From positions 3,842,001 to 3,906,000 of the forward strand of contig NZ_CP030941.1 of NCBI RefSeq assembly GCF_036621415.1: a DNA stretch of 64,000 nt, in the 5' to 3' direction. The position numbers and the translations under genes were made by a program. The notes below the pieces were generated by a model, which saw nothing but the letters and a program-made list of their open reading frames with translations, did no database searches and was not told where the DNA came from. Position 1 is the stretch's first letter. Each line of letters begins with the position of its first letter. The stretch comes from Nitratireductor thuwali. Its GTDB lineage: Bacteria > Pseudomonadota > Alphaproteobacteria > Rhizobiales > Rhizobiaceae. Positions 1-64,000 of the stretch are shown in pieces.

Positions 1-1
1 T

Positions 2-643
2 ACCGATCTGGGCGACGGGCGCGACCGCGTGATCGCCGAGGGCGATGCCGTCGCCGGCGCGCTGGGCGAGGCGGTGGCGAAAGCCTTCCGCTCCGGCAAG
101 TCCGGAACGGTGGAGGCCGACGGCCGCAGCTTCTTCCTCAACGTGCACCTTCCCCCGCCCCGCCTGGTGATGATAGGAGCGGTGCATATCAGCCAGGTGC
201 TGGCGCCCATGGCCCGGCTCGTCGGCTTCGACGTGCACATTGTCGATCCGCGCACCGCCTTCGCCTCGCCCGAGCGCTTTCCCGAGGTGAGGCTCGATGC
301 CGAGTGGCCGGAGGATGCGCTGGCCCGGACGCCGCTCGATCCTTATTGCGCGCTGGCCGCGCTCACCCATGACCCGAAGATCGACGACCCTGCCATCCGC
401 CGCGCCCTCGATGCTGGGTGCTTCTATATCGGGGCGCTCGGCAGCCGGAAGACCCACGCCAAGCGTATCGAACGCCTGACCGCTGCCGGTGTGCCGCAGC
501 CGGCCCTCGACCTGATCCGCGCGCCCATCGGCCTTCCCATCGGCGCGGCCAGCCCGGCCGAGATCGCCGTCGCCATTCTTGCCGAGATCATTGACGCGCT
601 GCGTTCGCGTGGGATCGAACCGCGGAAGGGAGAAGCGGCGTGA
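2..643 (+). CDS. xdhC: XdhC family protein, C-terminal part (5' end outside window)
   Basis: The reading frame is open from the window edge, so only the C-terminal ~213 residues are seen. The segment beginning LVMIGAVHISQVLAPMA, followed by VDPR and later IGALGSRKT, is the Rossmann-like C-terminal domain of XdhC/CoxI proteins. These insert or protect the molybdenum cofactor for xanthine dehydrogenase and related hydroxylases in the cytoplasm. The stop overlaps the GTG start of the next gene, a molybdopterin-related fusion, so the two are very probably translationally coupled in one Moco-maturation operon. The family call is strong. Which enzyme it serves (XDH or CO dehydrogenase type) cannot be decided here because the upstream genes are missing. 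Confidence 0.85.
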   Translation, partial: TDLGDGRDRVIAEGDAVAGALGEAVAKAFRSGKSGTVEADGRSFFLNVHLPPPRLVMIGAVHISQVLAPMARLVGFDVHIVDPRTAFASPERFPEVRLDAEWPEDALARTPLDPYCALAALTHDPKIDDPAIRRALDAGCFYIGALGSRKTHAKRIERLTAAGVPQPALDLIRAPIGLPIGAASPAEIAVAILAEIIDALRSRGIEPRKGEAA

Positions 644-2259
644 AGTTTGGGCCCGTAGCGCTCGGCGAGGCCGAAGGCGCCATCCTCGCCCATTCCTTGC
701 AGGCCGGCGGCAGGCGCCTGCGCAAGGCCCACCGTCTTACCGCCGCCGATATCCGCGATCTGCGGGACGCCGGGGTTGAAGAGGTGATCGCCGCCGTCCT
801 GGAACCCGGCGATCTCGACGAAGACGCCGCCGCCGCCCGCATCGCCGAAATTCTTGAGGCGCCGGGAGCCGAAATCCGCCCGCCCTCCACCGGACGGGTG
901 AACATTCACGCTGCGGATGCGGGCCTGTTCACGGTCGACAAGCGCACCATCGACGCGATCAACGCCGTCGACCCCGCCGTCACCGTCGCCACGCTGGCGA
1001 ATTTCGCCCCGGTGGAGGCCGGCCAGATGGTCGCCACGGTCAAGATCATCCCCTTTGCCGTAAGCGCGGCGATTATCGCGCGCATAGAGGCCGCGGTCGC
1101 CGCCGCCCGTCCTTTCGCCATCGAGCCTTTCAGGCCGCATCGCGTGGGTCTGATCCAGACCGTCCTGCCCAACGTCAAGGACAGCGTGCTCGACAAGACC
1201 GCCCGCATCACCGCTGACCGCCTGTCCCGCTCGGCCAGCCGGATCACTGAGGAAGACCGTCCTCCGCACGACACCGCCAAGCTCGTGGAGGCTATATCCG
1301 CTCAGGTCGCCCGCAACGATATGGTGCTGGTGTTCGGCGCATCGGCGGTCTGCGATTTCGACGACGTGATTCCCGCCGCCATCCGGCAGGCGGGCGGCGA
1401 TGTCGTGCGCACCGGCATGCCGGTCGATCCGGGCAATCTGCTGGTACTCGGCTTCATCGACGGCAAGCCTGTCATCGGCGCGCCGGGATGCGCGCGCAGT
1501 CCAAAGCTCAACGGTTTCGACTGGGTTCTCGACCGGCTTCTGTCCGGGCTCGACATTTCCGGCGACGACATTGCCGGCATGGGCGTGGGAGGCCTGCTGA
1601 TGGAGATTCCGACGCGTCCCCAGCCGCGCGAAAAGAGCGCAAAGCCCGCGCGGAAAAACCCGTGGATCGTGCTGCTCGCGGCTGGCCAGTCCCGGCGCAT
1701 GGGACCGTCAAACAAGCTGCTGGCCGATTTCGCGGGCCAGCCCCTGGTGCGCCGCACCGCCGAACGTGCCGTTGCCAGCAAGGCCGACGGCCTCGTCGCC
1801 GTGCTCGGCCACGAGGCCGAAGCCGTCTCCGCCGCGCTCGATGGCCTCGCTATCAAGACAGCGGTCAACGCCGATTATGCCCATGGCCTTTCAACGTCGC
1901 TCAAAGCCGGCATCCGCGCGCTGCCGCCAACGGCGTCCGGCGCGCTGATCATGCTGGCCGATATGCCGGGCATTACCACCGGTGACCTGAACCGGCTGGT
2001 CGATGCCTTCGCCGCTTCCGGCGGCGCGGCCATCGTCCGCGCCACCCATGGCGGCAAGCGCGGCAATCCCGTCATCCTGCCCGGCGTGCTGTTTCCCGAG
2101 ATCGAGCGCCTGGAAGGCGACACTGGCGCCCGCCATGTCGTGGAAAGCGCGCCCGTCGAGATAATCGACGTGGAACTGGGCGCCGCCGCCAGTCTCGATG
2201 TCGACACGCCCGCCGCGCTTGCTGCCGCCGGCGGCGCGCTGACGGGCGGCGAAGGCTGA
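640..2259 (+). CDS. MoeA-like molybdopterin-binding / MobA-like NTP transferase fusion protein
   Basis: 539 aa with a GTG start chosen for the GGAAGGGAG Shine-Dalgarno just upstream and the 4-nt overlap with xdhC. The first ~330 residues resemble the molybdopterin-binding domain of MoeA/MogA type proteins (segment VFGASAVCDFDDVIP near residues 228-242). A short basic, proline-rich linker follows. From about residue 344 there is a MobA/MocA-type nucleotidyltransferase with the signature LLAAGQSRRMGPSNKLL. Such fusions are annotated as molybdenum cofactor cytidylyltransferases, attaching CMP to the pterin for xanthine-dehydrogenase-family enzymes. The XdhC neighbour fits this role. The exact nucleotide used is inference. 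Confidence 0.85.
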   Translation: MKFGPVALGEAEGAILAHSLQAGGRRLRKAHRLTAADIRDLRDAGVEEVIAAVLEPGDLDEDAAAARIAEILEAPGAEIRPPSTGRVNIHAADAGLFTVDKRTIDAINAVDPAVTVATLANFAPVEAGQMVATVKIIPFAVSAAIIARIEAAVAAARPFAIEPFRPHRVGLIQTVLPNVKDSVLDKTARITADRLSRSASRITEEDRPPHDTAKLVEAISAQVARNDMVLVFGASAVCDFDDVIPAAIRQAGGDVVRTGMPVDPGNLLVLGFIDGKPVIGAPGCARSPKLNGFDWVLDRLLSGLDISGDDIAGMGVGGLLMEIPTRPQPREKSAKPARKNPWIVLLAAGQSRRMGPSNKLLADFAGQPLVRRTAERAVASKADGLVAVLGHEAEAVSAALDGLAIKTAVNADYAHGLSTSLKAGIRALPPTASGALIMLADMPGITTGDLNRLVDAFAASGGAAIVRATHGGKRGNPVILPGVLFPEIERLEGDTGARHVVESAPVEIIDVELGAAASLDVDTPAALAAAGGALTGGEG

Positions 2260-3131
2260 TGGCCGCCCGCCTGTTCCTCCTCCTCCTGTTGCTCCTCAGC
2301 CTGCCGGCAAGCGCCAGCGCGTTCGAACTGCCTCCTTTCAAGGACCGGCTGTTTGCCTATCCCGGCATCCTCGAGCAGAGGGACGATGGCGACTACCGGA
2401 TTGTCGACTATCGGGAGATGCGCGATATCAATGGACGCGATGCGGTGCCGCAGCGCCGCGTCAAGGGGAACTATGTCGACACCGGCGTGCGCCGGGTGCA
2501 GCAGGATCTGGCGCTGAGAACCGACAGCGGCCCGATCCGCCATTTCACGGTCGGCAGAACCAAAAGCGCCCGCCTCATCGTCGTGTATCTCCACGGCCAG
2601 GGCGGCAGCCGCAGGCAGGGCGTCGACGACTTCACCTTCGGCGGCAATTTCAACCGCATCAAGAACCTGACGGCGCGGAGCGGCGGGCTCTACCTTGTGC
2701 CCGACTTTGCCGATTTCGGCCACAAGGGTGCTGCCGAGGTGGCGGCGCTTCTCTCGCACTACGCCTCGCTGTCTCCTGGCGCGCCCGTATTCCTCGCCTG
2801 CGGCTCGATGGGCGGCGCGCTGTGCTGGCGCCTGGCGCGGGACGAAAGGCTTCTTCCGCGCCTCGGCGGTCTGCTGCTGTTGGGCTCGATGTGGGATGCC
2901 GGCTTCATCGGCTCCATGCCATTCGAGCGGCGCCTGCCGATCTTCATCGGGCACGGCAGCAACGACACGGTTTTCCCGGTGGAGCAGCAGGAGGCCTTCT
3001 ACGCATCCGTTCGCCGCGCTGCGCCCGGCTACCCCATGCGCATGGTCCGCTTCGAGACTGGCACCCACGGCACGCCCATCCGCATGACGGACTGGCGCGA
3101 GGCGCTCGACTGGATGCTTTCGCTTCCGTGA
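2259..3131 (+). CDS. Secreted alpha/beta hydrolase (phospholipase/carboxylesterase-like)
   Basis: 290 aa; the ATG overlaps the previous stop (TGATG), so it is co-translated with the Moco fusion gene. Residues 1-22 are a leucine-rich signal peptide ending SASAF, so the protein is probably periplasmic. The hydrolase fold shows an oxyanion-type YLHGQGG, a nucleophile elbow CGSMGG, an acidic GSNDTVFP and a terminal GTHGTP, giving a Ser-Asp-His triad. The residue two before the Ser is Cys rather than the usual Gly. The substrate is unknown. Its place in a Moco operon does not suggest a direct enzymatic link. Confidence 0.75.
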   Translation: MAARLFLLLLLLLSLPASASAFELPPFKDRLFAYPGILEQRDDGDYRIVDYREMRDINGRDAVPQRRVKGNYVDTGVRRVQQDLALRTDSGPIRHFTVGRTKSARLIVVYLHGQGGSRRQGVDDFTFGGNFNRIKNLTARSGGLYLVPDFADFGHKGAAEVAALLSHYASLSPGAPVFLACGSMGGALCWRLARDERLLPRLGGLLLLGSMWDAGFIGSMPFERRLPIFIGHGSNDTVFPVEQQEAFYASVRRAAPGYPMRMVRFETGTHGTPIRMTDWREALDWMLSLP

Positions 3132-3137
3132 TCCCGG

Positions 3138-4169
3138 TCACGGTCCGCTGAAAAAGTCCAGCAGCACCTCGGGATTGACCTCGCCGTCATAGCTGGCGTC
3201 CACGTCGTACTTCACGAGTTGGAACGTGCCTGAACGGAAGATCCATGTGCCGCTGGACGAAGCATCGCCGACGCCGCGCCATTTGGCATGGGAGGTGAGC
3301 GTCAGCGTTTCGGGATCGTAGCTGGAATTGACGAGGAGATCGCTGGCCGAATAGCCGATGATGCGAAGGTCCTCGACGGGGGCGCTTGTGTCGTCGTTCT
3401 CATAGCGGACGTCGAGTTCGGGCATTGCAAAACGCAGGGGCAGGACCTCGTTGTCCTCGCCGGCCAGGAAGTAGACGTGGGTCTCGTTGTAGGCGCCGCG
3501 GTCACAGAAGAACCGGAACAGCCGGGCCTCTCTCTTGGGTGCATCGGCCTCGTCATAGGCGTAGTTGAAGCGGATGGTGTAGCTCTCGGGCGCGCCGGGC
3601 TCGCTCTGGCCGGCAGGATCGCAGATGCCGCCATAAAGACTGGTGAATTGCCTGCTTGCCGCCTCCAGGAGCGCATCGCGTTCTGGAGGCGGGCTGTCGC
3701 CGCACTGGTCCGGAAGTGCTTCTTCCAGCGGCTCATCGGTCGGAGCCAGCTTCCCTTCCTCGATATGCAGTGGCGTGAAAGGCGTCGTCTGGACCAGCGG
3801 GTTCGCCAGGCGCAAAGCATAGCAGCCGGCGAAGACCTTTTCCGTGCCGTCCGTATTGCGCGCCCTTATGGCCACCGGCAAATTGTAGTAGATGCTGCCG
3901 GCTGCGCCTTCCTCGCTCGCCAGTCCCGTTTCCACATCCACGTTTTCCGTATTCGAATAGCCTTGCGCGTACGCATCTAGGGATTCTGCGGGAGGCGTGG
4001 CAAAATAGGCGTATGCCCGCGCGTATTCCTGGCGATTGATGGCATTGTAGAGCGAACGTATCAGCGCTTCCGGGCTGGAACGGTCGTCGATGTAAGCCGG
4101 CTCGGCCCGCGCACTCGATTGGGCTGCCAGAACGAAGGTGGCGACTGCCACGAGACCTGCGAATTTCAT
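3138..4169 (-). CDS. Exported protein of unknown function, DUF1176-like C-terminus
   Basis: 343 aa, convergent with the hydrolase with 6 nt between stops. Residues 1-22 form a clear signal peptide (MKFAGLVAVATFVLAAQSS, cleavage near ARAEP). The mature protein is acidic. The last ~130 residues, with a cysteine-containing FFCDRGAYN, LPLRFAMPEL and a WRGVGD...WIFRSGTFQLV pattern, resemble the beta-rich DUF1176 family of periplasmic proteins. This is a pattern match by eye only. No catalytic motif is recognised. Function unknown. Confidence 0.6.
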   Translation of the reverse strand: MKFAGLVAVATFVLAAQSSARAEPAYIDDRSSPEALIRSLYNAINRQEYARAYAYFATPPAESLDAYAQGYSNTENVDVETGLASEEGAAGSIYYNLPVAIRARNTDGTEKVFAGCYALRLANPLVQTTPFTPLHIEEGKLAPTDEPLEEALPDQCGDSPPPERDALLEAASRQFTSLYGGICDPAGQSEPGAPESYTIRFNYAYDEADAPKREARLFRFFCDRGAYNETHVYFLAGEDNEVLPLRFAMPELDVRYENDDTSAPVEDLRIIGYSASDLLVNSSYDPETLTLTSHAKWRGVGDASSSGTWIFRSGTFQLVKYDVDASYDGEVNPEVLLDFFSGP

Positions 4170-4195
4170 CGTTTCCGCCCTTTCCGGAGTTGTCT

Positions 4196-4290
4196 GGAGC
4201 GCCGTGTGCCATTTGGACGCTCCATCTATCTGTTCTCCGCATCTGTTCGGACCTCAGATGCGTCCGTCTGACCGCAGATGCACGAGCGCC
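4196..4290. repeat. Dispersed palindromic repeat, copy A (GAGCGCC family)
   Basis: This starts GGAGCGCCGTGTGCC, continues through GGACGCTCCATC, then TGTTCTCCGCATCTG and a degenerate inverted segment. It matches in order the copy at 23461-23565 and the inverted copy at 44960-45067. It lies between the divergent exported-protein and J-domain-like genes. Intergenic repeats of this sort are common in Rhizobiales; no coding role. Confidence 0.6.
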
Positions 4291-4455
4291 GCCGATGCGG
4301 CGGCAGGACTGAACGGTACCGACAGCACAACATCTCGCCCATTCATGCAAGGCCCTTCGCTAAAACTGGAGCGACACGTTCAGACGTTTATTAAGAATGG
4401 GCGTATAGTATCGATGGATGCCGCTCGCCGAGGGCATGCGCAGATGGGGGCAGGA

Positions 4456-4899
4456 ATGACCGCGGGCCAGAACCGTGACTTTGCAAGTTTTCTTGACGAG
4501 TTGCTGGCCGAGGCCGCGGAGCCGGAGCAGGGCGCCCCCCGTATCAATCTGGACTATCTGTCGGTCGTCGATGAGCTTCATTCGGGCCGCATCAATTTCA
4601 CCGACGAAAAGGCGGCGGCCGAGTATCGGGCGAACGCCTCCGAAAAGGCGGTCGGATCGCCGGCAGCCGAGACCGCCGCCGCGCCTTCCGTCGATCCGGA
4701 CGAGATCGCCCGCGAACTGGACCTGGCGCGCCGGGCGGCGAGCACTGATCTGGATCGGCTGCGCCGCGAATTTGCCTTCCGCAACCACCCGGACCGGGTG
4801 CCGGAGCATTTGCGCGCCCGCGCCATGATCCGCATGCAGGTCGCCAACACGTTGATCGACGAGGCCAAGCGCCGCCGCTTCAGGCCGAAAAAGACGTAA
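4456..4899 (+). CDS. J-domain-like protein with HPD motif
   Basis: 147 aa from the ATG at 4456, chosen because GGGGGCAGG sits immediately upstream; in-frame ATGs at 4414 and 4444 are alternatives. The C-terminal ~65 residues read LDRLRREFAFRNHPDRV...MIRMQVANTLIDEAKRRR: two helices around His-Pro-Asp followed by a basic helix, as in a shortened DnaJ domain. The N-terminal half is acidic and shows no known domain. J-domains stimulate DnaK ATPase, so it may be a specialised co-chaperone; this is inference. The 3' end overlaps the convergent MATE gene by 20 nt. Confidence 0.6.
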   Translation: MTAGQNRDFASFLDELLAEAAEPEQGAPRINLDYLSVVDELHSGRINFTDEKAAAEYRANASEKAVGSPAAETAAAPSVDPDEIARELDLARRAASTDLDRLRREFAFRNHPDRVPEHLRARAMIRMQVANTLIDEAKRRRFRPKKT

Positions 4900-6277
4900 G
4901 CTTTCCGCGATTGAGCCAGCGCCCGATCAGCATCACGGATACGATTGCCAGTCCCGAGAACAGCCCCAGCCACACCCCCACGCCGGCGAGGCCGAAGGGA
5001 AATGCCAGCGCCACGCTGAGCGGCAGGCCGACGCCCCAATAGCCGAGCGCGGCATAGATCATCGGCACGGTCGTGTCGTGCAGCCCGCGCAGCATGCCGG
5101 CGGCCACGGCCTGCGCGCCGTCCACGATCTGGAAAAGCGCCGCGCAGGCGAGGAAGCTGACCGCCATCGCGATGACTGCCGCGTTTTTTGGGTCGTCGAG
5201 GTTTACGAACGCTCCGATGAGCAGATGCGGCGCAGCGAGCATTAGGAGCGCCATGCAGGCCATGAAGCTCACCCCCATGACGAAAGCCGTCCAGCCTGCG
5301 CGGGTCACCGCTTCCGCGTTCATCGCGCCGTAAGCCCGGCCGACGCGCACCGTCACCGCCTGGCTCAGCCCCATCGGGACCATGAAGCTGATCGACGCGA
5401 TCTGGATGGCGATCGCATGGGCGGCCAGCGAAACCGCATCGATCAGGCCCATCAGGAAGGCTGCCGCGTTGAAGATCGACACTTCGAAGGTAAGGATCCC
5501 CGCGACCGGCAGCCCGAGCTTCAAGAGCCCGAAGAAACGCGGCCAGTCCGGCCGCCAGAAACGGCCGAAGAGCTGGTATCGGCGGAAATTGCGGTCGAGG
5601 GTCACCACCAGCACGAGCCCGCCGAACATCATCGCGCTCGCAAGCGTGGTGGCGATGCCGGAGCCGACGATGCCGAGCGCGGGAAAGCCCAGATGGCCGA
5701 ACATCAGCGCCCAGTTCGCCAGCACGTTGAAGGCTACGCAGACAAAGGCGATGACCAGCGCCCAGCCCGGCCGCTCCAGCGCCGAGATGAACGAGCGCAG
5801 CACGATATAGCCGAAAAAGGGCAGGGCGGCCCATTGCAGCGCCCCGATATAGCCCGCCGCCATACGGCTGAGCTCGGGCTGCTGGCCCATCGCGTTCAAG
5901 ATGGCCTCGCTGTGCCACAGCAACAACCAGATGGGCACGCACACGGCGATGGCGAGCCACAGCCCCTGGCGCACCGTGCGGCGCACGTCGCGCAGCGAGC
6001 GCTGCCGGCGACCCAGCGCGCTCGCCATCATGGGCGAGGTGGCGAGCATCAGCCCAAGCCCGAAAATGATCGGCAGGAAGTAAAGGTTGTGGCCGAGCGT
6101 GCCGGCTGCGAGCGCCTGGGGCGAAAGCCGCCCCATCATCATGACGTCCGTGGCGGTCATCGCGGTCTGGGCAAGGTTGGTCAATATCATCGGCCAGGCC
6201 AGCGCCAGCGTCGCGCGCGCTTCGGCAAACCAGGGATTGACGGGCGGCGCACCGGCGCCCGAGACCAGCGCAGTCAT
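4880..6277 (-). CDS. MATE family efflux transporter (NorM-like)
   Basis: 465 aa. The sequence is almost entirely hydrophobic with about 12 predicted membrane segments in two homologous halves. The opening segment LAWPMILTNLAQTAMTATDVMMMGRLSP and the second-half LPVAGILTFEVSIFNAAAFLMGL are typical of MATE exporters, which expel cationic drugs and metabolites using Na+ or H+. I start at the ATG at 6277. The frame is open further to 6349, but that extension is a copy of a dispersed repeat (6290-6348) and looks non-coding. Substrate unknown. Confidence 0.9.
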   Translation of the reverse strand: MTALVSGAGAPPVNPWFAEARATLALAWPMILTNLAQTAMTATDVMMMGRLSPQALAAGTLGHNLYFLPIIFGLGLMLATSPMMASALGRRQRSLRDVRRTVRQGLWLAIAVCVPIWLLLWHSEAILNAMGQQPELSRMAAGYIGALQWAALPFFGYIVLRSFISALERPGWALVIAFVCVAFNVLANWALMFGHLGFPALGIVGSGIATTLASAMMFGGLVLVVTLDRNFRRYQLFGRFWRPDWPRFFGLLKLGLPVAGILTFEVSIFNAAAFLMGLIDAVSLAAHAIAIQIASISFMVPMGLSQAVTVRVGRAYGAMNAEAVTRAGWTAFVMGVSFMACMALLMLAAPHLLIGAFVNLDDPKNAAVIAMAVSFLACAALFQIVDGAQAVAAGMLRGLHDTTVPMIYAALGYWGVGLPLSVALAFPFGLAGVGVWLGLFSGLAIVSVMLIGRWLNRGKLTSFSA

Positions 6278-6289
6278 GTCTTCGGCTTT

Positions 6290-6348
6290 CGTGTTCGGCG
6301 CATCAGTCCGAAAGCCGGAACCGGTTTCGGAAAGCACGATGCACTGCA
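6290..6348 (-). repeat. Dispersed repeat module (GCATCGTGCTTTCCGAAA family)
   Basis: Read on the minus strand this is GCATCGTGCTTTCCGAAA, then an inverted TTTCGG and GATGC. It matches modules at 47090-47141 and 60190-60236. It explains the open frame upstream of the MATE start. Confidence 0.65.
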
Positions 6349-6572
6349 ACCGGCGGAATCAGGCCGTCCGAAAGGACGCAAAGCGGTACGCCTGCCGCCA
6401 GCATCGGCTATTACCCGTGGTTGTGTCGGAAACAAGTCAAATTTGCTTCTGCAACCATCAAGGAAGTTGATTGACGACCGCTGCGCCTTGGCGGACATGC
6501 GATCCTTGTCCTATACTGCCGGCCTCAGCGGCGCATCCGCGCCAAAAAATCCCGATCGATGGAGAAAAAGCG

Positions 6573-7622
6573 ATGGAAAAGCGCCGCCTGGGCCGCACCG
6601 ACTTGTCCGTGTCCAAAATCTGCCTCGGCACCATGACCTGGGGTCAGCAGAACACCGAAGCCGAAGGTCATGAGCAGATGGACCGCGCGGTCGCAAGCGG
6701 CGTCAACTTCTTCGACACGGCCGAGCTCTATTCGATCCCCGGCAAGCCCGAGACCCAGGGTAGCACCGAAACCATCATCGGCACCTGGTTCAAGAAGCGC
6801 GGACGGCGCGACGATATCGTGCTTGCCACCAAAGTCGTGGGCCGCACGAACGATGAATGGTTCCGCGGCGGACGGCCTTCGAAGCTGGTGCGCGCCGACA
6901 TCATGGATGCGGTCGAAAAGTCGCTGAAGCGGCTTCAGACGGACTATATCGATCTCTACCAGATCCATTGGCCCGAACGCGACATTCCCTTCGGATCCAA
7001 CCCAACGCGCGTGTCCGAAATCTCGCCGCCGCTGCCCGACGAAACGCCCATCGCCGAAACGCTGGCGGTGTTCGACGAACTGGTGAAGGCGGGCAAGATC
7101 CGCCATTTCGGCCTGTCCAACGAGAGCACATGGGGCCTGATGCGCTATATAGCGGAGGCCGACGCGGGCAAGGGGCCGCGCGTCCAGTCGATCCAGAACG
7201 CCTATAATCTCGTCAACCGCACTTTCGAGGTCAATCTGGCCGAAGCCTGCACGCGCGAGGATGTCAGCCTGCTCGCCTATTCGCCGCTGGCGCAGGGCTA
7301 TCTCAGCGGCAAATACGACAACGGAGCGCTGCCGGAAGGCTCGCGCAAGCAGCTTTTCGACCGCCTTCAGCGCTACGAGAAGCCGCATGCGCGCGAGGCG
7401 ATCCAGGCCTATAACGAGCTCGCCCGGCAGTTCGGCCTGACGCCGGCCTCCTTCGCGCTCGCCTTCGTCAATTCACGTCCCTTCCTCACCTCCAACATCA
7501 TCGGCGCGACCACGATGGCCCAGCTGGAAGAAGCGCTCGCCTCCGTCGATGTCGCCTGGACCGGCGAGATGCAGGAGGCGGTCGACGATCTTCACCAGAA
7601 AGTCGGCAATCCCTGTCCCTGA
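6573..7622 (+). CDS. Aldo/keto reductase (Tas-like, NADP-dependent)
   Basis: 349 aa from an ATG preceded by GGAGAAAAAGCG. The N-terminus LGRTDLSVSKICLGTMTWG and the segment ETQGSTETIIGTWFKK match the Tas branch of the aldo/keto reductase superfamily in length and motif. The catalytic tetrad is visible: Asp and Tyr in FFDTAELYS, Lys in LATKVVG and His in YQIHWPER. The family reduces aldehydes and ketones with NADPH in the cytoplasm. The physiological substrate is unknown. It is monocistronic, followed by a terminator-like hairpin. Confidence 0.9.
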   Translation: MEKRRLGRTDLSVSKICLGTMTWGQQNTEAEGHEQMDRAVASGVNFFDTAELYSIPGKPETQGSTETIIGTWFKKRGRRDDIVLATKVVGRTNDEWFRGGRPSKLVRADIMDAVEKSLKRLQTDYIDLYQIHWPERDIPFGSNPTRVSEISPPLPDETPIAETLAVFDELVKAGKIRHFGLSNESTWGLMRYIAEADAGKGPRVQSIQNAYNLVNRTFEVNLAEACTREDVSLLAYSPLAQGYLSGKYDNGALPEGSRKQLFDRLQRYEKPHAREAIQAYNELARQFGLTPASFALAFVNSRPFLTSNIIGATTMAQLEEALASVDVAWTGEMQEAVDDLHQKVGNPCP

Positions 7623-7646
7623 CCGCTTTGCGCCGTGGATTATTGG

Positions 7647-7685
7647 AAAGGCCGTGTCGGAAGATGCGGCCTTTCTTCGTTCTTG
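7647..7685 (+). terminator. Rho-independent-like terminator after the aldo/keto reductase
   Basis: A perfect 8-bp stem AAAGGCCG/CGGCCTTT (7647-7654 with 7667-7674) encloses a 12-nt loop. It is followed by a T-rich CTTCGTTCTTG. It lies 25 nt after the stop codon. Confidence 0.6.
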
Positions 7686-7724
7686 AGGCAAGAGCCCAAA
7701 AGGGCGAACACCGGAGGACGAAAC

Positions 7725-8678
7725 ATGATCAGAACCACAATGCTTGCCATCGCCGCATCAGCGCTCGCGGCTTTCGCATTGCCCGCCAAGGCTGAAAACG
7801 GCGAGAAAACCGCCATGCAGGAAGAAGCCGCCGAACTGCAAGCTCCCTCGAAGAGCGGCCATGTCGAGGCCAATGGGCTCAACTACTATTACGAGATCCG
7901 CGGCGAGGGCGAACCGCTTCTGTTGCTGCACGGCGGGCTGGGGCAGATCGAGATGTTCGGCCCGGTTCTGGCAAGGCTGGCGACCGAGCGCCAGGTGATC
8001 GGCGTCGATCTGCACGGACACGGCCGCACGCGCCTCGGCGACCGGCCCATCGACCTGAAGGACATCGGCGACGACCTTGCCGTCATCCTCGATGCGCTCG
8101 GCCATGACCGGGTCGACGTGATGGGCTATTCGTTCGGCGCGGGCGCGGGTTTTCGCCTCGCGGTCCAGCACCCCGAAAAGGTGCGCCGTCTGGTGCTCGT
8201 GTCCGGCGGCTTTGCCCAGGACGGCTTCTATCCGGAAATGCTGCCCATGCAGGCTTCCGTTTCGGCTGAGATGGCGCCGATGATGAAGGACACGCCCATG
8301 TACCGGTCCTACGCAGCCGTAGCGCCCGACCCGGAGGAATTCCCCGCGCTGCTCGACGCCATGGGTGCGTTCATGCGCAAGCCGTACAACTGGGCCGAGG
8401 ACGTCAAGACGCTGGAGATGCCGGTCATGCTGGTCTACGGCGACAGCGACATGTTCCGTCCGGAGCATATCGTGGAATTCTACCAGCTTCTGGGCGGAGG
8501 ACTGAGGGATGCGGGCTGGGCGCGTGAACACATGTCGCAAAATCGCCTCGCCATCCTGCCGGATCTGACGCACTACGAAATCGGGATTGCCCCCGTGCTC
8601 GCTGACACAACGCTGCCGTTCCTGAATGGCGAAAGCCGGGTGAAGAGCTGGGCCGAGCACGTGGAAGGCGCGAAGTAG
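7725..8678 (+). CDS. Periplasmic alpha/beta hydrolase
   Basis: 317 aa from an ATG with an excellent CCGGAGGACG ribosome site. Residues 1-24 are a signal peptide ending LPAKAE. The fold is clear: LLLLHGGLG (oxyanion region), VDLHGHGRT, nucleophile elbow MGYSFGAG, a later acid region YGDSDMF and a His near DLTHYEIG. It resembles the abhydrolase_1 group (esterases, epoxide hydrolases, haloperoxidases). The substrate cannot be told from sequence. It converges with the LuxR-type gene 12 nt away. Confidence 0.85.
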   Translation: MIRTTMLAIAASALAAFALPAKAENGEKTAMQEEAAELQAPSKSGHVEANGLNYYYEIRGEGEPLLLLHGGLGQIEMFGPVLARLATERQVIGVDLHGHGRTRLGDRPIDLKDIGDDLAVILDALGHDRVDVMGYSFGAGAGFRLAVQHPEKVRRLVLVSGGFAQDGFYPEMLPMQASVSAEMAPMMKDTPMYRSYAAVAPDPEEFPALLDAMGAFMRKPYNWAEDVKTLEMPVMLVYGDSDMFRPEHIVEFYQLLGGGLRDAGWAREHMSQNRLAILPDLTHYEIGIAPVLADTTLPFLNGESRVKSWAEHVEGAK

Positions 8679-8690
8679 GGGCCATGCGGC

Positions 8691-9821
8691 CTATACCAGC
8701 CGCTGCAAGAGCGCGATCAATTCGCTCTGGCGGTGCGTGTCGGTCTTGTTGAAGATCACCTTGAGGCGCTGCCGGGCAGTGCCTTGGGTGATCTTCAGTC
8801 TTTCTGCCGCCTCCTTCAAAGAAGCGCCCTCCAGCAGATGCTGTGCCAGCGCCGCTTCCGCACGCGTAAGCTGGAACTGGTTTGTCAGAGGCGACAGGTC
8901 AGCCCCGACCGGCGTCGCCGTCAAGTTGCGGATGACGACCAGGAAAAGCTGTCCGCTGCAGGCTGCCGGCCCCAGAAGAGAGGCAGTCGGCGGCAACCGG
9001 CAGAGCGCGATACGGAACAGAACGCCGGCCGCGGCAAAATATTCGCGGCTTTCCTCCATCGGTATGCCCGCCGCAAGCTTGCAGACCATCTTCTGGAGCC
9101 ATTGGTGGGTGGATCTGTCCACGACGGCAACATGGTCCTGGGTGCAGCGCAGCGGAAATGCCTTCTCGAAGGCGCTAAGGGCGGCACCGTTGGCGTCCCG
9201 AAGACGCATTGCGCTGTCAACGACAAGGGCGATCTCGCCTGTCCGATTGACGAGCGCCGTCGAAGCGACATGGCTCTCGATCCGCGGCGACAACTGGCTC
9301 GCGATGTCGATGGTGCGACGGAGGCTGCCGCGGATGCGCGAAAGCAGGAGTGCCGTGGCATCGTCATAGACCGAAGCAAGCGAAATCGGATAGTGGATGA
9401 CGATGTGCAGCATGTTCTGGCCGACTATGTCGAGACGCATCCCGGTGGCCGCCACCCGATCCTGCGGAAGCAGCCAGTCGTTATAGAACTCGGTACTTGC
9501 GAAATTCGAGGCAGGGCTGTGCCTCGACGCGACCAATACTTTACCGGAGGGTGTGCTGCTCCATTCCGGCACCCAGGGGTTGATTGAGAAAAAATGGCTT
9601 TCATAGCTCGCCAGGAAGTCCGGATCTATGTCCGCTTGCACTCCGAAGTTCAGCCGGGCCTCACGGAGATCGATATTGTGGATTGCCGAGAACGAGCCGG
9701 GAAAATTGCTTGAGATGGCCTTTGCCGCCAATGCCCAGTTATCGGGCTCGAAGGCCACCGTATCGAGGATCCCGGCGACATCGGCCGCCATCCGTTCCGT
9801 GGCTTGCGCACCGTAGTCCAT
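8691..9821 (-). CDS. LuxR-type helix-turn-helix transcriptional regulator
   Basis: 376 aa. The last ~65 residues are a LuxR/GerE DNA-binding domain: LTRAEAALAQHLLEGASLKEA, then a recognition helix within TQGTARQRLKVIFNKTDTHRQ, ending SELIALLQ. The N-terminal ~300 residues match no sensor domain I can name, and no receiver-type Asp pattern is seen, so this is not an evident response regulator. It is probably a single-component regulator of an unknown signal. Targets are unknown. Confidence 0.8.
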   Translation of the reverse strand: MDYGAQATERMAADVAGILDTVAFEPDNWALAAKAISSNFPGSFSAIHNIDLREARLNFGVQADIDPDFLASYESHFFSINPWVPEWSSTPSGKVLVASRHSPASNFASTEFYNDWLLPQDRVAATGMRLDIVGQNMLHIVIHYPISLASVYDDATALLLSRIRGSLRRTIDIASQLSPRIESHVASTALVNRTGEIALVVDSAMRLRDANGAALSAFEKAFPLRCTQDHVAVVDRSTHQWLQKMVCKLAAGIPMEESREYFAAAGVLFRIALCRLPPTASLLGPAACSGQLFLVVIRNLTATPVGADLSPLTNQFQLTRAEAALAQHLLEGASLKEAAERLKITQGTARQRLKVIFNKTDTHRQSELIALLQRLV

Positions 9822-9892
9822 CCCCCGTCCCCCGATATCTCCCGTTTACCATAATAGCAGCTTTTGATCCCGGTTGAACATTTCAAGCCTGG

Positions 9893-9921
9893 GCCCCGCC
9901 CGGCCGGCGGCCGGGCGGGGC
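9893..9921. other. Perfect 13-bp GC hairpin between pfpI-like and luxR-type genes
   Basis: GCCCCGCCCGGCC and GGCCGGGCGGGGC pair perfectly around a GGC loop. It lies 7 nt downstream of the PfpI-like stop on the minus strand. There is no T-tract, so if it terminates transcription it does not do so in the canonical way. Confidence 0.7.
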
Positions 9922-9928
9922 GGGTGCG

Positions 9929-10489
9929 TCATGCGGCGCGGCGCTCGTGGCGGCCTTCGCGGATCTCTTCCGAGAGCTTCTCGCAGAAGGGGTCGAGATC
10001 GCCGGGATGGCGGCTGGTGACGAGGCCCTGGTCGGTGACGACCTCGCTGTTCTCCCACCGGCCGCCGGCATTCATCACGTCGGTCTTGATCGAGTGGTAG
10101 GAGGTGATGCGGCGGTCCTTCACGATGCCGACCTCGATCAGCAGCCAGGGCGCGTGGCAGATGGCGCCGACGGGCTTGTTCGCCGTCCAGAAATCCTTGA
10201 TGAAGGAGAGCGCCTTCGTCTCCACGCGCAGGAGATCGGGATTGATCTGGCCGCCCGGCAATACCAGGGCGTCGTAGTCGTCCGCGCTCGCCTCATCGAG
10301 CGTCTTGTCGACCGGGACGGGCCTGCCCCAGTCCTTCTTGTCCCAGCCCTTGATCTGGCCCGGCTCCAGCGAGACCACATGAACCTCGGCGCCGGCCTCG
10401 CGCAGCTTGTTCAACGGCACCTCCAGCTCGGACTGCTCGAAGCCGTGGGTGGCGAGGATGGCGACGCGTTTTCCTGTAATGTCGTGCAT
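9929..10489 (-). CDS. DJ-1/PfpI family protein (type 1 glutamine amidotransferase-like)
   Basis: 186 aa from an ATG with AAGGAGACAGATC upstream. Typical PfpI features are visible: RVAILATHGFEQSELEVP at the N-terminus (conserved Glu), ALVLPGGQINPD, the nucleophile elbow GAICHAPWLL with the reactive Cys followed by His, and TSYHSIKTDV. The family includes YhbO/PfpI proteins implicated in stress resistance and in repair or deglycation of damaged proteins. The length fits the family. It lies alone between unrelated genes. Confidence 0.88.
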   Translation of the reverse strand: MHDITGKRVAILATHGFEQSELEVPLNKLREAGAEVHVVSLEPGQIKGWDKKDWGRPVPVDKTLDEASADDYDALVLPGGQINPDLLRVETKALSFIKDFWTANKPVGAICHAPWLLIEVGIVKDRRITSYHSIKTDVMNAGGRWENSEVVTDQGLVTSRHPGDLDPFCEKLSEEIREGRHERRAA

Positions 10490-10725
10490 GATCTGTCTCC
10501 TTCTTGCGGCATACCGCCAGAACGGAGAGGGCGCGCATGTGTTCCTGCCGAATGGAGCACCCGGCGCCGGTCGGAGCGCAGCGATTCGCGCGGAGCGGGG
10601 CGCCTTCCAGAAGTTAACATTCTGATTCAAACTTTATTGTCGACTCTTCGCCTAACGTGACGACCTGTCCGGCGGAAAGGCGTGGCTGCGCCTTCGCGCC
10701 GTCCCGTCTTGCGTACAGGTCGTTC

Positions 10726-11721
10726 ATGCGTTTGCCCGCTCTTGTCATTCTTCTTCCTTTCGCCCTCCTTGGCCTGGCCGGCTGTTCCGGCGGGTCTGCC
10801 GTCGATGCGCTGCAGATCGCCGAGCCCTCGCGCGAGACGACCGGCTCCATCCTTCGGCCCGACGTGGGTATCCCGGGCGCGGACGGCGGCGAGGTCATCA
10901 CCTCCGTCACGGAAGCCGGCATGACCGCGCTCGCCGAGCCCGCAGACGTCAATACGCCGGCGCTCGAGCAGGTTGCGCTGCATGTGCCGAAGCCGCCGGT
11001 GCGGCCGGCCGGAAAGCCCTCGGGCGGCAAGGTCTACAGCCAGAAGTTCCGTGACGCCAAGCCGGTCAATTTCGGCAAGGTCACGCCGCAGCATCACGCC
11101 GTGCACGGCGTCGACGTCTCGCGCTGGCAGGGCGAGATCGACTGGGCGACGCTGCGCGGGCAGGGCGCCAATTTCGCCTATATCAAGGCCACCGACGGCG
11201 GCGACCATCTCGACCCGATGTTCCGCAAGAACTGGGATGCCGCGGCGCGCGCCGGCCTCAGGCGCGGCGCCTACCATTTCTTCTACTGGTGCCGCACGGC
11301 GGCCGAGCAGGCCGACTGGTTCATCCGCAACGTGCCGAAGGTGAAGGGCGCGCTGCCGCCGGTGATCGACGTGGAGTACAATCATCAATCCGACTGCAAG
11401 CGCCGCTGGCCGCGCGCCGACGTTCTGGAGAAGATGCAGGTCTTCATGGACCGGCTGGAGCGGCACTACGGCCAGCGCCCCATCATCTACACCGCCCCCG
11501 ATTTCTACCGCGACAATCTGCAGGGCGCCTTCCCCAACCACCCCTTCTGGCTCCGCGCCGTGGCCGAGCACCCCTCCAAGGTCTATCCGGGCCGCGACTG
11601 GGTCTTCTGGCAATATTCGGGCTCCGGCCTCAGCCAGGGCGTGAACGGCAAGATCGACCTGAACGTGTTCCGCGGGGATGAGCGCGCCTGGTGGAACTGG
11701 GTGGGCCAGGTGGCGGGGTAG
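10726..11721 (+). CDS. Lipoprotein with glycoside hydrolase family 25 (lysozyme) domain
   Basis: 331 aa starting at the ATG that begins the signal peptide (MRLPALVILLPFALLGLAGC). LAGC is a lipobox, so the mature protein is probably lipidated at Cys20. After a ~100-residue linker the GH25 domain begins HGVDVSRWQGEIDW, with IKATDGGDHLD, AYHFFYWC, the acidic pair in VIDVEYN and the closing VFWQYSGSG. GH25 enzymes cleave the MurNAc-GlcNAc bond of peptidoglycan, so this is a likely cell-wall remodelling enzyme anchored in the envelope. Confidence 0.88.
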   Translation: MRLPALVILLPFALLGLAGCSGGSAVDALQIAEPSRETTGSILRPDVGIPGADGGEVITSVTEAGMTALAEPADVNTPALEQVALHVPKPPVRPAGKPSGGKVYSQKFRDAKPVNFGKVTPQHHAVHGVDVSRWQGEIDWATLRGQGANFAYIKATDGGDHLDPMFRKNWDAAARAGLRRGAYHFFYWCRTAAEQADWFIRNVPKVKGALPPVIDVEYNHQSDCKRRWPRADVLEKMQVFMDRLERHYGQRPIIYTAPDFYRDNLQGAFPNHPFWLRAVAEHPSKVYPGRDWVFWQYSGSGLSQGVNGKIDLNVFRGDERAWWNWVGQVAG

Positions 11722-12316
11722 GGCCGGTTGCGGCAGATCTGCGGACACGGCTCCTCCTTCCCGCGCGGGCGGCCGCCGGGTTGTTCTTCAGGTTGGGAAG
11801 ACGGGCGGCCAAAGCATCGCGCGTCTAACAAATAATATGCGACCCTCGGGCCGCCCGTCCGGCCGCTGTCCTGCATGACCGGTCAAGGAAGGTTCCCATT
11901 GCCCTTTTGGGGCGCCCAGGCTCGTCACTGAGACGCCTGGACCGAACCTCCCGCGGCTTCTCCGCGCCCTGCGTCCTTCGACAAGCTCAGGACACAGGAC
12001 TCCGGCCTGCTGCAGGCCCTCACATGCCTCCGGGTACCGAACCCGGAGGGGGAGGCTGCCGCCGCCCTCCCTGATCCCCGGTCTAGATCCGGTTCCCGCA
12101 AGGGCGATGGGGAGCATGATAAGGCAGGTGGCGCGGGTGGGGATAAACCGGCGGGAAGAAAATTGGAAAAGCGTTGTGTATCAATTACTTGGCGGCGCGG
12201 AGGGTGGATATCGGTCCCCGCCAATGTCGAAGGGCACGCGTTGGTTTCTGCGAAGGGGATATACACCTTTGCTGCCACGATCTTGCCTCCGATAACCGTT
12301 CGGATAGGCTCTCTTC
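11722..12316. other. 595-nt non-coding stretch with hairpins and a common repeat word
   Basis: I see no convincing gene. It contains the word CCTTCGACAAGCTCAGGAC near 11976-11994, often seen in alphaproteobacterial intergenic repeats, and a perfect 9-bp hairpin CCTCCGGGT/ACCCGGAGG (12027-12049). There are several smaller inverted repeats. It is probably repeat-derived. Confidence 0.5.
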
Positions 12317-12604
12317 ATGACCGGCTATGTCTACATGGTCGCCAGCCAAAAGCGCGGCACGATCTATATCGGCGTGACGAACGACCTCGGCCGCCGTATT
12401 CCTGAGCACAAGGAAGGCATGGGCTCGCGCTTTACCAGCCGCTACGGCGTGCAGCGGCTCGTCTGGTATGAAGAGCATTTCGACCTGCGGGATGCGATCC
12501 AGCGGGAGAAATCGCTCAAGCGCTGGCCGCGCCAGTGGAAGATCGACCTGATCGAGAAGACCAACCCGGAGTGGCAGGAACTGCTGCGCGGGTGGGGGTG
12601 GTGA
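12317..12604 (+). CDS. GIY-YIG nuclease superfamily protein (YhbQ-like)
   Basis: 95 aa, the usual size for stand-alone bacterial GIY-YIG proteins. The signature is split as YVYMVAS and IYIGVTNDLGRRI. It continues with HKEGMGSRFTSRYGV, LVWYE, the catalytic-type Glu in AIQREKSLKRW, and KIDLIEKTNPEW. The domain cuts DNA with a single metal ion. Small family members of this kind are frequent next to repeats; their function is mostly unproven. It is surrounded by repeat-rich non-coding DNA on both sides. Confidence 0.88.
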   Translation: MTGYVYMVASQKRGTIYIGVTNDLGRRIPEHKEGMGSRFTSRYGVQRLVWYEEHFDLRDAIQREKSLKRWPRQWKIDLIEKTNPEWQELLRGWGW

Positions 12605-12664
12605 GGTTCGATCCTCTCGCGGAGGGGCACGCTTCCACGTCTCAGGTTGAGCGTCCACCCCTCC

Positions 12665-12834
12665 GCTTTCGTCATCCTTGGGCTTGATCCAAGGATCCAT
12701 GCCGTGACGATGACGCAGGGTGCGGCGTTTCCGGCATGGGCGCCTAGTGCCGGAAGCGTAGGGCGCGGTCGGAGAGGGAACGGCATGGATCCTAGGGTCT
12801 TCGCCTTCGGCTCCGCCCTAGGATGACGAAGGGG
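12665..12834. repeat. Palindromic intergenic repeat unit 1
   Basis: The unit starts CGTCATCCTTGGGCTTGATC and ends with its approximate complement CCTAGGATGACGAAGGGG. The inner arms are GGATCCATGCCG and CGGCATGGATCC. It is about 170 bp and closely similar to units 2 and 3. Confidence 0.85.
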
Positions 12835-12920
12835 ATGGGAGGCGGCTTACACCATGGAGACGTCAGCGCCATCGCCCACCAGCGCGCCCCTTCGCCGGCG
12901 CAAGCGTTCGCACCACCCCC

Positions 12921-13094
12921 TCCGCTTCGTCATCCTCGGGCTCTTGACCCGAGGATCCATGCCGTGCCGGCGATGAAGCGTGCTGCGTTCCCGGCATAGG
13001 GCGCCCGGTGCCGGAAGCGTAGGGCGCGGTCGGAGAGGGAACGGCATGGATCCCAGGGTCTTCGCCTTCGGCTTCGCCCTAGGATGACGAGGGG
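12921..13094. repeat. Palindromic intergenic repeat unit 2
   Basis: Same architecture as unit 1: CGTCATCCTCGGGCTC, GGATCCATGCCGTGCC, CGGCATGGATCCCAGGG and CCTAGGATGACG. It is direct relative to unit 1. Confidence 0.85.
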
Positions 13095-13262
13095 GGAGGT
13101 GGCTTTGTGTACCCGCCAACGCTGCGGCTGGCTTGATTGCCTGGCTCGTACCACCCTCCGCTTTGGCATGCTCTCGCGCCTAGCCTCCCGCGCGACGTCG
13201 GCGCCCACCAGCTGAAGCCACCAGCGCCCACTTTCGACGGTGCAAGCGTCCGCGCCGTCCCC

Positions 13263-13441
13263 CCTCCACTTCGTCATCCTCGGGCTTGACCCGAGGATCC
13301 ATGCCGTGCCGGTGACGCAGGGTGCAGCGTTTCCGGCATAGGGAGGGTGCCCGGTGCTGGAAGCGTCGGGCGTGAGGGGAGAGGGAACGGCATGGATCCC
13401 AGGGTCTCCGCCTTCGGCTTCGCCCTGGGATGACGAAGGGG
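13263..13441. repeat. Palindromic intergenic repeat unit 3, with a partial unit at 13541-13566
   Basis: CGTCATCCTCGGGCTTGACC through CCTGGGATGACGAAGGGG, same order as units 1 and 2. A fragment (CGCCCTAGGACAACGAAGGG) at 13541-13560 looks like the end of a fourth unit. The spacers between units also share words such as GACGTCGGCRCCCAC. Confidence 0.85.
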
Positions 13442-13617
13442 ATGGGAGGCTGCTTTCATGACGGAGCTGCCCGCGCTCAGCGTCCACCGGCAGGAGCCAC
13501 CAGTGCCCCAAGTGCCCCAGCAGGAGATATCAGCGCCCCTTCGCCCTAGGACAACGAAGGGAGCGGGGGCCGGCTTTTACTGTTGAGACGTCGGCACCCA
13601 CTCTGGGCGGTGCGGGA

Positions 13618-13650
13618 GCAAAAAAAGCCGGCCGTTTAAACGGCCGGCTT
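13618..13650 (-). terminator. Rho-independent terminator of nrdJ
   Basis: On the minus strand the perfect palindrome AAGCCGGCCGTTTAAACGGC continues to CGGCTT and runs into a T-tract of seven. It begins about 22 nt after the nrdJ stop. A textbook intrinsic terminator. Confidence 0.92.
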
Positions 13651-13672
13651 CGATGTCTATTGCTGCCTATCC

Positions 13673-16600
13673 TCAGCTACACCCGCTCGTCGCCCCACAA
13701 GTATCGCACTTCTCACACGTCCCGTTCCGCACCATCGTGAAGTTCTGGCACTCCGAGCACATGTTGCCCGTATACCCCTGCGCGATGGCCTGTTGGCGGC
13801 GGTGGCTCTCGACCTTCTTGGCTTCGGCCGCTTCCGCTTCCGCCTCGTCGGTGAACAGCGCGTTGGCGTCTTCGCGTTCGGCCTGTTCCTTGGCGCGCTC
13901 CTCGTAATCCCTGCGGAAGGCGGTGGCTTCTTCCTGCAGGCCGGCGGCCATCGGCTTGAGCGCGGTGGCGCCGATGGCGCGCACGTTGGAACCGGGGGCG
14001 GTGCGGGAAGGGGCGTGGTCGCTGTTGGCGGCCTGGCCCTTGGGATCGGACGACTTGCCCGACACCAGCTTGAACGGCGTGGCGCCGCGCGTCAGCCCGC
14101 GGGAGAAGGGCGTTGCCTTGCCCTCGTTGATGCCGCGGCCGAGCGTGGTGTTGGAAAAGTCGGACGTGTCGACATGGGCAAGGTCGGTGCGGCCGAGATA
14201 GGAGACGGCGAGCTCGCGGAACACATAGTCGAGGATCGACGTGGCGTTCTTGATGGCGTCGTTGCCCTGCACCATGCCGGCCGGCTCGAACTTGGTGAAG
14301 GTGAAGGCGTCGACATATTCCTCCAGCGGCACGCCATATTGCAGGCCGATCGAGATGGCGATGGCGAAATTGTTCATCATCGCGCGGAAGGCGGCGCCTT
14401 CCTTGTGCATGTCGATGAAGATCTCGCCGATGCGGCCGTCGTCGAACTCGCCGGTGCGCAGATAGACCTTGTGCCCGCCGACCACGGCCTTCTGGGTATA
14501 GCCCTTGCGGCGGTTCGGCAGCTTCTCGCGGTCGCGCACCACTTTTTCGACGATGCGCTCGACGATCCTTTCGGAAACCTGCGCCGCCTGCGCCGCGGTG
14601 GGGGCGGCCACCAACTCTTCCACCAGATCGTCCGCCTCTTCCTCGTCGTCCGAAAGCAGCGAGGCGTTGAGCGGCTGCGACAGCTTGGAGCCGTCGCGGT
14701 AGAGCGCGTTGGCCTTCAGCGCCAGCTTCCAGGACAGCATGTAGGCGTTCTTGCAGTCCTCCACCGTGGCGTCGTTGGCCATGTTGATGGTCTTGGAGAT
14801 GGCGCCCGAGATGAAGGGCTGCGCCGCCGCCATCATGCGGATATGGCTTTCCACCGAGAGATAGCGCTTGCCGACCTTGCCGCATGGATTGGCGCAGTCG
14901 AAGACGGGCAGGTGCTCGTCCTTCAGATGCGGCGCGCCTTCCAGCGTCATGGCGCCGCAGATGTGGATGTTCGCGGCCTCGATCTCCTTGCGGGAGAAGC
15001 CCAGCGCGGGCAGGAGCTCGAAGGAGAAGTCGTTGAGCTGCTCGTCGGTGAAGCCGAAGGTCTCCTTCAGCCAGTCGGCGCCCAGCGTCCACTGGTTGAA
15101 GACGAACTTGATGTCGAAGGCGGCCTTCAGCGCGCCGTTGAGCGCCTCGATCTTCTCGTCGGTGAAGCCCTTGGCCTTGAGCGTGCCCGGATTGACGCCC
15201 GGCGCCTGGTTCAGATTGCCATGGCCGACCGCATAGGCCTCGATCTCGGCGATCTGCGCCTCGGTGTAGCCGAGCGTGCGCAGCGCTTCGGGCACGGCGC
15301 GGTTGATGATCTTGAAATAGCCGCCGCCTGCGAGCTTCTTGAACTTCACCAGCGCGAAATCGGGCTCGATGCCGGTCGTGTCGCAGTCCATGACCAGGCC
15401 GATCGTGCCGGTGGGCGCGATGACGGTGGCCTGCGCGTTGCGGTAGCCGTGCTTCTGGCCAAGCTCCAGCGCCTTGTCCCAGGCCGCCTTGGCATGCTCG
15501 ACCAGATCGGCATAGGGGCAGTCCTCGGCCTTGATCGGCACGGGGTTGACCGCGAGCTTCTCATAGCCTTCCGCCTCGCCATAGGCGGCGCGGCGATGAT
15601 TGCGCATGACGCGCAGCATGCTGTCGGCGTTGCGCTCATAGTCTGGGAAGGGGCCGAGCTCGCCGGCCATCTCGGCCGAAGTGGCATAGGCGACGCCCGT
15701 CATGATGGCCGTCAGCGTGCCGCAGATGGCGCGGCCTTCCGGCGAATCGTAGGGAATGCCGGAGGTCATGAGCAGGCCGCCGATATTCGCGTAGCCGAGG
15801 CCGAGCGTGCGGTACTCGTAGGAAAGCTTCGCGATCTCCTTCGACGGGAACTGAGCCATCATCACGGAGATTTCCAGCACCATGGTCCACAGGCGCACCG
15901 TGTGCTCATAGGCCGCGATGTCGATGGAGCCGTCCTTGTTGCGGTATTGCAGGAGGTTCATCGAGGCCAGGTTACAGGCCGTGTCGTCCAGGAACATGTA
16001 TTCCGAGCACGGGTTGGAGGCGCGGATGGGGCCGGCCGCCGGCGAGGTGTGCCAGTCGTTCATGGTGGTGTTGAAGTGCAGGCCCGGATCGGCCGAAGCC
16101 CAGGCGGCATAGCCGATCTTGTCCCACAGATCGCGCGCCTTGAGCGTCTTGGCCGGCTTGCCGTCGGTGCGGCGGATGAGGGTCCAGTCGCCGTCGGTCT
16201 CGACCGCGCGCAGGAAGTCGTCCTTCAGCGAGACGGAATTGTTGGAATTCTGGCCCGAGACGGTGAGATAGGCTTCCGAATCCCAGTCCGTGTCGTAGGT
16301 CTTGAACTCGATATCCGTATAGCCCTGGCGGGCGAACTGGATGACGCGCTTGACGTAGTTCTCGGGCACAGCATTGCGCTTGGCCGCCTTCACCTCGCGC
16401 TTCAGCGCCGGGTTCTTGGTCGGGTCGAAGCAGTCGTCGCGCGTCGATTCGGAGCCGGCCTCGCAGTTGACGCAGGCCTTCATGATTGCTTCGAGGTGTT
16501 TCTTGACGATCTTGGAGCCGGTGACGAGGGCGGCGACCTTCTGCTCCTCCTTCACCTTCCAGTCGATATAGGCCTCGATGTCGGGATGGTCGATGTCGAC

Positions 16601-17446
16601 CACCACCATCTTGGCCGCCCGGCGCGTCGTGCCGCCGGACTTGATGGCGCCCGCCGCGCGGTCGCCGATCTTGAGGAAGGACATGAGGCCGGAGGACCTG
16701 CCGCCGCCCGAAAGCGTTTCGCCTTCGCCGCGCAGCATGGAAAAGTTTGAGCCGGTGCCGGAGCCGTATTTGAACAGGCGCGCCTCGCGCACCCACAGAT
16801 CCATGATGCCGCCCTCATTGACGAGATCGTCGCCCACGGACTGGATGAAGCAGGCATGCGGCTGCGGATGCTCGTAGGAGGATTTGGACCTCGTCAGCTT
16901 GCCGGTGAAGGGGTCGACGTAATAATGGCCCTGGCCGGGGCCGTCGATGCCATAGGCCCAGTGCAGGCCGGTGTTGAACCATTGCGGGGAGTTCGGCGCC
17001 ACGCGCTGGGTGGCGAGCATGTAGCAAAGCTCGTCCATGAAGGCCTGGGCGTCGGCCTCGCCGTCGAAATAGCCGCCCTTCCAGCCCCAATAGGTCCAGG
17101 TGCCGGCCAGCCGGTTGAAGACCTGCGCCGCGCTCGTCTCCGGGCCGTAGCGCTCGTCCTTGGGCAGCGCCGCCAGCGCCTCCTCGTCGGCGACGGAACG
17201 CCACAGGAAGGAGGGGACGGAATTTTCCTCTACCCTTTTCAGGCGCGCAGGCACGCCGGCCTTGCGGAAATATTTCTGCGCCAGGATATCGCTCGCGACC
17301 TGGCTGAACTGGGCCGGCACATCGATATTGTCGAGCCGGAAGACGACCGAGCCATCCGGATTCTTGATCTCGCTCACCGCCTTGCGGAACGGCACCTCCG
17401 CATAGGGAGACCGGCCTTCCTTGGTGAATCGCCTTTCGATGCGCAT
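13673..17446 (-). CDS. nrdJ: Vitamin B12-dependent (class II) ribonucleotide reductase
   Basis: 1257 aa, the usual size of the alphaproteobacterial adenosylcobalamin-dependent enzyme, which makes dNTPs from NTPs/NDPs without oxygen. Motifs include [25 protein letters not shown], the active-site segment [15 protein letters not shown] (~residue 480, catalytic Asn/Cys/Glu), and [20 protein letters not shown]. The C-terminal tail has cysteine clusters CSECQNF and [14 protein letters not shown], used for disulfide shuttling or zinc binding. The ATG has GAGGGACGAAG upstream. Two putative NrdR boxes lie 235-281 nt upstream. It is monocistronic with its own terminator. Confidence 0.97.
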
Positions 17447-18077
17447 CTTCGTCCCTCTTCAATCTCTAAATATAGCGTCCGGCGCGGCAAATGCCTCATC
17501 ACTTTCCGCGCAGCGGACGCCTGCCCGCCGACTGCCGCTTCCCCTGCGGAAAACGGCTCTCCAATACCTGGCCATGCACGCCGCTCCATGGCTTTCAGGC
17601 CAAGAGATCACCGCCGCCCGCTGGCCGGGCCGGTCCATGTCTTGACGCTTCCTGTGGTGCCTCTCCTCAAGGAGAGTTGTCACACTATTTGGTGTCGAAC
17701 ATGGCTGCAAACACTAAATATAGTATTAACAGCCTCTTTACGCCACCCCAGACACCGCGCCCCCGCCGCCGGAAAAACCACACAAAACCCCGTTCCGCCC
17801 ACGACGGCGTCGGGCGGAGCTTGCTACTCAAACCAATCGGAAATGGACCGATCTCTAAAACCGTTTCGGTCGCGCCACCCGAACAGGGCGGCCACCGACC
17901 ATAAAAGGCGACTCGGTTTGCCCCGTCAAGGAATCGTTTCACCTCAGTTTTGTGACCCCAACATCTTGTGTGTCACATATGTGGATAACGGGGATCGTCC
18001 AAAGCGGCCCTTGAGTCGCGGCCAAAAGAAGAGGCGGCCTTCCGGACAGCTCGGAAATTGGCGAAATCCGCTGCCGG
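17447..18077. other. 631-nt intergenic region between nrdJ and pit
   Basis: Apart from the NrdR-like boxes at 17682-17726 I see no gene. No B12-box-like sequence is recognisable, so a cobalamin riboswitch is not supported by eye. The part from 17730 to 18077 has no obvious structure. Confidence 0.5.
17682..17726 (-). promoter_or_regulatory. Pair of putative NrdR boxes upstream of nrdJ
   Basis: ACACTAAATATAGTAT (17711-17726) closely matches the NrdR consensus acaCwAtATaTwGtgt. A second, poorer palindrome ACACTATTTGGTGT lies at 17682-17695. Their centres are 30 bp apart, about three helical turns, as is typical for tandem NrdR boxes. NrdR represses RNR genes when dATP/ATP-loaded. The spacing and the target gene make this persuasive; binding is not shown. 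Confidence 0.7.
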
Positions 18078-19646
18078 TCACATGAATGTGTTGAGCAGGA
18101 GGAAGGCTCCGGCGGCAATCAGCGCGGCGGCCGGCACGGTGGTCACCCAGGCGGCGACGATGGTCGTGACATGCGCCCGGCGCACCAGCTTTCGGCGGGC
18201 AACCTCCTCGCGGGACACATCACTGGCCTCGTCCTCGGTTTCGTCGTCGCTGAAGAAGGTCGTGGACAACAGGCCGCCGTCGCCGTTGGCCGCGCGTTCC
18301 TCGCGGATCCTGACGCCCTTGCGTTCCAGATAGGCGCGCCGGCGCTTGGAGCGGGCCGTGTACCATTCGCGGAAGAAGCCGACGCCGAAGATGGCGCCCA
18401 CCGCCGTGTGCGTGGAACTGATCGGCAGGCCGAGGCCGGATGCGATGATGACCGTGATCGCCGCCGACAGCGCCACGCAGAAGGCGCGCATCGGATTGAG
18501 CTTGGTGATCTGCTCGCCGACCATGCGGATGAGCTTCGGTCCGAACAGGACGAGGCCCAGCGAGATGCCGACGGCGCCGATGACCATGACCCACAGCGGA
18601 ATGGCGACCTGCGACGTGACCGCGCCGGCCTGCGCGGTGAACACGATCGCCGCGAGCGGTCCCACGGCGTTGGCCACGTCGTTGGCGCCGTGGGCGAAGG
18701 ACAGAAGCGCCGCCGAAATGACGAGCGGCAGGTTGAAGAGCTTGCGCAGCGACTGGTTTCTGTTCTCCATGCCTTCCGACTGGCGGCGCACATGGAAATG
18801 CGAGATTATCCAGACGAGGAGGAAGGCGCCGATCCCGATCGCGGCGACCATGGCGTTGTCCAGTCGGATGAGCTTCTTGAGGCCCTTCGTCGCCAGATAG
18901 GCGCTGAACGCTCCGGCCATGACGGCAATCAGCAGGGGCACCCAGCGCCGCGCCGCGCCGATCTTGTCGTCCTGGTAGATGATGGCGGTCTTGATGAAGG
19001 CCAGGAACAGCGCCGCCACGACGCCGCCCATGACCGGCGAGACGACCCAGCTGGCGGCGATCTGCGCCATCATCGGCCAGTTGACCGCCGAAAGCCCGGC
19101 GGCCGCGATGCCCGCGCCCATGACGCCGCCGACCACCGAATGGGTCGTGGAAACCGGCGCGCCGACCCATGTGGCCAGGTTGATCCACAGGGCCGAGGAT
19201 ATCAGCGCGGCCATCATGGCGTTGATGAAGATGCCGGGCGTGCTGACGGCTTCCGGCGAGATGATACCCTTGGATACCGTGCCGACCACATCGCCGCCGG
19301 CGATCAGCGCGCCGGCGCTTTCGAATATGGCGGCGATCAGCAATGCGCCGGTGAGGCTGAGGGCGCGCGCGCCGACCGCCGGACCCACATTGTTGGCGAC
19401 GTCGTTGGCCCCGATATTGAGCGCCATATAGGCGCCGATGGCCGCGGCGGCGATGATGATGAAGGCGCGGGGCTCGCCGATGACGTAGATCGAGGCGAAA
19501 ATGCCGGCAAGCGCCAGGAACAGAAGGCCGAGCCCGGGCCCCACGAGGCCGCGCGCGACGAGGGTCGTCGCTTCCTCGACATGGACCAGCTTGTCGAGGT
19601 CCTTGTCGAGCGTGCGCTTCCTGGGAGTGGTCGTCGTCTGGGTCAT
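18078..19646 (-). CDS. pit: Inorganic phosphate transporter, PiT family
   Basis: 522 aa from the ATG at 19646 (an upstream ATG at 19706 would add 20 unlikely residues). The two family signature repeats are present: MALNIGANDVANNVGPAVG near residue 80 and SFAHGANDVANAVGPLAA near residue 330. About ten membrane segments are split by a large hydrophilic loop, and SSTHTAVGAIFGVG follows. PiT proteins import phosphate as a metal-phosphate complex with protons. The acidic/basic C-terminal insert (IREERAANGDGG onward) precedes one last membrane helix. Confidence 0.93.
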   Translation of the reverse strand: MTQTTTTPRKRTLDKDLDKLVHVEEATTLVARGLVGPGLGLLFLALAGIFASIYVIGEPRAFIIIAAAAIGAYMALNIGANDVANNVGPAVGARALSLTGALLIAAIFESAGALIAGGDVVGTVSKGIISPEAVSTPGIFINAMMAALISSALWINLATWVGAPVSTTHSVVGGVMGAGIAAAGLSAVNWPMMAQIAASWVVSPVMGGVVAALFLAFIKTAIIYQDDKIGAARRWVPLLIAVMAGAFSAYLATKGLKKLIRLDNAMVAAIGIGAFLLVWIISHFHVRRQSEGMENRNQSLRKLFNLPLVISAALLSFAHGANDVANAVGPLAAIVFTAQAGAVTSQVAIPLWVMVIGAVGISLGLVLFGPKLIRMVGEQITKLNPMRAFCVALSAAITVIIASGLGLPISSTHTAVGAIFGVGFFREWYTARSKRRRAYLERKGVRIREERAANGDGGLLSTTFFSDDETEDEASDVSREEVARRKLVRRAHVTTIVAAWVTTVPAAALIAAGAFLLLNTFM

Positions 19647-19729
19647 CGCCTGGCGCTCATTTGGTGGAAACCAGGACGGCCTAGGAAATGGTGAGCCGGC
19701 GCACAAGCGCTCTGCGCCGAATCGGCCAT

Positions 19730-20221
19730 TCAGACCGCTATTTCCCGTGGATTACCCGCAAAGCCGGCAATAAGTTCCGCCAAATCGGGCTCCTGCACCA
19801 TTTCCGCTGCCTTTCGCGGCGGCAGCCAGCGGCGTTCCCGTTCCTTCATCTCCGGCCATTTCTTGAGCTCCCTGGAGACCTCTACCGGGTAGACCTCAAC
19901 CTGGCAGTGCCACTGCATCCCGCTGCTCAGCACCTTGCTGTAGTAGTAGTGGCCGAAGGCCTCCGCGCTGGCCTTGCCGTCGACGCCGGCTTCCTCGCGC
20001 GCTTCGCGAAGCGCCGATTCGGCGAGTGTTTCGCCGGCTTCGGGCCACCCCTTGGGCAGCACCCAGCGGCCGGAGCCGCGGCTGGTCACGAGCAGGACCT
20101 CGACGCCGTCAGCCGCCGGACGCCAGGGCAGGGCGGCCGCCTGCACCCGCGGCGGATTGCCGCCGAAGATGCGGCGGAGGCTCTCCGCAATGCCTATGCG
20201 TCTGATATGGCTGAACAGCAT
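19730..20221 (-). CDS. Nudix hydrolase
   Basis: 163 aa from the ATG at 20221, chosen for the upstream AGGGAGATTTTGCGG. The Nudix box is complete: GWPEAGETLAESALREAREE then AGV fits GX5EX7REUXEEXGU. WVLPKGW precedes it. Nudix enzymes cleave nucleoside diphosphate linked to X (oxidised nucleotides, diadenosine polyphosphates, inositol pyrophosphates). The frame is open to 20356, but that extension only encodes a PVQTG repeat from a 15-bp tandem repeat and lacks a ribosome site. Substrate unknown. Confidence 0.88.
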   Translation of the reverse strand: MLFSHIRRIGIAESLRRIFGGNPPRVQAAALPWRPAADGVEVLLVTSRGSGRWVLPKGWPEAGETLAESALREAREEAGVDGKASAEAFGHYYYSKVLSSGMQWHCQVEVYPVEVSRELKKWPEMKERERRWLPPRKAAEMVQEPDLAELIAGFAGNPREIAV

Positions 20222-20275
20222 CCGCAAAATCTCCCTGGAATTGCCTGCATGGCCCGGCCCGCCTGGAGCCAGGCC

Positions 20276-20343
20276 GACCGGCCCCGTCTGGACCGGCCCC
20301 GTCTGGACCGGCCCAGTCTGGACCGGCGCAGTCTGGACCGGCA
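20276..20343. repeat. 15-bp tandem repeat, about 4.5 copies
   Basis: Units GACCGGCCCCGTCTG (20276, 20291), GACCGGCCCAGTCTG (20306), GACCGGCGCAGTCTG (20321) and a partial GACCGGCA (20336). It lies just upstream of the Nudix start, in frame with it. In that frame it would encode QTGPV repeats. Confidence 0.92.
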
Positions 20344-20418
20344 TTGATGCGAACATATGTCGCCGGGGGAAATAGGCAAATAAACGGGCGCGCCAGCCGC
20401 GACCTCTAGGTTCTGACC

Positions 20419-20916
20419 CTAGCCGACTTCGCCTTCCGCTATGGGCTTCTGATAGGAAAAGCCCATGTCCCAGGGAAAGTAGATCCAGGTGTCCTGCGAG
20501 ACCTCCGTGACGAACGTATCGACCAGCGGACGGCCCTTGGGCTTGGCGTAGATCGTTGCAAAATGGGCTTTCGGCATCATCGCGCGCACGATTGCCGCGG
20601 TCTTGCCCGTATCGGTCAGGTCGTCGACGATCAGGACGTCCTTGCCGTCGTCTTGCAGCAGCGACGGCGCGACCTCCTTGATGATCTTCAGCTCCCCCTG
20701 CTCGGCGTAGTCATGATAGGAGGCCACGCACACCGTCTCGATCAGCCTTATACCCAGTTCGCGGGCGATGACCGCCGCCGGAACCAGCCCGCCGCGGGTG
20801 ATGCAGACGATGGACTTCCACTTGCCGTTCACCCCGGCCAGGCGCCAGGCGAGCGCCCGTGCGTCCCGGTGGAACTGGTCCCACGAGACCGGAAAGGCTT
20901 TGTCTGGATGATCCAT
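20419..20916 (-). CDS. gpt: Xanthine phosphoribosyltransferase
   Basis: 165 aa from the ATG at 20916 (TTGGAG 8 nt upstream; a GTG nine bases earlier is less likely). It follows the E. coli Gpt layout closely: [38 protein letters not shown], the PRPP-binding [27 protein letters not shown] and [11 protein letters not shown]. The enzyme salvages xanthine and guanine to XMP and GMP with PRPP, at the cytoplasmic face. It is the purine-salvage partner of the adenine deaminase further along the window. Confidence 0.93.
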
Positions 20917-21017
20917 GTCGCGCACTCCAAGGCGGCGCCCGGAATGGCGCTCGGAATGCGCGGGGAATTAGCCGGAAAGGGGCGGCGAAAGCAAGTCCTG
21001 CCGGCAGATGGCACAGC

Positions 21018-21860
21018 CTATCGCGACATGAGCGTGGGTACCGTCATGGTCTGCAGCATCGAGCGCGTCACGCCGCCGAACACGAATTCGGAAACGCGCG
21101 AGCGTCCGAAGGCGCCCATGACGAGGAGGTCGCAGCCCGAATCGGCCAGCCGGTTGGAGATGACGTCGCCTTGGGAAAGGCCGTCCGATTGCTCGGCGCG
21201 CAGCGTCACGTCTATTCCGTGCTTTGCCAGCGCCTCGACGATGGCTGCGCCGGCAACGCCGGCATCCTGGCTCATCGTATCCCTGGCGTCGACGGTCAGC
21301 ACTTCGGCCGTCCCGGCCTCCCTCAGCAGCGGCAGCGCGTCGAATGCGGCGCGCGCGGCCTCCTTGCTGCCGTTCCAGGCCACGAGCGGCTTTTTGAACG
21401 GCTCCCGCCGGCCCTGGTAGGTATAGGGCACCAGCAGGACCGGGCGCCCCGTCTCGAAGATCAGCGCCTCGACGTCGGCGGCCATGCGCGCTTCCGCATC
21501 GGGGTCGTTCTGCTGGGCGATGGCGATGTCGGCCGTGCGGGCGCTCTCGATGCCCGAGATGGCGGAATCGCCCGACACGTTCTCATAGCCGCGCCACTCG
21601 TAGCGGACGTCCTCGGCGGCGCATTTGCGCTCGAAAACGGCCTTCAACTCGCCGTTGCGCCGTTCGGCCTCGGCGCTTAACTCCGTCGAGAAGTCGACCG
21701 CCGGGCCGCCCATCGGCGTCGCCATCGCGATCGGCAGCGATTCGGCATGCAGACCTATGAGATGAGCCTGGTTTCGCGCCGCGAAGGGCAATGCGAAGTC
21801 GAGGACGCGCGGCAGATCGGCCTCGCTCTGAAGAATGGCGACAATCGTTTTATAGGACAT
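21018..21860 (-). CDS. Universal stress protein with two UspA domains
   Basis: 280 aa, a tandem arrangement of two ~140-residue Usp domains. The N-terminal one (KTIVAILQSEADLPRVLDFA) has a degenerate nucleotide motif. The C-terminal one (PLVAWNGSKEAARAAFDALP) keeps the ATP-binding pattern G-2X-G-9X-G-(S/T): VMGAFGRSRVSEFVFGGVTR. Such proteins are induced under starvation and oxidative stress; their biochemical role is often unknown. It lies between gpt and the CinA-type gene on the same strand. Confidence 0.9.
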   Translation of the reverse strand: MSYKTIVAILQSEADLPRVLDFALPFAARNQAHLIGLHAESLPIAMATPMGGPAVDFSTELSAEAERRNGELKAVFERKCAAEDVRYEWRGYENVSGDSAISGIESARTADIAIAQQNDPDAEARMAADVEALIFETGRPVLLVPYTYQGRREPFKKPLVAWNGSKEAARAAFDALPLLREAGTAEVLTVDARDTMSQDAGVAGAAIVEALAKHGIDVTLRAEQSDGLSQGDVISNRLADSGCDLLVMGAFGRSRVSEFVFGGVTRSMLQTMTVPTLMSR

Positions 21861-21954
21861 GGGAACCTCCGGTCAGAGCCAATGGACGCAATCTTGCCGC
21901 TCCAGCGGGCGGCTTGCATTGGCCTATGTCAAACGTCCGGAGGCCCGATCCGTT

Positions 21955-22683
21955 TCAAAGACTTTCCAGCATGGCCTCGACCGCGCCCGCCGCTTGCCGG
22001 AGCGCTTCCTCCGATCGCGCCCGCACGACCACCTCGGTCCAGAACTTGCCGTCGAGATATTTGGGATAGGAGCCGATGATGGTTTCGGGATGGGCCTTCT
22101 GGATCTCGCCCAGCGGGCCGCCGATGGCTCCTTCGGGATGGGGCGAGGCAATGGCGACGGAAAGAAGCTTTGTCCCCGTCCGCAGCGTCGGCACGACATT
22201 GTCCAGCATCGACTGGAAGATGGAGGGCACCCCGGCCATCACATACACATTGCCGATCTTGAAGCCGGGCGCGACGGAGATGGGATTGACGATATGGGTG
22301 GCGCCGCGCGGCATCCGCGCCATGCGCCGCCTTGCGTCGGTATATTCGATGCCGCGCCTGGCGAAATGCTCGCCCAGCATCCGGTCCGCCTCCGCATCGT
22401 GCTCGCAAGGCAGGCCGAAGGCACGCGATATGGCGTCCGCCGTTATGTCGTCATGGGTGGGGCCGATGCCGCCGGTGGTGAAGACGTAGTCGAAGCGGCT
22501 GCGCAGCGCATTCACCGCCTCGACGATGGCGTCCTCGTCGTCGGCGACAATCCGCACCTCCTTGAGGTCGATTCCGACCGCGGTCAGCATGTCCGCCAGA
22601 TGGCCGATATTGCGGTCCTTCGTGCGGCCCGAGAGGATTTCGTCGCCGATCACGACCATTCCCGCTGTAACGATTGCGCTCAT
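21955..22683 (-). CDS. CinA N-terminal-type molybdopterin-binding family protein
   Basis: 242 aa. It has the MoCF-biosynthesis fold: GMVVIGDEILSGRTKDRN, then VFTTGGIGPTHDDITADAI, the hallmark of the N-terminal (COG1058) half of CinA. MAGVPSIFQSMLDNV follows. The C-terminal nicotinamide-deamidase domain of full CinA is absent, as is common for alphaproteobacterial short forms. The COG1058 domain acts as a pyrophosphatase on ADP-ribose/NAD-type compounds in studied members. Biological role here is uncertain. Confidence 0.85.
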   Translation of the reverse strand: MSAIVTAGMVVIGDEILSGRTKDRNIGHLADMLTAVGIDLKEVRIVADDEDAIVEAVNALRSRFDYVFTTGGIGPTHDDITADAISRAFGLPCEHDAEADRMLGEHFARRGIEYTDARRRMARMPRGATHIVNPISVAPGFKIGNVYVMAGVPSIFQSMLDNVVPTLRTGTKLLSVAIASPHPEGAIGGPLGEIQKAHPETIIGSYPKYLDGKFWTEVVVRARSEEALRQAAGAVEAMLESL

Positions 22684-22860
22684 TCCGCATTGTTCCCGTT
22701 GGCCACCGTCCAATAGCTCGCGCCACCGCCGGCGGCAATGGTGGCCATGGTGTGAACGGTGTGTCTGCAACCGGGCGCATTCCCCGGCCCGCCAAAGCAC
22801 CTAGATTCGGACCGACACCGCCGGGGAGCCCGGCCGGTATCTTCAAAGGAGACGGAAAGC

Positions 22861-23460
22861 ATGGCGAAGATTCTCGTACTTTACTATTCGAGCTGGGGGC
22901 ACATGGAAGCGATGGCGAAAGCCGCGGCCGAGGGCGCTCGCGCCGCCGGTGCCGACGTCACCATCAAGCGGGTGCCCGAACTGGTTCCCGAGGAAGTCGC
23001 AAAGAGCGCGCATTACAAGCTCGACCAGGAAGCCGAGATCGCCGACCCGATGGAACTGCCCGACTATGACGGCTTCATCTTCGGCGTGCCCACCCGCTAC
23101 GGCCTGATGTCGTCGCAGATGAAGAACTTCCTCGACCAGACGGGATCGCTGTGGGCCGAGGGCAAGCTCATCAACAAGACGGCGACGGTGATGTCGTCCA
23201 CCGCCACCCAGCACGGCGGCGCAGAAATGACGATCGTGACGACGCAGGTCCCGCTGCAGCATCACGGCATGATCATCGTGCCGCTTTCCTACGGCTATCA
23301 GGGCCAGTCGGGCAACGACACGGTGCGCGGCGGCTCGCCCTACGGCATGACCACCTCGACCAATAGCGACGGATCGCGCATGCCCTCCGAGCAGGAGCTC
23401 GAAGGCGCGAAATATCAGGGCAGGCGGCTTGCCGAGATCACGGCCAAGATCGCCGGATAG
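22861..23460 (+). CDS. wrbA: NAD(P)H:quinone oxidoreductase, WrbA type
   Basis: 199 aa with AAAGGAGACGGAAAGC before the ATG. The flavodoxin-like fold is clear: [16 protein letters not shown] (FMN phosphate loop), [33 protein letters not shown] and [11 protein letters not shown]. The length and motifs match WrbA. It reduces quinones by two electrons with FMN, protecting against redox cycling. Divergent from the CinA-type gene. Confidence 0.95.
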
Positions 23461-23565
23461 AGCGCCATGCGTCCGTTCGGACGCATAAGGGGCGCTCCAT
23501 CTTCTTGTTTTCCGCATTTATGCGGACGTCAGGTGGTTCCACCTGACTGAAAAATGCTGTAGCCG
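23461..23565. repeat. Dispersed palindromic repeat, copy B (GAGCGCC family)
   Basis: It begins GAGCGCCATGCGTCCGTTCG, then ATAAGGGGCGCTCC, TTGTTTTCCGCATTTATGCG and ends AAAATGCTGTAGCC. The same order occurs inverted at 44960-45067 and degenerate at 4196-4290. It directly follows wrbA. Confidence 0.75.
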
Positions 23566-23576
23566 GCAGGAGGCGA

Positions 23577-23600
23577 ACGGGCGGCCGAGGGGCCGCCCGT
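23577..23600 (+). terminator. Terminator-like hairpin downstream of wrbA
   Basis: A perfect 10-bp stem ACGGGCGGCC/GGCCGCCCGT around GAGG, followed by CTTCCGTC. There is no real T-tract, so termination is only plausible. Confidence 0.4.
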
Positions 23601-23711
23601 CTTCCGTCCCCCGTCGTCAGGCGGGCCCGCAACCCCAGCCGGCAGGCGGGGCAGGCCGATCTGCAGAATGCCGGTTGACCTTTTCGCGCAAAGCCCTGAA
23701 AAGCAACGGGC

Positions 23712-23797
23712 GCGGACGTGGCGGAACTGGTAGACGCAAGGGACTTAAAATCCCTCGGGCAACGCCCGTGCGGGTTCGATCCCCGCCGTCCGCACCA
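23712..23797 (+). tRNA. tRNA-Leu (anticodon UAA)
   Basis: 86 nt including an encoded CCA. The acceptor stem GCGGACG/CGTCCGC is perfect. The anticodon arm AGGGA-CTTAAAA-TCCCT gives anticodon TAA. A long variable arm (CGGGCAACGCCCG) and the TTCGATCC T-loop identify a class II tRNA-Leu. Confidence 0.97.
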
Positions 23798-23865
23798 CTT
23801 TCAGAGCGCCGTGCATCCCTTCGCGCTGCAAGGGCGCTCCGGCACTTTGGATGGACGCCGCGCCC

Positions 23866-25683
<1,818 letters not shown>

Positions 25684-25689
25684 GTGAAG

Positions 25690-25838
25690 CCTAAGAGTCC
25701 GGTTTAAAAGTCGTTCTGGCGTGGCGAAAATGGTGATTTTTGAGCACCGGAGCGGAGCGTACATTGGTACGTGAGCACCGGAGCGCAGGAAAACGCCATT
25801 TGCAGCCCGTCAGACCGGCTTTTAAATCGGGCTCTGAC
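25690..25838. repeat. Intergenic inverted repeat with GAGCACCGGAGCG direct copies
   Basis: The outer arms AGTCCGGTTTAAAAG and its rough complement (CTTTTAAATCGGGCT near 25821) enclose two copies of GAGCACCGGAGCG separated by GTACATTGGTAC, itself nearly palindromic. It lies between recQ and the SDR gene. The pattern is typical of repeated intergenic elements in this bacterial group. Confidence 0.65.
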
Positions 25839-25905
25839 GGGAGAATCGAAGATACCCCCGTCATAACAGCTTCGCGCCGCCTATGCAGCGCATCGGCAGC
25901 AAGGT

Positions 25906-26646
25906 TCAGGCGTTTGCCCCGCCGTCCACGGCCAGCATGGCGCCGCTGATGAAGCGGCCGCCGTCGCCGGCCAGATGCGCGACCGTGGCGGCGATGTCCT
26001 CCGGACGGCCGAAACGCCCGAGCGGGGTGCGGCTGCGCTGATAATCCGCCATCTCGCCATTGGCGGGGTTCATGTCGGTGTCCGTGGAGCCGGGATCGAC
26101 GACGTTGACCGTTATGCCGCGCCCGCCCACGTCCAGCGCCAGTCCCTTGGTGAAGCCGATCAGGGCGGATTTGCTCGCTGCATAGAGCGTCATGCCGGGG
26201 AACTGGGGCCGCTGGGCAAGGCTCGAGCCGATCGAGATGATCCGCCCGCCCTCGCTCATGTGGCGCAGGGCCGCCTGCGAGGCGACGAAGACGCCGCGCA
26301 CATGAATGCCGAGCGTGCGGTCGATCTCTTCCACCGTCACCTCTTCCATCGGGCCGTTGGGAAAGATGCCCGCATTGTTGACGAGGATGTCGAGCCGCCC
26401 AAGCCGTTCGGCGGCCAGATCCACGGCGCCTCTCACGGCCTCCGCGTCGGCGCTGTCGGCCTGGATCGCCGTGGCTTTGCGGCCAAGGGCCTCTATCTCG
26501 CCGGCCACTTGCGCGGCCTTCTGCGCATTGGCGGCGTAGGTGATGGCGACATCGGCGCCGCGCGCGGCCAGCGTGCGGGCGATCGCCGCGCCTATTCCCC
26601 GGCTGCCGCCCGTGACGAGCGCTGCTTTTCCAACGAGATCCTGCAT
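25906..26646 (-). CDS. Short-chain dehydrogenase/reductase (SDR)
   Basis: 246 aa with AAGGAGAAAGCC before the ATG. Classical SDR motifs: TGGSRGIGAAIA (NAD(P)-binding), ILVNNAG, the catalytic Ser in SIGSSLAQ and YAASK (Tyr/Lys). GRFGRPEDIAATVAHLAGD is the usual C-terminal pattern of FabG-like enzymes. It is divergent from a TetR-type gene with a shared operator, so the regulator very likely controls it. Substrate unknown; xenobiotic or aldehyde handling is a guess. Confidence 0.92.
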   Translation of the reverse strand: MQDLVGKAALVTGGSRGIGAAIARTLAARGADVAITYAANAQKAAQVAGEIEALGRKATAIQADSADAEAVRGAVDLAAERLGRLDILVNNAGIFPNGPMEEVTVEEIDRTLGIHVRGVFVASQAALRHMSEGGRIISIGSSLAQRPQFPGMTLYAASKSALIGFTKGLALDVGGRGITVNVVDPGSTDTDMNPANGEMADYQRSRTPLGRFGRPEDIAATVAHLAGDGGRFISGAMLAVDGGANA

Positions 26647-26661
26647 GGCTTTCTCCTTTTA

Positions 26662-26732
26662 TGTACCGTTCGGTACAAATGGCTATTCCCCTTGCCGGAC
26701 CGCGTCAAGAGCTTTATTTACTCTTCGGTATA
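26662..26732. promoter_or_regulatory. Putative TetR-family operators in the SDR/TetR divergent promoter
   Basis: TGTACCGTTCGGTACA (26662-26677) has 7-bp perfect arms. A second site TTTACTCTTCGGTATA (26717-26732) agrees at 12 of 16 positions and lies close to the tetR-type start. The first lies 16 nt before the SDR start. Placement suggests repression of both genes by the TetR-type product. Confidence 0.75.
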
Positions 26733-26745
26733 AAAGGATGTGGAA

Positions 26746-27357
26746 ATGGTGGAAAGAGGCAGGCCGAGGGCCTTCGACAGGGATGAAGCGCTGCATCGCG
26801 CCATGCGGCTTTTCTGGACGCGAGGCTATGACGGCACGTCCGTGAGCGATCTGGCCGAGGCGATGGGCATCAACAAGCCCAGCCTCTACGCGGCGTTTCA
26901 GTGCAAGGAGAAGCTGTTCTACGACGCCGTCGCGCTTTACGAGCGGGAAGAGGGCGGCAAGTTCCTGGAGGCGCTGCAGGCCGGCCCGACCGCGCGCGAG
27001 GCGGTGGGCGAGGCGCTGCGGACCAATGCCCGCATCTTCACCGACCAGCAGAAGCCGGGTGGCTGCATGATTGTCGTCTCGGCGTTGGCCACCGGCCCCG
27101 ACCATGATGCGGTAAGCGGCTTCCTGGCCCGTAACAGGCGCGAGGCAGAGGCCGCGTATCGTGCGCGCATCGAGCGCGGCATGGCCGAGGGCGACGTGCC
27201 GCCGCAGGTCGATGCCGCAAGAGTCGCCGCCTTCTACACTGCCGTCCAGAACGGCATGTCGATCCAGGCCCGCGACGGCGTCAGCGAGCAGAGCCTGCTG
27301 GAAATCGTCGATAGCGCGATGGCCGCCTGGGATCACGTCATTATCCGTAGACCCTGA
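26746..27357 (+). CDS. TetR/AcrR family transcriptional regulator
   Basis: 203 aa from the ATG at 26746 (AAAGGA seven bases upstream; a GTG at 26740 is possible). The N-terminal HTH is typical: GRPRAFDRDEALHRAMRLFW, then GYDGTSVSDLAEAMG and INKPSLYAAFQCKEKLF. The C-terminal ligand domain has KPGGCMIVVSALATG, as in the TetR_C_16-like subgroup. It probably represses itself and the divergent SDR gene through the palindromes between them. The inducer is unknown. Confidence 0.93.
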   Translation: MVERGRPRAFDRDEALHRAMRLFWTRGYDGTSVSDLAEAMGINKPSLYAAFQCKEKLFYDAVALYEREEGGKFLEALQAGPTAREAVGEALRTNARIFTDQQKPGGCMIVVSALATGPDHDAVSGFLARNRREAEAAYRARIERGMAEGDVPPQVDAARVAAFYTAVQNGMSIQARDGVSEQSLLEIVDSAMAAWDHVIIRRP

Positions 27358-27425
27358 AACTGGATAGGTTCTGGATTTGCCTGCGGGGGACTGGCAGAGT
27401 GCATCTCCATAAAGGGAGAAGCTCG

Positions 27426-29237
27426 ATGCCGAAATCAGCCATGTTCAAGAAGCCGCAGCCATGGACGGAGGTTGCGCCGCAGCTTGTGGATGTGGCGATG
27501 GGCCGGCGGCCCGCCGACCTGGTGGTGCGCAACGGCCGCTGGGTGAACGTGCATTCGGGCGAGGTGCTGCCGGGCACCGACGTCGCCATTGCGGCCGGCC
27601 GCTTCGCCTATTGCGGCCCTGACGCCAGCCACGCCATCGGCGAGAAGACCAAGGTCGTCGACGCCACCGGCCGCTATCTCGTGCCCGGCCTGTGCGATGC
27701 GCACATGCACGTGGAAAGCGGCATGGTGACGGTCACCGAGTTCTGCCGCGCCGTCATCCCGCACGGCACCACGTCGATGTTCATCGACCCGCACGAGATC
27801 GCCAATGTGCTGGGGCTGCCGGGCGTCCGGCTGATGCATGACGAGGCGCTGGCGCAGGCGATCAACGTGTTCGTGCAGATGCCCTCCTGCGTGCCGTCGG
27901 CGCCGGGGCTCGAAAATGCCGGCGCCACGCTCGATGCCGACGATGTGGCCGAGGCGATGGGCTGGGAGAACATCGTGGGCCTGGGCGAGGTGATGAACTT
28001 TCCCGGCGTGGCGGCAAACGACCCGGCCATGACCGGCGAGATCGCCGCCACGGTGCGGGCCGGCAAGACGGTCGGCGGGCATTTTGCCTCGCCGAACCTT
28101 GGCCGCGCCTTCCACGGCTATGTGGCCGGGGGGCCGGAGGACGACCACGAAGGCACCCGCATGGAGGACGCCATCGCCCGCGTGCGGCAGGGCATGAAGG
28201 CCATGCTTCGCCTCGGCTCGGCCTGGTACGACGTCGCCAGCCAGATCAAGGCGGTGACCGAGGCCGGCATCGACCCGCGCAATTTCATCCTGTGCACCGA
28301 CGACAGCCATTCGGGAACATTGGTCAACGAGGGCCATATGGACAGGGTGGTGCGCCACGCAATCGCGCAGGGCCTGCCGCCGGTCACGGCGATCCAGATG
28401 GCGACCCTCAATACAGCCCAGCATTTCAAGATGGAGCGCGAACTGGGGTCCATCGCGCCGGGGCGCCTGGCCGATTTCCTGATCGTCTCCGACCTGGCCG
28501 AACTCGTGATCGACGAGGTCTATGGCCGCGGCGTGCGGTTGGCCAAGGGCGGCAAGCTGGAGGCCGACATTCCCGCCTACGACTATCCGGCCAAGGTCAA
28601 GAAGACCGTCAAGCTGGGCAAGCGCCTGGCCGCGCGCGACTTCGACATACCGGCGCCCTACGGCGTCCGCAGCGTGCGCGCCCGGGTGATCGGCGTGATC
28701 GAGAATCAGGCGCCGACGCGCGCGCTCACCGCCGATCTGGGCGTGGCCAAGGGAACCGTGTCCATGGACCGCCGCAACGACATCTGCCAGATCGCGCTGG
28801 TCGAGCGGCACCGGGGCACCGGGTCGGTGACCAACGGCTTCGTCTCAGGCTTCGGCTACACGCAGGACTGCGCCATGGCCTCGACCGTGGCCCATGATTC
28901 CCACCACATGATCGTCGTCGGCACCAACAAGGCGGATATGGCCGCCGCGGCCAACCGGCTCGGCGCGGTGGGCGGCGGCGTCGTGATGTTCTCGAAGGGC
29001 AGGGAACTGGCCATGGTGGAGTTGCCGATCGCCGGGCTGATGTCCGACGAACGCGCCGAAATCGTCGCCGCGAAAGCCGCCAGGCTCGCCGCCGCCATGC
29101 GCGACATGGGCTGCTCTCTCAACAACGCCTATATGCAGCATTCGCTTCTGGCGCTCGTCGTCATCCCGGAACTGCGCATATCGGACGCCGGCCTCATCGA
29201 CGTGACCACCTTTTCCAAGGTCGATCTGTTCGTGTAG
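27426..29237 (+). CDS. ade: Adenine deaminase
   Basis: 603 aa with AAAGGGAGAAGCTCG before the ATG. It is an amidohydrolase of the adenine deaminase (AdeC, COG1001) type: VVDATGRYLVPGLCDAHMHV (metal ligands), HGTTSMFIDPHEIANVLG, GLGEVMNFPGV, LCTDDSHSGTLVNEGHMD, and the second domain FVSGFGYTQDCAMASTVAHD. The length fits. It converts adenine to hypoxanthine and ammonia for purine salvage, complementing gpt in this window. Confidence 0.93.
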   Translation: MPKSAMFKKPQPWTEVAPQLVDVAMGRRPADLVVRNGRWVNVHSGEVLPGTDVAIAAGRFAYCGPDASHAIGEKTKVVDATGRYLVPGLCDAHMHVESGMVTVTEFCRAVIPHGTTSMFIDPHEIANVLGLPGVRLMHDEALAQAINVFVQMPSCVPSAPGLENAGATLDADDVAEAMGWENIVGLGEVMNFPGVAANDPAMTGEIAATVRAGKTVGGHFASPNLGRAFHGYVAGGPEDDHEGTRMEDAIARVRQGMKAMLRLGSAWYDVASQIKAVTEAGIDPRNFILCTDDSHSGTLVNEGHMDRVVRHAIAQGLPPVTAIQMATLNTAQHFKMERELGSIAPGRLADFLIVSDLAELVIDEVYGRGVRLAKGGKLEADIPAYDYPAKVKKTVKLGKRLAARDFDIPAPYGVRSVRARVIGVIENQAPTRALTADLGVAKGTVSMDRRNDICQIALVERHRGTGSVTNGFVSGFGYTQDCAMASTVAHDSHHMIVVGTNKADMAAAANRLGAVGGGVVMFSKGRELAMVELPIAGLMSDERAEIVAAKAARLAAAMRDMGCSLNNAYMQHSLLALVVIPELRISDAGLIDVTTFSKVDLFV

Positions 29238-29252
29238 GGCGCGGCCCGGCTG

Positions 29253-30422
29253 CTACGGTCCTACATCGAGATCGAAGACTTCGAACGGGGTCGTGACGAT
29301 GAGTTCGGCTGCCGAGCCGATCGTCTGTCCGATGCCGCTGGCCAGCCTGTCGAAACGGCGGCTTATCTCCTGCTCGTCTGTCGGCCCCTCGTCGGCGACG
29401 AGCGTTTCGCCGAGCAGCCGGATCAGCAGCGGGTTTTCCGCGAATTTGGTGTGATGGAGCCCGTCGCCCGCGGCAACGCCCGTGATGTCGATCACCGTCA
29501 CTCCGGCGCTCGACAGGTTCTGGGCATTGATGACCGCCCCGACCCGAGGCTGATTGCCGGCAATGAGCTGCGACAGGGACAGCGCCCGGTCGTCCCGCGA
29601 CGTCAGCACGTAGAAGCCGCCGACGGGTTCGCCATACCGGCGCATCTGCAGCTTGAACACGTCGGCGTCGATATCGGGCGAAGCCAGAACGACGTCGCCC
29701 AGCTTTCCATTCAGATCCTTGTTGCCCGAGATGGCGAGCTGGCGCAGCGTTTCCATCACCACCCAGCTTCCCATTGAATGGGCGATGATGTCGATCCGCT
29801 TGGCGCCGGACCGCGCGACCGTCAGCAGCGTGTCCTCCAGCGCATCGCGCGCCGCCGCGGCACTGTTGCTGTCATAGATATAGTCGATCGTCCGCCCAGC
29901 CGAGGCCCAGGTAAACAGCACCGGCGTACCGGTAAAGCCCGAATCGTGCACGATCTGCGTCATCCGGTAGACGGCCTCGTCAAAGCCCGTGTTGTAGCCA
30001 TGGACGAACACCAGCGCCCGGCCGTCGCTTTCGGCCAGATCCTCGCGCAGGCTCTCGGAAAATCCCTCCTCGCTGGTGTAAAGGCCGATGCGGCGGGCGG
30101 CGAAATAGCGCGCCGGATCGGCGACCTTGCGCGTCGGGCTGCGCTCGATGCGGCCCGGCTCGTGGACGGCCGGCACGCTGATCTCGACGCGGCCGAACAT
30201 CGGGTCGGGCGACCGGTCTCCCGCGAAGACGACGCCCGGCGCTTCATCCCGCGCGCGCGAGGTCGCGATGAACAACTCATGCGTGCTGGCGATCTGCCCG
30301 GCGCTCGCCGGGGCAATGGTCTGGGCAAGGATGCGATGGCGGCTTTCGCCGGCGCAGCCGCCAAGCAATATGGCAAGGGCCATGACGACCGGGGCGAACA
30401 GGCGCATGCGGCCATCTGCCAT
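29253..30422 (-). CDS. DUF900-type alpha/beta hydrolase lipoprotein
   Basis: 389 aa from the ATG at 30422, preceded by GGGAGCAACATC. The signal peptide ends in a lipobox LLGGC, so the protein is probably lipid-anchored. The hydrolase core is characteristic of DUF900: ALVFVHGYNTGFDEAVYRM, LFTWASAG, nucleophile elbow IAHSMGSWV, and ASPDIDADVF (acid). These are esterase-like proteins of the envelope with unknown substrate. Convergent with ade, 15 nt apart. Confidence 0.88.
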   Translation of the reverse strand: MADGRMRLFAPVVMALAILLGGCAGESRHRILAQTIAPASAGQIASTHELFIATSRARDEAPGVVFAGDRSPDPMFGRVEISVPAVHEPGRIERSPTRKVADPARYFAARRIGLYTSEEGFSESLREDLAESDGRALVFVHGYNTGFDEAVYRMTQIVHDSGFTGTPVLFTWASAGRTIDYIYDSNSAAAARDALEDTLLTVARSGAKRIDIIAHSMGSWVVMETLRQLAISGNKDLNGKLGDVVLASPDIDADVFKLQMRRYGEPVGGFYVLTSRDDRALSLSQLIAGNQPRVGAVINAQNLSSAGVTVIDITGVAAGDGLHHTKFAENPLLIRLLGETLVADEGPTDEQEISRRFDRLASGIGQTIGSAAELIVTTPFEVFDLDVGP

Positions 30423-30503
30423 GATGTTGCTCCCAAATTTTGAGCGCTGCCACCCGCTACGCCTATTAGCGTCCATGGCTTGCCGAGTCTATCCGAAGGC
30501 ACG

Positions 30504-31961
30504 CTACCGACCCCAGAATACGGGCGTAAAGATGACGAGGACGGTGAGAATTTCGAGCCGGCCCAGGAGCATGGCCAGCGCCATGATCCATTTGGCGGTG
30601 TCCGACAGGGGCGCAAAGCTGCCGGCCGGGCCGACGACGGGGCCGAGACCCGGGCCGACATTGGTCAAGGCCGACAGCGCGGCCGAAACGGCCGTGATCA
30701 GATCGAGCCCGGTGGCTGCCAGCATGAGGATGATGACCGCCCATATCACGAGGAAGGCGGACATGTAGAGCACCACTGCTCGTTGCAGGTCGTCGTCCAC
30801 GGGGCGGTCGCCGTAGCGGACAGTCAGCACGGTGTTCGGATAGACGAAGCGGCGCAGGCCGTTGGCCAGGAGCTCGAACAGGATAAGAAAGCGGTAGGCC
30901 TTGATGCCGCCGGTCGTCGAGCCCGAGCACCCGCCCAGGAACATCGCCACGAAGGCCGCTGCCAGCGCGAACGGCCCCCACGCGCCATAGTCCTCGCTGG
31001 CATAGCCGGTGGTGGTGATGATGGAGACGAAATTGAAGGCCGAGTGGGTGAGCGCATCGAAGAAGGGCCTTTCGTCCACAACGCGCAGATAGATCGCCAC
31101 GACGATCACGAACACCACCACATAGCCCGCGAACACCCTGATCTGCGGATCGCGCAGCGCATCGAGACGGCCGCGCAGGACGAACAGGATGAGAATCGAG
31201 AAGGGCAGGGCGCCCAAAAACATGAACAGGGTGCTCACCCACAGGATTGCGGCATTGTCGGCATAAAAGCCCATGGACGCGTCATGGGTGGAGAAACCCG
31301 CCGTGGCCGTCGTCGTGAGCGCATGGTTGAGCGCGTCGAACGTTGTCATGCCGGCCGCCGCATAGCTGATCGCGCAAGCCAGGGTCAGCACCGCATAGAT
31401 GCCGAACAGGCTGTAGGCGAAGGTGGAGAAGCGGTCGAAGGGGCGGTCTTCGATGTCCGATGATTCGATCTTGAAATAGGAAACGCCGCCGACATTCAGG
31501 AACGGCAGGATGAACAGGCCGAGCGCGATGACGCCGAGCCCGCCGATCCATTGCAGGATCGAACGCCACAGAAGCAGGCCCGGCGGCAGGCCGTCGAGCC
31601 CGACGATGACCGTGGCGCCCGTGGCCGTGACGCCCGACACGGATTCGAACACCGCGTCGGCCAGCCCTAGCTCCACCGACGCGGCAAGCAACGGCACCGC
31701 GCCGACAAGGCAGGCGGTAAACCACAGCAGGTTGACCACGAGAAAGCCGAAGCGCGAGGAGATGGGCGGCTGGCGCCCCTGGGTGGCCATGGACACGGCG
31801 AGCGCCAGGCCGCCCGTGAAAAACGACGAGAAGGCGAAAACGCGCCAGTCGTCATTGCCGTAATAGGCGTCCACCGCCGCCGGGATGAGCATGGCCACCG
31901 AAAGGTAGAGCGCAAACGCCGAAGCAATATGGATAGCAGCGCGGATTGCCAGATATTGCAC
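30504..31961 (-). CDS. trkH: TrkH family potassium uptake protein
   Basis: 485 aa from a GTG at 31961 with CGGGGACC upstream; there is no suitable ATG, and the frame upstream is only the antisense of ilvA. Length equals that of TrkH. Four pore-like repeats are visible, e.g. SGVTATGATVIVG, TTTATAGFSTHD, ITTTGYASEDYG and SALTNVGPGLGPVVG, plus GGCSGSTTGGIKAYR. The protein forms the K+-translocating membrane subunit that works with cytoplasmic TrkA. TrkA is not in this window. Confidence 0.92.
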   Translation of the reverse strand: MQYLAIRAAIHIASAFALYLSVAMLIPAAVDAYYGNDDWRVFAFSSFFTGGLALAVSMATQGRQPPISSRFGFLVVNLLWFTACLVGAVPLLAASVELGLADAVFESVSGVTATGATVIVGLDGLPPGLLLWRSILQWIGGLGVIALGLFILPFLNVGGVSYFKIESSDIEDRPFDRFSTFAYSLFGIYAVLTLACAISYAAAGMTTFDALNHALTTTATAGFSTHDASMGFYADNAAILWVSTLFMFLGALPFSILILFVLRGRLDALRDPQIRVFAGYVVVFVIVVAIYLRVVDERPFFDALTHSAFNFVSIITTTGYASEDYGAWGPFALAAAFVAMFLGGCSGSTTGGIKAYRFLILFELLANGLRRFVYPNTVLTVRYGDRPVDDDLQRAVVLYMSAFLVIWAVIILMLAATGLDLITAVSAALSALTNVGPGLGPVVGPAGSFAPLSDTAKWIMALAMLLGRLEILTVLVIFTPVFWGR

Positions 31962-32108
31962 GAATTGGTCCCCGTCGACGGTGGTCTTTTGGCGTCGGCG
32001 CTTGACGTGTCCGCCCGCGATGCTGCGGGAGATTGGCGTTGCCGCTTTCGATATGCAATAGCCGATGCGGAACCGGATGACGAGCCGGGCCGGCGGAAGG
32101 AAGACGAT

Positions 32109-33365
32109 ATGAACCAGTTTGTCGAGCGGGTGGCCGGGGCCGAAAGCGCATTGCGCGCGCTCTTCCCCGAAACGCCGCTGCAGGAGAACGACTATCTGTC
32201 CAAGAAGACGGGCGCCCGCGTCTTCCTCAAGCGCGAGGACCTGACGCCGGTGCGTTCCTACAAGCTGCGCGGCGCCTTCAATTTCATGCGCAAGGCGCTG
32301 GCCGCCAAGCCTGACCTGCCGAGCTTCGTCTGCGCATCGGCCGGCAATCACGCCCAGGGCTTCGCCTTCGTCTGCCGGCACTTTTCCAAGAAGGGCGTCG
32401 TCTTCATGCCGGTGACTACCCCGCAGCAGAAGATCGACAAGACGCGCCTGTTCGGCGGCCCCTTCATCGAGGTGCGGCTGGTCGGCGATTTCTTCGACGA
32501 ATGCTACCGCGCCGCCGCCGCCCATGCCGAGGCCGAGGGCACGCTGATGGTGCCGCCCTTCGACCACGCCGACATCATCGAGGGCCAGGCGACGGTCGCC
32601 CGGGAAATGGCCGACCAGATCGGCGGCGGGCTCGATCAGGCGCTGGTTGTCCTGCCGGTCGGCGGCGGTGGGCTCGCGGCCGGCGTCACAGGCTATCTCA
32701 ATGCGGTCGGGACCGGCTGCGACTTCATCTTCGCCGAGCCGGCCGGCGCGCCCAGCCTGCGCAGGAGCCTTGAGACCGGCAAGCGGGCCAAGCTCGAAGC
32801 GGTCGACAATTTCGTGGATGGGGCGGCAGTCGCCGAAATCGGGCGCGAACCCTTCCGCCGCCTCAAGGGTTTTTCGGCCGATAAGGTGCATCTGGTGCCC
32901 GAAAACCGCCTCTGCGCCACGATGGTGGAAATGCTCAACATCGAGGGCGTGGTGCTGGAGCCCGCCGGGGCGCTGGCCATCGATACGCTGAAGGATTTCC
33001 CGCGCAAGGAGCTGAAGGGCCGCACGGTGATCGCCGTCGTGTCCGGCGGCAATTTCGATTTCGAGCGCCTTCCCGACGTGAAGGAGCGCGCCCTGCGCTT
33101 CGAGGGGCTGAAGAAATACTTCATCTTCCGCTTTCCCCAGCGCCCGGGCGCGCTGCGCGACTTTCTCGATCTTCTGGGGCCGGACGACGACATTACGCGC
33201 TTCGAATATCTGAAGAAGTCCGCCCGCAATTTCGGTTCGGTGCTGATCGGCCTCGAAACCAGGGACCGCAAGAACTTTCCAAGGCTCATGCGCCGGTTTG
33301 ACGAAGCCGGCTGGGCCTATCAGGATATCACCGAGAACGACATCATCGCGAGCCTGCTGATATGA
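32109..33365 (+). CDS. ilvA: Threonine ammonia-lyase, biosynthetic short form
   Basis: 418 aa from the ATG with GGAAGGAAGACG before it. PLP-binding motif RSYKLRGAFNF (Lys52), CASAGNHAQGFAF, and the phosphate-binding glycine loop LPVGGGGLAAG. The C-terminal ~85 residues are a single ACT-like regulatory domain (FIFRFPQRPGALRDFLD), as in the ~410-aa IlvA clade. It deaminates threonine to 2-oxobutanoate for isoleucine synthesis and is normally inhibited by isoleucine. ilvD lies 28 kb away. The DUF1697 gene overlaps its stop. Confidence 0.94.
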   Translation: MNQFVERVAGAESALRALFPETPLQENDYLSKKTGARVFLKREDLTPVRSYKLRGAFNFMRKALAAKPDLPSFVCASAGNHAQGFAFVCRHFSKKGVVFMPVTTPQQKIDKTRLFGGPFIEVRLVGDFFDECYRAAAAHAEAEGTLMVPPFDHADIIEGQATVAREMADQIGGGLDQALVVLPVGGGGLAAGVTGYLNAVGTGCDFIFAEPAGAPSLRRSLETGKRAKLEAVDNFVDGAAVAEIGREPFRRLKGFSADKVHLVPENRLCATMVEMLNIEGVVLEPAGALAIDTLKDFPRKELKGRTVIAVVSGGNFDFERLPDVKERALRFEGLKKYFIFRFPQRPGALRDFLDLLGPDDDITRFEYLKKSARNFGSVLIGLETRDRKNFPRLMRRFDEAGWAYQDITENDIIASLLI

Positions 33366-33904
33366 GCGAAGCCACCCGGTACATCGTCGTGTTCCGCGGC
33401 GTCGGCGGCAAGACGCAGCTGCCCGTCGCCAGGCTGCGCGCCGTGCTGGAGGCGGACGGTTTCCACGGCGTGAAGACCTACATCAACAGCGGCAACGCCG
33501 TCCTGACGTCGACCCTTGACGAGGCGGCGCTGGCGCGGCGCGTGGCCGAGCTGGTCCGCGCAAAGATGGGCTTTGATAAAAGCGTGCTGGTGCGCAGCCT
33601 TGCCGAATGGGATGCCATGATCGCGCAGAACCCGTTTCCCGAAGCGGTGGACGAGCCGACGAAGCTCCACGTCTTCACGCTCGAACAGGAGCCGGAGGCG
33701 GAGCGGGTCGAGGCGCTTCGGGAGAAAGCTACGGGAACCGACCGCTTCGCCGTGCGGGGAAGGGCGCTCTATCTCCATACGCCGGACGGGATGGGCAACT
33801 CGCGTTTCGCGCCGAAAATCGAGACCACGCTCAAGGTTCCCATGACGGCGCGCAACTGGCGCACCATGCTGGCGCTCCGGGACCTGGCGGCGGCGATCGC
33901 CTGA
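33362..33904 (+). CDS. DUF1697 family protein
   Basis: 180 aa; the ATGA overlap with ilvA indicates translational coupling. The family pattern is clear: RYIVVFRGVGGKTQLPVARL, GFHGVKTYINSGNAVLTS, PTKLHVFTLEQEP, and RALYLHTPDGMGNSRFAPKI with the final TARNWRTMLAL. DUF1697 proteins are widespread, small and cytoplasmic with no established function. No reason for coupling to ilvA is apparent. Confidence 0.92.
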   Translation: MSEATRYIVVFRGVGGKTQLPVARLRAVLEADGFHGVKTYINSGNAVLTSTLDEAALARRVAELVRAKMGFDKSVLVRSLAEWDAMIAQNPFPEAVDEPTKLHVFTLEQEPEAERVEALREKATGTDRFAVRGRALYLHTPDGMGNSRFAPKIETTLKVPMTARNWRTMLALRDLAAAIA

Positions 33905-34231
33905 ACCACATCTGCCGCGCTGCACAATTCATTTGCTATTTTCCGCCCGCTTCTCCATATGAGGGGCGTAAGGCGCATGGGCCGGTCACCCGGCTCTCTC
34001 GATAGTTGAGACTTTTTCCTAGAGATTGGTTGCGTCTGCCCTGCCTGGAACCGGAATTCACCGGAGGGCGGGACAAGCTTTTCGGGTATTGCCCGAAGGG
34101 CGCGACAGCGCAGCCGCGCGAGGCCTCACGGCCCGCCGCCTTGTCGTTCAAGATAGATATTGTCATGGCAGGTTGCGCCCTGCCGCGAATTGCTGCGGAC
34201 CGTTGACGGCCGCCTGAGAAAGAAGAACGAA
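33905..34231. other. 327-nt region upstream of the DEAD-box helicase gene
   Basis: No gene is seen. It includes the hairpin-forming AGCTTTTCGGGTATTGCCCG (34076-34095). It may be a long leader of the helicase gene, as is common for cold-induced RNA helicases; this is inference only. Confidence 0.4.
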
Positions 34232-35578
34232 TTGAACAACGATAACAATGCAAAGCCGATCAGCTTCGCCGATCTGGGCATCACGGGCCCCCTCCTGACA
34301 GCCGCCAATGCGGCCGGCATGGACGTTCCCAAGCCGATCCAGGAACAGGCCATTCCGCCATTCCTGGCAGGCAAGGATATTCTGGGCGTGGCGCAGACCG
34401 GCTCGGGCAAGACGGCCGCCTTCGCGCTGCCGATCCTGTCGCGCATCGCCGGCCTCGGCAACAAGCGCCGTCCGCGCACGGCGCGCGCGCTGATTCTGGC
34501 ACCCACCCGCGAACTGGCGGTGCAGATCGAGACCGTGATCCGCGGACTTGCCAAGACCTCGCATATTTCGACCGCGCTGGTGCTGGGCGGCGTTTCGCGC
34601 CACAGCCAGGTCAAGAAGATCGCGCCGGGCGTCGACATACTGATCGCAACCCCGGGCCGGCTGACCGACCTGGTGCGCGAAGGCGACGTCATCCTGTCGG
34701 AGACGACCTGGCTCGTGCTCGACGAGGCCGACCGCATGCTGGACATGGGCTTCATCAACGATGTGCGCCGCATCGCCAAGGCCACGCATCCGGCGCGCCA
34801 GACGGCACTTTTCTCCGCCACCATGCCCGACGAGATCGCCAAGCTGGCAGCATCCCTGCTGCGCGAGCCGGTCCGCGTCGAGGTTGCCCGCCAAGGCACC
34901 ACGGCGGCCGAAATCCGCCAGAGCGTGATCCTCGCCCGCACCAAGCAGAAGCGTAAATACCTGTCCGATATCCTGGCGGACGACGCCATGCGGCAGGTGA
35001 TCGTGTTCGCCCGCACCAAGCACGGCGCCGACCGGGTGACGCGCGATCTGGAGCGCGACGGCTTCAACGCCGCCGTCATCCACGGCAATAAATCGCAGAA
35101 CGCCCGCCAGCGCGCGCTGAACGGCTTCCGCGACGGCTCGGTGCGCATCCTCGTGGCAACGGACATCGCCGCGCGCGGCATCGACGTTCCCGGCATCACC
35201 CATGTCGTGAATTTCGACCTTCCCGACGAAGCCGAAAGCTATGTGCACCGCATCGGCCGCACCGGGCGCAACGGCGCCGATGGCGAGGCGATCACCCTGT
35301 GCGATCCGACCGAAGCTTCCAAGCTGCGCCAGGTCGAGCGCATCATCCGCATGCGCCTGCCGGTCGCCGCCGACATCACCGCCCAGCCCGACCCGGCCCG
35401 TCCGGCCGCCCAAGGCGCAAGGGACGACGACCGCCGGCCGGCAAACGATGAGGCCCCGAGGCCGAATCGCGGCAGGGCGCCGAACAGGGCACGGCCGCAA
35501 AGCGATGGCGGCAAGCCGCAGAACGGCAAGTACCGCCGCCGCGGCTCGTCCCAGGGCCAGCGCGGCCGGGCCGCTTAG
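34232..35578 (+). CDS. rhlE: DEAD-box ATP-dependent RNA helicase (RhlE-like)
   Basis: 448 aa from a TTG at 34232 with AGAAAGAAGAACGAA upstream; no in-frame ATG exists before residue 30, and an earlier TTG at 34160 is possible. All motifs are present: Q-motif (PKPIQEQAIPP), AQTGSGKT (54-61), APTRELAVQ, TPGRL, VLDEADRMLDMGF, FSATMP, VATDIAARGIDVPG and HRIGRTGRNG. The last ~75 residues are a proline/arginine/glycine-rich basic tail for RNA contact. Such helicases unwind structured RNA in ribosome assembly and mRNA decay. Confidence 0.93.
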   Translation: MNNDNNAKPISFADLGITGPLLTAANAAGMDVPKPIQEQAIPPFLAGKDILGVAQTGSGKTAAFALPILSRIAGLGNKRRPRTARALILAPTRELAVQIETVIRGLAKTSHISTALVLGGVSRHSQVKKIAPGVDILIATPGRLTDLVREGDVILSETTWLVLDEADRMLDMGFINDVRRIAKATHPARQTALFSATMPDEIAKLAASLLREPVRVEVARQGTTAAEIRQSVILARTKQKRKYLSDILADDAMRQVIVFARTKHGADRVTRDLERDGFNAAVIHGNKSQNARQRALNGFRDGSVRILVATDIAARGIDVPGITHVVNFDLPDEAESYVHRIGRTGRNGADGEAITLCDPTEASKLRQVERIIRMRLPVAADITAQPDPARPAAQGARDDDRRPANDEAPRPNRGRAPNRARPQSDGGKPQNGKYRRRGSSQGQRGRAA

Positions 35579-36071
35579 GGCTGAATCCTACTAACCCCTC
35601 CCTGGAAAAAGGGGGGTAGGCCACGCTCGGTTCGATCCCCTGACAGGGGACTGGCTGTCGGGGCTGTGGATGTGGCGGAATTCCCCCTCATCGACCCGCT
35701 TCGCGGCCCACTTCTCCCCCGCAAAGCAGGGGAGAAGAAGCGCTGGCATCGGTGCAGGGCTCCCTTCCTCTCCCCCATGACCATGGGGGAGAGGTGGCCC
35801 GCGTAGCGGGTCGGTGAGGGGGAAACGGCGCCAACGCCGTTCACCGCTCCGACCTTTGTTCGGAAGAATGAGGGATGGAAGCAGAACGCACGAATTACAT
35901 GTGCGATAGCCCTACACTGCAGAGAGGCCAGCCACACGCCGCCCCTTCACCCAACCGCAACTGGCCGTCCGGCCTCTACCACTTGGCTCAATTGCCCGTC
36001 GGGTCGTCATGCGATAGATGGTTCGCGCCGTCCGCTGGCGATCTGCCGGCACGGGCATGGGAGGACGTTTG
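35579..36071. repeat. Intergenic palindromic repeat block
   Basis: The 493-nt gap holds no gene. At 35681-35824 arms TTCCCCCTCATCGACCCGCT and the complement ending GGTGAGGGGGAAA (35813-35824) enclose CACTTCTCCCCC and GGGGGAGAGGTG modules. An inner perfect hairpin CTCCCCCATG/CATGGGGGAG is at 35769-35790. A related GGGGGGTAGG/CCCTGACAGGGG segment precedes it. Confidence 0.7.
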
Positions 36072-37298
36072 ATGGCAGGCATAGCGGCGCTGGCGGCCGC
36101 CTACATTCTTTCCCAGTTCTATCGTTCCTTTCTGGCCGTGCTGACCCCGGCGCTTACCGCCGAGCTCGGCGCGACGAAGGCCGAGCTTTCGGCGGCATCG
36201 GGCACCTGGTTCGCCGTCTTCGCCCTTGCGCAATTCGCCGTCGGCATATCGCTCGATCGCTACGGCCCGCGCCGGACGGCGGCTGTCCTGCTTGCCGGGT
36301 GCGGCGGGGGAGGCGCCATCCTTTTCGCGCTCGCGACGGCACCGTGGATGGTCATCGCCGCCATGGCCCTGATCGGGCTCGGCTGCGCGCCCGTGCTGAT
36401 GGCCTCCGTCTTCATCTTCGCCAAGAGCTATTCCTCCGCCAGGCTGGCGATACTGACATCCTGGCTCGTCGGTTTCGGAACCTTGGGCAACGTGGTGGGC
36501 GCCGCCCCGCTTGCGGCGGCGGCCGAAGCCTTTGGCTGGCGCGAGGTCATGATGGGCCTTGCGGCCATCACCATCGCCGTGGCGCTGGCCATCTACACCC
36601 TCGTGCGCGATCCCGAGACCTCCGCCGAGGAAACGGCCGCGAATACCGGGCTGGCCGGCTATCTGGAGCTTTTCAAGCTGAGATTGCTGTGGCCCCTGCT
36701 GCCGCTGATCGCCCTCAACTACGCGGCGGCCGCCGGCATCCGCGGTCTGTGGGCGGGTCCTTATCTTGCCGATGTCTATGGCGCGGAGGCGCTGCTGATC
36801 GGCCAGGTTACGCTGTTCATGGCGCTGGCGATGGTCGCCGGCTCCTTCGTCTACGGCCCGATGGACCAGATATTCGGCACCCGCAAATGGGTCGCAGTGA
36901 CCGGCAACACGCTCAGTCTCGCGGCGCTGTCGTGGCTGGCCTTCTTCCCCATCACCAGCATTGCCCAGACAACGGTGCTGTTCGTGCTGGTTGGCATTTG
37001 CGGCGGCAGCTATGGCCTGCTGATGGCGCATGGGCGGGCATTCGTGCCGGCTCATCTCACCGGGCGCGGCGTGACCCTGTTGAACTTCTTCTCGATCGGC
37101 GGCGCCGGCTTGATGCAGTTCGCAACCGGCGCGGTGGTCACCGTCAGCACCGTGGAGGGGGAGCCGGTGGCCGCCTATCGCAATCTGTTCATCTTCTATG
37201 CCGGCATGCTCGCCGTCAGCCTGCTTATCTATCTGTTTGCGCGGGATGCGCGTCCGACCGAATCGCGGCCGGCGGTGCGGCCCCTCCGGCAGGAGTAG
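36072..37298 (+). CDS. Major facilitator superfamily transporter
   Basis: 408 aa with GGGAGGACGTTTG before the ATG. Twelve hydrophobic segments and the MFS loop motif between helices 2 and 3 (ISLDRYGPRRTAA) are visible. GFGTLGNVVGAAPLAAAAEAFGWR fits helix 5. It resembles the CP/ACS/nitrate-sulfate-like MFS groups but no substrate can be assigned. The gene has no obvious partner; cysK follows after 301 nt. Confidence 0.88.
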   Translation: MAGIAALAAAYILSQFYRSFLAVLTPALTAELGATKAELSAASGTWFAVFALAQFAVGISLDRYGPRRTAAVLLAGCGGGGAILFALATAPWMVIAAMALIGLGCAPVLMASVFIFAKSYSSARLAILTSWLVGFGTLGNVVGAAPLAAAAEAFGWREVMMGLAAITIAVALAIYTLVRDPETSAEETAANTGLAGYLELFKLRLLWPLLPLIALNYAAAAGIRGLWAGPYLADVYGAEALLIGQVTLFMALAMVAGSFVYGPMDQIFGTRKWVAVTGNTLSLAALSWLAFFPITSIAQTTVLFVLVGICGGSYGLLMAHGRAFVPAHLTGRGVTLLNFFSIGGAGLMQFATGAVVTVSTVEGEPVAAYRNLFIFYAGMLAVSLLIYLFARDARPTESRPAVRPLRQE

Positions 37299-37599
37299 CA
37301 GGGCGGGGTGCCGGCGCGCTCGCGCTGCCGCCAGCCGGCCGGCCGCACAGGAGCGCGAAACGCCATTCCTGCGGCAGGAGACCGGCCGCGCCGGATTGGC
37401 CGCCGCTGAACGGCAGATCCGGTATAGGCTGAAACCGTGCTTGTGCGGCAAGAACCGTTTTCCGGCTTGAAGCGCCCCGGCTGAACCATTTGTCCCCTTC
37501 GCCGCCGCTGGCGCAAAAACACGCCTTGCATGGCGATGCGCCGGTTTTTACGTTGCACCTTCTGCAATTGCGCTCGGCGCGACCCAGACGAGGAACATC
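37299..37599. other. 301-nt intergenic region upstream of cysK
   Basis: No gene or strong repeat is seen. It presumably contains the promoter of the cysK cluster. I find no confident operator. Confidence 0.4.
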
Positions 37600-38634
37600 A
37601 TGCAGCCTTCGGTGATCGAAACCATCGGCAACACGCCGCTCATCCGCCTCCGCCGCGCCTCAGAGGAGACGGGCTGCGAGATCTATGGCAAGGCCGAGTT
37701 CATGAACCCGGGCCAGTCTGTGAAGGATCGCGCCGGCCTTTTCATCGTCCGCGACGCGGAGAAGAAGGGGCTGTTGCGGCCTGGCGGCGTGATCGTCGAG
37801 GGTACCGCCGGCAATACGGGAATCGGCCTGACCCTGGTCGCAAAGGCGCTTGGCTACCGCACGGTGATCGTGATTCCGGAGACCCAGAGCCAGGAAAAGA
37901 AGGATGCGCTCCGCATTCTCGGCGCCGAGCTCATCGAGGTTCCGGCCGTCCCCTACAAGAACCCCAACAATTACGTGAAACTGTCCGGTAGACTGGCCGA
38001 GCAACTGGCTGCAAGCGATCCCAACGGCGCGATCTGGGCGAACCAGTTCGACAATGTGGCCAACCGCAACGGGCATGTGGAAACCACCGCCGAGGAGATC
38101 TGGGCGCAGACCGGCGGCAAGGTCGACGGCTTCGTCTCCGCCGTCGGCACCGGCGGCACGCTGGCCGGCGTCGGAGAAGGCCTGAGGCGGCACAACGCCT
38201 CGGTCAAGATCGCGCTGGCCGACCCGCTGGGCGCGGCCCTTTACAGCTATTACACCACCGGCGAGCTGAAGTCGGAGGGAAGTTCCATCACCGAGGGCAT
38301 CGGCCAGGGGCGCATTACCGCCAATCTGGACGGGTTCGAGCCGGATTTCGCCTTTCAGGTGCCCGACAGCGAGGCGCTGCCCATCATCTTCGACCTGATC
38401 CAGGAGGAGGGGCTCTGCCTCGGCGGCTCCACCGGCATCAACATTGCAGGCGCCAAGCGGCTGGCGCGCGAAATGGGGCCGGGGCACACCATCGTCACCA
38501 TTCTGTGCGACTACGGAAACCGCTACCAGTCCAAGCTGTTCAATCCCGCCTTCCTGCGCGAGAAGGACCTGCCGGTTCCCGCCTGGATGGAGCGCGCGCC
38601 GGACGTTGCCGTGCCGTTCGAGGAGGTCGCCTGA
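37600..38634 (+). CDS. cysK: Cysteine synthase A (O-acetylserine sulfhydrylase)
   Basis: 344 aa with ACGAGGAACATC before the ATG. It begins with SVIETIGNTPLIRL. The PLP lysine is Lys42 in PGQSVKDRA, and the phosphate/substrate loop is EGTAGNTGIGL. GTGGTLAGVGEGL and ILCDYGNRYQSKLF follow. It makes cysteine from O-acetylserine and sulfide. It heads a cluster with overlapping alaX-like, then sseA and a GNAT gene. At 344 aa it is slightly longer than typical CysK, like an alphaproteobacterial subgroup. Confidence 0.94.
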   Translation: MQPSVIETIGNTPLIRLRRASEETGCEIYGKAEFMNPGQSVKDRAGLFIVRDAEKKGLLRPGGVIVEGTAGNTGIGLTLVAKALGYRTVIVIPETQSQEKKDALRILGAELIEVPAVPYKNPNNYVKLSGRLAEQLAASDPNGAIWANQFDNVANRNGHVETTAEEIWAQTGGKVDGFVSAVGTGGTLAGVGEGLRRHNASVKIALADPLGAALYSYYTTGELKSEGSSITEGIGQGRITANLDGFEPDFAFQVPDSEALPIIFDLIQEEGLCLGGSTGINIAGAKRLAREMGPGHTIVTILCDYGNRYQSKLFNPAFLREKDLPVPAWMERAPDVAVPFEEVA

Positions 38635-39368
38635 TGGCCACCCAGGCCCTCTTCCGCGACGACGCCTATATGCGGAGCGTGGAAGCCCGCGTGATCGGCG
38701 TCAACGAGCGCGGCGGCATCATTCTCGACCGCACGGTCTTCTACGGCACCTCGGGCGGGCAGCCGGGCGACACGGGAACGCTGACCCGCGCCGACGGGCG
38801 CGCGATTCCGATTGCCGCGACGGTGTGCGGCGAGACCAAGGACGACATCATCCATGTGCCCGCCGAGGGCGCGGAACGGCCGGAAACCGGCGAGAAGCTG
38901 ACGCTCGCCCTCGACTGGGAGCGGCGCTACAAGCTGATGCGCATGCACACGGCCTGCCACCTGTTGAGCGTTGTGTGCCCTTACCCCATCACCGGCGCCT
39001 CGGTGAGCGAAGAGGATTCCCGCATCGATTTCGATCTTCCGGACGCCGGCTTCACCAAAGAGGAAGTGACCGAGAAGATGATGGAACTCGTGGAAGGAGA
39101 CCACCCCGTCTTCACCCGCTGGATCAGCCAGGAGGACCTTGCCGCAAACCCGTCTCTCGTGAAGTCGAAGAATGTGCGTCCGCCTTCCGGCGCCGGGCGG
39201 ATCAGGCTCGTCTGCATCGGCGAGGAGGCCGCCGTCGACAGCCAGCCCTGCGGGGGCACCCATGTGCTCAGGACAGGCGAGATAGGTGCCGTTCACATCG
39301 GCAAAATCGAGAAAAAAGGACGCGAAAACCGCCGATTCCGGCTGCGTTTCGGCGCGTTCTCAGCTTAA
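38634..39368 (+). CDS. Alanyl-tRNA editing protein (AlaX-type)
   Basis: 244 aa; TGATG overlap with cysK and GAGGAGGTCGCC as ribosome site. It corresponds to the editing half of AlaRS: TVFYGTSGGQPGDTGTL, the zinc-binding HTACHLLSVV and the second site SQPCGGTHVLRTGEIG, then IGKIEKKGRENRR. These free-standing proteins hydrolyse Ser- or Gly-mischarged tRNA-Ala. Being translationally coupled to cysK (serine-derived substrate) is suggestive but the link is inference. Confidence 0.93.
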   Translation: MATQALFRDDAYMRSVEARVIGVNERGGIILDRTVFYGTSGGQPGDTGTLTRADGRAIPIAATVCGETKDDIIHVPAEGAERPETGEKLTLALDWERRYKLMRMHTACHLLSVVCPYPITGASVSEEDSRIDFDLPDAGFTKEEVTEKMMELVEGDHPVFTRWISQEDLAANPSLVKSKNVRPPSGAGRIRLVCIGEEAAVDSQPCGGTHVLRTGEIGAVHIGKIEKKGRENRRFRLRFGAFSA

Positions 39369-39446
39369 ATCGCCTCGTTTTCAGCTCGTTTCGGCGGCAT
39401 TTTTGTCTTTTGAGGTGAGATTTCTCACCCGGTTCGGGATCAAATC

Positions 39447-40298
39447 ATGAGTGAACAAAGCCCGTTCATCGTATCGGCCGACTGGCTGGAGGAGCGGCTG
39501 CACCAACCCGGCCTCTCCATCGTCGACGGCTCGTGGTACCTGCCTGCCCAGGGCCGCGATGCGCGTGCCGAATACGAGGCCGGCCACATTCCGGGCGCGG
39601 TCTTCTTCGACCACGACGCGGTGGTGGACCCGGATTCTGATCTGCCGCACGCCATGCCCGACCCTTTGACCTTCGAGCGCTATGCAAGCTCGATGGGCAT
39701 CTCCGAGGACGATACCATCGTCGTCTATGACGGTCCGGGCTTCTTCTCCGCCCCGCGCGCCTGGTGGCTTTTCCGGGTCATGGGGGCGGAGAAGGTCCAT
39801 GTGCTCGACGGGGGCCTGGACGGCTGGCGCGCCGAGGGCCGCCCGCTAACCGACGAGCCGACGAAGATCGCACCAAGCGTCTTCAACCCGAACTTCGACG
39901 AGAGCAGGGTGGCCGGTCTGGAAGACATGCGAGGCTTCGTCCAGGAAGGCGGCATGCAGATCGCCGACGCGCGCTCGCCCGGCCGCTTCACGGGCGAAGA
40001 GCCGGAACCGCGCGAGGGCATGCGCTCCGGCCACATGCCGGGCGCGGTCAACGTGCCGGCCTCCGCGCTGTCGAAGGACGGGCATCTGCTGCCGCCCGAG
40101 GCCCTGCGCGAGCGGCTGGAGGCGGCGGGGCTGGACCTGACAAAGCCGGTCGTGACCTCGTGCGGCTCGGGGGTGACCGCGGCGGTGATAACGCTCGCTC
40201 TGGAGAGCCTCGGCCACAAGGACAACCGCCTTTATGACGGCTCGTGGAGCGAATGGGGCAGCCGCGACGACACGCCCGTCGCGACGGGAAAATCATGA
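39447..40298 (+). CDS. sseA: 3-mercaptopyruvate sulfurtransferase
   Basis: 283 aa. Two rhodanese domains: the N-terminal one (FIVSADWLEERLHQPGLSIV, AGHIPGAVFFDHD) lacks a catalytic Cys, and the C-terminal one has the active loop SCGSGVTAAV with Cys239. CGSGVTA is the mercaptopyruvate-type loop rather than the thiosulfate type. GSWSEWGSRDDTPV ends the domain. It transfers sulfur from 3-mercaptopyruvate. The overlap ATGA joins it to the GNAT gene. Confidence 0.93.
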   Translation: MSEQSPFIVSADWLEERLHQPGLSIVDGSWYLPAQGRDARAEYEAGHIPGAVFFDHDAVVDPDSDLPHAMPDPLTFERYASSMGISEDDTIVVYDGPGFFSAPRAWWLFRVMGAEKVHVLDGGLDGWRAEGRPLTDEPTKIAPSVFNPNFDESRVAGLEDMRGFVQEGGMQIADARSPGRFTGEEPEPREGMRSGHMPGAVNVPASALSKDGHLLPPEALRERLEAAGLDLTKPVVTSCGSGVTAAVITLALESLGHKDNRLYDGSWSEWGSRDDTPVATGKS

Positions 40299-40864
40299 CC
40301 GGCGAGAAAAGCCAGGCGGCCGAAACCTTGTCGGCCACGGTGACCCGGCTCGAAATGACGCAGCCGCCTTCGGTCCATCCGCCGCCGCCGATGGGCGAGC
40401 CGCTGGCGGTGATGCGCTGCCGGTCCATGCCGCTGCATTATTATCGCTACCTCTACGACCGCGTCGGGCGGAAATGGCACTGGACCGCCGCCCTCCAGCT
40501 TTCGGACGCGGAACTGGAGGCGCGGCTGAAGGATGAAAAGACGGACATCCGGGTGCTGTATCTGGACGGCGCGCCGGCCGGCTATTTCGAAATCTGCCGT
40601 CCGGGGCCTCATGAGACCGTGCTGGTCCATTTCGGACTGATGGAGCACGCCATCGGCCGCGGGCTGGCACGCTGGTTCCTCGGCGAGGCGATCCGCGCCG
40701 GATGGGAAACCGGACCTTTGAAAATGTCCGTGGAGACATGCACCCTGGACCATCCCGCCGCGCTGGGCCTTTATCAGAAGATGGGCTTCGAGCCGGTGCG
40801 CCGCCGCCAAGACAGCGTCCGGAAGCTGTCGCCCGCCGCCAGGAAGGAGGCCCTTTACCGCTGA
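40295..40864 (+). CDS. GNAT family N-acetyltransferase
   Basis: 189 aa, starting inside the sseA stop. The acetyl-CoA fold is readable: RVLYLDGAPAGYFEICR (beta strands 2-4), HFGLMEHAIGRGLARWFL in place of the usual Q/RxxGxG/A loop (HAIGRGLA), CTLDHPAALGLYQKMGFEPV. Substrate unknown. Position at the end of the cysK cluster suggests a metabolic rather than ribosomal target; that is inference. Confidence 0.88.
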   Translation: MTGEKSQAAETLSATVTRLEMTQPPSVHPPPPMGEPLAVMRCRSMPLHYYRYLYDRVGRKWHWTAALQLSDAELEARLKDEKTDIRVLYLDGAPAGYFEICRPGPHETVLVHFGLMEHAIGRGLARWFLGEAIRAGWETGPLKMSVETCTLDHPAALGLYQKMGFEPVRRRQDSVRKLSPAARKEALYR

Positions 40865-41032
40865 CGGCGGGAACTGCGGCCATGGTAGAGAAGGCCAGCC
40901 GGCTTGGCCGCGGCGCCAGCACGCCGCCAGGCGCCGGCGCGGGGCCGTTCATCGTGGCTTCAGGTCCCATCCGCACAATGGCTCTCCCACGTGTTGATGT
41001 GTTGAATCACTTTCTCGATTTGGAGAGACAAG

Positions 41033-41590
41033 ATGTTGAACAGACGCACTCTTCTGCTTTCGGCCGTGGCCGCCGCCATTTTCCCCGCGCATGCGCTTGC
41101 CCAGGCGGCGATGCCTTCCGGCCAACAGATCCAGCGCAGCCTGGAGGCCGCTCCGAGAATGCAGATCCAGCCTCGCAACCGCGTCACGGTCGAGCAGTTC
41201 AAGCGCCGGCCCGATCTGCGCCGCGCCGCGCCTTCCATCGACATCCAGGCGATCAACTTCGCCTTTGATTCGGCCGAGATACCGCCCTCCGAATACCGCA
41301 AGGTGGAGCAGATCGCCCGCGCCCTGCACGGCATCCTGCGGCGGCGCCCGGACACGCGCATATTGCTGGAAGGCCATACCGACGCCGTCGGCTCCTACGG
41401 CTATAATCAGCGGCTTTCCGAACGGCGCGCCCGCTCTTTGCGGAACGTCCTCGTGCGCCGCTTCGGCATTCCTGCCTATGCGCTGGAGACCGTGGGCTAT
41501 GGCGAGGAATTTCTACTCGTTCCGACGCCCTACGAAGACTGGCGCAACAGGCGCGTGACGCTCCGCCGGATCGACGACTTCATCCGGTAA
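41033..41590 (+). CDS. OmpA family protein (peptidoglycan-binding C-terminal domain)
   Basis: 185 aa. Residues 1-24 are a signal peptide ending ALAQA. The OmpA-like domain spans about residues 75-185: IDIQAINFAFDSAEIPPSE, LLEGHTDAVGSYGYNQRLSE, RRARSLRNVLVRRFG, VGYGEE and NRRVTLRRID. It should bind peptidoglycan diaminopimelate in the periplasm. There is no beta-barrel or lipobox. It is comparatively short and monocistronic. Confidence 0.9.
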   Translation: MLNRRTLLLSAVAAAIFPAHALAQAAMPSGQQIQRSLEAAPRMQIQPRNRVTVEQFKRRPDLRRAAPSIDIQAINFAFDSAEIPPSEYRKVEQIARALHGILRRRPDTRILLEGHTDAVGSYGYNQRLSERRARSLRNVLVRRFGIPAYALETVGYGEEFLLVPTPYEDWRNRRVTLRRIDDFIR

Positions 41591-41695
41591 GACGGTTGCC
41601 GGGGCGGGAGCCAGCATAGCAACCGCCGCAGATGTCCCAGTTCCGGTCATTGTGGCGGTGCGTGTATTCCAGTTGTTTACCGTGTCGGACGAAAC

Positions 41696-41734
41696 GCCAC
41701 CCGCAAGGGTGGCTACAACCGCCGATAGGCGGTT
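41696..41734. other. Two adjacent perfect tetraloop hairpins
   Basis: GCCACCC-GCAA-GGGTGGC (41696-41713, a GNRA loop) is followed three bases later by AACCGCC-GATA-GGCGGTT (41717-41734). Each stem is 7 bp and perfect. They lie in a 248-nt stretch between the OmpA-like gene and the nuclease-like frame. They could be part of a structured RNA; the family is not recognised. Confidence 0.7.
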
Positions 41735-41838
41735 TCAACTTGGGATTTTGTTGCGCAGTAGCATAACTTCCCGACCGTCAGGGCAGGTGGATCTCTTCTC
41801 CGGCGCTACGCAAGGGTTTTGCCGTGGCCTCTCGTTGA

Positions 41839-42513
41839 ACGGTTTCACGTCCGGCAGGGCAGGGCGGGGAGGGGGTTGCGAAACCGGTCTCGGCGAGGGT
41901 CAACGCAGCACGATCAGGACAACGTCTCGAAACGGCGGTCGGCGAGACGTTCCGCTCCGCCGGCATTCCGGTTATTTCCGTTGTCCAGGCAGCCGATTCA
42001 GGCGTCGCCGCACGGCATCCCTTCGTCGTGCGCAACGCACCCTATCGATCCGTCTTCGGCCATAGAGCCCGTATCGAGTTCCTGCTGGTCCTGGGCGGCA
42101 CGCGCTATCTGGTCGAGGCAAAGAACATGCGCGTTTCGGGGTCGATGGACGAGAAGCTGGCATTCGTTCTGCTCAATGCGCGACATAACCGGCCGGACCA
42201 TGAGTTTGTGCTGGTGATGGACGGGAAGGGCTGGCGGCCCGAGGCGCGGCGCTGGATTGCCACGATGGCGCGCGACGAGGAAGGGTTTCACGTCGTCACC
42301 CCTACCGGCCTCAAGAGTTGGCTCTTGCTGAAACTCTGGCTCGACCGGGAACGGCAGGGCTCCATTCCGGCTTTGCCTGCCCATACGGCGCCGCGCTCCG
42401 ACCGAATGCACGAATCGGGTGGATACGCCCCGCGTGGCGGGCGATCTTCTCCAGGTACCGCGAACTGGAGAACCAGAAATGGGCCTGATCAAATTTGTTG
42501 CCATGCCGACTGA
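41839..42513 (+). CDS. PD-(D/E)XK nuclease-like protein, start codon missing (possible pseudogene)
   Basis: The frame is open from 41839 (after a TGA) to 42513. The first usable start is only a GTG at 42028, inside the domain. Upstream in-frame residues look like protein: ARVNAARSGQRLETAVGETF, then RHPFVVRNAPYRSVFGHRAR. The core has IEFLLVLGG and YLVEAKNMRVSGSMDEKLAF (the E...EXK pattern), then HEFVLVMDGKGWRPEARRWI. This resembles small phage-associated nucleases. Either an indel removed the start or an unusual start is used. It overlaps the DUF1203 gene by 35 nt. Confidence 0.55.
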   Translation, partial: TVSRPAGQGGEGVAKPVSARVNAARSGQRLETAVGETFRSAGIPVISVVQAADSGVAARHPFVVRNAPYRSVFGHRARIEFLLVLGGTRYLVEAKNMRVSGSMDEKLAFVLLNARHNRPDHEFVLVMDGKGWRPEARRWIATMARDEEGFHVVTPTGLKSWLLLKLWLDRERQGSIPALPAHTAPRSDRMHESGGYAPRGGRSSPGTANWRTRNGPDQICCHAD

Positions 42514-42952
42514 GGAAGCACGCGCGTTTCGCAACGGTGCGCCGGACGCCTATGGCAATAGGCCGGAGACAAGGGTCTCGTCGGGCCCCGGCGTTCCATG
42601 CCGGCACTGCCTGCAAAACGTCGAGGCAGGCCGCAACTACCTCGTCCTGGCGTATCGGCCGTTTCCGACCTTGCAGCCTTATGCCGAGACCGGACCAGTA
42701 TTCCTGTGCGCCGATGCGTGCGAGAGGGCGGAGGAGGGCGACGTCATGCCGATGCTGTTCCGCGCCGCGCCCGACTACATTCTGCGCGGCTACGGGCATG
42801 ACGACCGCATCGTCTACGGCACCGGGGCCGTGACGCCGAAGAAGGACATCTGCACCTATGCGCACCAGCTTCTGCAGCGCGACGACATCGCCTATGTGCA
42901 CATGCGGTCCTCGCGCAACAATTGCTATCAGGTGCGCATAGAGCGGGCGTGA
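42479..42952 (+). CDS. DUF1203 family protein
   Basis: 157 aa from an ATG with CTGGAGAACCAGAA upstream. The pattern VPCRHCLQNVEAGRNYLVLA, RPFPTLQPYAETGPVFLCAD, and YGTGAVTPKKDICTYAHQLL, ending VHMRSSRNNCYQVRIER is that of DUF1203. The paired cysteines CRHC suggest metal binding in the family. No function is established. Confidence 0.9.
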   Translation: MGLIKFVAMPTEEARAFRNGAPDAYGNRPETRVSSGPGVPCRHCLQNVEAGRNYLVLAYRPFPTLQPYAETGPVFLCADACERAEEGDVMPMLFRAAPDYILRGYGHDDRIVYGTGAVTPKKDICTYAHQLLQRDDIAYVHMRSSRNNCYQVRIERA

Positions 42953-43004
42953 CCGTCCCGCGATTGCCGATGGCACGCTTGTTCCGCCGTTTCAGAACGG
43001 CTCG

Positions 43005-43035
43005 AAAAAAGGCCCGCCATAATGGCGGGCCCGAG
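43005..43035 (-). terminator. Rho-independent terminator of ald
   Basis: On the minus strand GGGCCCGCCATTATGGCGGG then CC is followed by six T residues. The stem is GGCCCGCCAT/ATGGCGGGCC-like. It sits 19 nt past the ald stop. Confidence 0.88.
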
Positions 43036-43053
43036 GCGGGAGGTAAGTCGTGC

Positions 43054-44169
43054 CTAGGCGGCGACCGCCGCACGGGGCTCCGTCAGCTCGTAGCCCAGCG
43101 CTTCGGCGACCGCCGCATTGGTGATGCGCCCGCGATGGACATTGAGGCCGTTGCGCAGGTTCTGGTCGTCGGCAAGCGCCTTGATGCCCTTGTCGGCCAG
43201 TTGCAGCCCGTAGTGCAGCGTGGCGTTGTTGAGCGCATGGGCGGAGGTGACGGGCACCGCGCCCGGCATGTTCGCCACGCAGTAATGGATGATTCCGTCG
43301 ACCTCGTAGGTCGGTTCGGAATGGGTGGTGGCATGCGAGGTCTCGAAGCAGCCGCCCTGGTCGATGGCCACGTCGACGAGCACCGCTCCCTTTTTCATGC
43401 CCGACAGCATTTCGCGGGTGACGAGCTTCGGCGCGGCAGCGCCGGGGATGAGAACCGCGCCGACCACGACATCGGCGGCGAAGCACTCTTCCTCGAGCGC
43501 TTCGACGGTGGAATAGCGGGTGTGGACCCGGCCGTTGAAGATGTCGTCGAGCTGGCGCAGCCGCGGGATCGAGCGGTCGAGGATCGTCACGTCCGCGCCG
43601 AGGCCGACGGCCATCTTGGCCGCGTTCAGCCCGACGACGCCGCCGCCGATGATCGCCACCTTGCCCGGCAGAACGCCCGGAACGCCGCCAAGCAGCAGAC
43701 CGCGCCCGCCATTGGCCTTTTGCAGCGCCGTCGCGCCCGCCTGGATGGCCAGGCGTCCGGCCACTTCCGACATGGGGGCAAGCAGCGGCAGGCCGCCGCG
43801 CCCGTCGGTCACCGTCTCATAGGCGATGGCGGTGACGCCGGAATCGACCAGACCCTTGGTCTGGTCCGGATCAGGCGCCAGATGCAGATAGGTGTAGAGG
43901 ATCTGGCCTTCGCGAAGCTGCACCCACTCGCCGGGCTGCGGCTCCTTGACCTTCACGATCATGTCCGACTTGGCGAACACGTCGGCGGCCGTCTTCGCGA
44001 TGGTCGCGCCGGCAGAGCGGTAGGCGTTGTCGTCGGCACCGATGCCGGCGCCCGCGCCGGCTTCCACCAGCACCTCATGGCCATGCGCCACATATTCGCG
44101 CACGGAGCCGGGCGTCAGGCCAACGCGGTATTCGTGATTCTTGATTTCCTTGGGGCAGCCGACGCGCAT
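43054..44169 (-). CDS. ald: Alanine dehydrogenase
   Basis: 371 aa. Typical motifs: [20 protein letters not shown], the NAD-binding [20 protein letters not shown] with [12 protein letters not shown], and [20 protein letters not shown]. It interconverts alanine and pyruvate with NAD+, allowing alanine use as carbon and nitrogen source. It is divergent from an Lrp/AsnC-type regulator 124 nt away, the standard arrangement for activators of ald (AldR/AldB-like). It ends in a strong terminator. Confidence 0.96.
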
Positions 44170-44293
44170 TCCAGAACCTCCCGGGGATTTGCGGTGAACT
44201 TTCCCGATTCAACCACAAAACGTCCGGCACGTCCTTGCGAATAGGTTTGCCATCGCAGGGCCGGTTCGCTATTTCTTGCGCCCAAAGGCGGGA

Positions 44294-44788
44294 ATGGAGA
44301 ATATTTTGCGAACAGCCGCACTCGACAGGATTGATGTCGCCATTCTCGATGCGCTCCAGCAGGATGGACGGATCTCGAATGCGGCGCTGGCGGAGCGGGT
44401 CGGGCTGTCGCAATCGGCCTGCTCGCGCCGGCTCGACAATCTCGAAAAATCGGGCGTCATCAAGGGCTATCACGCCGAGCTTTCCAATGCGGCGCTGGGC
44501 CACCGCATGACGGCCATCGTGCACATATCGCTGACCGGGCAGTTCGAGAAGACGCTGAGCGAGTTCGAGGCGGCGGTGAAGCGCTGCCCGAACGTGCTTT
44601 CCTGCCACCTCATGTCCGGCGAATACGACTATATCCTGCGCATCGCCGCGCGCGACCTTGCCGACTATGAGCGGATCCACAAGGAATGGCTCACCGGCAT
44701 GCCCCATGTCATCAAGATCAATTCGGCCTTTGCGCTGCGCGAGGTGATCGACCGCACGGCCACGGGGATACGGCCGGAGATGGCGTGA
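44294..44788 (+). CDS. Lrp/AsnC family regulator, probably controlling ald
   Basis: 164 aa from the ATG at 44294 (AAAGGCGGGA upstream). HTH: LDRIDVAILDALQQDGRISN, ALAERVGLSQSACSRRLDNL. The ligand-binding RAM domain follows: AIVHISLTGQFEKTLSEFEA, LSCHLMSGEYDYILRI and KINSAFALREV. Amino-acid-responsive regulators of this type next to ald usually activate it in response to alanine; here that is inferred from gene order. No operator could be fixed by eye. Confidence 0.93.
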   Translation: MENILRTAALDRIDVAILDALQQDGRISNAALAERVGLSQSACSRRLDNLEKSGVIKGYHAELSNAALGHRMTAIVHISLTGQFEKTLSEFEAAVKRCPNVLSCHLMSGEYDYILRIAARDLADYERIHKEWLTGMPHVIKINSAFALREVIDRTATGIRPEMA

Positions 44789-44959
44789 GATCGGCTCTGC
44801 GGCTGCGCTTCATCGCGTGCCCGTATGGCAAACCGAGGACGCAAGGGTGCGACGGTGGAGCGTTGCCGCAGGGGCGCCATGTCATCCGCGCGTCATGAGA
44901 TTCTGCTGGAAGTCGCGGCCCGAAGGCGCGATCATCGCGTTTGTACGGGCAGACTTGCC

Positions 44960-45067
44960 GGCTGCGGCATCTGGCAGCCGGGTGGAAGCGCTGGCGCCCG
45001 CATGAGTGCGGAAAACAAGGAGATTGAGCGTCCTTTATGCGTCCATAGGGGCGCATGGCGCTCCAGG
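44960..45067 (-). repeat. Dispersed palindromic repeat, copy C (inverted)
   Basis: Its reverse complement begins GGAGCGCCATGCGCCCC, continues ATGGACGCATAAAGGACGCT, then TTGTTTTCCGCACTCATGCG, aligning with copy B at 23461. It ends 10 nt before the cpdB-type start and explains the open frame upstream of that gene. Confidence 0.75.
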
Positions 45068-45077
45068 GAGACAGATC

Positions 45078-47054
45078 ATGAGCAAGCTCGACAATACCAT
45101 TTCACGCCGTTCCTTCCTTGCCGGCACAGCCGCCGCGGGCTCCCTTGTGATGCTGCACCCCTTCTCCGCGCGGGCGGCGGCCAACCAGGCGCATCTGCGC
45201 ATCATGGAAACCACCGACCTGCACGTGCACGTCTTCCCCTACGACTACTACGGCGACAAGCCCAACGACACGATGGGGCTGGCGCGCACGGCCTCGATCA
45301 TCGACGCGATCCGCGCCGAGGCGACCAATTCCATGCTGGTCGACAATGGCGATTTCCTGCAGGGCAACCCGATGGGCGACTACATCGCCTATGAGCGCGG
45401 CATGCGCGAAGGCGACGTCCACCCGATCATCAAGGCTATGAACACGCTCGGCTACGAGTGCTCGACCCTGGGCAATCACGAGTTCAACTACGGCCTGGAT
45501 TTCATGTTCAAGGTGCTTTCGGGCGCCAACTTTCCTTTCGTGTGCGCCAATCTGACCCGGGGCGGGCTCGCCGCGAACGGGCGCGAGGACGATCTGTTCC
45601 TGAAGCCCTATGTGATCCTCGACAAGAAGGTGAAGGACGGCGCCGGCCAGGAGCACACCGTCAGGGTCGGTCTGATCGGCTTCGTGCCGCCGCAGATCAT
45701 GAACTGGGACGCCAAGCACCTTGCCGGCAAGGCGATGACGCGCGACATCGTGCGCGCCGCCGAAGCCTGGGTGCCGCAGATGCGGGAGGAGGGCGCCGAC
45801 ATCGTGGTCGCCCTGTCGCATTCCGGCTTCGGCCCCCTGCAATATGAAGAGAACCTGGAAAACGCTTCCGCCCTTCTGGCGGGCATCGACGGCATCGACG
45901 CCATCGTGACCGGCCACAGCCACCTGGATTTCCCGGGGCCGAAATTCGAGGGCGTGGAAGGCGCCGACAACGCCAAGGGCCTGCTTAACGGCAAGCCCGC
46001 TGTCATGGGCGGCTTCTGGGGCTCGCATCTGGGCCTGATCGACCTGATGCTGGAGCGCGACGGCAATGCCTGGCGCGTGGCCGGCTCCACCAGTGAGGCG
46101 CGGCCGATCTTCGAGCGCGTCGAGCGCGAGACGAAGCCGCTCGTGGAAAGCAAGGCGGAGGTGGAGGAGGCCGCGCGCGAGGACCATGAGGCGACGCTGA
46201 AATATGTGCGGACCGCCGTCGGCAAGACATCCGCGCCGCTCCATTCCTATTTCGCGCTGGTTGCCGACGACCCGTCCGTGCAGATCGTCGCCCAGGCGCA
46301 GGTCTGGTACATCAAGGACATGCTGAAGGAGACGGCCTATAGCGACATACCCGTGCTCTCGGCGGCAGCTCCCTTCAAGGCGGGCGGACGTGGCGGCGCC
46401 GACTACTACACCGACGTGCCTGCCGGCGACGTTGCCATCAAGCACGTGGCCGACCTCTATCTTTATCCCAACACGGTCCAGGCCGTCCTGGTCACGGGCA
46501 GGAACGTGAAGGAATGGCTGGAAATGTCGGCGGGCATCTTCAATCAGGTCGAGCCGGGCAAGCCCGATCAGCCGCTGCTGAACGACGCCTTCCCCTCCTA
46601 CAATTTCGACGTGATCGACGGCGTGACCTATGCGATCGACCTCAGCCAGCCGCCGAAATACGATCCGAAGGGCGAACTGATCAATCCCGGAGCCAACCGC
46701 ATCGTCGACCTCAAATTCAACGGCGAGCCGATCGACGCGGAACAGAAGTTCATCGTCGCGACAAACAATTACCGCGCGGGCGGCGGCGGCAACTTCCCCG
46801 AGATCGGCCCCGACAAGCTGATCTTCGAAGCGCCCGACACCAATCGCGACGTGATCGTCCGCTACATCGTCGAGCAGGGCACCATCAATCCTTCGGCCGA
46901 CGCCAATTGGGGCTTCAAGCCGCTCGACGGAGCCTCGGTTCTGTTCGAGACAGGGCCGAAGGGGGCCGAATTCGCCGGGGAAGTGAAGGGCGTCGACATC
47001 GCGCCCGCCGGCGACGGCGAGAACGGCTTCGCGCTCTACCGGATCACGCTTTAG
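45078..47054 (+). CDS. cpdB: 2',3'-cyclic-nucleotide 2'-phosphodiesterase/3'-nucleotidase (CpdB-type), Tat-exported
   Basis: 658 aa from the ATG at 45078 with CCAGGGAGACAGATC upstream; the open frame beyond is repeat-derived. The N-terminus has a twin-arginine motif (SRRSFLAGTAAAG), so export should be by Tat to the periplasm. Metal-binding motifs: METTDLHVHVFPYD, VDNGDFLQGNP, LGNHEFNYGLDF and VTGHSHLDFPG. The C-terminal 5'-nucleotidase-type domain includes FIVATNNYRAGGGGNFPEIG. It hydrolyses 2',3'-cyclic nucleotides and 3'-nucleotides for phosphate scavenging. Confidence 0.93.
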   Translation: MSKLDNTISRRSFLAGTAAAGSLVMLHPFSARAAANQAHLRIMETTDLHVHVFPYDYYGDKPNDTMGLARTASIIDAIRAEATNSMLVDNGDFLQGNPMGDYIAYERGMREGDVHPIIKAMNTLGYECSTLGNHEFNYGLDFMFKVLSGANFPFVCANLTRGGLAANGREDDLFLKPYVILDKKVKDGAGQEHTVRVGLIGFVPPQIMNWDAKHLAGKAMTRDIVRAAEAWVPQMREEGADIVVALSHSGFGPLQYEENLENASALLAGIDGIDAIVTGHSHLDFPGPKFEGVEGADNAKGLLNGKPAVMGGFWGSHLGLIDLMLERDGNAWRVAGSTSEARPIFERVERETKPLVESKAEVEEAAREDHEATLKYVRTAVGKTSAPLHSYFALVADDPSVQIVAQAQVWYIKDMLKETAYSDIPVLSAAAPFKAGGRGGADYYTDVPAGDVAIKHVADLYLYPNTVQAVLVTGRNVKEWLEMSAGIFNQVEPGKPDQPLLNDAFPSYNFDVIDGVTYAIDLSQPPKYDPKGELINPGANRIVDLKFNGEPIDAEQKFIVATNNYRAGGGGNFPEIGPDKLIFEAPDTNRDVIVRYIVEQGTINPSADANWGFKPLDGASVLFETGPKGAEFAGEVKGVDIAPAGDGENGFALYRITL

Positions 47055-47160
47055 AGCGCCGCGCTTGCGAATGGATGCTGCACAAAGCTCTAAGCATCGT
47101 GCTTTCCGAAAATCGATTCCGGTTTTCGGGCCGATACTGTAGAGCCAGCCTGAAACGGTG
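47055..47160. repeat. Dispersed repeat, copy D
   Basis: It starts AGAGCGCCGCGCTTGCG and contains GCATCGTGCTTTCCGAAAAT then a matching TTTTCGGGCCGATACTGTA. This is shared with 60133-60260 and with the minus-strand module at 6290-6348. It follows cpdB directly. Confidence 0.75.
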
Positions 47161-47246
47161 CCGGGGGCCGACGTGAACGGGTCCCCGGCGCTTGACACTC
47201 TGCGCCGTCATTCGGCTCCTGCAGCGGATCGAAACGGGAGCGTGCA

Positions 47247-47540
47247 ATGATTCGCCATATCGTGTTCTTCAGCGCAACCAAGCCCGAGGATGTGGGGCGC
47301 ATCGCCGAGGCCCTGTCGATGCTGGGGGACATACCGCACAGCGAGTTCTTCGAGATCGGCCTCAACCGCAAGGTCGACCAGCTCGGCGGCGAGGTGGACG
47401 TAGTCGTCTATGGCGAATTCCGCGACGAGGAAGCCCTTGCCGCCTACAAGGCGCATCCGATCTATGCCGAATGCATATCGCTGGTGCGGCCGCTGCGCGA
47501 AATGCGCATCGCCGCCGACTTCGTGTCGAAGAAGGCGTGA
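47247..47540 (+). CDS. Dabb-type (stress-responsive alpha/beta barrel) protein
   Basis: 97 aa with CGGGAGCGTGCA before the ATG. It opens IRHIVFFSATKPEDVGRIAE and includes DVVVYGEFRDEEALAAYKAH and PIYAECISLVRPL, the usual Dabb/ferredoxin-like fold. Such small proteins form dimers. Function in bacteria is mostly unknown. It is between cpdB and a ribbon-helix-helix gene. Confidence 0.85.
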   Translation: MIRHIVFFSATKPEDVGRIAEALSMLGDIPHSEFFEIGLNRKVDQLGGEVDVVVYGEFRDEEALAAYKAHPIYAECISLVRPLREMRIAADFVSKKA

Positions 47541-47558
47541 GATCGGCGGCAGCCCCCG

Positions 47559-47822
47559 TCAGTCGTCGTTCGAGGCGTTGAGCTCTTCAGGACGTTTTCC
47601 TTCTTCCGCGTGCAGTTCGTGGGGAAGGTAGCCGAGCGACTCCGCCCACTCCCGGAAGGCCAGGCGCAGCGCCTCGGGGCGCGACATCCTGCCTCCGCTG
47701 CGGTCGATGAACATATCGAGGGCGCGCAGCAGGTCGGGCTGAAGCCGCACCAGCACGGGCGTGCCCTTGCCGGTGGCCCTCGGCCCTCGTTTTCGATGTG
47801 GGTGTTCTTTATCGATATCCAT
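47559..47822 (-). CDS. Ribbon-helix-helix DNA-binding protein (CopG/Arc-like)
   Basis: 87 aa. The strand-helix-helix pattern is TPVLVRLQPDLLRALDMFID followed by SRPEALRLAFREWAESLGYL. The N-terminus is basic (HRKRGPRATGKG). Such proteins are repressors or antitoxins; no toxin gene is adjacent, so it is probably a free-standing repressor. Convergent with the Dabb gene. Confidence 0.8.
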   Translation of the reverse strand: MDIDKEHPHRKRGPRATGKGTPVLVRLQPDLLRALDMFIDRSGGRMSRPEALRLAFREWAESLGYLPHELHAEEGKRPEELNASNDD

Positions 47823-48258
47823 TGAACCATGATATCATGGGCGCCGGCCGTCTGAACACCCGCCCGTGCGACAAGGCCGCCGGTGGGCAACAGGCCTGCG
47901 GCAACAGCGAGCCTGCCTCCGGTGAGCGGGCTGCTCGACGATCGTGAGCGAGCGGCCCGCAAGGGTGCGAACAAGGGCGGGGTAAAGAGGCCGGCGTCTC
48001 CACCCGGAGACATTGCCTGAGCTGCCGGCCCCTGCGGTTGCCCTTGACGGTCCGCCGCACTGCAGTGGTGATGGATTCGGCCGCCGAGCCCAACTCACAT
48101 TATGCAACAGCGTGTCACGATCCGGCCGCCGAAGGGGGCGGAGTGGCGGCCTGCTGCGGGCCAGCCAGCGCCCCTGCGCAGCGACCCTGCGGCGACAGCG
48201 GGAACGCCCTGCCTTCAAGGCGGGTTTCTCGATGGAGATCGATTCTCTAGGAAAGAAA
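47823..48258. other. 436-nt stretch with no supported gene
   Basis: Open frames exist on both strands because of the GC content, but none has a convincing protein pattern or ribosome site. No clear repeat is recognised. Confidence 0.4.
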
Positions 48259-48333
48259 TGGCTCCCCGGGCCGGATTCGAACCAGCGACCAACCGGTTAA
48301 CAGCCGGTTGCTCTACCACTGAGCTACCGGGGA
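48259..48333 (-). tRNA. tRNA-Asn (anticodon GUU)
   Basis: 75 nt on the minus strand including CCA. Acceptor TCCCCGG/CCGGGGA, D-loop GCTCAGTGGTAGAGC, anticodon arm ACCGG-CTGTTAA-CCGGT giving GTT, T-arm GCTGG-TTCGAAT-CCGGC. Confidence 0.97.
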
Positions 48334-48507
48334 ATGCCTGTGCTCACGTAAGTGAGCGTGCCTATAGCAAAGAGAAATCGCCTTTGCAAAGCGCCATTCG
48401 CTTTTTTTGACAGCAATCGAGGACGCGGGCTCGCAATCACCACTTTCTGTCCTCATATGCAGCGCCGTCGGCGATGTTCAAGCGCTGGCGGGCGAGTGAG
48501 GACGGGA

Positions 48508-48804
48508 ATGGACGAAACGACGCAGCAAAGCGGGAAGACTGGCGGTGGCGCGGCGAAGGCCGGCGGGGAACGCCCCTATGTTTCCATCGCCGGAAGGAAG
48601 CTGCCGATCCCCCGGTCGCGGGCGGCAAGGCTTGCCAGCGGCGTCGCCCTGACCGTTCTCGGCGTGTTCGGCTTCCTGCCGGTCCTGGGGTTCTGGATGG
48701 TGCCGTTCGGCCTGCTCATCCTGTCTTACGATCTGCCGGCCATCCGCCGCATGCGGCGCAAGCTGGAACTGTGGTGGATGCGCCGCCGGCAAAGGAAGAC
48801 CTGA
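48508..48804 (+). CDS. Small two-helix membrane protein (PGPGW-like)
   Basis: 98 aa from the ATG at 48508 (GGACGGGA upstream). After a basic N-terminus (AGRKLPIPRSRAARL) two hydrophobic segments form a hairpin: SGVALTVLGVFGFLPVLG and FWMVPFGLLILSYDLP, then a strongly basic tail (RRMRRKLELWWMRRRQRK). This resembles the PGPGW class of small inner-membrane proteins, although the exact motif is not kept. Function unknown. Confidence 0.7.
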   Translation: MDETTQQSGKTGGGAAKAGGERPYVSIAGRKLPIPRSRAARLASGVALTVLGVFGFLPVLGFWMVPFGLLILSYDLPAIRRMRRKLELWWMRRRQRKT

Positions 48805-48942
48805 GAAGGCGCGAGGCGCGGGGTCAGGAGGCCCGGCGGCCGGTTCCGCAATGGGCGGAGGAAAACATTTTCAACCGCGCTTACCCGCTTGACGCACCAT
48901 TGGTCCCAACCTATTGAAACGCGTCGGTGCCCTCGGCATCAT

Positions 48943-49016
48943 GGCCTCGTGGCGGAGTGGTTACGCAGAGGACTGCAAATCCTTGCACCCCGGTTCGATT
49001 CCGGGCGAGGCCTCCA
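48943..49016 (+). tRNA. tRNA-Cys (anticodon GCA)
   Basis: 74 nt including CCA. Acceptor GGCCTCG/CGAGGCC, anticodon loop CTGCAAA giving GCA, T-loop TTCGATT. Its last 18 nt form attL of a mini-island. Confidence 0.97.
48999..49016 (+). repeat. attL-like site: 18-bp tRNA-Cys 3' end
   Basis: TTCCGGGCGAGGCCTCCA forms the end of tRNA-Cys. An identical copy lies at 50977-50994, 1978 bp downstream. Outside the 18 bp the two sites differ on both sides. Confidence 0.92.
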
Positions 49017-49066
49017 TCCTCCCTAATGGGAGTGACTAAGCGTTTGAATTGACTTGTTTATTCTCA

Positions 49067-49109
49067 GGGTGTGGCACAGGGGGACTGCCATCCCCTTTTG
49101 GGTGTGGCA
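49067..49109 (+). repeat. Paired GGGTGTGGCA motifs near attL
   Basis: GGGTGTGGCA occurs at 49067-49076 and 49100-49109, 33 bp apart. The same word reappears at 50883-50891 and inverted at 50933-50941 near attR. They may be arm-type recombinase sites or promoter-like repeats. Confidence 0.65.
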
Positions 49110-49161
49110 GTTCTATTCCCTTTATGAGCCTCTCAGCGATCTCTGTAAGCACCTCGAGTCC

Positions 49162-49326
49162 TCAGCTATTGATCGCGAGGTTAAGCGCTAGAATCACCAC
49201 GCGGCAGTTGTCTTTTGTGTAGCCGAGCGAGCTGTCGATCCGGTCAATGCTTGGTCGGAATGGCGATCTGCCATACTCTGGGTCGCTAAGCCGCGCCGAA
49301 GAGACCGCCGAGGGCGGCAAAGTCAT
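49162..49326 (-). pseudogene. HNH/endonuclease-like C-terminal fragment
   Basis: The 54-codon minus-strand frame ends SPFRPSIDRIDSSLGYTKDN followed by CRVVILALNLAINS. The pattern PSIDRID-x-GYTKDNCRVV is well conserved in phage-type endonuclease proteins. The usual N-terminal part is absent: a stop lies right upstream, and no continuation in another frame is obvious. It is taken as a decayed remnant of a phage or island nuclease. Confidence 0.6.
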
Positions 49327-49616
49327 TCATATCACGCGCTCGGTCAGCCCGGAAAAGCGTTCACAGGAGCTGCCCCTTGACTGTCATCTGCTCCGACTCT
49401 GATGGCACGGGAGGCGCGGTCACCAAGGTCAGCATGTCTTCCGGCAACGGCCGTTGCAGTGCAAAAACTGGAATCGGAATGCTCTCCTATCCAGACCACT
49501 TGCACTGGCATAACACTTGAGAACCGCTGTCTGGACTTTTTACGGATTTTCTCCATACGCCCTTAAGGCTTGGCGCTCAGATTGTTGGGTGATTTCAATC
49601 GCTGAGGTGAGCCAAA

Positions 49617-49766
49617 ATGCTTAGCAGCGCCCGTACCCACACCGAAAAGTTGGCCGAAACAACGCCGGTTCCAAGGCGCCCTTGGCGTTCCTTTTTGGGG
49701 ATGACTGTACTCATAGCCACTTTGGGATTTGGCTCTGGGTATGTCCACGCTTGGGTCTGCCTCTAA
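49617..49766 (+). CDS. 49-aa single-span membrane microprotein
   Basis: ATG with GAGGTGAGCCAAA as ribosome site. A hydrophilic N-terminus with RRPWRSF is followed by one hydrophobic helix (LGMTVLIATLGFGSGYV) and ends HAWVCL. It is short, but the strong ribosome site and topology support a real gene. Function unknown. Confidence 0.5.
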   Translation: MLSSARTHTEKLAETTPVPRRPWRSFLGMTVLIATLGFGSGYVHAWVCL

Positions 49767-49809
49767 GGTTCATTGAACTGGACTGCGGAAGTTCTCCGAA
49801 GGACATTGC

Positions 49810-50070
49810 TTACTTTATGCCGCGCCGCAGGTTCTCCATGAACTGCGGGTCAACCTTGATGCCGACACGCTTGCCGCCGCACTTCGTGCACCTTAGCTTC
49901 GGCTCGAGAGCATCAGCCCCATAGCCATGACAAGGGCCGAGCTTCCAGGCAAGCTCCATCAGATCCAGCTTGCTCGAATGTTGACACTTCGGATCGAAGC
50001 AGTGCGCCGTCAGCGAGTGGTTAAGCTCGATGAGCTTCCCGATGGTATCCACGCGAAACGATCTGGCCAT
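49810..50070 (-). CDS. Small zinc-ribbon-like protein
   Basis: 86 aa. Two cysteine pairs, CFDPKCQH and RCTKCGGKRV, are ~35 residues apart, with LDLMELAWKLG between. Each is a C-x-x-(x)-C knuckle, giving a four-Cys zinc site. Similar small proteins are found in rhizobial genomes and phages, probably DNA-associated. The ATG directly follows the stop of the frameshifted upstream gene, so they may share a transcript. Confidence 0.65.
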   Translation of the reverse strand: MARSFRVDTIGKLIELNHSLTAHCFDPKCQHSSKLDLMELAWKLGPCHGYGADALEPKLRCTKCGGKRVGIKVDPQFMENLRRGIK

Positions 50071-50291
50071 CTACTTCCTGCCTACCCCGGCGCGCACATA
50101 GCCCCAGCTGACCGACGCCTCCAGCGCCTGCACGCGGCTTTCCAGATAGTCGTTGGCGCCCAGCAGCGCCTTGACCGCCTCGCGCGCTGTGCAATAAACC
50201 GTGCCACATCGGGCGCCCGCGAAGCCAGTTTCCTCTCTTTATCGATAAGTGCGGCAAAGAGCGGTTGCTTGTGGTGTTGAGAGGCCGTCAC
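50071..50291 (-). pseudogene. Frameshifted small gene of unknown function
   Basis: From the ATG at 50291 the frame reads ASQHHKQPLFAALIDKERKL and ASRAPDVARFIAQR. The protein-like continuation is in another frame: AREAVKALLGANDYLESRVQ, ALEASVSWGYVRAGVGRK, stop at 50071-50073. A single-base indel around 50175-50200 restores a ~73-residue helical protein. The family is not recognised. It sits just before the zinc-ribbon gene. Confidence 0.6.
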
Positions 50292-50318
50292 ACCAGCACA
50301 TGCTGAACGACCCGGAAG

Positions 50319-50651
50319 CTACGCTCTTGCGCTGAGCGTGATCATGCCGATGGCGACAACCGCCAACACGATGCCAGCGGACTGGATTGGCGACAAGCGT
50401 TCGCCGAAGACCACAAGAGCGATGATGTTGACTGCAACCAGTTGGACCACGGCCGAGAGGCTCAGCGCGACTCCCATTCCGACTTCTCGAATGAGCCGAA
50501 GCATGATCAGGTTGCCGAGCGTGTAGAGGGCTAGGGTAAGCCCAAGCCACAGCCAGCTGTTCTGTGACAGTGCCCAGGCCTTCGCGGAACTGGCGGCAGC
50601 CAGAAAGGCCACAGTGGAGGCGCCAACGAGCGCGAGGTTGGCGGGGTTCAT
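50319..50651 (-). CDS. Small four-helix transporter-like membrane protein (SMR/EamA-like)
   Basis: 110 aa, with TTAGGATGTCGCCGT before the ATG. Four hydrophobic segments and the ending VVFGERLSPIQSAGIVLAVV then AIGMITLSARA match the half-EamA/SMR topology of EmrE. The membrane-embedded Glu14 of true SMR drug exporters is missing in the first helix (LALVGASTVAFLAAASSAKA). It might therefore be a chaperone, a partner subunit or use another substrate. It is cargo of the tRNA-Cys island. Confidence 0.75.
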   Translation of the reverse strand: MNPANLALVGASTVAFLAAASSAKAWALSQNSWLWLGLTLALYTLGNLIMLRLIREVGMGVALSLSAVVQLVAVNIIALVVFGERLSPIQSAGIVLAVVAIGMITLSARA

Positions 50652-50686
50652 ACGGCGACATCCTAATCTGACGCTTCACTGGAACT

Positions 50687-50755
50687 TCAGGTCCAGTCGT
50701 TGCCGGTTTCGATTTCATAGATCAACTGCGGCGAAGGGTCGAGTTCATTGTTCAT
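50687..50755 (-). CDS. 22-aa ORF upstream of the SMR-like gene
   Basis: ATG preceded by an optimal GGGGGAGGAACAC. It encodes MNNELDPSPQLIYEIETGND then WT. It ends 36 nt before the SMR-like start. It may be a leader peptide or the remnant of a longer gene; the ribosome site is the main support. Confidence 0.35.
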   Translation of the reverse strand: MNNELDPSPQLIYEIETGNDWT

Positions 50756-50882
50756 GTGTTCCTCCCCCAAAATGAATGGTGCCTTGTTCGACTGCGACTA
50801 TACTTATTCGGCATCCCCTCAGAACCCCGAAGGGTATGGGAAGATAATCCAGCAGTAGGGCCGCCGCTTTGTAGTGCCTCAA

Positions 50883-50941
50883 GGTGTGGCAGTGGACGGG
50901 CTAAGTGCCTGATTGACGGTCAGAGAATTATTTGCCACACC
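50883..50941. repeat. GGTGTGGCA motif pair (inverted) near attR
   Basis: GGTGTGGCA at 50883-50891 and its complement TGCCACACC at 50933-50941 face each other, 36-94 nt before attR. They match the motifs near attL. Confidence 0.65.
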
Positions 50942-50976
50942 ACCACGCAACGGCTTGATCCGGAATGCATAGAGCC

Positions 50977-50994
50977 TTCCGGGCGAGGCCTCCA
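50977..50994 (+). repeat. attR-like site
   Basis: TTCCGGGCGAGGCCTCCA, identical to the last 18 nt of tRNA-Cys (48999-49016). No tRNA is reconstituted here. Confidence 0.92.
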
Positions 50995-51092
50995 ATTTTC
51001 CGGGGCGCATCCGGCGGCTCGCTTCTCCGACGAGCCGATGCGCCGGGACCAGAGACAGCGCGCCGGGCGCGCAACAGACGGGAACGAGGGTG

Positions 51093-51767
51093 ATGACCGC
51101 CGATTTCTCCGAGCAGCGCGACAAGATGGTCGAAGGCCAGTTGCGCACGCAAGATGTCACGCATGTTCCCCTGCTGGAGGCGATGCGGGAGATTCCCCGG
51201 GAAGCCTTCGTTCCAGGCCGCCGCAAGAGCCTTGCCTATATCGACGAGGACCTCGAGATCCTGCCCGCCGTTCAGGGCGCGCCGCCGCGCTTCCTCATGG
51301 AGCCCGCTCCGTTTGCCAAGCTGGTGCAGCTTGCCGGCGTCAAGTCCTCCGACCTGGTGCTCGACGTGGGCTGTGCCACCGGCTATTCCTCGGCCGTGCT
51401 TTCCAAGGTGGCGAGTTTCGTCGTGGCGCTGGAATGCGATCCCCAACTGGCTGAGACGGCCAGCGCCACGCTGGCCGATCTCGATTGCGTCAACGTGACG
51501 GTGGTGACCGGACCGCTCGAGAAGGGCTATCCCGACGAGGCGCCCTACGACCTCATCTTCATCGGCGGCGCGGTCGATTTCGTTCCCGACGAGCTGATTT
51601 CCCAATTGGGCGAAGGCGGAAGGCTGGTTGCCGTTGTCGGACACGGCAACGCGGCGCGGGCCGAACTGTTCGTGAAGGAGGACGGCGTCGTCTCCTCGCG
51701 CCGCGCTTTCAACACCGCCGTTCGGCCGCTGCCTGGATTTTCGCGCGAGCCGGGTTTTGTTTTTTGA
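51093..51767 (+). CDS. pcm: Protein-L-isoaspartate O-methyltransferase family protein
   Basis: 224 aa from the ATG at 51093 (GAACGAGGGTG upstream; a GTG three bases earlier is equivalent). It shows the Pcm pattern: QRDKMVEGQLRTQDVTHVPL, REAFVPGRRKSLAYIDEDLE, the SAM loop VLDVGCATGYSSAVLSKVA and ALECDPQLAETA. The family repairs isoaspartyl residues, but alphaproteobacterial members beside tolC are divergent and their target is uncertain. The order pcm-tolC-popZ-valS is one I recognise from related genomes. Confidence 0.85.
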   Translation: MTADFSEQRDKMVEGQLRTQDVTHVPLLEAMREIPREAFVPGRRKSLAYIDEDLEILPAVQGAPPRFLMEPAPFAKLVQLAGVKSSDLVLDVGCATGYSSAVLSKVASFVVALECDPQLAETASATLADLDCVNVTVVTGPLEKGYPDEAPYDLIFIGGAVDFVPDELISQLGEGGRLVAVVGHGNAARAELFVKEDGVVSSRRAFNTAVRPLPGFSREPGFVF

Positions 51768-51777
51768 GGTTGATGCT

Positions 51778-51799
51778 GTTGCCTACAGGCAACGGTTTT
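51778..51799 (+). terminator. Weak terminator after pcm
   Basis: GTTGCC-TACA-GGCAAC stem followed by GGTTTT, 11 nt after the stop. Short stem and T-tract, so efficiency is doubtful. Confidence 0.45.
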
Positions 51800-51967
51800 A
51801 GTCGTGACTATGTTGTAACGTTGCCGCAGACTCAGAGAGTGCGTGGCTGTTTTTGGGGTAAGCGTCGCTTCTGAGTCGTGCGAATGCGGCCCTGTGGCCG
51901 TCGATTTTGGAAATGCCGGGGCATGAAATGCGCCCGCACAGAGCTTGCGAGGTCGAACGTGTCAGTC

Positions 51968-53323
51968 ATGCGAAGCCGTTTTCTGGCTGCCCTGACAGTT
52001 TCAGCGGCAATTATCTGCCCCATCGAGGCGCATGCGGAGACCATATTCGGGGCGCTGGCCAAAGCCTACAACAACAATTCCTCACTGAATTCGGAGCGTG
52101 CGGGGGTTCGTGTCACCGATGAGGGGGTCGCGATCGCCAAGTCGGGCATGCGCCCGCGCATCAACGGCTCGGCCTCGGCCACGCTGGCCAGCCGCGGTGG
52201 CGTCGAACAGCGCACTGGCGAACTGGGAATTTCCCTGCAGCAGCCCATATTCGACGGGTTTCAGACCCGTAACAACGTGCAGGCGGCCGAATCGGGCGTG
52301 CGCGCCGCCTTTTCCGCACTGCAGAACGAGGAAGTGAACACGCTGCTCAACGCGGCGAGCGCCTATGTCGACGTCATACGCGACCGGCAGATCGCCGCTC
52401 TGCGCGCCCAGAACCTCGATTTTCTCGAAGAGCAGGTGCGTTCGGCGCGCTCGCGCCTCGAAGTGGGCGAGGGAACCCGCACCGACCTTGCCCAGGCTCA
52501 GGCCAGCCGGCAGGCGGCGCTGGCGCAGCTCAGCCAGGCGAGGGCCAACGCCGCCGCCAGCGCCGCGCTCTACCAGCAGATCGTCGGCAGCGCGCCGGGC
52601 GATCTGAAAATGCCGGAGCCGCTGACCAAGCTTATGCCGTCCAGCCTGGACAGCGCGGTGGCCATCGCCCTGTCGGAGCACCCCGCCATCGCCGCGCGCC
52701 TGCACGCCGTCGACCAGACATCCTTTCAGGTGAAATCGGCCGAAGGCGCCTTGCTGCCTCAACTGAATGCGCAGGCCGGCATTTCGACCGGCTATACGGA
52801 CTCCAACCCCGGTCTTGCCAATGACGGGACGAACAATGCGGCCTCGATAGGGCTCAACCTGACCGTTCCCATCTACCAGGGCGGTGCCAGTTCGGCGCGT
52901 GTGCGACAGGCCAAGGAGCAGCTGGGGCAGTCCCGCATCCTCGTCGACGTGACGCGCGATCAGGTGCGCGAGGCGGTGACGCGGGCCTGGACCGGCTATC
53001 AGGCGGCGCGCGAAAGCGTTGTTGCGAACCGTGAATTGGTGAGCGCGGCGCGCCTGGCCCTTGACGGGGTCATCGAGGAACGGGCCGTCGGCCAGCGCAC
53101 CACCCTCGACGTGCTCAACGCGCAGGCGGACGTCATCAATGCGAGGATCGACCTGGTGACCGCCGAGCGCGCCGTGGTGGCGGCCAGCTATGGCATCGTC
53201 GCGGCGCTGGGGCGCCTCACCGCGCCAAGACTGGGGCTCCAGGTGACGGTCTACCAGCCGGAAGAGCACTACAACGCCGTCAAGGACAAGTGGTACGGGC
53301 TGCGCACGCCGGACGGCCGCTAG
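51968..53323 (+). CDS. tolC: TolC family outer membrane efflux protein
   Basis: 451 aa from ATG 51968; a GTG at 51959 has the better ribosome site (GAGGTCGAAC). A signal peptide ends at EAHAE. The architecture is TolC: ETIFGALAKAYNNNSSLNSE, LQQPIFDGFQTRNNVQAAE, repeated in the second half as NLTVPIYQGGASSARVRQAK, then GQRTTLDVLNAQADVINARI. It forms the trimeric outer-membrane channel for type I secretion and RND pumps. Confidence 0.95.
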   Translation: MRSRFLAALTVSAAIICPIEAHAETIFGALAKAYNNNSSLNSERAGVRVTDEGVAIAKSGMRPRINGSASATLASRGGVEQRTGELGISLQQPIFDGFQTRNNVQAAESGVRAAFSALQNEEVNTLLNAASAYVDVIRDRQIAALRAQNLDFLEEQVRSARSRLEVGEGTRTDLAQAQASRQAALAQLSQARANAAASAALYQQIVGSAPGDLKMPEPLTKLMPSSLDSAVAIALSEHPAIAARLHAVDQTSFQVKSAEGALLPQLNAQAGISTGYTDSNPGLANDGTNNAASIGLNLTVPIYQGGASSARVRQAKEQLGQSRILVDVTRDQVREAVTRAWTGYQAARESVVANRELVSAARLALDGVIEERAVGQRTTLDVLNAQADVINARIDLVTAERAVVAASYGIVAALGRLTAPRLGLQVTVYQPEEHYNAVKDKWYGLRTPDGR

Positions 53324-53334
53324 AGTCACAGGAC

Positions 53335-53434
53335 ACGCAATTCCAGGAAAAGTGGAAGCCGGTTTTCCGTCTGGAGTTGCGTCGGAACGAATAACTGGAT
53401 CAGCTCGGCGTTTCTTGAAATGGTGAACCGATCC
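53335..53434. repeat. Dispersed repeat, CGCAATTCC and GGATCGG modules
   Basis: The palindrome CGCAATTCCAGGAAAAGTGG with GTTTTCCGTCTGGAGTTGCG (53336-53381) is a familiar Rhizobiales intergenic repeat. The following module (53396-53434, ending GGTGAACCGATCC) is shared with 60237-60275. The gap up to popZ (53678) shows nothing else. Confidence 0.7.
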
Positions 53435-53678
53435 GGCCAGCCTCGTCTCCTTTCTGCGCCGATCTCCTGCACCCATGTGAAGGACCGGCTTTTCCACAAT
53501 ATATGGTGGAGGCGCTTGGCGTCCGCGCGCAATCTTGTGTGCAAGCCGATCAATCCCGTGGCGGGGGATTCTCACGCGGCGACACCTCCGGTAGGCTATT
53601 GGTGATTCGGGGTGCGGGTCGCCGGCAGGGCCGGCCGCAGGGTACTCGCATGTGAGACAAATGGCGGCGGAAACGGAC

Positions 53679-54383
53679 ATGGCACAAGCAAACAGCGCAC
53701 AGCGTGAACCCTCGATGGAGGAGATCCTCGCATCGATCCGGCGCATCATCGAAGACAGCGAAACCGGCCAGAAGGCAGGCTCGGCCGCCGCACCGGCCGA
53801 TGCGGCCGGTTCGCCCGCCGTGGATGTGGAGGCCTTCCGCGCCGAACTCAGGCCCGTGCCGGATGCCGTTTCACCCGATGACGGCGAGCCGGAGGCGAAT
53901 GTGCGGCAGGAGACCGAGCGGGCCCCCTTCAGATGGCCCCACAATGACGGTGCCGACCTCGGCCGCGCGGCAGCGGAAGAACCCGAAGAAGCGGATCGGC
54001 GGAAGCCCGAGAGCGGGGGCCTGCAGAGTGTCTTGAAGCTGACGAACGCACCCGGCGCGAGCTCTGCGACGGAGAAGGAGCGCGTCGAGCCGGCCGCCGC
54101 CGAGGCGCGGCAGGCGCCGCGTCCGGCCGAGGTCGGGACGTCCGGCCATGACGACAACGCCCCCGCGCGCCCGGCGATGGTGTCGGCCGACACCGGCCGC
54201 AAAGTTGCCGCCGCCTTCGGCGAACTCAACGAGGTCTTCGAGGCGAAGCGGGCAAAGGGGCTGGATCAGGTTGCCGAGGAAATGCTGCGGCCGATGCTTC
54301 AGGAATGGCTGGACAACAATCTGCCGACGCTCGTGGAACGCCTTGTCCGCGAGGAAATCGAGCGGGTGGCGCGCGGCGGCTGA
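53679..54383 (+). CDS. popZ: PopZ-like polar organizing protein (DUF2497)
   Basis: 234 aa from the ATG at 53679 (GCGGAAACGGAC upstream; ATG 53661 and GTG 53652 also possible). It has the two conserved ends of the family: REPSMEEILASIRRIIEDSE near the N-terminus and VAEEMLRPMLQEWLDNNLPT with LVERLVREEIERVARG at the C-terminus, joined by ~130 residues of disordered acidic and Pro/Ala-rich linker. PopZ forms a polar matrix that anchors the chromosome origin. Order tolC-popZ-valS supports the call. Confidence 0.9.
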   Translation: MAQANSAQREPSMEEILASIRRIIEDSETGQKAGSAAAPADAAGSPAVDVEAFRAELRPVPDAVSPDDGEPEANVRQETERAPFRWPHNDGADLGRAAAEEPEEADRRKPESGGLQSVLKLTNAPGASSATEKERVEPAAAEARQAPRPAEVGTSGHDDNAPARPAMVSADTGRKVAAAFGELNEVFEAKRAKGLDQVAEEMLRPMLQEWLDNNLPTLVERLVREEIERVARGG

Positions 54384-54566
54384 AGGCAAATCCCCATGAA
54401 GCCTGCCATCGGCCGCTAACCCACGGCCGAGGCTCCCACGGCTCTTGACGCTGCGCCGGGCGTTTGCGGAATTCGTTTTCGAGTTCCGGCGCCCCGCCAT
54501 AGTTGACTCGCCCGAACCCTTCCGCTTTACACCGGCTTTCATTTCCCACTGCCAGGCGGATGTCCC

Positions 54567-57416
54567 ATGCTCGATAAGAACTACGACGCGGCAAGCGTTG
54601 AGCCCAAGATCGCCGAACGCTGGGAGCGGGAAGGGACATTCCGCGCCGGCGCGGGCGCAGAACCGGGCGCCGAGACCTTCACCATCGTCATCCCCCCGCC
54701 CAATGTGACCGGCTCCCTGCACATGGGCCATGCGCTCAACAACACGCTGCAGGACATCATGGTCCGCTTCGAGCGCATGCGCGGCAAGGACGTGCTGTGG
54801 CAGCCGGGCATGGACCACGCCGGCATCGCCACGCAGATGGTGGTCGAGCGCCAGCTGATGGAGCGCCAGCAGCATCGCCGCGACATGGGCCGCGAGAAAT
54901 TCGTCGATAAGGTCTGGGAGTGGAAGGAAGAATCGGGCGGCGCGATCATCAACCAGCTGAAGCGGCTGGGCGCCTCCTGCGACTGGTCGCGCGAGCGCTT
55001 CACCATGGACGAGGGGCTGTCCAGGGCCGTCATCGAAGTATTCGTGTCGCTCTATGAGCAGGGCCTGATCTACAAGGACAAGCGGCTGGTCAATTGGGAC
55101 CCCAAGCTTTTGACCGCGATCTCCGATCTGGAGGTCGAGCAGATCGAGGTGAACGGCAATCTCTGGCATTTCCGCTATCCGCTGGAGCCCGGCGTCAGCT
55201 ACGAGCATCCCTACAGGCTGGATGGCGAAGGCAACCGCGTCGACTGGCGCCCCTCCGACGGCGAGCCCGACGGATACGAGAACCGCGACTATCTGGTCGT
55301 TGCCACCACGCGGCCGGAGACGATGCTGGGCGATACGGGCGTTGCGGTCCATCCCGACGATCCGCGCTACAAGAGCCTCGTCGGCAGGCATGTGATGCTG
55401 CCGCTGGTCGGTCGGCGCATTCCGATCATCGCCGACGAATATCCCGATCCCGAGGCCGGCACCGGCGCGGTGAAGATGACCCCCGCCCACGACTTCAACG
55501 ATTTCGAGGTCGGCAAGCGGCACGGCCTGCCCCAGATCAATGTGATGACGGTGGAAGGCGCCATCACGCTGAAGGACAATGAGGATTTCCTGGAAGGCCT
55601 AGAGCGGGATGCCCGGCTCACCGCCACCATCGCGCAGCTCGACGGTCTGGACCGCTTCGAGGCGCGCAAGGCGCTCGTCGCCATGATGGAAGATGCGGGG
55701 CTTCTGGAGAAGGTCGAGCCGCATCGCCACACCATCCCCCATGGCGACCGTGGCGGCGTGCCGATCGAGCCCTTCCTCACCGACCAGTGGTATGTCGACG
55801 CCAAGACGCTGGCAAAGCCCGCCATCGCCTCCGTGCGCGAGGGGCGCACGAAATTCGTGCCGAAGAACTGGGAAAAGACCTATTTCGAGTGGATGGAGAA
55901 CATCCAGCCCTGGTGCATCTCCCGCCAGCTCTGGTGGGGGCATCAGATCCCCGCGTGGTACGGGCCGGACGGCCACGTCTTCGTCGCCCGCACCGAGAAG
56001 GAAGCGCTGGACGACGCGGTCGAATATTATCTGGCGCTCGAGGGGCCGTGGAAATCCTGGGTGGAAGACCAGCTCGAAAATTACGAGCCCGGCAAGATCC
56101 TCACGCGCGACGAGGATGTTCTCGACACCTGGTTCTCCTCCGCGCTCTGGCCGTTTTCCACGCTGGGCTGGCCGGACAAGACCACCGAGCTCGACCGCTA
56201 TTACCCGACGTCGGTGCTCGTCACCGGCTTCGACATCATCTTCTTCTGGGTCGCCCGGATGATGATGATGGGCCTGCACTTCATGGAGGAGGAGCCCTTC
56301 CACACCGTCTATGTGCACGCGCTGGTGCGCGACAAGAACGGCGCCAAGATGTCGAAGTCCAAGGGCAATGTCATCGACCCGCTGGAACTGATCGACGAAT
56401 ACGGTGCCGACGCGCTGCGCTTTACCCTGGCGATCATGGCCGCGCAGGGGCGCGACGTGAAGCTCGATCCCTCGCGCGTGGCCGGCTATCGCAATTTCGG
56501 CACCAAGCTTTGGAACGCGACCCGCTTTGCCGAGATGAACGGCGTGAAGCGCGATCCCGATTTCCGGCCTGAAGACGCGCGGCTCGCCATCAACCGCTGG
56601 ATATTGACCGAGCTGACGCGCACGGCCGAGGCCATCACCGCCGGCATCACGTCGTACAGGTTCAACGAGGCGGCGGGCGCGGCCTATCGCTTCGTGTGGA
56701 GCCAGTTCTGCGATTGGTATCTGGAGCTCTTGAAGCCGGTCTTCGCCGGCGACGACGAGGACGCCGGGGCGGAGGCCCGCGCCTGCGCGGCCTATGTGCT
56801 GGACGAGATCTACAAGCTGCTGCACCCGATGATGCCCTATATGACCGAGGAGCTGTGGGCGCATATGGGCGGCGAGGCCGGACGCGACGGAATGCTGGCA
56901 TTGACGCGCTGGCCCTCGCCGGATTTCGAGGATGCGGAGGCGGCCGCCGACATCAACTGGCTCATCGACCTGGTCAGCGGCATTCGCTCCGTGCGCGCCG
57001 AGGTGAACGTGCCCGCCGCCGCCATGGCGCCGCTGGTGGCCGTCGGCGCCGACGAGACGACCCGCGCGCGCATTGCGCGGCATGATCCGGCCATCCGCCG
57101 TCTGGCGCGCGTGGAGGAGCTGGGCTTTGCCGCCGACGCGCCCAAGGGCAGCGCGCAATTCGTGCTGGGCGAGGCGACCTTCTGCCTGCCGCTGGGCGAT
57201 CTCATCGATATCGGCGCCGAGACCCTCCGCCTGGAAAAGGAGCTCGGCAAGATCGATGCGGAGATTTCGCGCCTGGACAAGAAATTGTCGAACGAGAAGT
57301 TCGTCGCCAACGCGCCGGAAGACATCGTCCTTGCCGAGCGCGAAAAGCGCGCCGAGTTTGCCGAGGCGAGGGCAAAGATGCAGGCGGCGCTCGACCGGGT
57401 GAGGGAAGCCGGCTAG
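54567..57416 (+). CDS. valS: Valyl-tRNA synthetase
   Basis: 949 aa. Class I motifs: PPPNVTGSLHMGHALN (HIGH-like HMGH at 52-55) and KMSKS at 594-598 in AKMSKSKGNVIDPLELIDEY. The editing domain has ATTRPETMLGDTGVAVHPDD. The C-terminal coiled coil (LRLEKELGKIDAEISRLDKK) is the tRNA-binding arm of ValRS. Length is typical. It charges tRNA-Val and edits Thr. Transcription probably begins in the popZ-valS gap or upstream. Confidence 0.97.
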   Translation: MLDKNYDAASVEPKIAERWEREGTFRAGAGAEPGAETFTIVIPPPNVTGSLHMGHALNNTLQDIMVRFERMRGKDVLWQPGMDHAGIATQMVVERQLMERQQHRRDMGREKFVDKVWEWKEESGGAIINQLKRLGASCDWSRERFTMDEGLSRAVIEVFVSLYEQGLIYKDKRLVNWDPKLLTAISDLEVEQIEVNGNLWHFRYPLEPGVSYEHPYRLDGEGNRVDWRPSDGEPDGYENRDYLVVATTRPETMLGDTGVAVHPDDPRYKSLVGRHVMLPLVGRRIPIIADEYPDPEAGTGAVKMTPAHDFNDFEVGKRHGLPQINVMTVEGAITLKDNEDFLEGLERDARLTATIAQLDGLDRFEARKALVAMMEDAGLLEKVEPHRHTIPHGDRGGVPIEPFLTDQWYVDAKTLAKPAIASVREGRTKFVPKNWEKTYFEWMENIQPWCISRQLWWGHQIPAWYGPDGHVFVARTEKEALDDAVEYYLALEGPWKSWVEDQLENYEPGKILTRDEDVLDTWFSSALWPFSTLGWPDKTTELDRYYPTSVLVTGFDIIFFWVARMMMMGLHFMEEEPFHTVYVHALVRDKNGAKMSKSKGNVIDPLELIDEYGADALRFTLAIMAAQGRDVKLDPSRVAGYRNFGTKLWNATRFAEMNGVKRDPDFRPEDARLAINRWILTELTRTAEAITAGITSYRFNEAAGAAYRFVWSQFCDWYLELLKPVFAGDDEDAGAEARACAAYVLDEIYKLLHPMMPYMTEELWAHMGGEAGRDGMLALTRWPSPDFEDAEAAADINWLIDLVSGIRSVRAEVNVPAAAMAPLVAVGADETTRARIARHDPAIRRLARVEELGFAADAPKGSAQFVLGEATFCLPLGDLIDIGAETLRLEKELGKIDAEISRLDKKLSNEKFVANAPEDIVLAEREKRAEFAEARAKMQAALDRVREAG

Positions 57417-57764
57417 CGGCCATTGATTCGCGGGGCCGGCGCGGAATGAGGATCTTGCAGCCCGTCGGCGCCGGCCCTTCCCCCGCCATTCAAGGGTCAG
57501 AAGCAGCTTTCCTGCTCCCTGTCACATTTCCGCAACAGTTGCCGTAAAGCGGTGGGAATGCGGCGGGAAAGCGGCCGAAACGCCTCAAATCCGGCCTGTT
57601 CCATGCTGCGCCTTCGCATGCCGGCGTTGAACCTCGCTCAATTTCAGGGGTTTACGTTAAGGTAAGAAAACGCGCCGCCGCCCGGCCGGGCGGCATTGCG
57701 ATTGCGCGATGCGAAACGCTTGCTATCCTTCCGTAGCGAAATCGGAGTCCAGGGAGGTTCTCGC
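57417..57764. other. 348-nt gap between valS and the FadL-like gene
   Basis: It holds a 10-bp perfect inverted repeat GGGCCGGCGC/GCGCCGGCCC (57433-57442 with 57468-57477), maybe a valS terminator though it lacks a T-tract. No gene is seen. The rest presumably carries the promoter of the next gene. Confidence 0.5.
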
Positions 57765-58910
57765 ATGCGTTTTAGTGGTTTTGGGGTTTCGGCACTGGGG
57801 CTGGCGCTTTTGGCCGGCAGTGCACATGCGGGCGGCTTTTCGCGCGGAACGGCCGACACGGATATTCTTTACGAGGAAGGGAATTTCAACCTGCGGGCGG
57901 GGGCTACGGTCGTAACGCCGTCACAGAAGTTCTCGCGCAACCCCGGCGGAACGACCAGCGGCGGCGTGGTCGGCACCGACTATCTGGATACCTACGTCAT
58001 CCCGACAGCCGCCGTGAAGTTCAAGGTCACCGACAACCTGTCCTGCGCCGGTACGTTCACGACGCCTTACGGCGCCAATTCGAGCCATCCTTCGCCGTAC
58101 GGTCCGAGCGGCAAGCTTTCGGAGGAGTTCACGGTCTCGGAGTTCGGCGGCACCTGTGCGGTTTTCTTCGACATGGGGCGCGGGCGCCTTTCGGTACTGG
58201 GCGGCGCGTTTGTCGAAAAGTTCGACTACGAGCTTTCTGCACTGCCGACGCTTCCCTCGCCTCCGGCGCCATTTCCGGGACCGGCACCTTTGGGCATTGA
58301 ACTCGGCAGCAACGCCTATGGGTGGCGCGCCGGGCTCGGCTACGAAATCCCCGAGATCGCGCTCCGCGCCCAACTGATGTACCGGTCGGGGACCTCCCAT
58401 GACGCGACGGGAAGCGCCACGCTCTATGGCATGCCGCTCGGGACGGCGACGGGCTCCGGCGAACTGCCCCAGAGCGTCGAGTTCAAGTTGCAGACGGGCG
58501 TCGCGCCTGGTTGGCTAGCCTTTGGATCCGTGAAGTGGACGGACTGGTCGGTGAACGAACGTCTGGTTGTCTCCGCCGGGCCGATAACGAGCGCCAACCT
58601 CTACCACTGGAAGGACGGCTGGACCGTCACCGGCGGCGTCGGCCATGCGTTCAACGAGCGCGTTTCCGGCCTGGTCAGCCTGCAATGGGACCAGGGCGTG
58701 TCCAACGGCTACGATTTCCGCAGCGACAAGTGGATGTTGGCCACAGGCGTCAGCCTCAAGGACGACCTGGGCGGGGAATTGCGGCTCGGCGGAGCCCTGG
58801 TCTACCTCACCTCGGATGAAATCACCGGCGCCGGCGCACCGGATTTCGGCGCTGCCGTCGACTCCGGCTGGGCCGGCATTCTGTCGGCCAACTACAAAGT
58901 TAGATGGTGA
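57765..58910 (+). CDS. FadL/OmpP1-type outer membrane transport protein
   Basis: 381 aa from an ATG with CAGGGAGGTTCTCGC upstream. The signal peptide ends SAHAGG, and the mature N-terminus GGFSRGTADTDILYEEGNF resembles the FadL hatch region. The rest alternates polar and hydrophobic residues and ends in an aromatic YKVRW, the outer-membrane barrel signature. FadL-type proteins import long-chain fatty acids or other hydrophobic compounds. Substrate unproven. Strong terminator follows. Confidence 0.85.
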   Translation: MRFSGFGVSALGLALLAGSAHAGGFSRGTADTDILYEEGNFNLRAGATVVTPSQKFSRNPGGTTSGGVVGTDYLDTYVIPTAAVKFKVTDNLSCAGTFTTPYGANSSHPSPYGPSGKLSEEFTVSEFGGTCAVFFDMGRGRLSVLGGAFVEKFDYELSALPTLPSPPAPFPGPAPLGIELGSNAYGWRAGLGYEIPEIALRAQLMYRSGTSHDATGSATLYGMPLGTATGSGELPQSVEFKLQTGVAPGWLAFGSVKWTDWSVNERLVVSAGPITSANLYHWKDGWTVTGGVGHAFNERVSGLVSLQWDQGVSNGYDFRSDKWMLATGVSLKDDLGGELRLGGALVYLTSDEITGAGAPDFGAAVDSGWAGILSANYKVRW

Positions 58911-58944
58911 TACCGCGGCAGATCATCTGATCTGTTATTTGACA

Positions 58945-58972
58945 GGCCCGGCTTCCATGCCGGGCCTTTTTT
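58945..58972 (+). terminator. Rho-independent terminator after the FadL-like gene
   Basis: Perfect 8-bp stem GGCCCGGC/GCCGGGCC around TTCCAT, directly followed by six T residues. 34 nt after the stop. Confidence 0.95.
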
Positions 58973-59168
58973 ATGCCGATTGCGGCCGAAAGCTGTGCGT
59001 ATCCCTGCCGAAGGCGCAACAATGCTGCGCAAGCACTTGAAACGGCGGCAAAACTGCCTCAGATAGTATGCGTCACCCAGCCCGGGCCCCTCTGGCAGGC
59101 AAGGCGTTGCCTGTGATGTCGGACTGAACGACAACGCGCTGACGCGGCGCATTGAATGCAAACGCTTC

Positions 59169-60101
59169 ATGACATTGCACGATTGGCTGTGGCCCGGCTT
59201 CCTGGCGTTTGTCGCCATCATCCTGTTCGTCGATCTTTTCGTTCTCCATCGACGCGACCACGTCATCACCACGCGCGAGGCGTGCCGGACGGTCGGCGCC
59301 TATGTCTCGCTGGCGATGCTGTTTGCCGTCGGCGTCTTCTATTTCGCGGGCGCGGACAGGGGAGCCGAATTCCTCACGGGCTACCTGATCGAACAGGCGC
59401 TTTCGCTCGACAATATTTTCGTCATCGCCCTCATCTTCGCCTATTTCAAGGTGCCGGCGGAGGCCCAGTACCGGGTGCTGTTCTACGGCATCGTGGGCGC
59501 CATCGTGATGCGCCTTTCGCTCATCGTGCCGGGCGTGAAACTGGTCGAGCAGTTCCACGTGATCGCCATGGCGCTGGGCGCGCTGCTGATCTTCTCAGGC
59601 TTCAAGATGATGTTCGCCGGAGACGCCATGGTCGATCCCGGCGACAGCCGCGTCGTCAAGCTGTTGATGCGCACCGGCCGGGTGACGTCGGAATATGAAG
59701 GCGCGCGGTTCCTGACGCGCCGCAACGGCATCCTCTTCATGACGCCGCTCTTCGTCGTCCTGGTGACGGTCGAGATCACCGATCTGATCTTCGCGATCGA
59801 TTCCATCCCCGCCGTCCTGGCGGTATCCAACGACGCCTTCATCGTCTTTTCCTCCAATGTCTTCGCCATTCTGGGCCTGCGCGCGCTGTTCTTCGTCCTG
59901 TCGGGCATGATGCGCACCTTCCGCTATCTCCAGACGGGGCTGTCGCTGGTGCTGATCTTCATCGGGTTCAAGATGCTGTTCGGCCAGTATATCCACATCC
60001 CCTCGGTGATCGCGCTGGCGGTGACGGCGCTCATCATCGGCGCTTCGGTCTTGGCCTCCATGCTGCACAACAGACGGGACGCCTCCGAAGCCAAGCGGTA
60101 G
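59169..60101 (+). CDS. TerC/Alx family membrane protein
   Basis: 310 aa. Nine or so hydrophobic helices with the family's acidic motifs: IILFVDLFVLHRRDH, EQALSLDNIFVIALIFAYF and TVEITDLIFAIDSIPAVLAV, ending with FIGFKMLFG. The conserved Asp residues within membrane helices are thought to handle metal ions; recent work links the family to manganese export and metalation of secreted proteins. No Mn-riboswitch motif is evident upstream by eye. Confidence 0.93.
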   Translation: MTLHDWLWPGFLAFVAIILFVDLFVLHRRDHVITTREACRTVGAYVSLAMLFAVGVFYFAGADRGAEFLTGYLIEQALSLDNIFVIALIFAYFKVPAEAQYRVLFYGIVGAIVMRLSLIVPGVKLVEQFHVIAMALGALLIFSGFKMMFAGDAMVDPGDSRVVKLLMRTGRVTSEYEGARFLTRRNGILFMTPLFVVLVTVEITDLIFAIDSIPAVLAVSNDAFIVFSSNVFAILGLRALFFVLSGMMRTFRYLQTGLSLVLIFIGFKMLFGQYIHIPSVIALAVTALIIGASVLASMLHNRRDASEAKR

Positions 60102-60550
60102 GCCGCTCCGTCCGCAATTGCGTAAAACCGCTAGAGCGCCGTGCGTCTCTCAAGACGAACAAAGGACGCTCTAGACCATTGAATCTACGCATCGTGCGTC
60201 CCGAAAATCGATTTCCGGTTTTCGGGCCGATGCTGTAGCCGGATCGGTTCGGCGTTCCGTGAAACGGTGAACCGATCCACGCCGCAGCGCCTCTGCCATG
60301 TTCCCTCATCTTCCCCTTGGAAGGGGAGGAGATTCGTCCTCCGGGCACCGCACCCTTGCCGGCCGCGCGCGAGGATGGCTGTCTGTGGCTGATTCGCAAC
60401 ACTTTAATAAGATGCATTGCGCTATGAAGGCGTGGGGGCAATACGCCAATTTCCCGCCATAAAACAGGCGCACCGAGTTAGCTTCTCGGACGCGCCGCAC
60501 CGGATACCGCGTGTCAAAGAGAGAAGCCGCAAGAAGCGGCAAAGGTGATC
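60102..60550. repeat. Gap with dispersed repeat copy E, upstream of ilvD
   Basis: 60133-60235 has AGAGCGCCGTGCGTC, GGACGCTCTAGACC and GCATCGTGCGTCCCGAAAAT with TTTTCGGGCCGATGCTGTAG. 60237-60275 is a GGATCGGTTC...GAACCGATCC palindrome also found near 53396. The remainder up to ilvD shows a short GCCGC-AAGAA-GCGGC hairpin at 60525-60539 beside the ribosome site. Confidence 0.7.
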
Positions 60551-62275
60551 ATGGACGCTCGATCGATTTCGAAAGCAAATCTTCCCAGCCGCCACGTGAC
60601 GGTGGGGCCGGCGCGCGCGCCGCACCGCTCCTATCTTTACGCCATGGGTCTGTCGCCGGAGGAAATCGCCCAGCCGCTCGTCGGCGTCGCGACCTGCTGG
60701 AACGAGGCCGCACCCTGCAATATCTCGCTGATGCGCCAGGCGCAGGTGGTCAAGAAGGGCGTGGCCTCGGCCCACGGCACGCCGCGCGAATTCACCACCA
60801 TCACCGTCACCGACGGCATTGCCATGGGCCACCAGGGCATGAAGGCCTCGCTGGTGTCGCGCGACGTCATCGCCGATTCGGTCGAGCTGACCATGCGCGG
60901 CCATTGCTACGATGCGATCGTCGGCCTGGCCGGCTGCGACAAGTCGCTGCCCGGCATGATGATGGCGATGGTCCGCCTCAACGTGCCCGCCGTCTTCATC
61001 TATGGCGGCTCCATCCTGCCCGGCGCCTATCGCGGCCGCCAGATCACCGTTCAGGACGTGTTCGAGGCGGTGGGCCAGCATTCCGTCGGCTCCATCTCCG
61101 ATGAGGATCTGATGGAGATCGAGCAGGCTGCCTGCCCGTCCGCCGGTTCCTGCGGCGCGCAGTTCACGGCCAACACGATGGCGACCGTCGCCGAGGCCAT
61201 CGGCCTGGCGCTGCCTTATTCCTGCGGCGCGCCGGCGCCCTACGAGATGCGCGACCGCTTCAACTACGCCTCCGGCGAAAAGGTGATGGAGTTGATCGCC
61301 AAGCAGATCCGCCCGCGCGACATCGTCACGCTGAAGTCCTTGGAGAATGCGGCTGCCGTGGTCGCCGCCTCGGGCGGCTCGACCAACGCGGCCTTGCACC
61401 TGCCCGCCATCGCCCACGAGGCGGGTATCGAGTTCGATCTGTTCGACGTGGCGGAGATATTCAAGAAGACGCCCTATATCGCCGACCTCAAGCCGGGCGG
61501 CAAATATGTCGCCAAGGACATGTTCGAGGCCGGCGGCATTCCGCTGCTGATGAAAACGCTGCTGGACCACGGCTTCCTGCACGGCGATTGCATGACGGTT
61601 ACCGGCCGCACCCTGGCGGAGAACATGGAGCGTGTTCCGTGGAACGACCAGCAGGACGTGGTGCGTCCCGCCAATAACCCGATCACCAGAACCGGCGGCG
61701 TGGTCGGCCTGCGCGGCAATCTCGCGCCCGACGGCGCCATCGTGAAGGTGGCGGGCATGAAGCATCTCAGCTTCTCCGGTCCGGCGCGCTGTTTCGATTC
61801 GGAGGAAGAGTGCTTCGCCGCCGTGAACGAGCGCAACTACAAGGAAGGCGAGGTTCTCGTCATCCGCTATGAGGGCCCCAAGGGCGGACCCGGCATGCGC
61901 GAAATGCTGGCCACCACGGCCGCCCTCTACGGCCAGGGCATGGGCGACCGGGTCGCGCTTATCACCGATGGGCGCTTTTCCGGCGCCACCCGCGGCTTCT
62001 GCATCGGCCATGTCGGCCCGGAGGCTGCCGTCGGCGGCCCGATCGGCCTTCTGAAGGATGGCGACGTCATCACCATCGACGCGGTGGAAGGGACCATCGA
62101 CGTGGCCCTCAGCGACGAGGAGCTTGCCGAGCGCCTCAAGAACTGGGTGCCCCGCACGACGGATTACCAGTCGGGCGCGATCTGGAAATATGCACAGACG
62201 GTGGGACCGGCCGTGAACGGCGCCGTAACCCATCCGGGAGCCGGGAAAGAAACGCACTGCTATGCGGACATCTAG
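60551..62275 (+). CDS. ilvD: Dihydroxy-acid dehydratase
   Basis: 574 aa from the ATG at 60551 (AAAGGTGATC upstream). IlvD/Edd hallmarks: [36 protein letters not shown], and [20 protein letters not shown] (cluster ligands), plus [20 protein letters not shown]. The three Cys of CW, GCDKS and GSCG bind the Fe-S cluster. It dehydrates 2,3-dihydroxy-3-methyl(valerate/butanoate) in isoleucine/valine synthesis. The exoR-like gene overlaps its end by 14 nt. Confidence 0.95.
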
Positions 62276-63062
62276 GTCCATAACGGTCCGGCTCGCCGCC
62301 GGCCTCATGCTTCTCGTCGGGAGCTTCGGTTCAGCCGAAGCGCTCGATCAGGACATGGTCGTCAAGAAGCCCGAGACCAACAGCCCATGGGCGATGTTCC
62401 GTTTCGGCTTCTCGGCCTATAAGCGCGGGCAGAAGCAGGAAGCCGTCGAGGCCTACCGCTATGCCGCCGAAAAAGGGCAGGTGGGCGCGCGCTGGAAACT
62501 TGCCCGCATGTATGCCGAAGGCGACGGCGTTCCGCGCAACGACTACGAGGCGTTCAAGTTCTTCTCTGCCGTGGTCCAGCAGGAGGTGCGGCCCGGCAGC
62601 AGCGACGAGGCCTATGTCTCCGATGCTCTGCTGGCGCTCGGCAACTACCTGCGCACCGGCATACCGGGCTCGCCGGTAGAGGCAAATCCGGCCGCGGCCC
62701 ATGACTATTTCCTGCGCGCGGCCGCCACCTACCGCAATGCCGACGCCCAGTACGAGCTGGGCCGGATGTTCCTCAGCGGGGAGGGCGGCACGAGAAACGT
62801 CCAGCAGGCGGGCCGCTGGCTGCAGCTCGCCGCCGAAAAGGAGCATGCCGCCGCGCAGGCGACGCTGGGAAACCTGCTGTTCCAGAGCGGCAAGGTCGTG
62901 CGCGGGCTGGCCCTGATGACGGCGGCGCTGGAACGCGCCAAGCCGTCGGATGTCGGGTGGATACGCGCCATGCACGAGGAGGCGTTCGCGCTGGCGGGCG
63001 AGTCCGATCGCCGCACGGCCATCGCCCTGGCCGAAGGCTACCTGGTCGACGGACTCAAATAA
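62262..63062 (+). CDS. exoR: ExoR-like periplasmic Sel1-repeat protein
   Basis: 266 aa; starts inside ilvD. A signal peptide ([20 protein letters not shown], cleavage near AEALD) precedes Sel1/TPR-like repeats: [20 protein letters not shown] at ~72-91, [20 protein letters not shown] and [15 protein letters not shown]. Length and the order of repeats match rhizobial ExoR, a periplasmic inhibitor of the ExoS/ChvG kinase that controls exopolysaccharide and motility. The call rests on remembered family pattern; a different Sel1 protein is possible. Confidence 0.7.
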
Positions 63063-63096
63063 CGCTCTCGAATGATTGCCATGGCGGCGGGCGCTT

Positions 63097-63345
63097 TCAG
63101 CGCGCCGCCAGCACCGGCGGGTCGCTGTCCTGCATCGAGATCGCGCTGCAATCGCGGCCGAGCATCTTCCAGGAGCTGTTGTTCAGGACCTTCTCGCAGC
63201 GCGCGAGCCGCGGGCCGTCCGGCATCTTGAGGCAGGCCTGCTCGCCCTCGACATAGCGGGCGCCGTTCGCCACGCATCGGCAGTCCGCTGTCGCCGGCTG
63301 CGCCAGGATCAGGCTGGTCAGGACCATCCACGCCAAATGTCTCAT
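63097..63345 (-). CDS. Small secreted cysteine-containing protein
   Basis: 82 aa. Signal peptide MRHLAWMVLTSLILAQPATA, then a mature ~60-residue protein with five cysteines: CRCVANGARYVEGEQACLKM and later RCEKV and GRDCSAIS. It is probably periplasmic and disulfide-bonded. Function unknown. It lies just downstream of xthA on the same strand. Confidence 0.75.
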   Translation of the reverse strand: MRHLAWMVLTSLILAQPATADCRCVANGARYVEGEQACLKMPDGPRLARCEKVLNNSSWKMLGRDCSAISMQDSDPPVLAAR

Positions 63346-63427
63346 AGCGGGGCATCTTACCGCATCGGCCCGGAATCCGGTAATGGATTTCCAAAAGCGT
63401 TCGGCGTGGCACCCGTTGGCTCTTCCT

Positions 63428-64000
63428 TCACGCCGCCTTGAGCGAAAGCTCCGCGATCACCGGCACGTGGTCGGAGGGCTTTTCCCAGGCTCGCGTATGC
63501 TTGGCGATGCTGACCGCCGACAGTCGGTCGGCAGCTTCGGGCGACAGCATCAGATGATCGATGCGGATGCCGTTGTTCTTCTGCCAGGCGCCGGCCTGGT
63601 AGTCCCAGAAGGTGTATGTGCCGCTCTCCTGCGTCGTGGCGCGCAGCGCATCGGTGAAGCCGAGATGCGAGAACCTGCGGAAGGCGGCGCGGGTCTCCGG
63701 CCGGAACAGTGCGTCGCCCAGCCATGCCTCCGGGTTCTTGGCGTCCGCCGGCTCGGGAATGACGTTGTAATCCCCGGCCAGCACCAGCGGCTCTTCCAGA
63801 TCCAGCCTGCCGTGCGCCCATTGCTCCAGCCGCTGCATCCAGGTGAGCTTATAGGAAAACTTCTCCGTTTCCACCGGATTGCCGTTGGGCAGGTAGAGGG
63901 AAACCACGCGCAGCACGCCCTTGTCGGTCGAGAAGACCCCCTCCATGAAACGCGCCTGCGCATCGTCCCCATCGCCCGGCAGACCGCGATTGACCTCGTC
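63428..64000 (-). CDS. xthA: Exodeoxyribonuclease III, C-terminal part (5' end outside window)
   Basis: The frame is open to the window edge (its first visible residues read DEVNRGLPGDGDDAQARFME). Endonuclease/exonuclease/phosphatase motifs: RVVSLYLPNGNPVETEKFSY, the catalytic AGDYNVIPEPAD, FWDYQAGAWQKNNGIRIDHL and KPSDHVPVIAEL. ExoIII removes 3' blocks and cuts abasic sites during base-excision repair. About 190 C-terminal residues are present. Confidence 0.93.
   Translation of the reverse strand, partial: DEVNRGLPGDGDDAQARFMEGVFSTDKGVLRVVSLYLPNGNPVETEKFSYKLTWMQRLEQWAHGRLDLEEPLVLAGDYNVIPEPADAKNPEAWLGDALFRPETRAAFRRFSHLGFTDALRATTQESGTYTFWDYQAGAWQKNNGIRIDHLMLSPEAADRLSAVSIAKHTRAWEKPSDHVPVIAELSLKAA

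Follow-up and report, generated by a model that had tools for sequence, protein, structure and literature searches.

A 2-kb segment at the tRNA-Cys gene of Nitratireductor thuwali is very probably (about 90%) the deletion remnant of a larger, integrase-carrying prophage that has retained both of its attachment sites together with the putative arm sites of its integrase. This reading is comparative, being based on the empty site, the larger relatives, the order of the gene fragments, the absence of int and the retained repeats. The segment lies in a window of 64 kb, the whole stretch of DNA that was analyzed, and shows the following features:

48943-49016, + strand: tRNA-Cys (GCA), the target gene, complete on the attL side (ARAGORN, Rfam)
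48999-49016, + strand: attL core, 18 bp, 3' end of tRNA-Cys (exact repeat; one copy at empty sites)
49068-49076, + strand: putative integrase arm site GGTGTGGCA, attL side, +52 from the core end (repeat)
49093-49326, - strand: 3' relic of an HNH nuclease gene, 5' part gone, internal stop, open part 49162-49326 (phrog_3322, alignment A4)
49101-49109, + strand: second putative arm site, attL side, +85 (repeat)
49391-49463, - strand: short 3'-end relic of an SRAP gene (tblastx)
49810-50070, - strand: intact 86-aa ORF with zinc-ribbon-like cysteines (by eye), common to the N. luteus prophage (DNA match)
50071-50187, - strand: 3' end of the neighboring phage ORF (75 aa in N. luteus), cut off at the right (N. 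luteus match)
50319-50651, - strand: intact 110-aa ORF, EamA-like small membrane protein (Pfam EamA, N. luteus match)
50883-50891, + strand: putative arm site GGTGTGGCA, attR side, -94 (repeat, conserved position)
50902-50914, + strand: IHF-like site between the attR arms, one mismatch to the pattern (pattern match)
50933-50941, - strand: putative arm site, inverted, attR side, -44 (repeat)
50977-50994, + strand: attR core, 18 bp (exact repeat)
51090-51767, + strand: pcm-type methyltransferase gene (putative name), right flank and right-hand anchor (protein match)

A sequence-only reading of this DNA had described perfect 18-bp repeats 1978 bp apart, the first of them ending tRNA-Cys, and this description proved accurate. 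The repeat, TTCCGGGCGAGGCCTCCA, is exact at 48999-49016 and 50977-50994, its identity does not extend by a single base beyond the core on either side, and the 4.75-Mb genome (G000) contains no third exact copy. When the window was shuffled 100 times with its dinucleotides preserved, no shuffle contained two matches, even with up to three mismatches allowed. The segment is thus flanked by the attL and attR sites of a site-specific integration event. Its GC content is 56.7%, compared with 65.1% in the rest of the window, a value as low being reached in none of 621 windows of 1960 bp (step 100 bp, including windows that overlap it). The reported shift in base composition therefore stands; as to gene content, the interior holds gene fragments and two short intact ORFs rather than well-defined genes.

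The existence of an empty tRNA-Cys/pcm junction in related genomes, proposed as a check, was verified in four of 16 congeners (G001, G006, G009 and G013), in which 79-83 bp separate tRNA-Cys from pcm and only one 18-mer is present. Two further congeners (G010 and G015) have distances of 326 and 708 bp and likewise one 18-mer, while six (G002, G005, G008, G011, G012 and G014) are uninformative, as the two genes are either not on one contig or separated by over 100 kb. The empty sites thus carry one 18-mer instead of both, and the interior is not conserved synteny, so that neither of the outcomes named in advance as contradicting an insertion was seen. The pcm-type protein was matched in 100 of the 101 genomes searched, paralogues counted.

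Larger islands with the same ends at the same tRNA-Cys, a search for which the sequence-only reading had also proposed, were found as well, carrying an integrase at their left end. Exact 18-mers delimit elements of 47,585 bp in Nitratireductor luteus (G004), 46,756 bp in G219, 56,724 bp in Mesorhizobium G045 and 73,876 bp in Phyllobacterium brassicacearum (G265). In the last genome, there are three 18-mers, spaced by 13.1 kb and 73.9 kb, and the integrases differ, indicating tandem insertion at tRNA-Cys. Annotation of the larger elements covered the N. luteus prophage (~47.6 kb, between the same two 18-mers at tRNA-Cys/pcm), in which nine of the ten proteins scanned had Pfam matches, comprising an integrase, terminase GpA, a lambda-type portal, an S49 peptidase, a DUF, a tail protein, a muramidase, SRAP and a D12 methyltransferase. 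The element of Mesorhizobium G141 is divided between contigs. Two relatives agree less well with this picture: G007 possesses the integrase together with attL arms, but its other 18-mer is on another contig and devoid of arms, and G279 shows the attR layout, but only a distant integrase (30% identical to that of P. brassicacearum) and no left core within five mismatches. Pairwise identities among the attL-side integrases of G004, G007, G219, G045, G265 and G141 are 56-79%.

Short sites are repeated at fixed distances on both sides of the cores. The motif GGTGTGGCA occurs four times in the window, always within the segment, a number reached in none of 100 shuffles, and we infer that it is bound by the integrase, i.e. 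that it represents an arm site. Comparable attL arms are located at +51/+85 in P. brassicacearum (one mismatch each) and +53/+97 in Mesorhizobium G141; in G004, G007, G219 and G045, they are found at about +3 (inverted) and +86 instead. The attR arm pair has identical spacing in every related attR found, with the -94 position matching in the other six genomes that show the pattern and the length of the layout being equal in all seven. A looser search with 7 x 7 spacing combinations again returned a single spacing, in six of six named records and three of three viral contigs found again. Between these arms lies what we take, from its consensus, to be an IHF site. This pattern is strict in six of the seven attR sites compared, the exception being the N. 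thuwali segment, where the mismatch is possibly a sign of decay.

The interior of the segment contains recognizable gene fragments and the two intact short ORFs, which have relatives in N. luteus. Over ~268 bp from the core, its left end (48999-49266) shows 68% identity to that of the inner P. brassicacearum element; this end includes the HNH relic, which matches phrog_3322 at 2.5e-10 (5.7e-11 with one stop inside) and alignment A4 at 4.6e-19 with one internal stop. The SRAP relic is 48% identical over 23 codons to a gene of the N. luteus prophage, whose SRAP identity is a Pfam call, and 90% identical over 20 codons to the SRAP gene of a second N. thuwali prophage. Further to the right, 49817-50187 is 79% identical to G004:C3:89541-89911, which encodes an ORF of the same length as the 86-aa ORF (dN/dS 0.225). 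Homology to the N. luteus prophage therefore follows phage order along the segment, from the SRAP 3' end through the 86-aa ORF block to the attR end, where 66 of the 96 bp preceding attR inside the segment are identical; most of the BLAST alignment that gives 85% here is host flank. The stretches 49463-49810 and 50188-50318 had no match in any search run, which leaves part of the interior unexplained.

The EamA-like ORF may have a different origin. It matches Pfam EamA at 1.3e-5, below the curated cut-off, and 50319-50691 is 93% identical to G004:C2:149622-149994, with a dN/dS of 0.117. It is possibly captured cargo. Its dS to N. luteus is 0.253, compared with 0.588 for pcm, a difference that would fit transfer, although a single gene pair is thin evidence. 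Among the 12 loci with relatives, the N. luteus copy shares neighbors with none of the other 11. Within these 11, however, four pairs have one neighbor in common each, so that the chromosomal location of the gene may be conserved in some members of the genus.

The segment was reported to lack an integrase, and in agreement with this, none of the eight PF00589 places in the N. thuwali genome lies between the 18-mers. The N. luteus integrase itself has no match in this genome at E 1e-3; with no cognate integrase detected there, the mobility of the segment would be latent at most. The eight longer ORFs of the segment were scanned, three of them twice; all are short, none matched a virion gene, and no replication, packaging, regulatory or hijack gene was recognized with Pfam, PHROGs and NCBIfam. 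Two candidates for a closer relationship were rejected. A 52.6-kb island in G003, considered as a parent, has the same 18-mers, but its integrase is only 34-39% identical to the family, and neither end has an exact or one-mismatch GGTGTGGCA within 200 bp inward of its core, the one near-match being outside attR. The second N. thuwali prophage (~C1:4085-4124 kb, near tRNA-Ser), considered as a source or helper, has SRAP and lysozyme regions in common with the N. luteus prophage, but there is no exact GGTGTGGCA in 56.9 kb, and its integrase does not belong to the tRNA-Cys family.

These comparisons support the first of the two options offered by the sequence-only reading, an integrase-carrying element reduced by deletion, and suggest the following course of events. 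A temperate phage would have entered the chromosome at the tRNA-Cys 3' end by means of a tyrosine integrase of ~400 aa, whose gene lay just inside attL. Most of the prophage would then have been deleted, ~45 kb assuming a length like that of the N. luteus prophage. The HNH gene between int and attL is truncated at its 5' side, and int, which lay beyond it, is missing, presumably lost through the same deletion. No head or tail gene remains; short stretches persist in phage order, with the EamA-like gene among them. With cores and putative arms surviving on both sides, the segment may now behave as a stable, non-autonomous element, whose excision in trans could in principle follow the entry of a phage that supplies a cognate integrase (and excisionase). 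The kind of decay looks ordinary, and the ends appear unusually well kept.

The parent phage itself was not seen, and the left end of the segment resembles the HNH-type element of P. brassicacearum, whereas its middle resembles the prophage of N. luteus, which has no HNH gene at attL. It is conceivable, if rather improbable, that the segment is a hybrid generated by recombination of two tandem elements at tRNA-Cys, with its left end from one and its right end from the other. Such a history, for which the tandem insertion in P. brassicacearum provides a precedent, would be a variant of decay and not fully exclusive of the main reading. However, the attR layout of the N. luteus prophage recurs in the HNH-type elements of G265 and G141, so that one parent suffices, and the N. 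thuwali genome lacks a third exact 18-mer.

The sequence-only reading had also considered a satellite mobilized in trans. The maintenance of the segment as a small phage satellite dependent on a helper integrase might be suggested by the retention of both att sites and all putative arm sites and by the two intact ORFs with their dN/dS values relative to N. luteus. It is nevertheless very unlikely, and no positive evidence for it emerged. The host genome lacks a cognate integrase, and the segment contains phage gene fragments instead of its own set of genes, with neither an integrase nor replication- or packaging-hijack functions. It was not found as a unit in several hosts: its DNA was matched in 19 of 101 genomes (N. 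thuwali included, one genome per species), none of the matches outside N. thuwali covering the segment, and no similar short element was detected. There was no match in 50,697 phage records, and in the best 20 of 21 plasmid records the tRNA part alone was matched. A chance or tRNA-derived origin of the second 18-mer, with the segment being ordinary intergenic DNA, as the absence of a long ORF from most of it might suggest, is scarcely credible given the empty sites with one 18-mer, the larger islands with the same 18-mers at the same tRNA, the GC content lower by 8 points and the conserved repeats at fixed distances.

With phage gene pieces in phage order but no excision or virion genes, the segment compares best with defective (cryptic, 'grounded') prophages, described in the excerpted text of one source as non-excisable, fixed in the chromosome and open to deletions and insertions (PMC6379469). 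It is probably likewise a fixed remnant; here, ~2 kb are left, including both att sites and all putative arm repeats. CIMEs (cis-mobilizable elements) are similar in having lost their integration genes while keeping attL and attR (PMC5704250, in excerpt). However, they derive from ICEs or IMEs, whereas the relative of the segment is a prophage encoding terminase, portal and tail proteins, and there is no accretion with a helper. The H47 genomic island of Escherichia coli, as portrayed in part of its report, is also small and bounded by attL and attR without a recombinase of its own; it comprises 13 kb, makes a microcin, contains extensive imperfect repeats and has been demonstrated to excise (PMC5426353), whereas none of these traits is known for our segment. 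The tRNA-Cys elements of G004, G141, G045, G219 and G265 use the same tRNA, 18-bp core and attR layout, and those of N. luteus and P. brassicacearum also share related gene fragments with it, but the relatives span 47-74 kb between the cores and carry an integrase, compared with 2 kb and none. In the excerpts of the matches listed for cis-mobilizable elements, defective prophages and Nitratireductor prophages, the segment is not described.

The gene order in P. brassicacearum and Mesorhizobium G141 is attL, HNH, Int, and an HNH nuclease encoded after int in related elements has an integrase-like N-terminal domain. Pfam returned nothing for the P. brassicacearum protein, even at E 10, and among the literature matches listed, the excerpts describe no HNH nuclease with an integrase arm domain. 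It is a rather doubtful possibility that the int operon of the parent lineage also produced, between int and attL, an HNH nuclease with a copy of the N-terminal (arm-binding type) integrase domain, which could guide it to the att arms, and that the relic at 49093-49326 is its last trace. Such a nuclease could cut the arms of rival phages using the same tRNA or act on the att sites of the phage that encodes it.

Collectively, comparison of the segment with the larger elements established how the att sites of a tRNA-Cys integrase family are arranged in Nitratireductor, Mesorhizobium and Phyllobacterium, with the core, arms at -94/-44 and an IHF-like site. The segment itself represents a natural near-minimal substrate, with both att sites and the putative arms, little in between and a host whose genome yielded no cognate integrase. 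Moreover, the degraded left end drew attention to a small module that recurs among the relatives, in which the integrase gene precedes that of an HNH nuclease bearing an integrase-like N-terminal domain; this module raises the question of nucleases aimed at attachment sites.

Sequence comparison shows that the segment arose by insertion at tRNA-Cys with an 18-bp duplication, that it is kin to a larger prophage, and that both cores and the internal repeats have been retained. Its features are listed below in window positions.

48999-49016: attL core, TTCCGGGCGAGGCCTCCA, at the tRNA-Cys 3' end, exact repeat
+52 and +85 from the attL core: copies of GGTGTGGCA, the inferred integrase arm site, exact matches
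49391-49463: relic of a SRAP 3' end, weak translated match to the prophage of Nitratireductor luteus (G004)
49817-50187: block with an 86-aa ORF, corresponding to G004 89541-89911 at 79%
50319-50651: EamA-like ORF of 110 aa, intact
-94 and -44 (inverted) from the attR core: further copies of GGTGTGGCA, exact matches
50977-50994: attR core, TTCCGGGCGAGGCCTCCA, exact repeat of the attL core

The repeat spans exactly 18 bp, with differing bases adjoining both cores on either side, and no third exact copy exists in the 4.75-Mb genome. GC content is 56.7% inside the segment versus 65.1% outside. The perfect repeats at tRNA-Cys and the change in composition between them, both claimed in the sequence-only reading, are borne out. 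Elsewhere in the window, a terC RNA motif (RF03067) lies at 59074-59131 and exceeds its gathering score.

Among 16 genomes of the genus, this one included, 12 contain one exact 18-mer and four contain two (N. thuwali, its congener N. luteus, G003 and G007). The sequence-only reading had suggested looking for an empty junction between tRNA-Cys and the methyltransferase gene pcm and for larger islands with the same ends, and both are present. The site is empty in G001, G006, G009 and G013, with a gap of 79-83 bp and a single 18-mer each; the distance from attR to pcm in the window is 95 bp. In N. luteus, tRNA-Cys and pcm are separated by an element whose two 18-mers are 47,585 bp apart; the left host flank aligns with that of the window at 80%, and the right one at about 85%. 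The attR DNA of this genome, together with the adjoining 200 bases to its left, has the identical sequence in an N. luteus record. Short gaps with one 18-mer also occur in G010 and G015, and the two genes are non-adjacent in G007 and six other genus genomes. At one G007 locus (L068, G007:C27:45235), a family integrase and attL arms adjoin tRNA-Cys, yet pcm is 35 kb away; its second 18-mer lies on a different contig (L069, C2:159249), where the similarity to tRNA extends over 51 bp and the arms are absent. The G003 island between the same 18-mers (52.6 kb, G003:C31:149534-202150; L052, L066, L067) has a distant integrase and no GGTGTGGCA arms, indicating that two integrase types use one tRNA site. 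Phyllobacterium brassicacearum (G265) carries three exact 18-mers in series at tRNA-Cys (L133, G265:C76:63502 and 76592; L134, 150468), delimiting two elements in tandem, one of 13.1 kb and one of 73.9 kb, whose integrases differ.

From attL to attR, the N. luteus element encodes, by Pfam name, a tyrosine integrase (46971-48194, minus strand), terminase GpA, a lambda-type portal, an S49 peptidase, a tail protein, an N-acetylmuramidase, a D12 methyltransferase and SRAP; one of the 10 ORFs scanned had no match. The homology of the segment to this element is collinear, comprising the SRAP 3' end, the 86-aa ORF block and the attR end (66 of 96 bp identical). Between the matched blocks, 699 bp in N. 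luteus correspond to 354 bp in the segment, and 4.5 kb to 0.7 kb, which calls for more than a single deletion or replacement. A second N. thuwali prophage near tRNA-Ser (G000:C1, about 4085-4124 kb; L097-L099) has SRAP, lysozyme and tail regions in common with the N. luteus prophage.

All four copies of GGTGTGGCA in the 64-kb window fall within the segment, whereas shuffled windows contained a mean of 0.32 and none of 100 contained four. At the four empty sites, no exact copy was found within 200 bp of the core; the G001 site has one near-match. With one base of play per gap, the attR layout was found in seven of 394 genomes of the family (N. thuwali, N. luteus, the Mesorhizobium genomes G045 and G141, G219, P. 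brassicacearum and G279). Allowing seven lengths per gap, we obtained six records from the named genome collection (N. luteus, Mesorhizobium camelthorni, M. alhagi, Phyllobacterium pellucidum, a Mesorhizobium MAG and P. brassicacearum) and, with a shorter core, three from viral contigs, all nine with identical spacing. Because five of the six named records are identical in DNA to G004, G279, G141, G045 and G265, the independent total is below the sum. A pattern resembling the IHF consensus lies at position 20 in six of the seven attR sites, the window copy having one mismatch.

Integrases encoded next to the attL core share 56-79% identity among G004, G007, G219, G045, G265 (inner element) and G141, and the G003 enzyme is 34-39% identical to this family. 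A family integrase adjoins the core in five of the seven attR-layout genomes (G004, G219, G045, G265 and G141); none was found in N. thuwali, also one of the seven. None of its eight PF00589 proteins matches the family (BLASTP, 1e-3), nor does the N. luteus integrase have a match in its genome at E 1e-3, in agreement with the earlier claim that the segment carries no integrase. A PHROG endonuclease family match at 49126-49275 is interrupted by one stop. The same HNH family lies just inside attL, next to an integrase gene, in the inner G265 element (C76:76721-77053) and in G141 (C279:18168-18488), and adjoins an integrase in G279; matches occurred in five of eight genomes searched, three more of them on G004:C5, G141:C289 and G279:C303, with none in G007, G219 or G045. 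The left end of the window aligns with that of G265 at 68% over about 268 bp from the core onward. Given this alignment and the HNH match, the retained DNA stops within the HNH gene, and int, its next neighbour in G265 and G141, is by comparison absent.

A published account (PMC10448857) describes homing endonucleases that include HNH nucleases with AP2 domains, as well as nucleases that acquired a domain from a rival element. In G265, G141 and G279, the HNH gene start overlaps the int end in the same direction, and the first 50 residues of the HNH protein are similar to the N-terminal part of the integrase. A profile of eight integrase N-termini clearly matched four of 25 HNH proteins (G279, 4.2e-17; P0003, 5.7e-13; P0001 from G265, 1.1e-11; G141, 1.1e-11) and not the other 21; the best of 2500 shuffled sequences reached 0.26. 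Contexts were viewed at seven further loci, six of 21 viral loci and one from another search. Two of the seven, viral contigs L162 and L163, have an integrase followed by an HNH protein with an integrase-like start (BLASTP 1e-6 and 3e-6, small set); the L162 integrase is cut by the contig end, and that of L163, which belongs to another type, lies at a distance of about 220 bp. At the other five, no neighbouring integrase was found with our own set of integrases, a comparison that could overlook distant types. An integrase thus adjoins the domain-bearing HNH gene in all five contexts seen, P0003 being outside this count:

L133:14692-16471 (G265), integrase and HNH
L137:746-2603 (G141), integrase and HNH
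L143:1190-2855 (G279), integrase and HNH
L162:30-1148, integrase and HNH
L163:2651-4525, integrase and HNH

Since AP2-HNH homing endonucleases are known and the integrase arm domain is AP2-like, the pairing of int with such an HNH gene may be one form of a theme already described.

The DNA around the EamA-like ORF (50319-50691), whose sole DNA match within the N. thuwali genome is itself, is 93% identical to G004:C2:149622-149994, a copy on a different contig from the N. luteus prophage and adjoining ORFs that look transposase-like by eye. The ORF scores under the NCBIfam and Pfam cut-offs. Against G004, its dN/dS is 0.117 and its dS 0.253 (pcm dS, 0.588), and it may have been under selection.

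Int is predicted to bind the retained GGTGTGGCA repeats, and excision may be possible on entry of a cognate phage. In this respect, the segment works like a cis-mobilizable remnant, or CIME, but it is not one, because the relative from which it derives is a phage. The segment is a well-preserved example of an already known kind.
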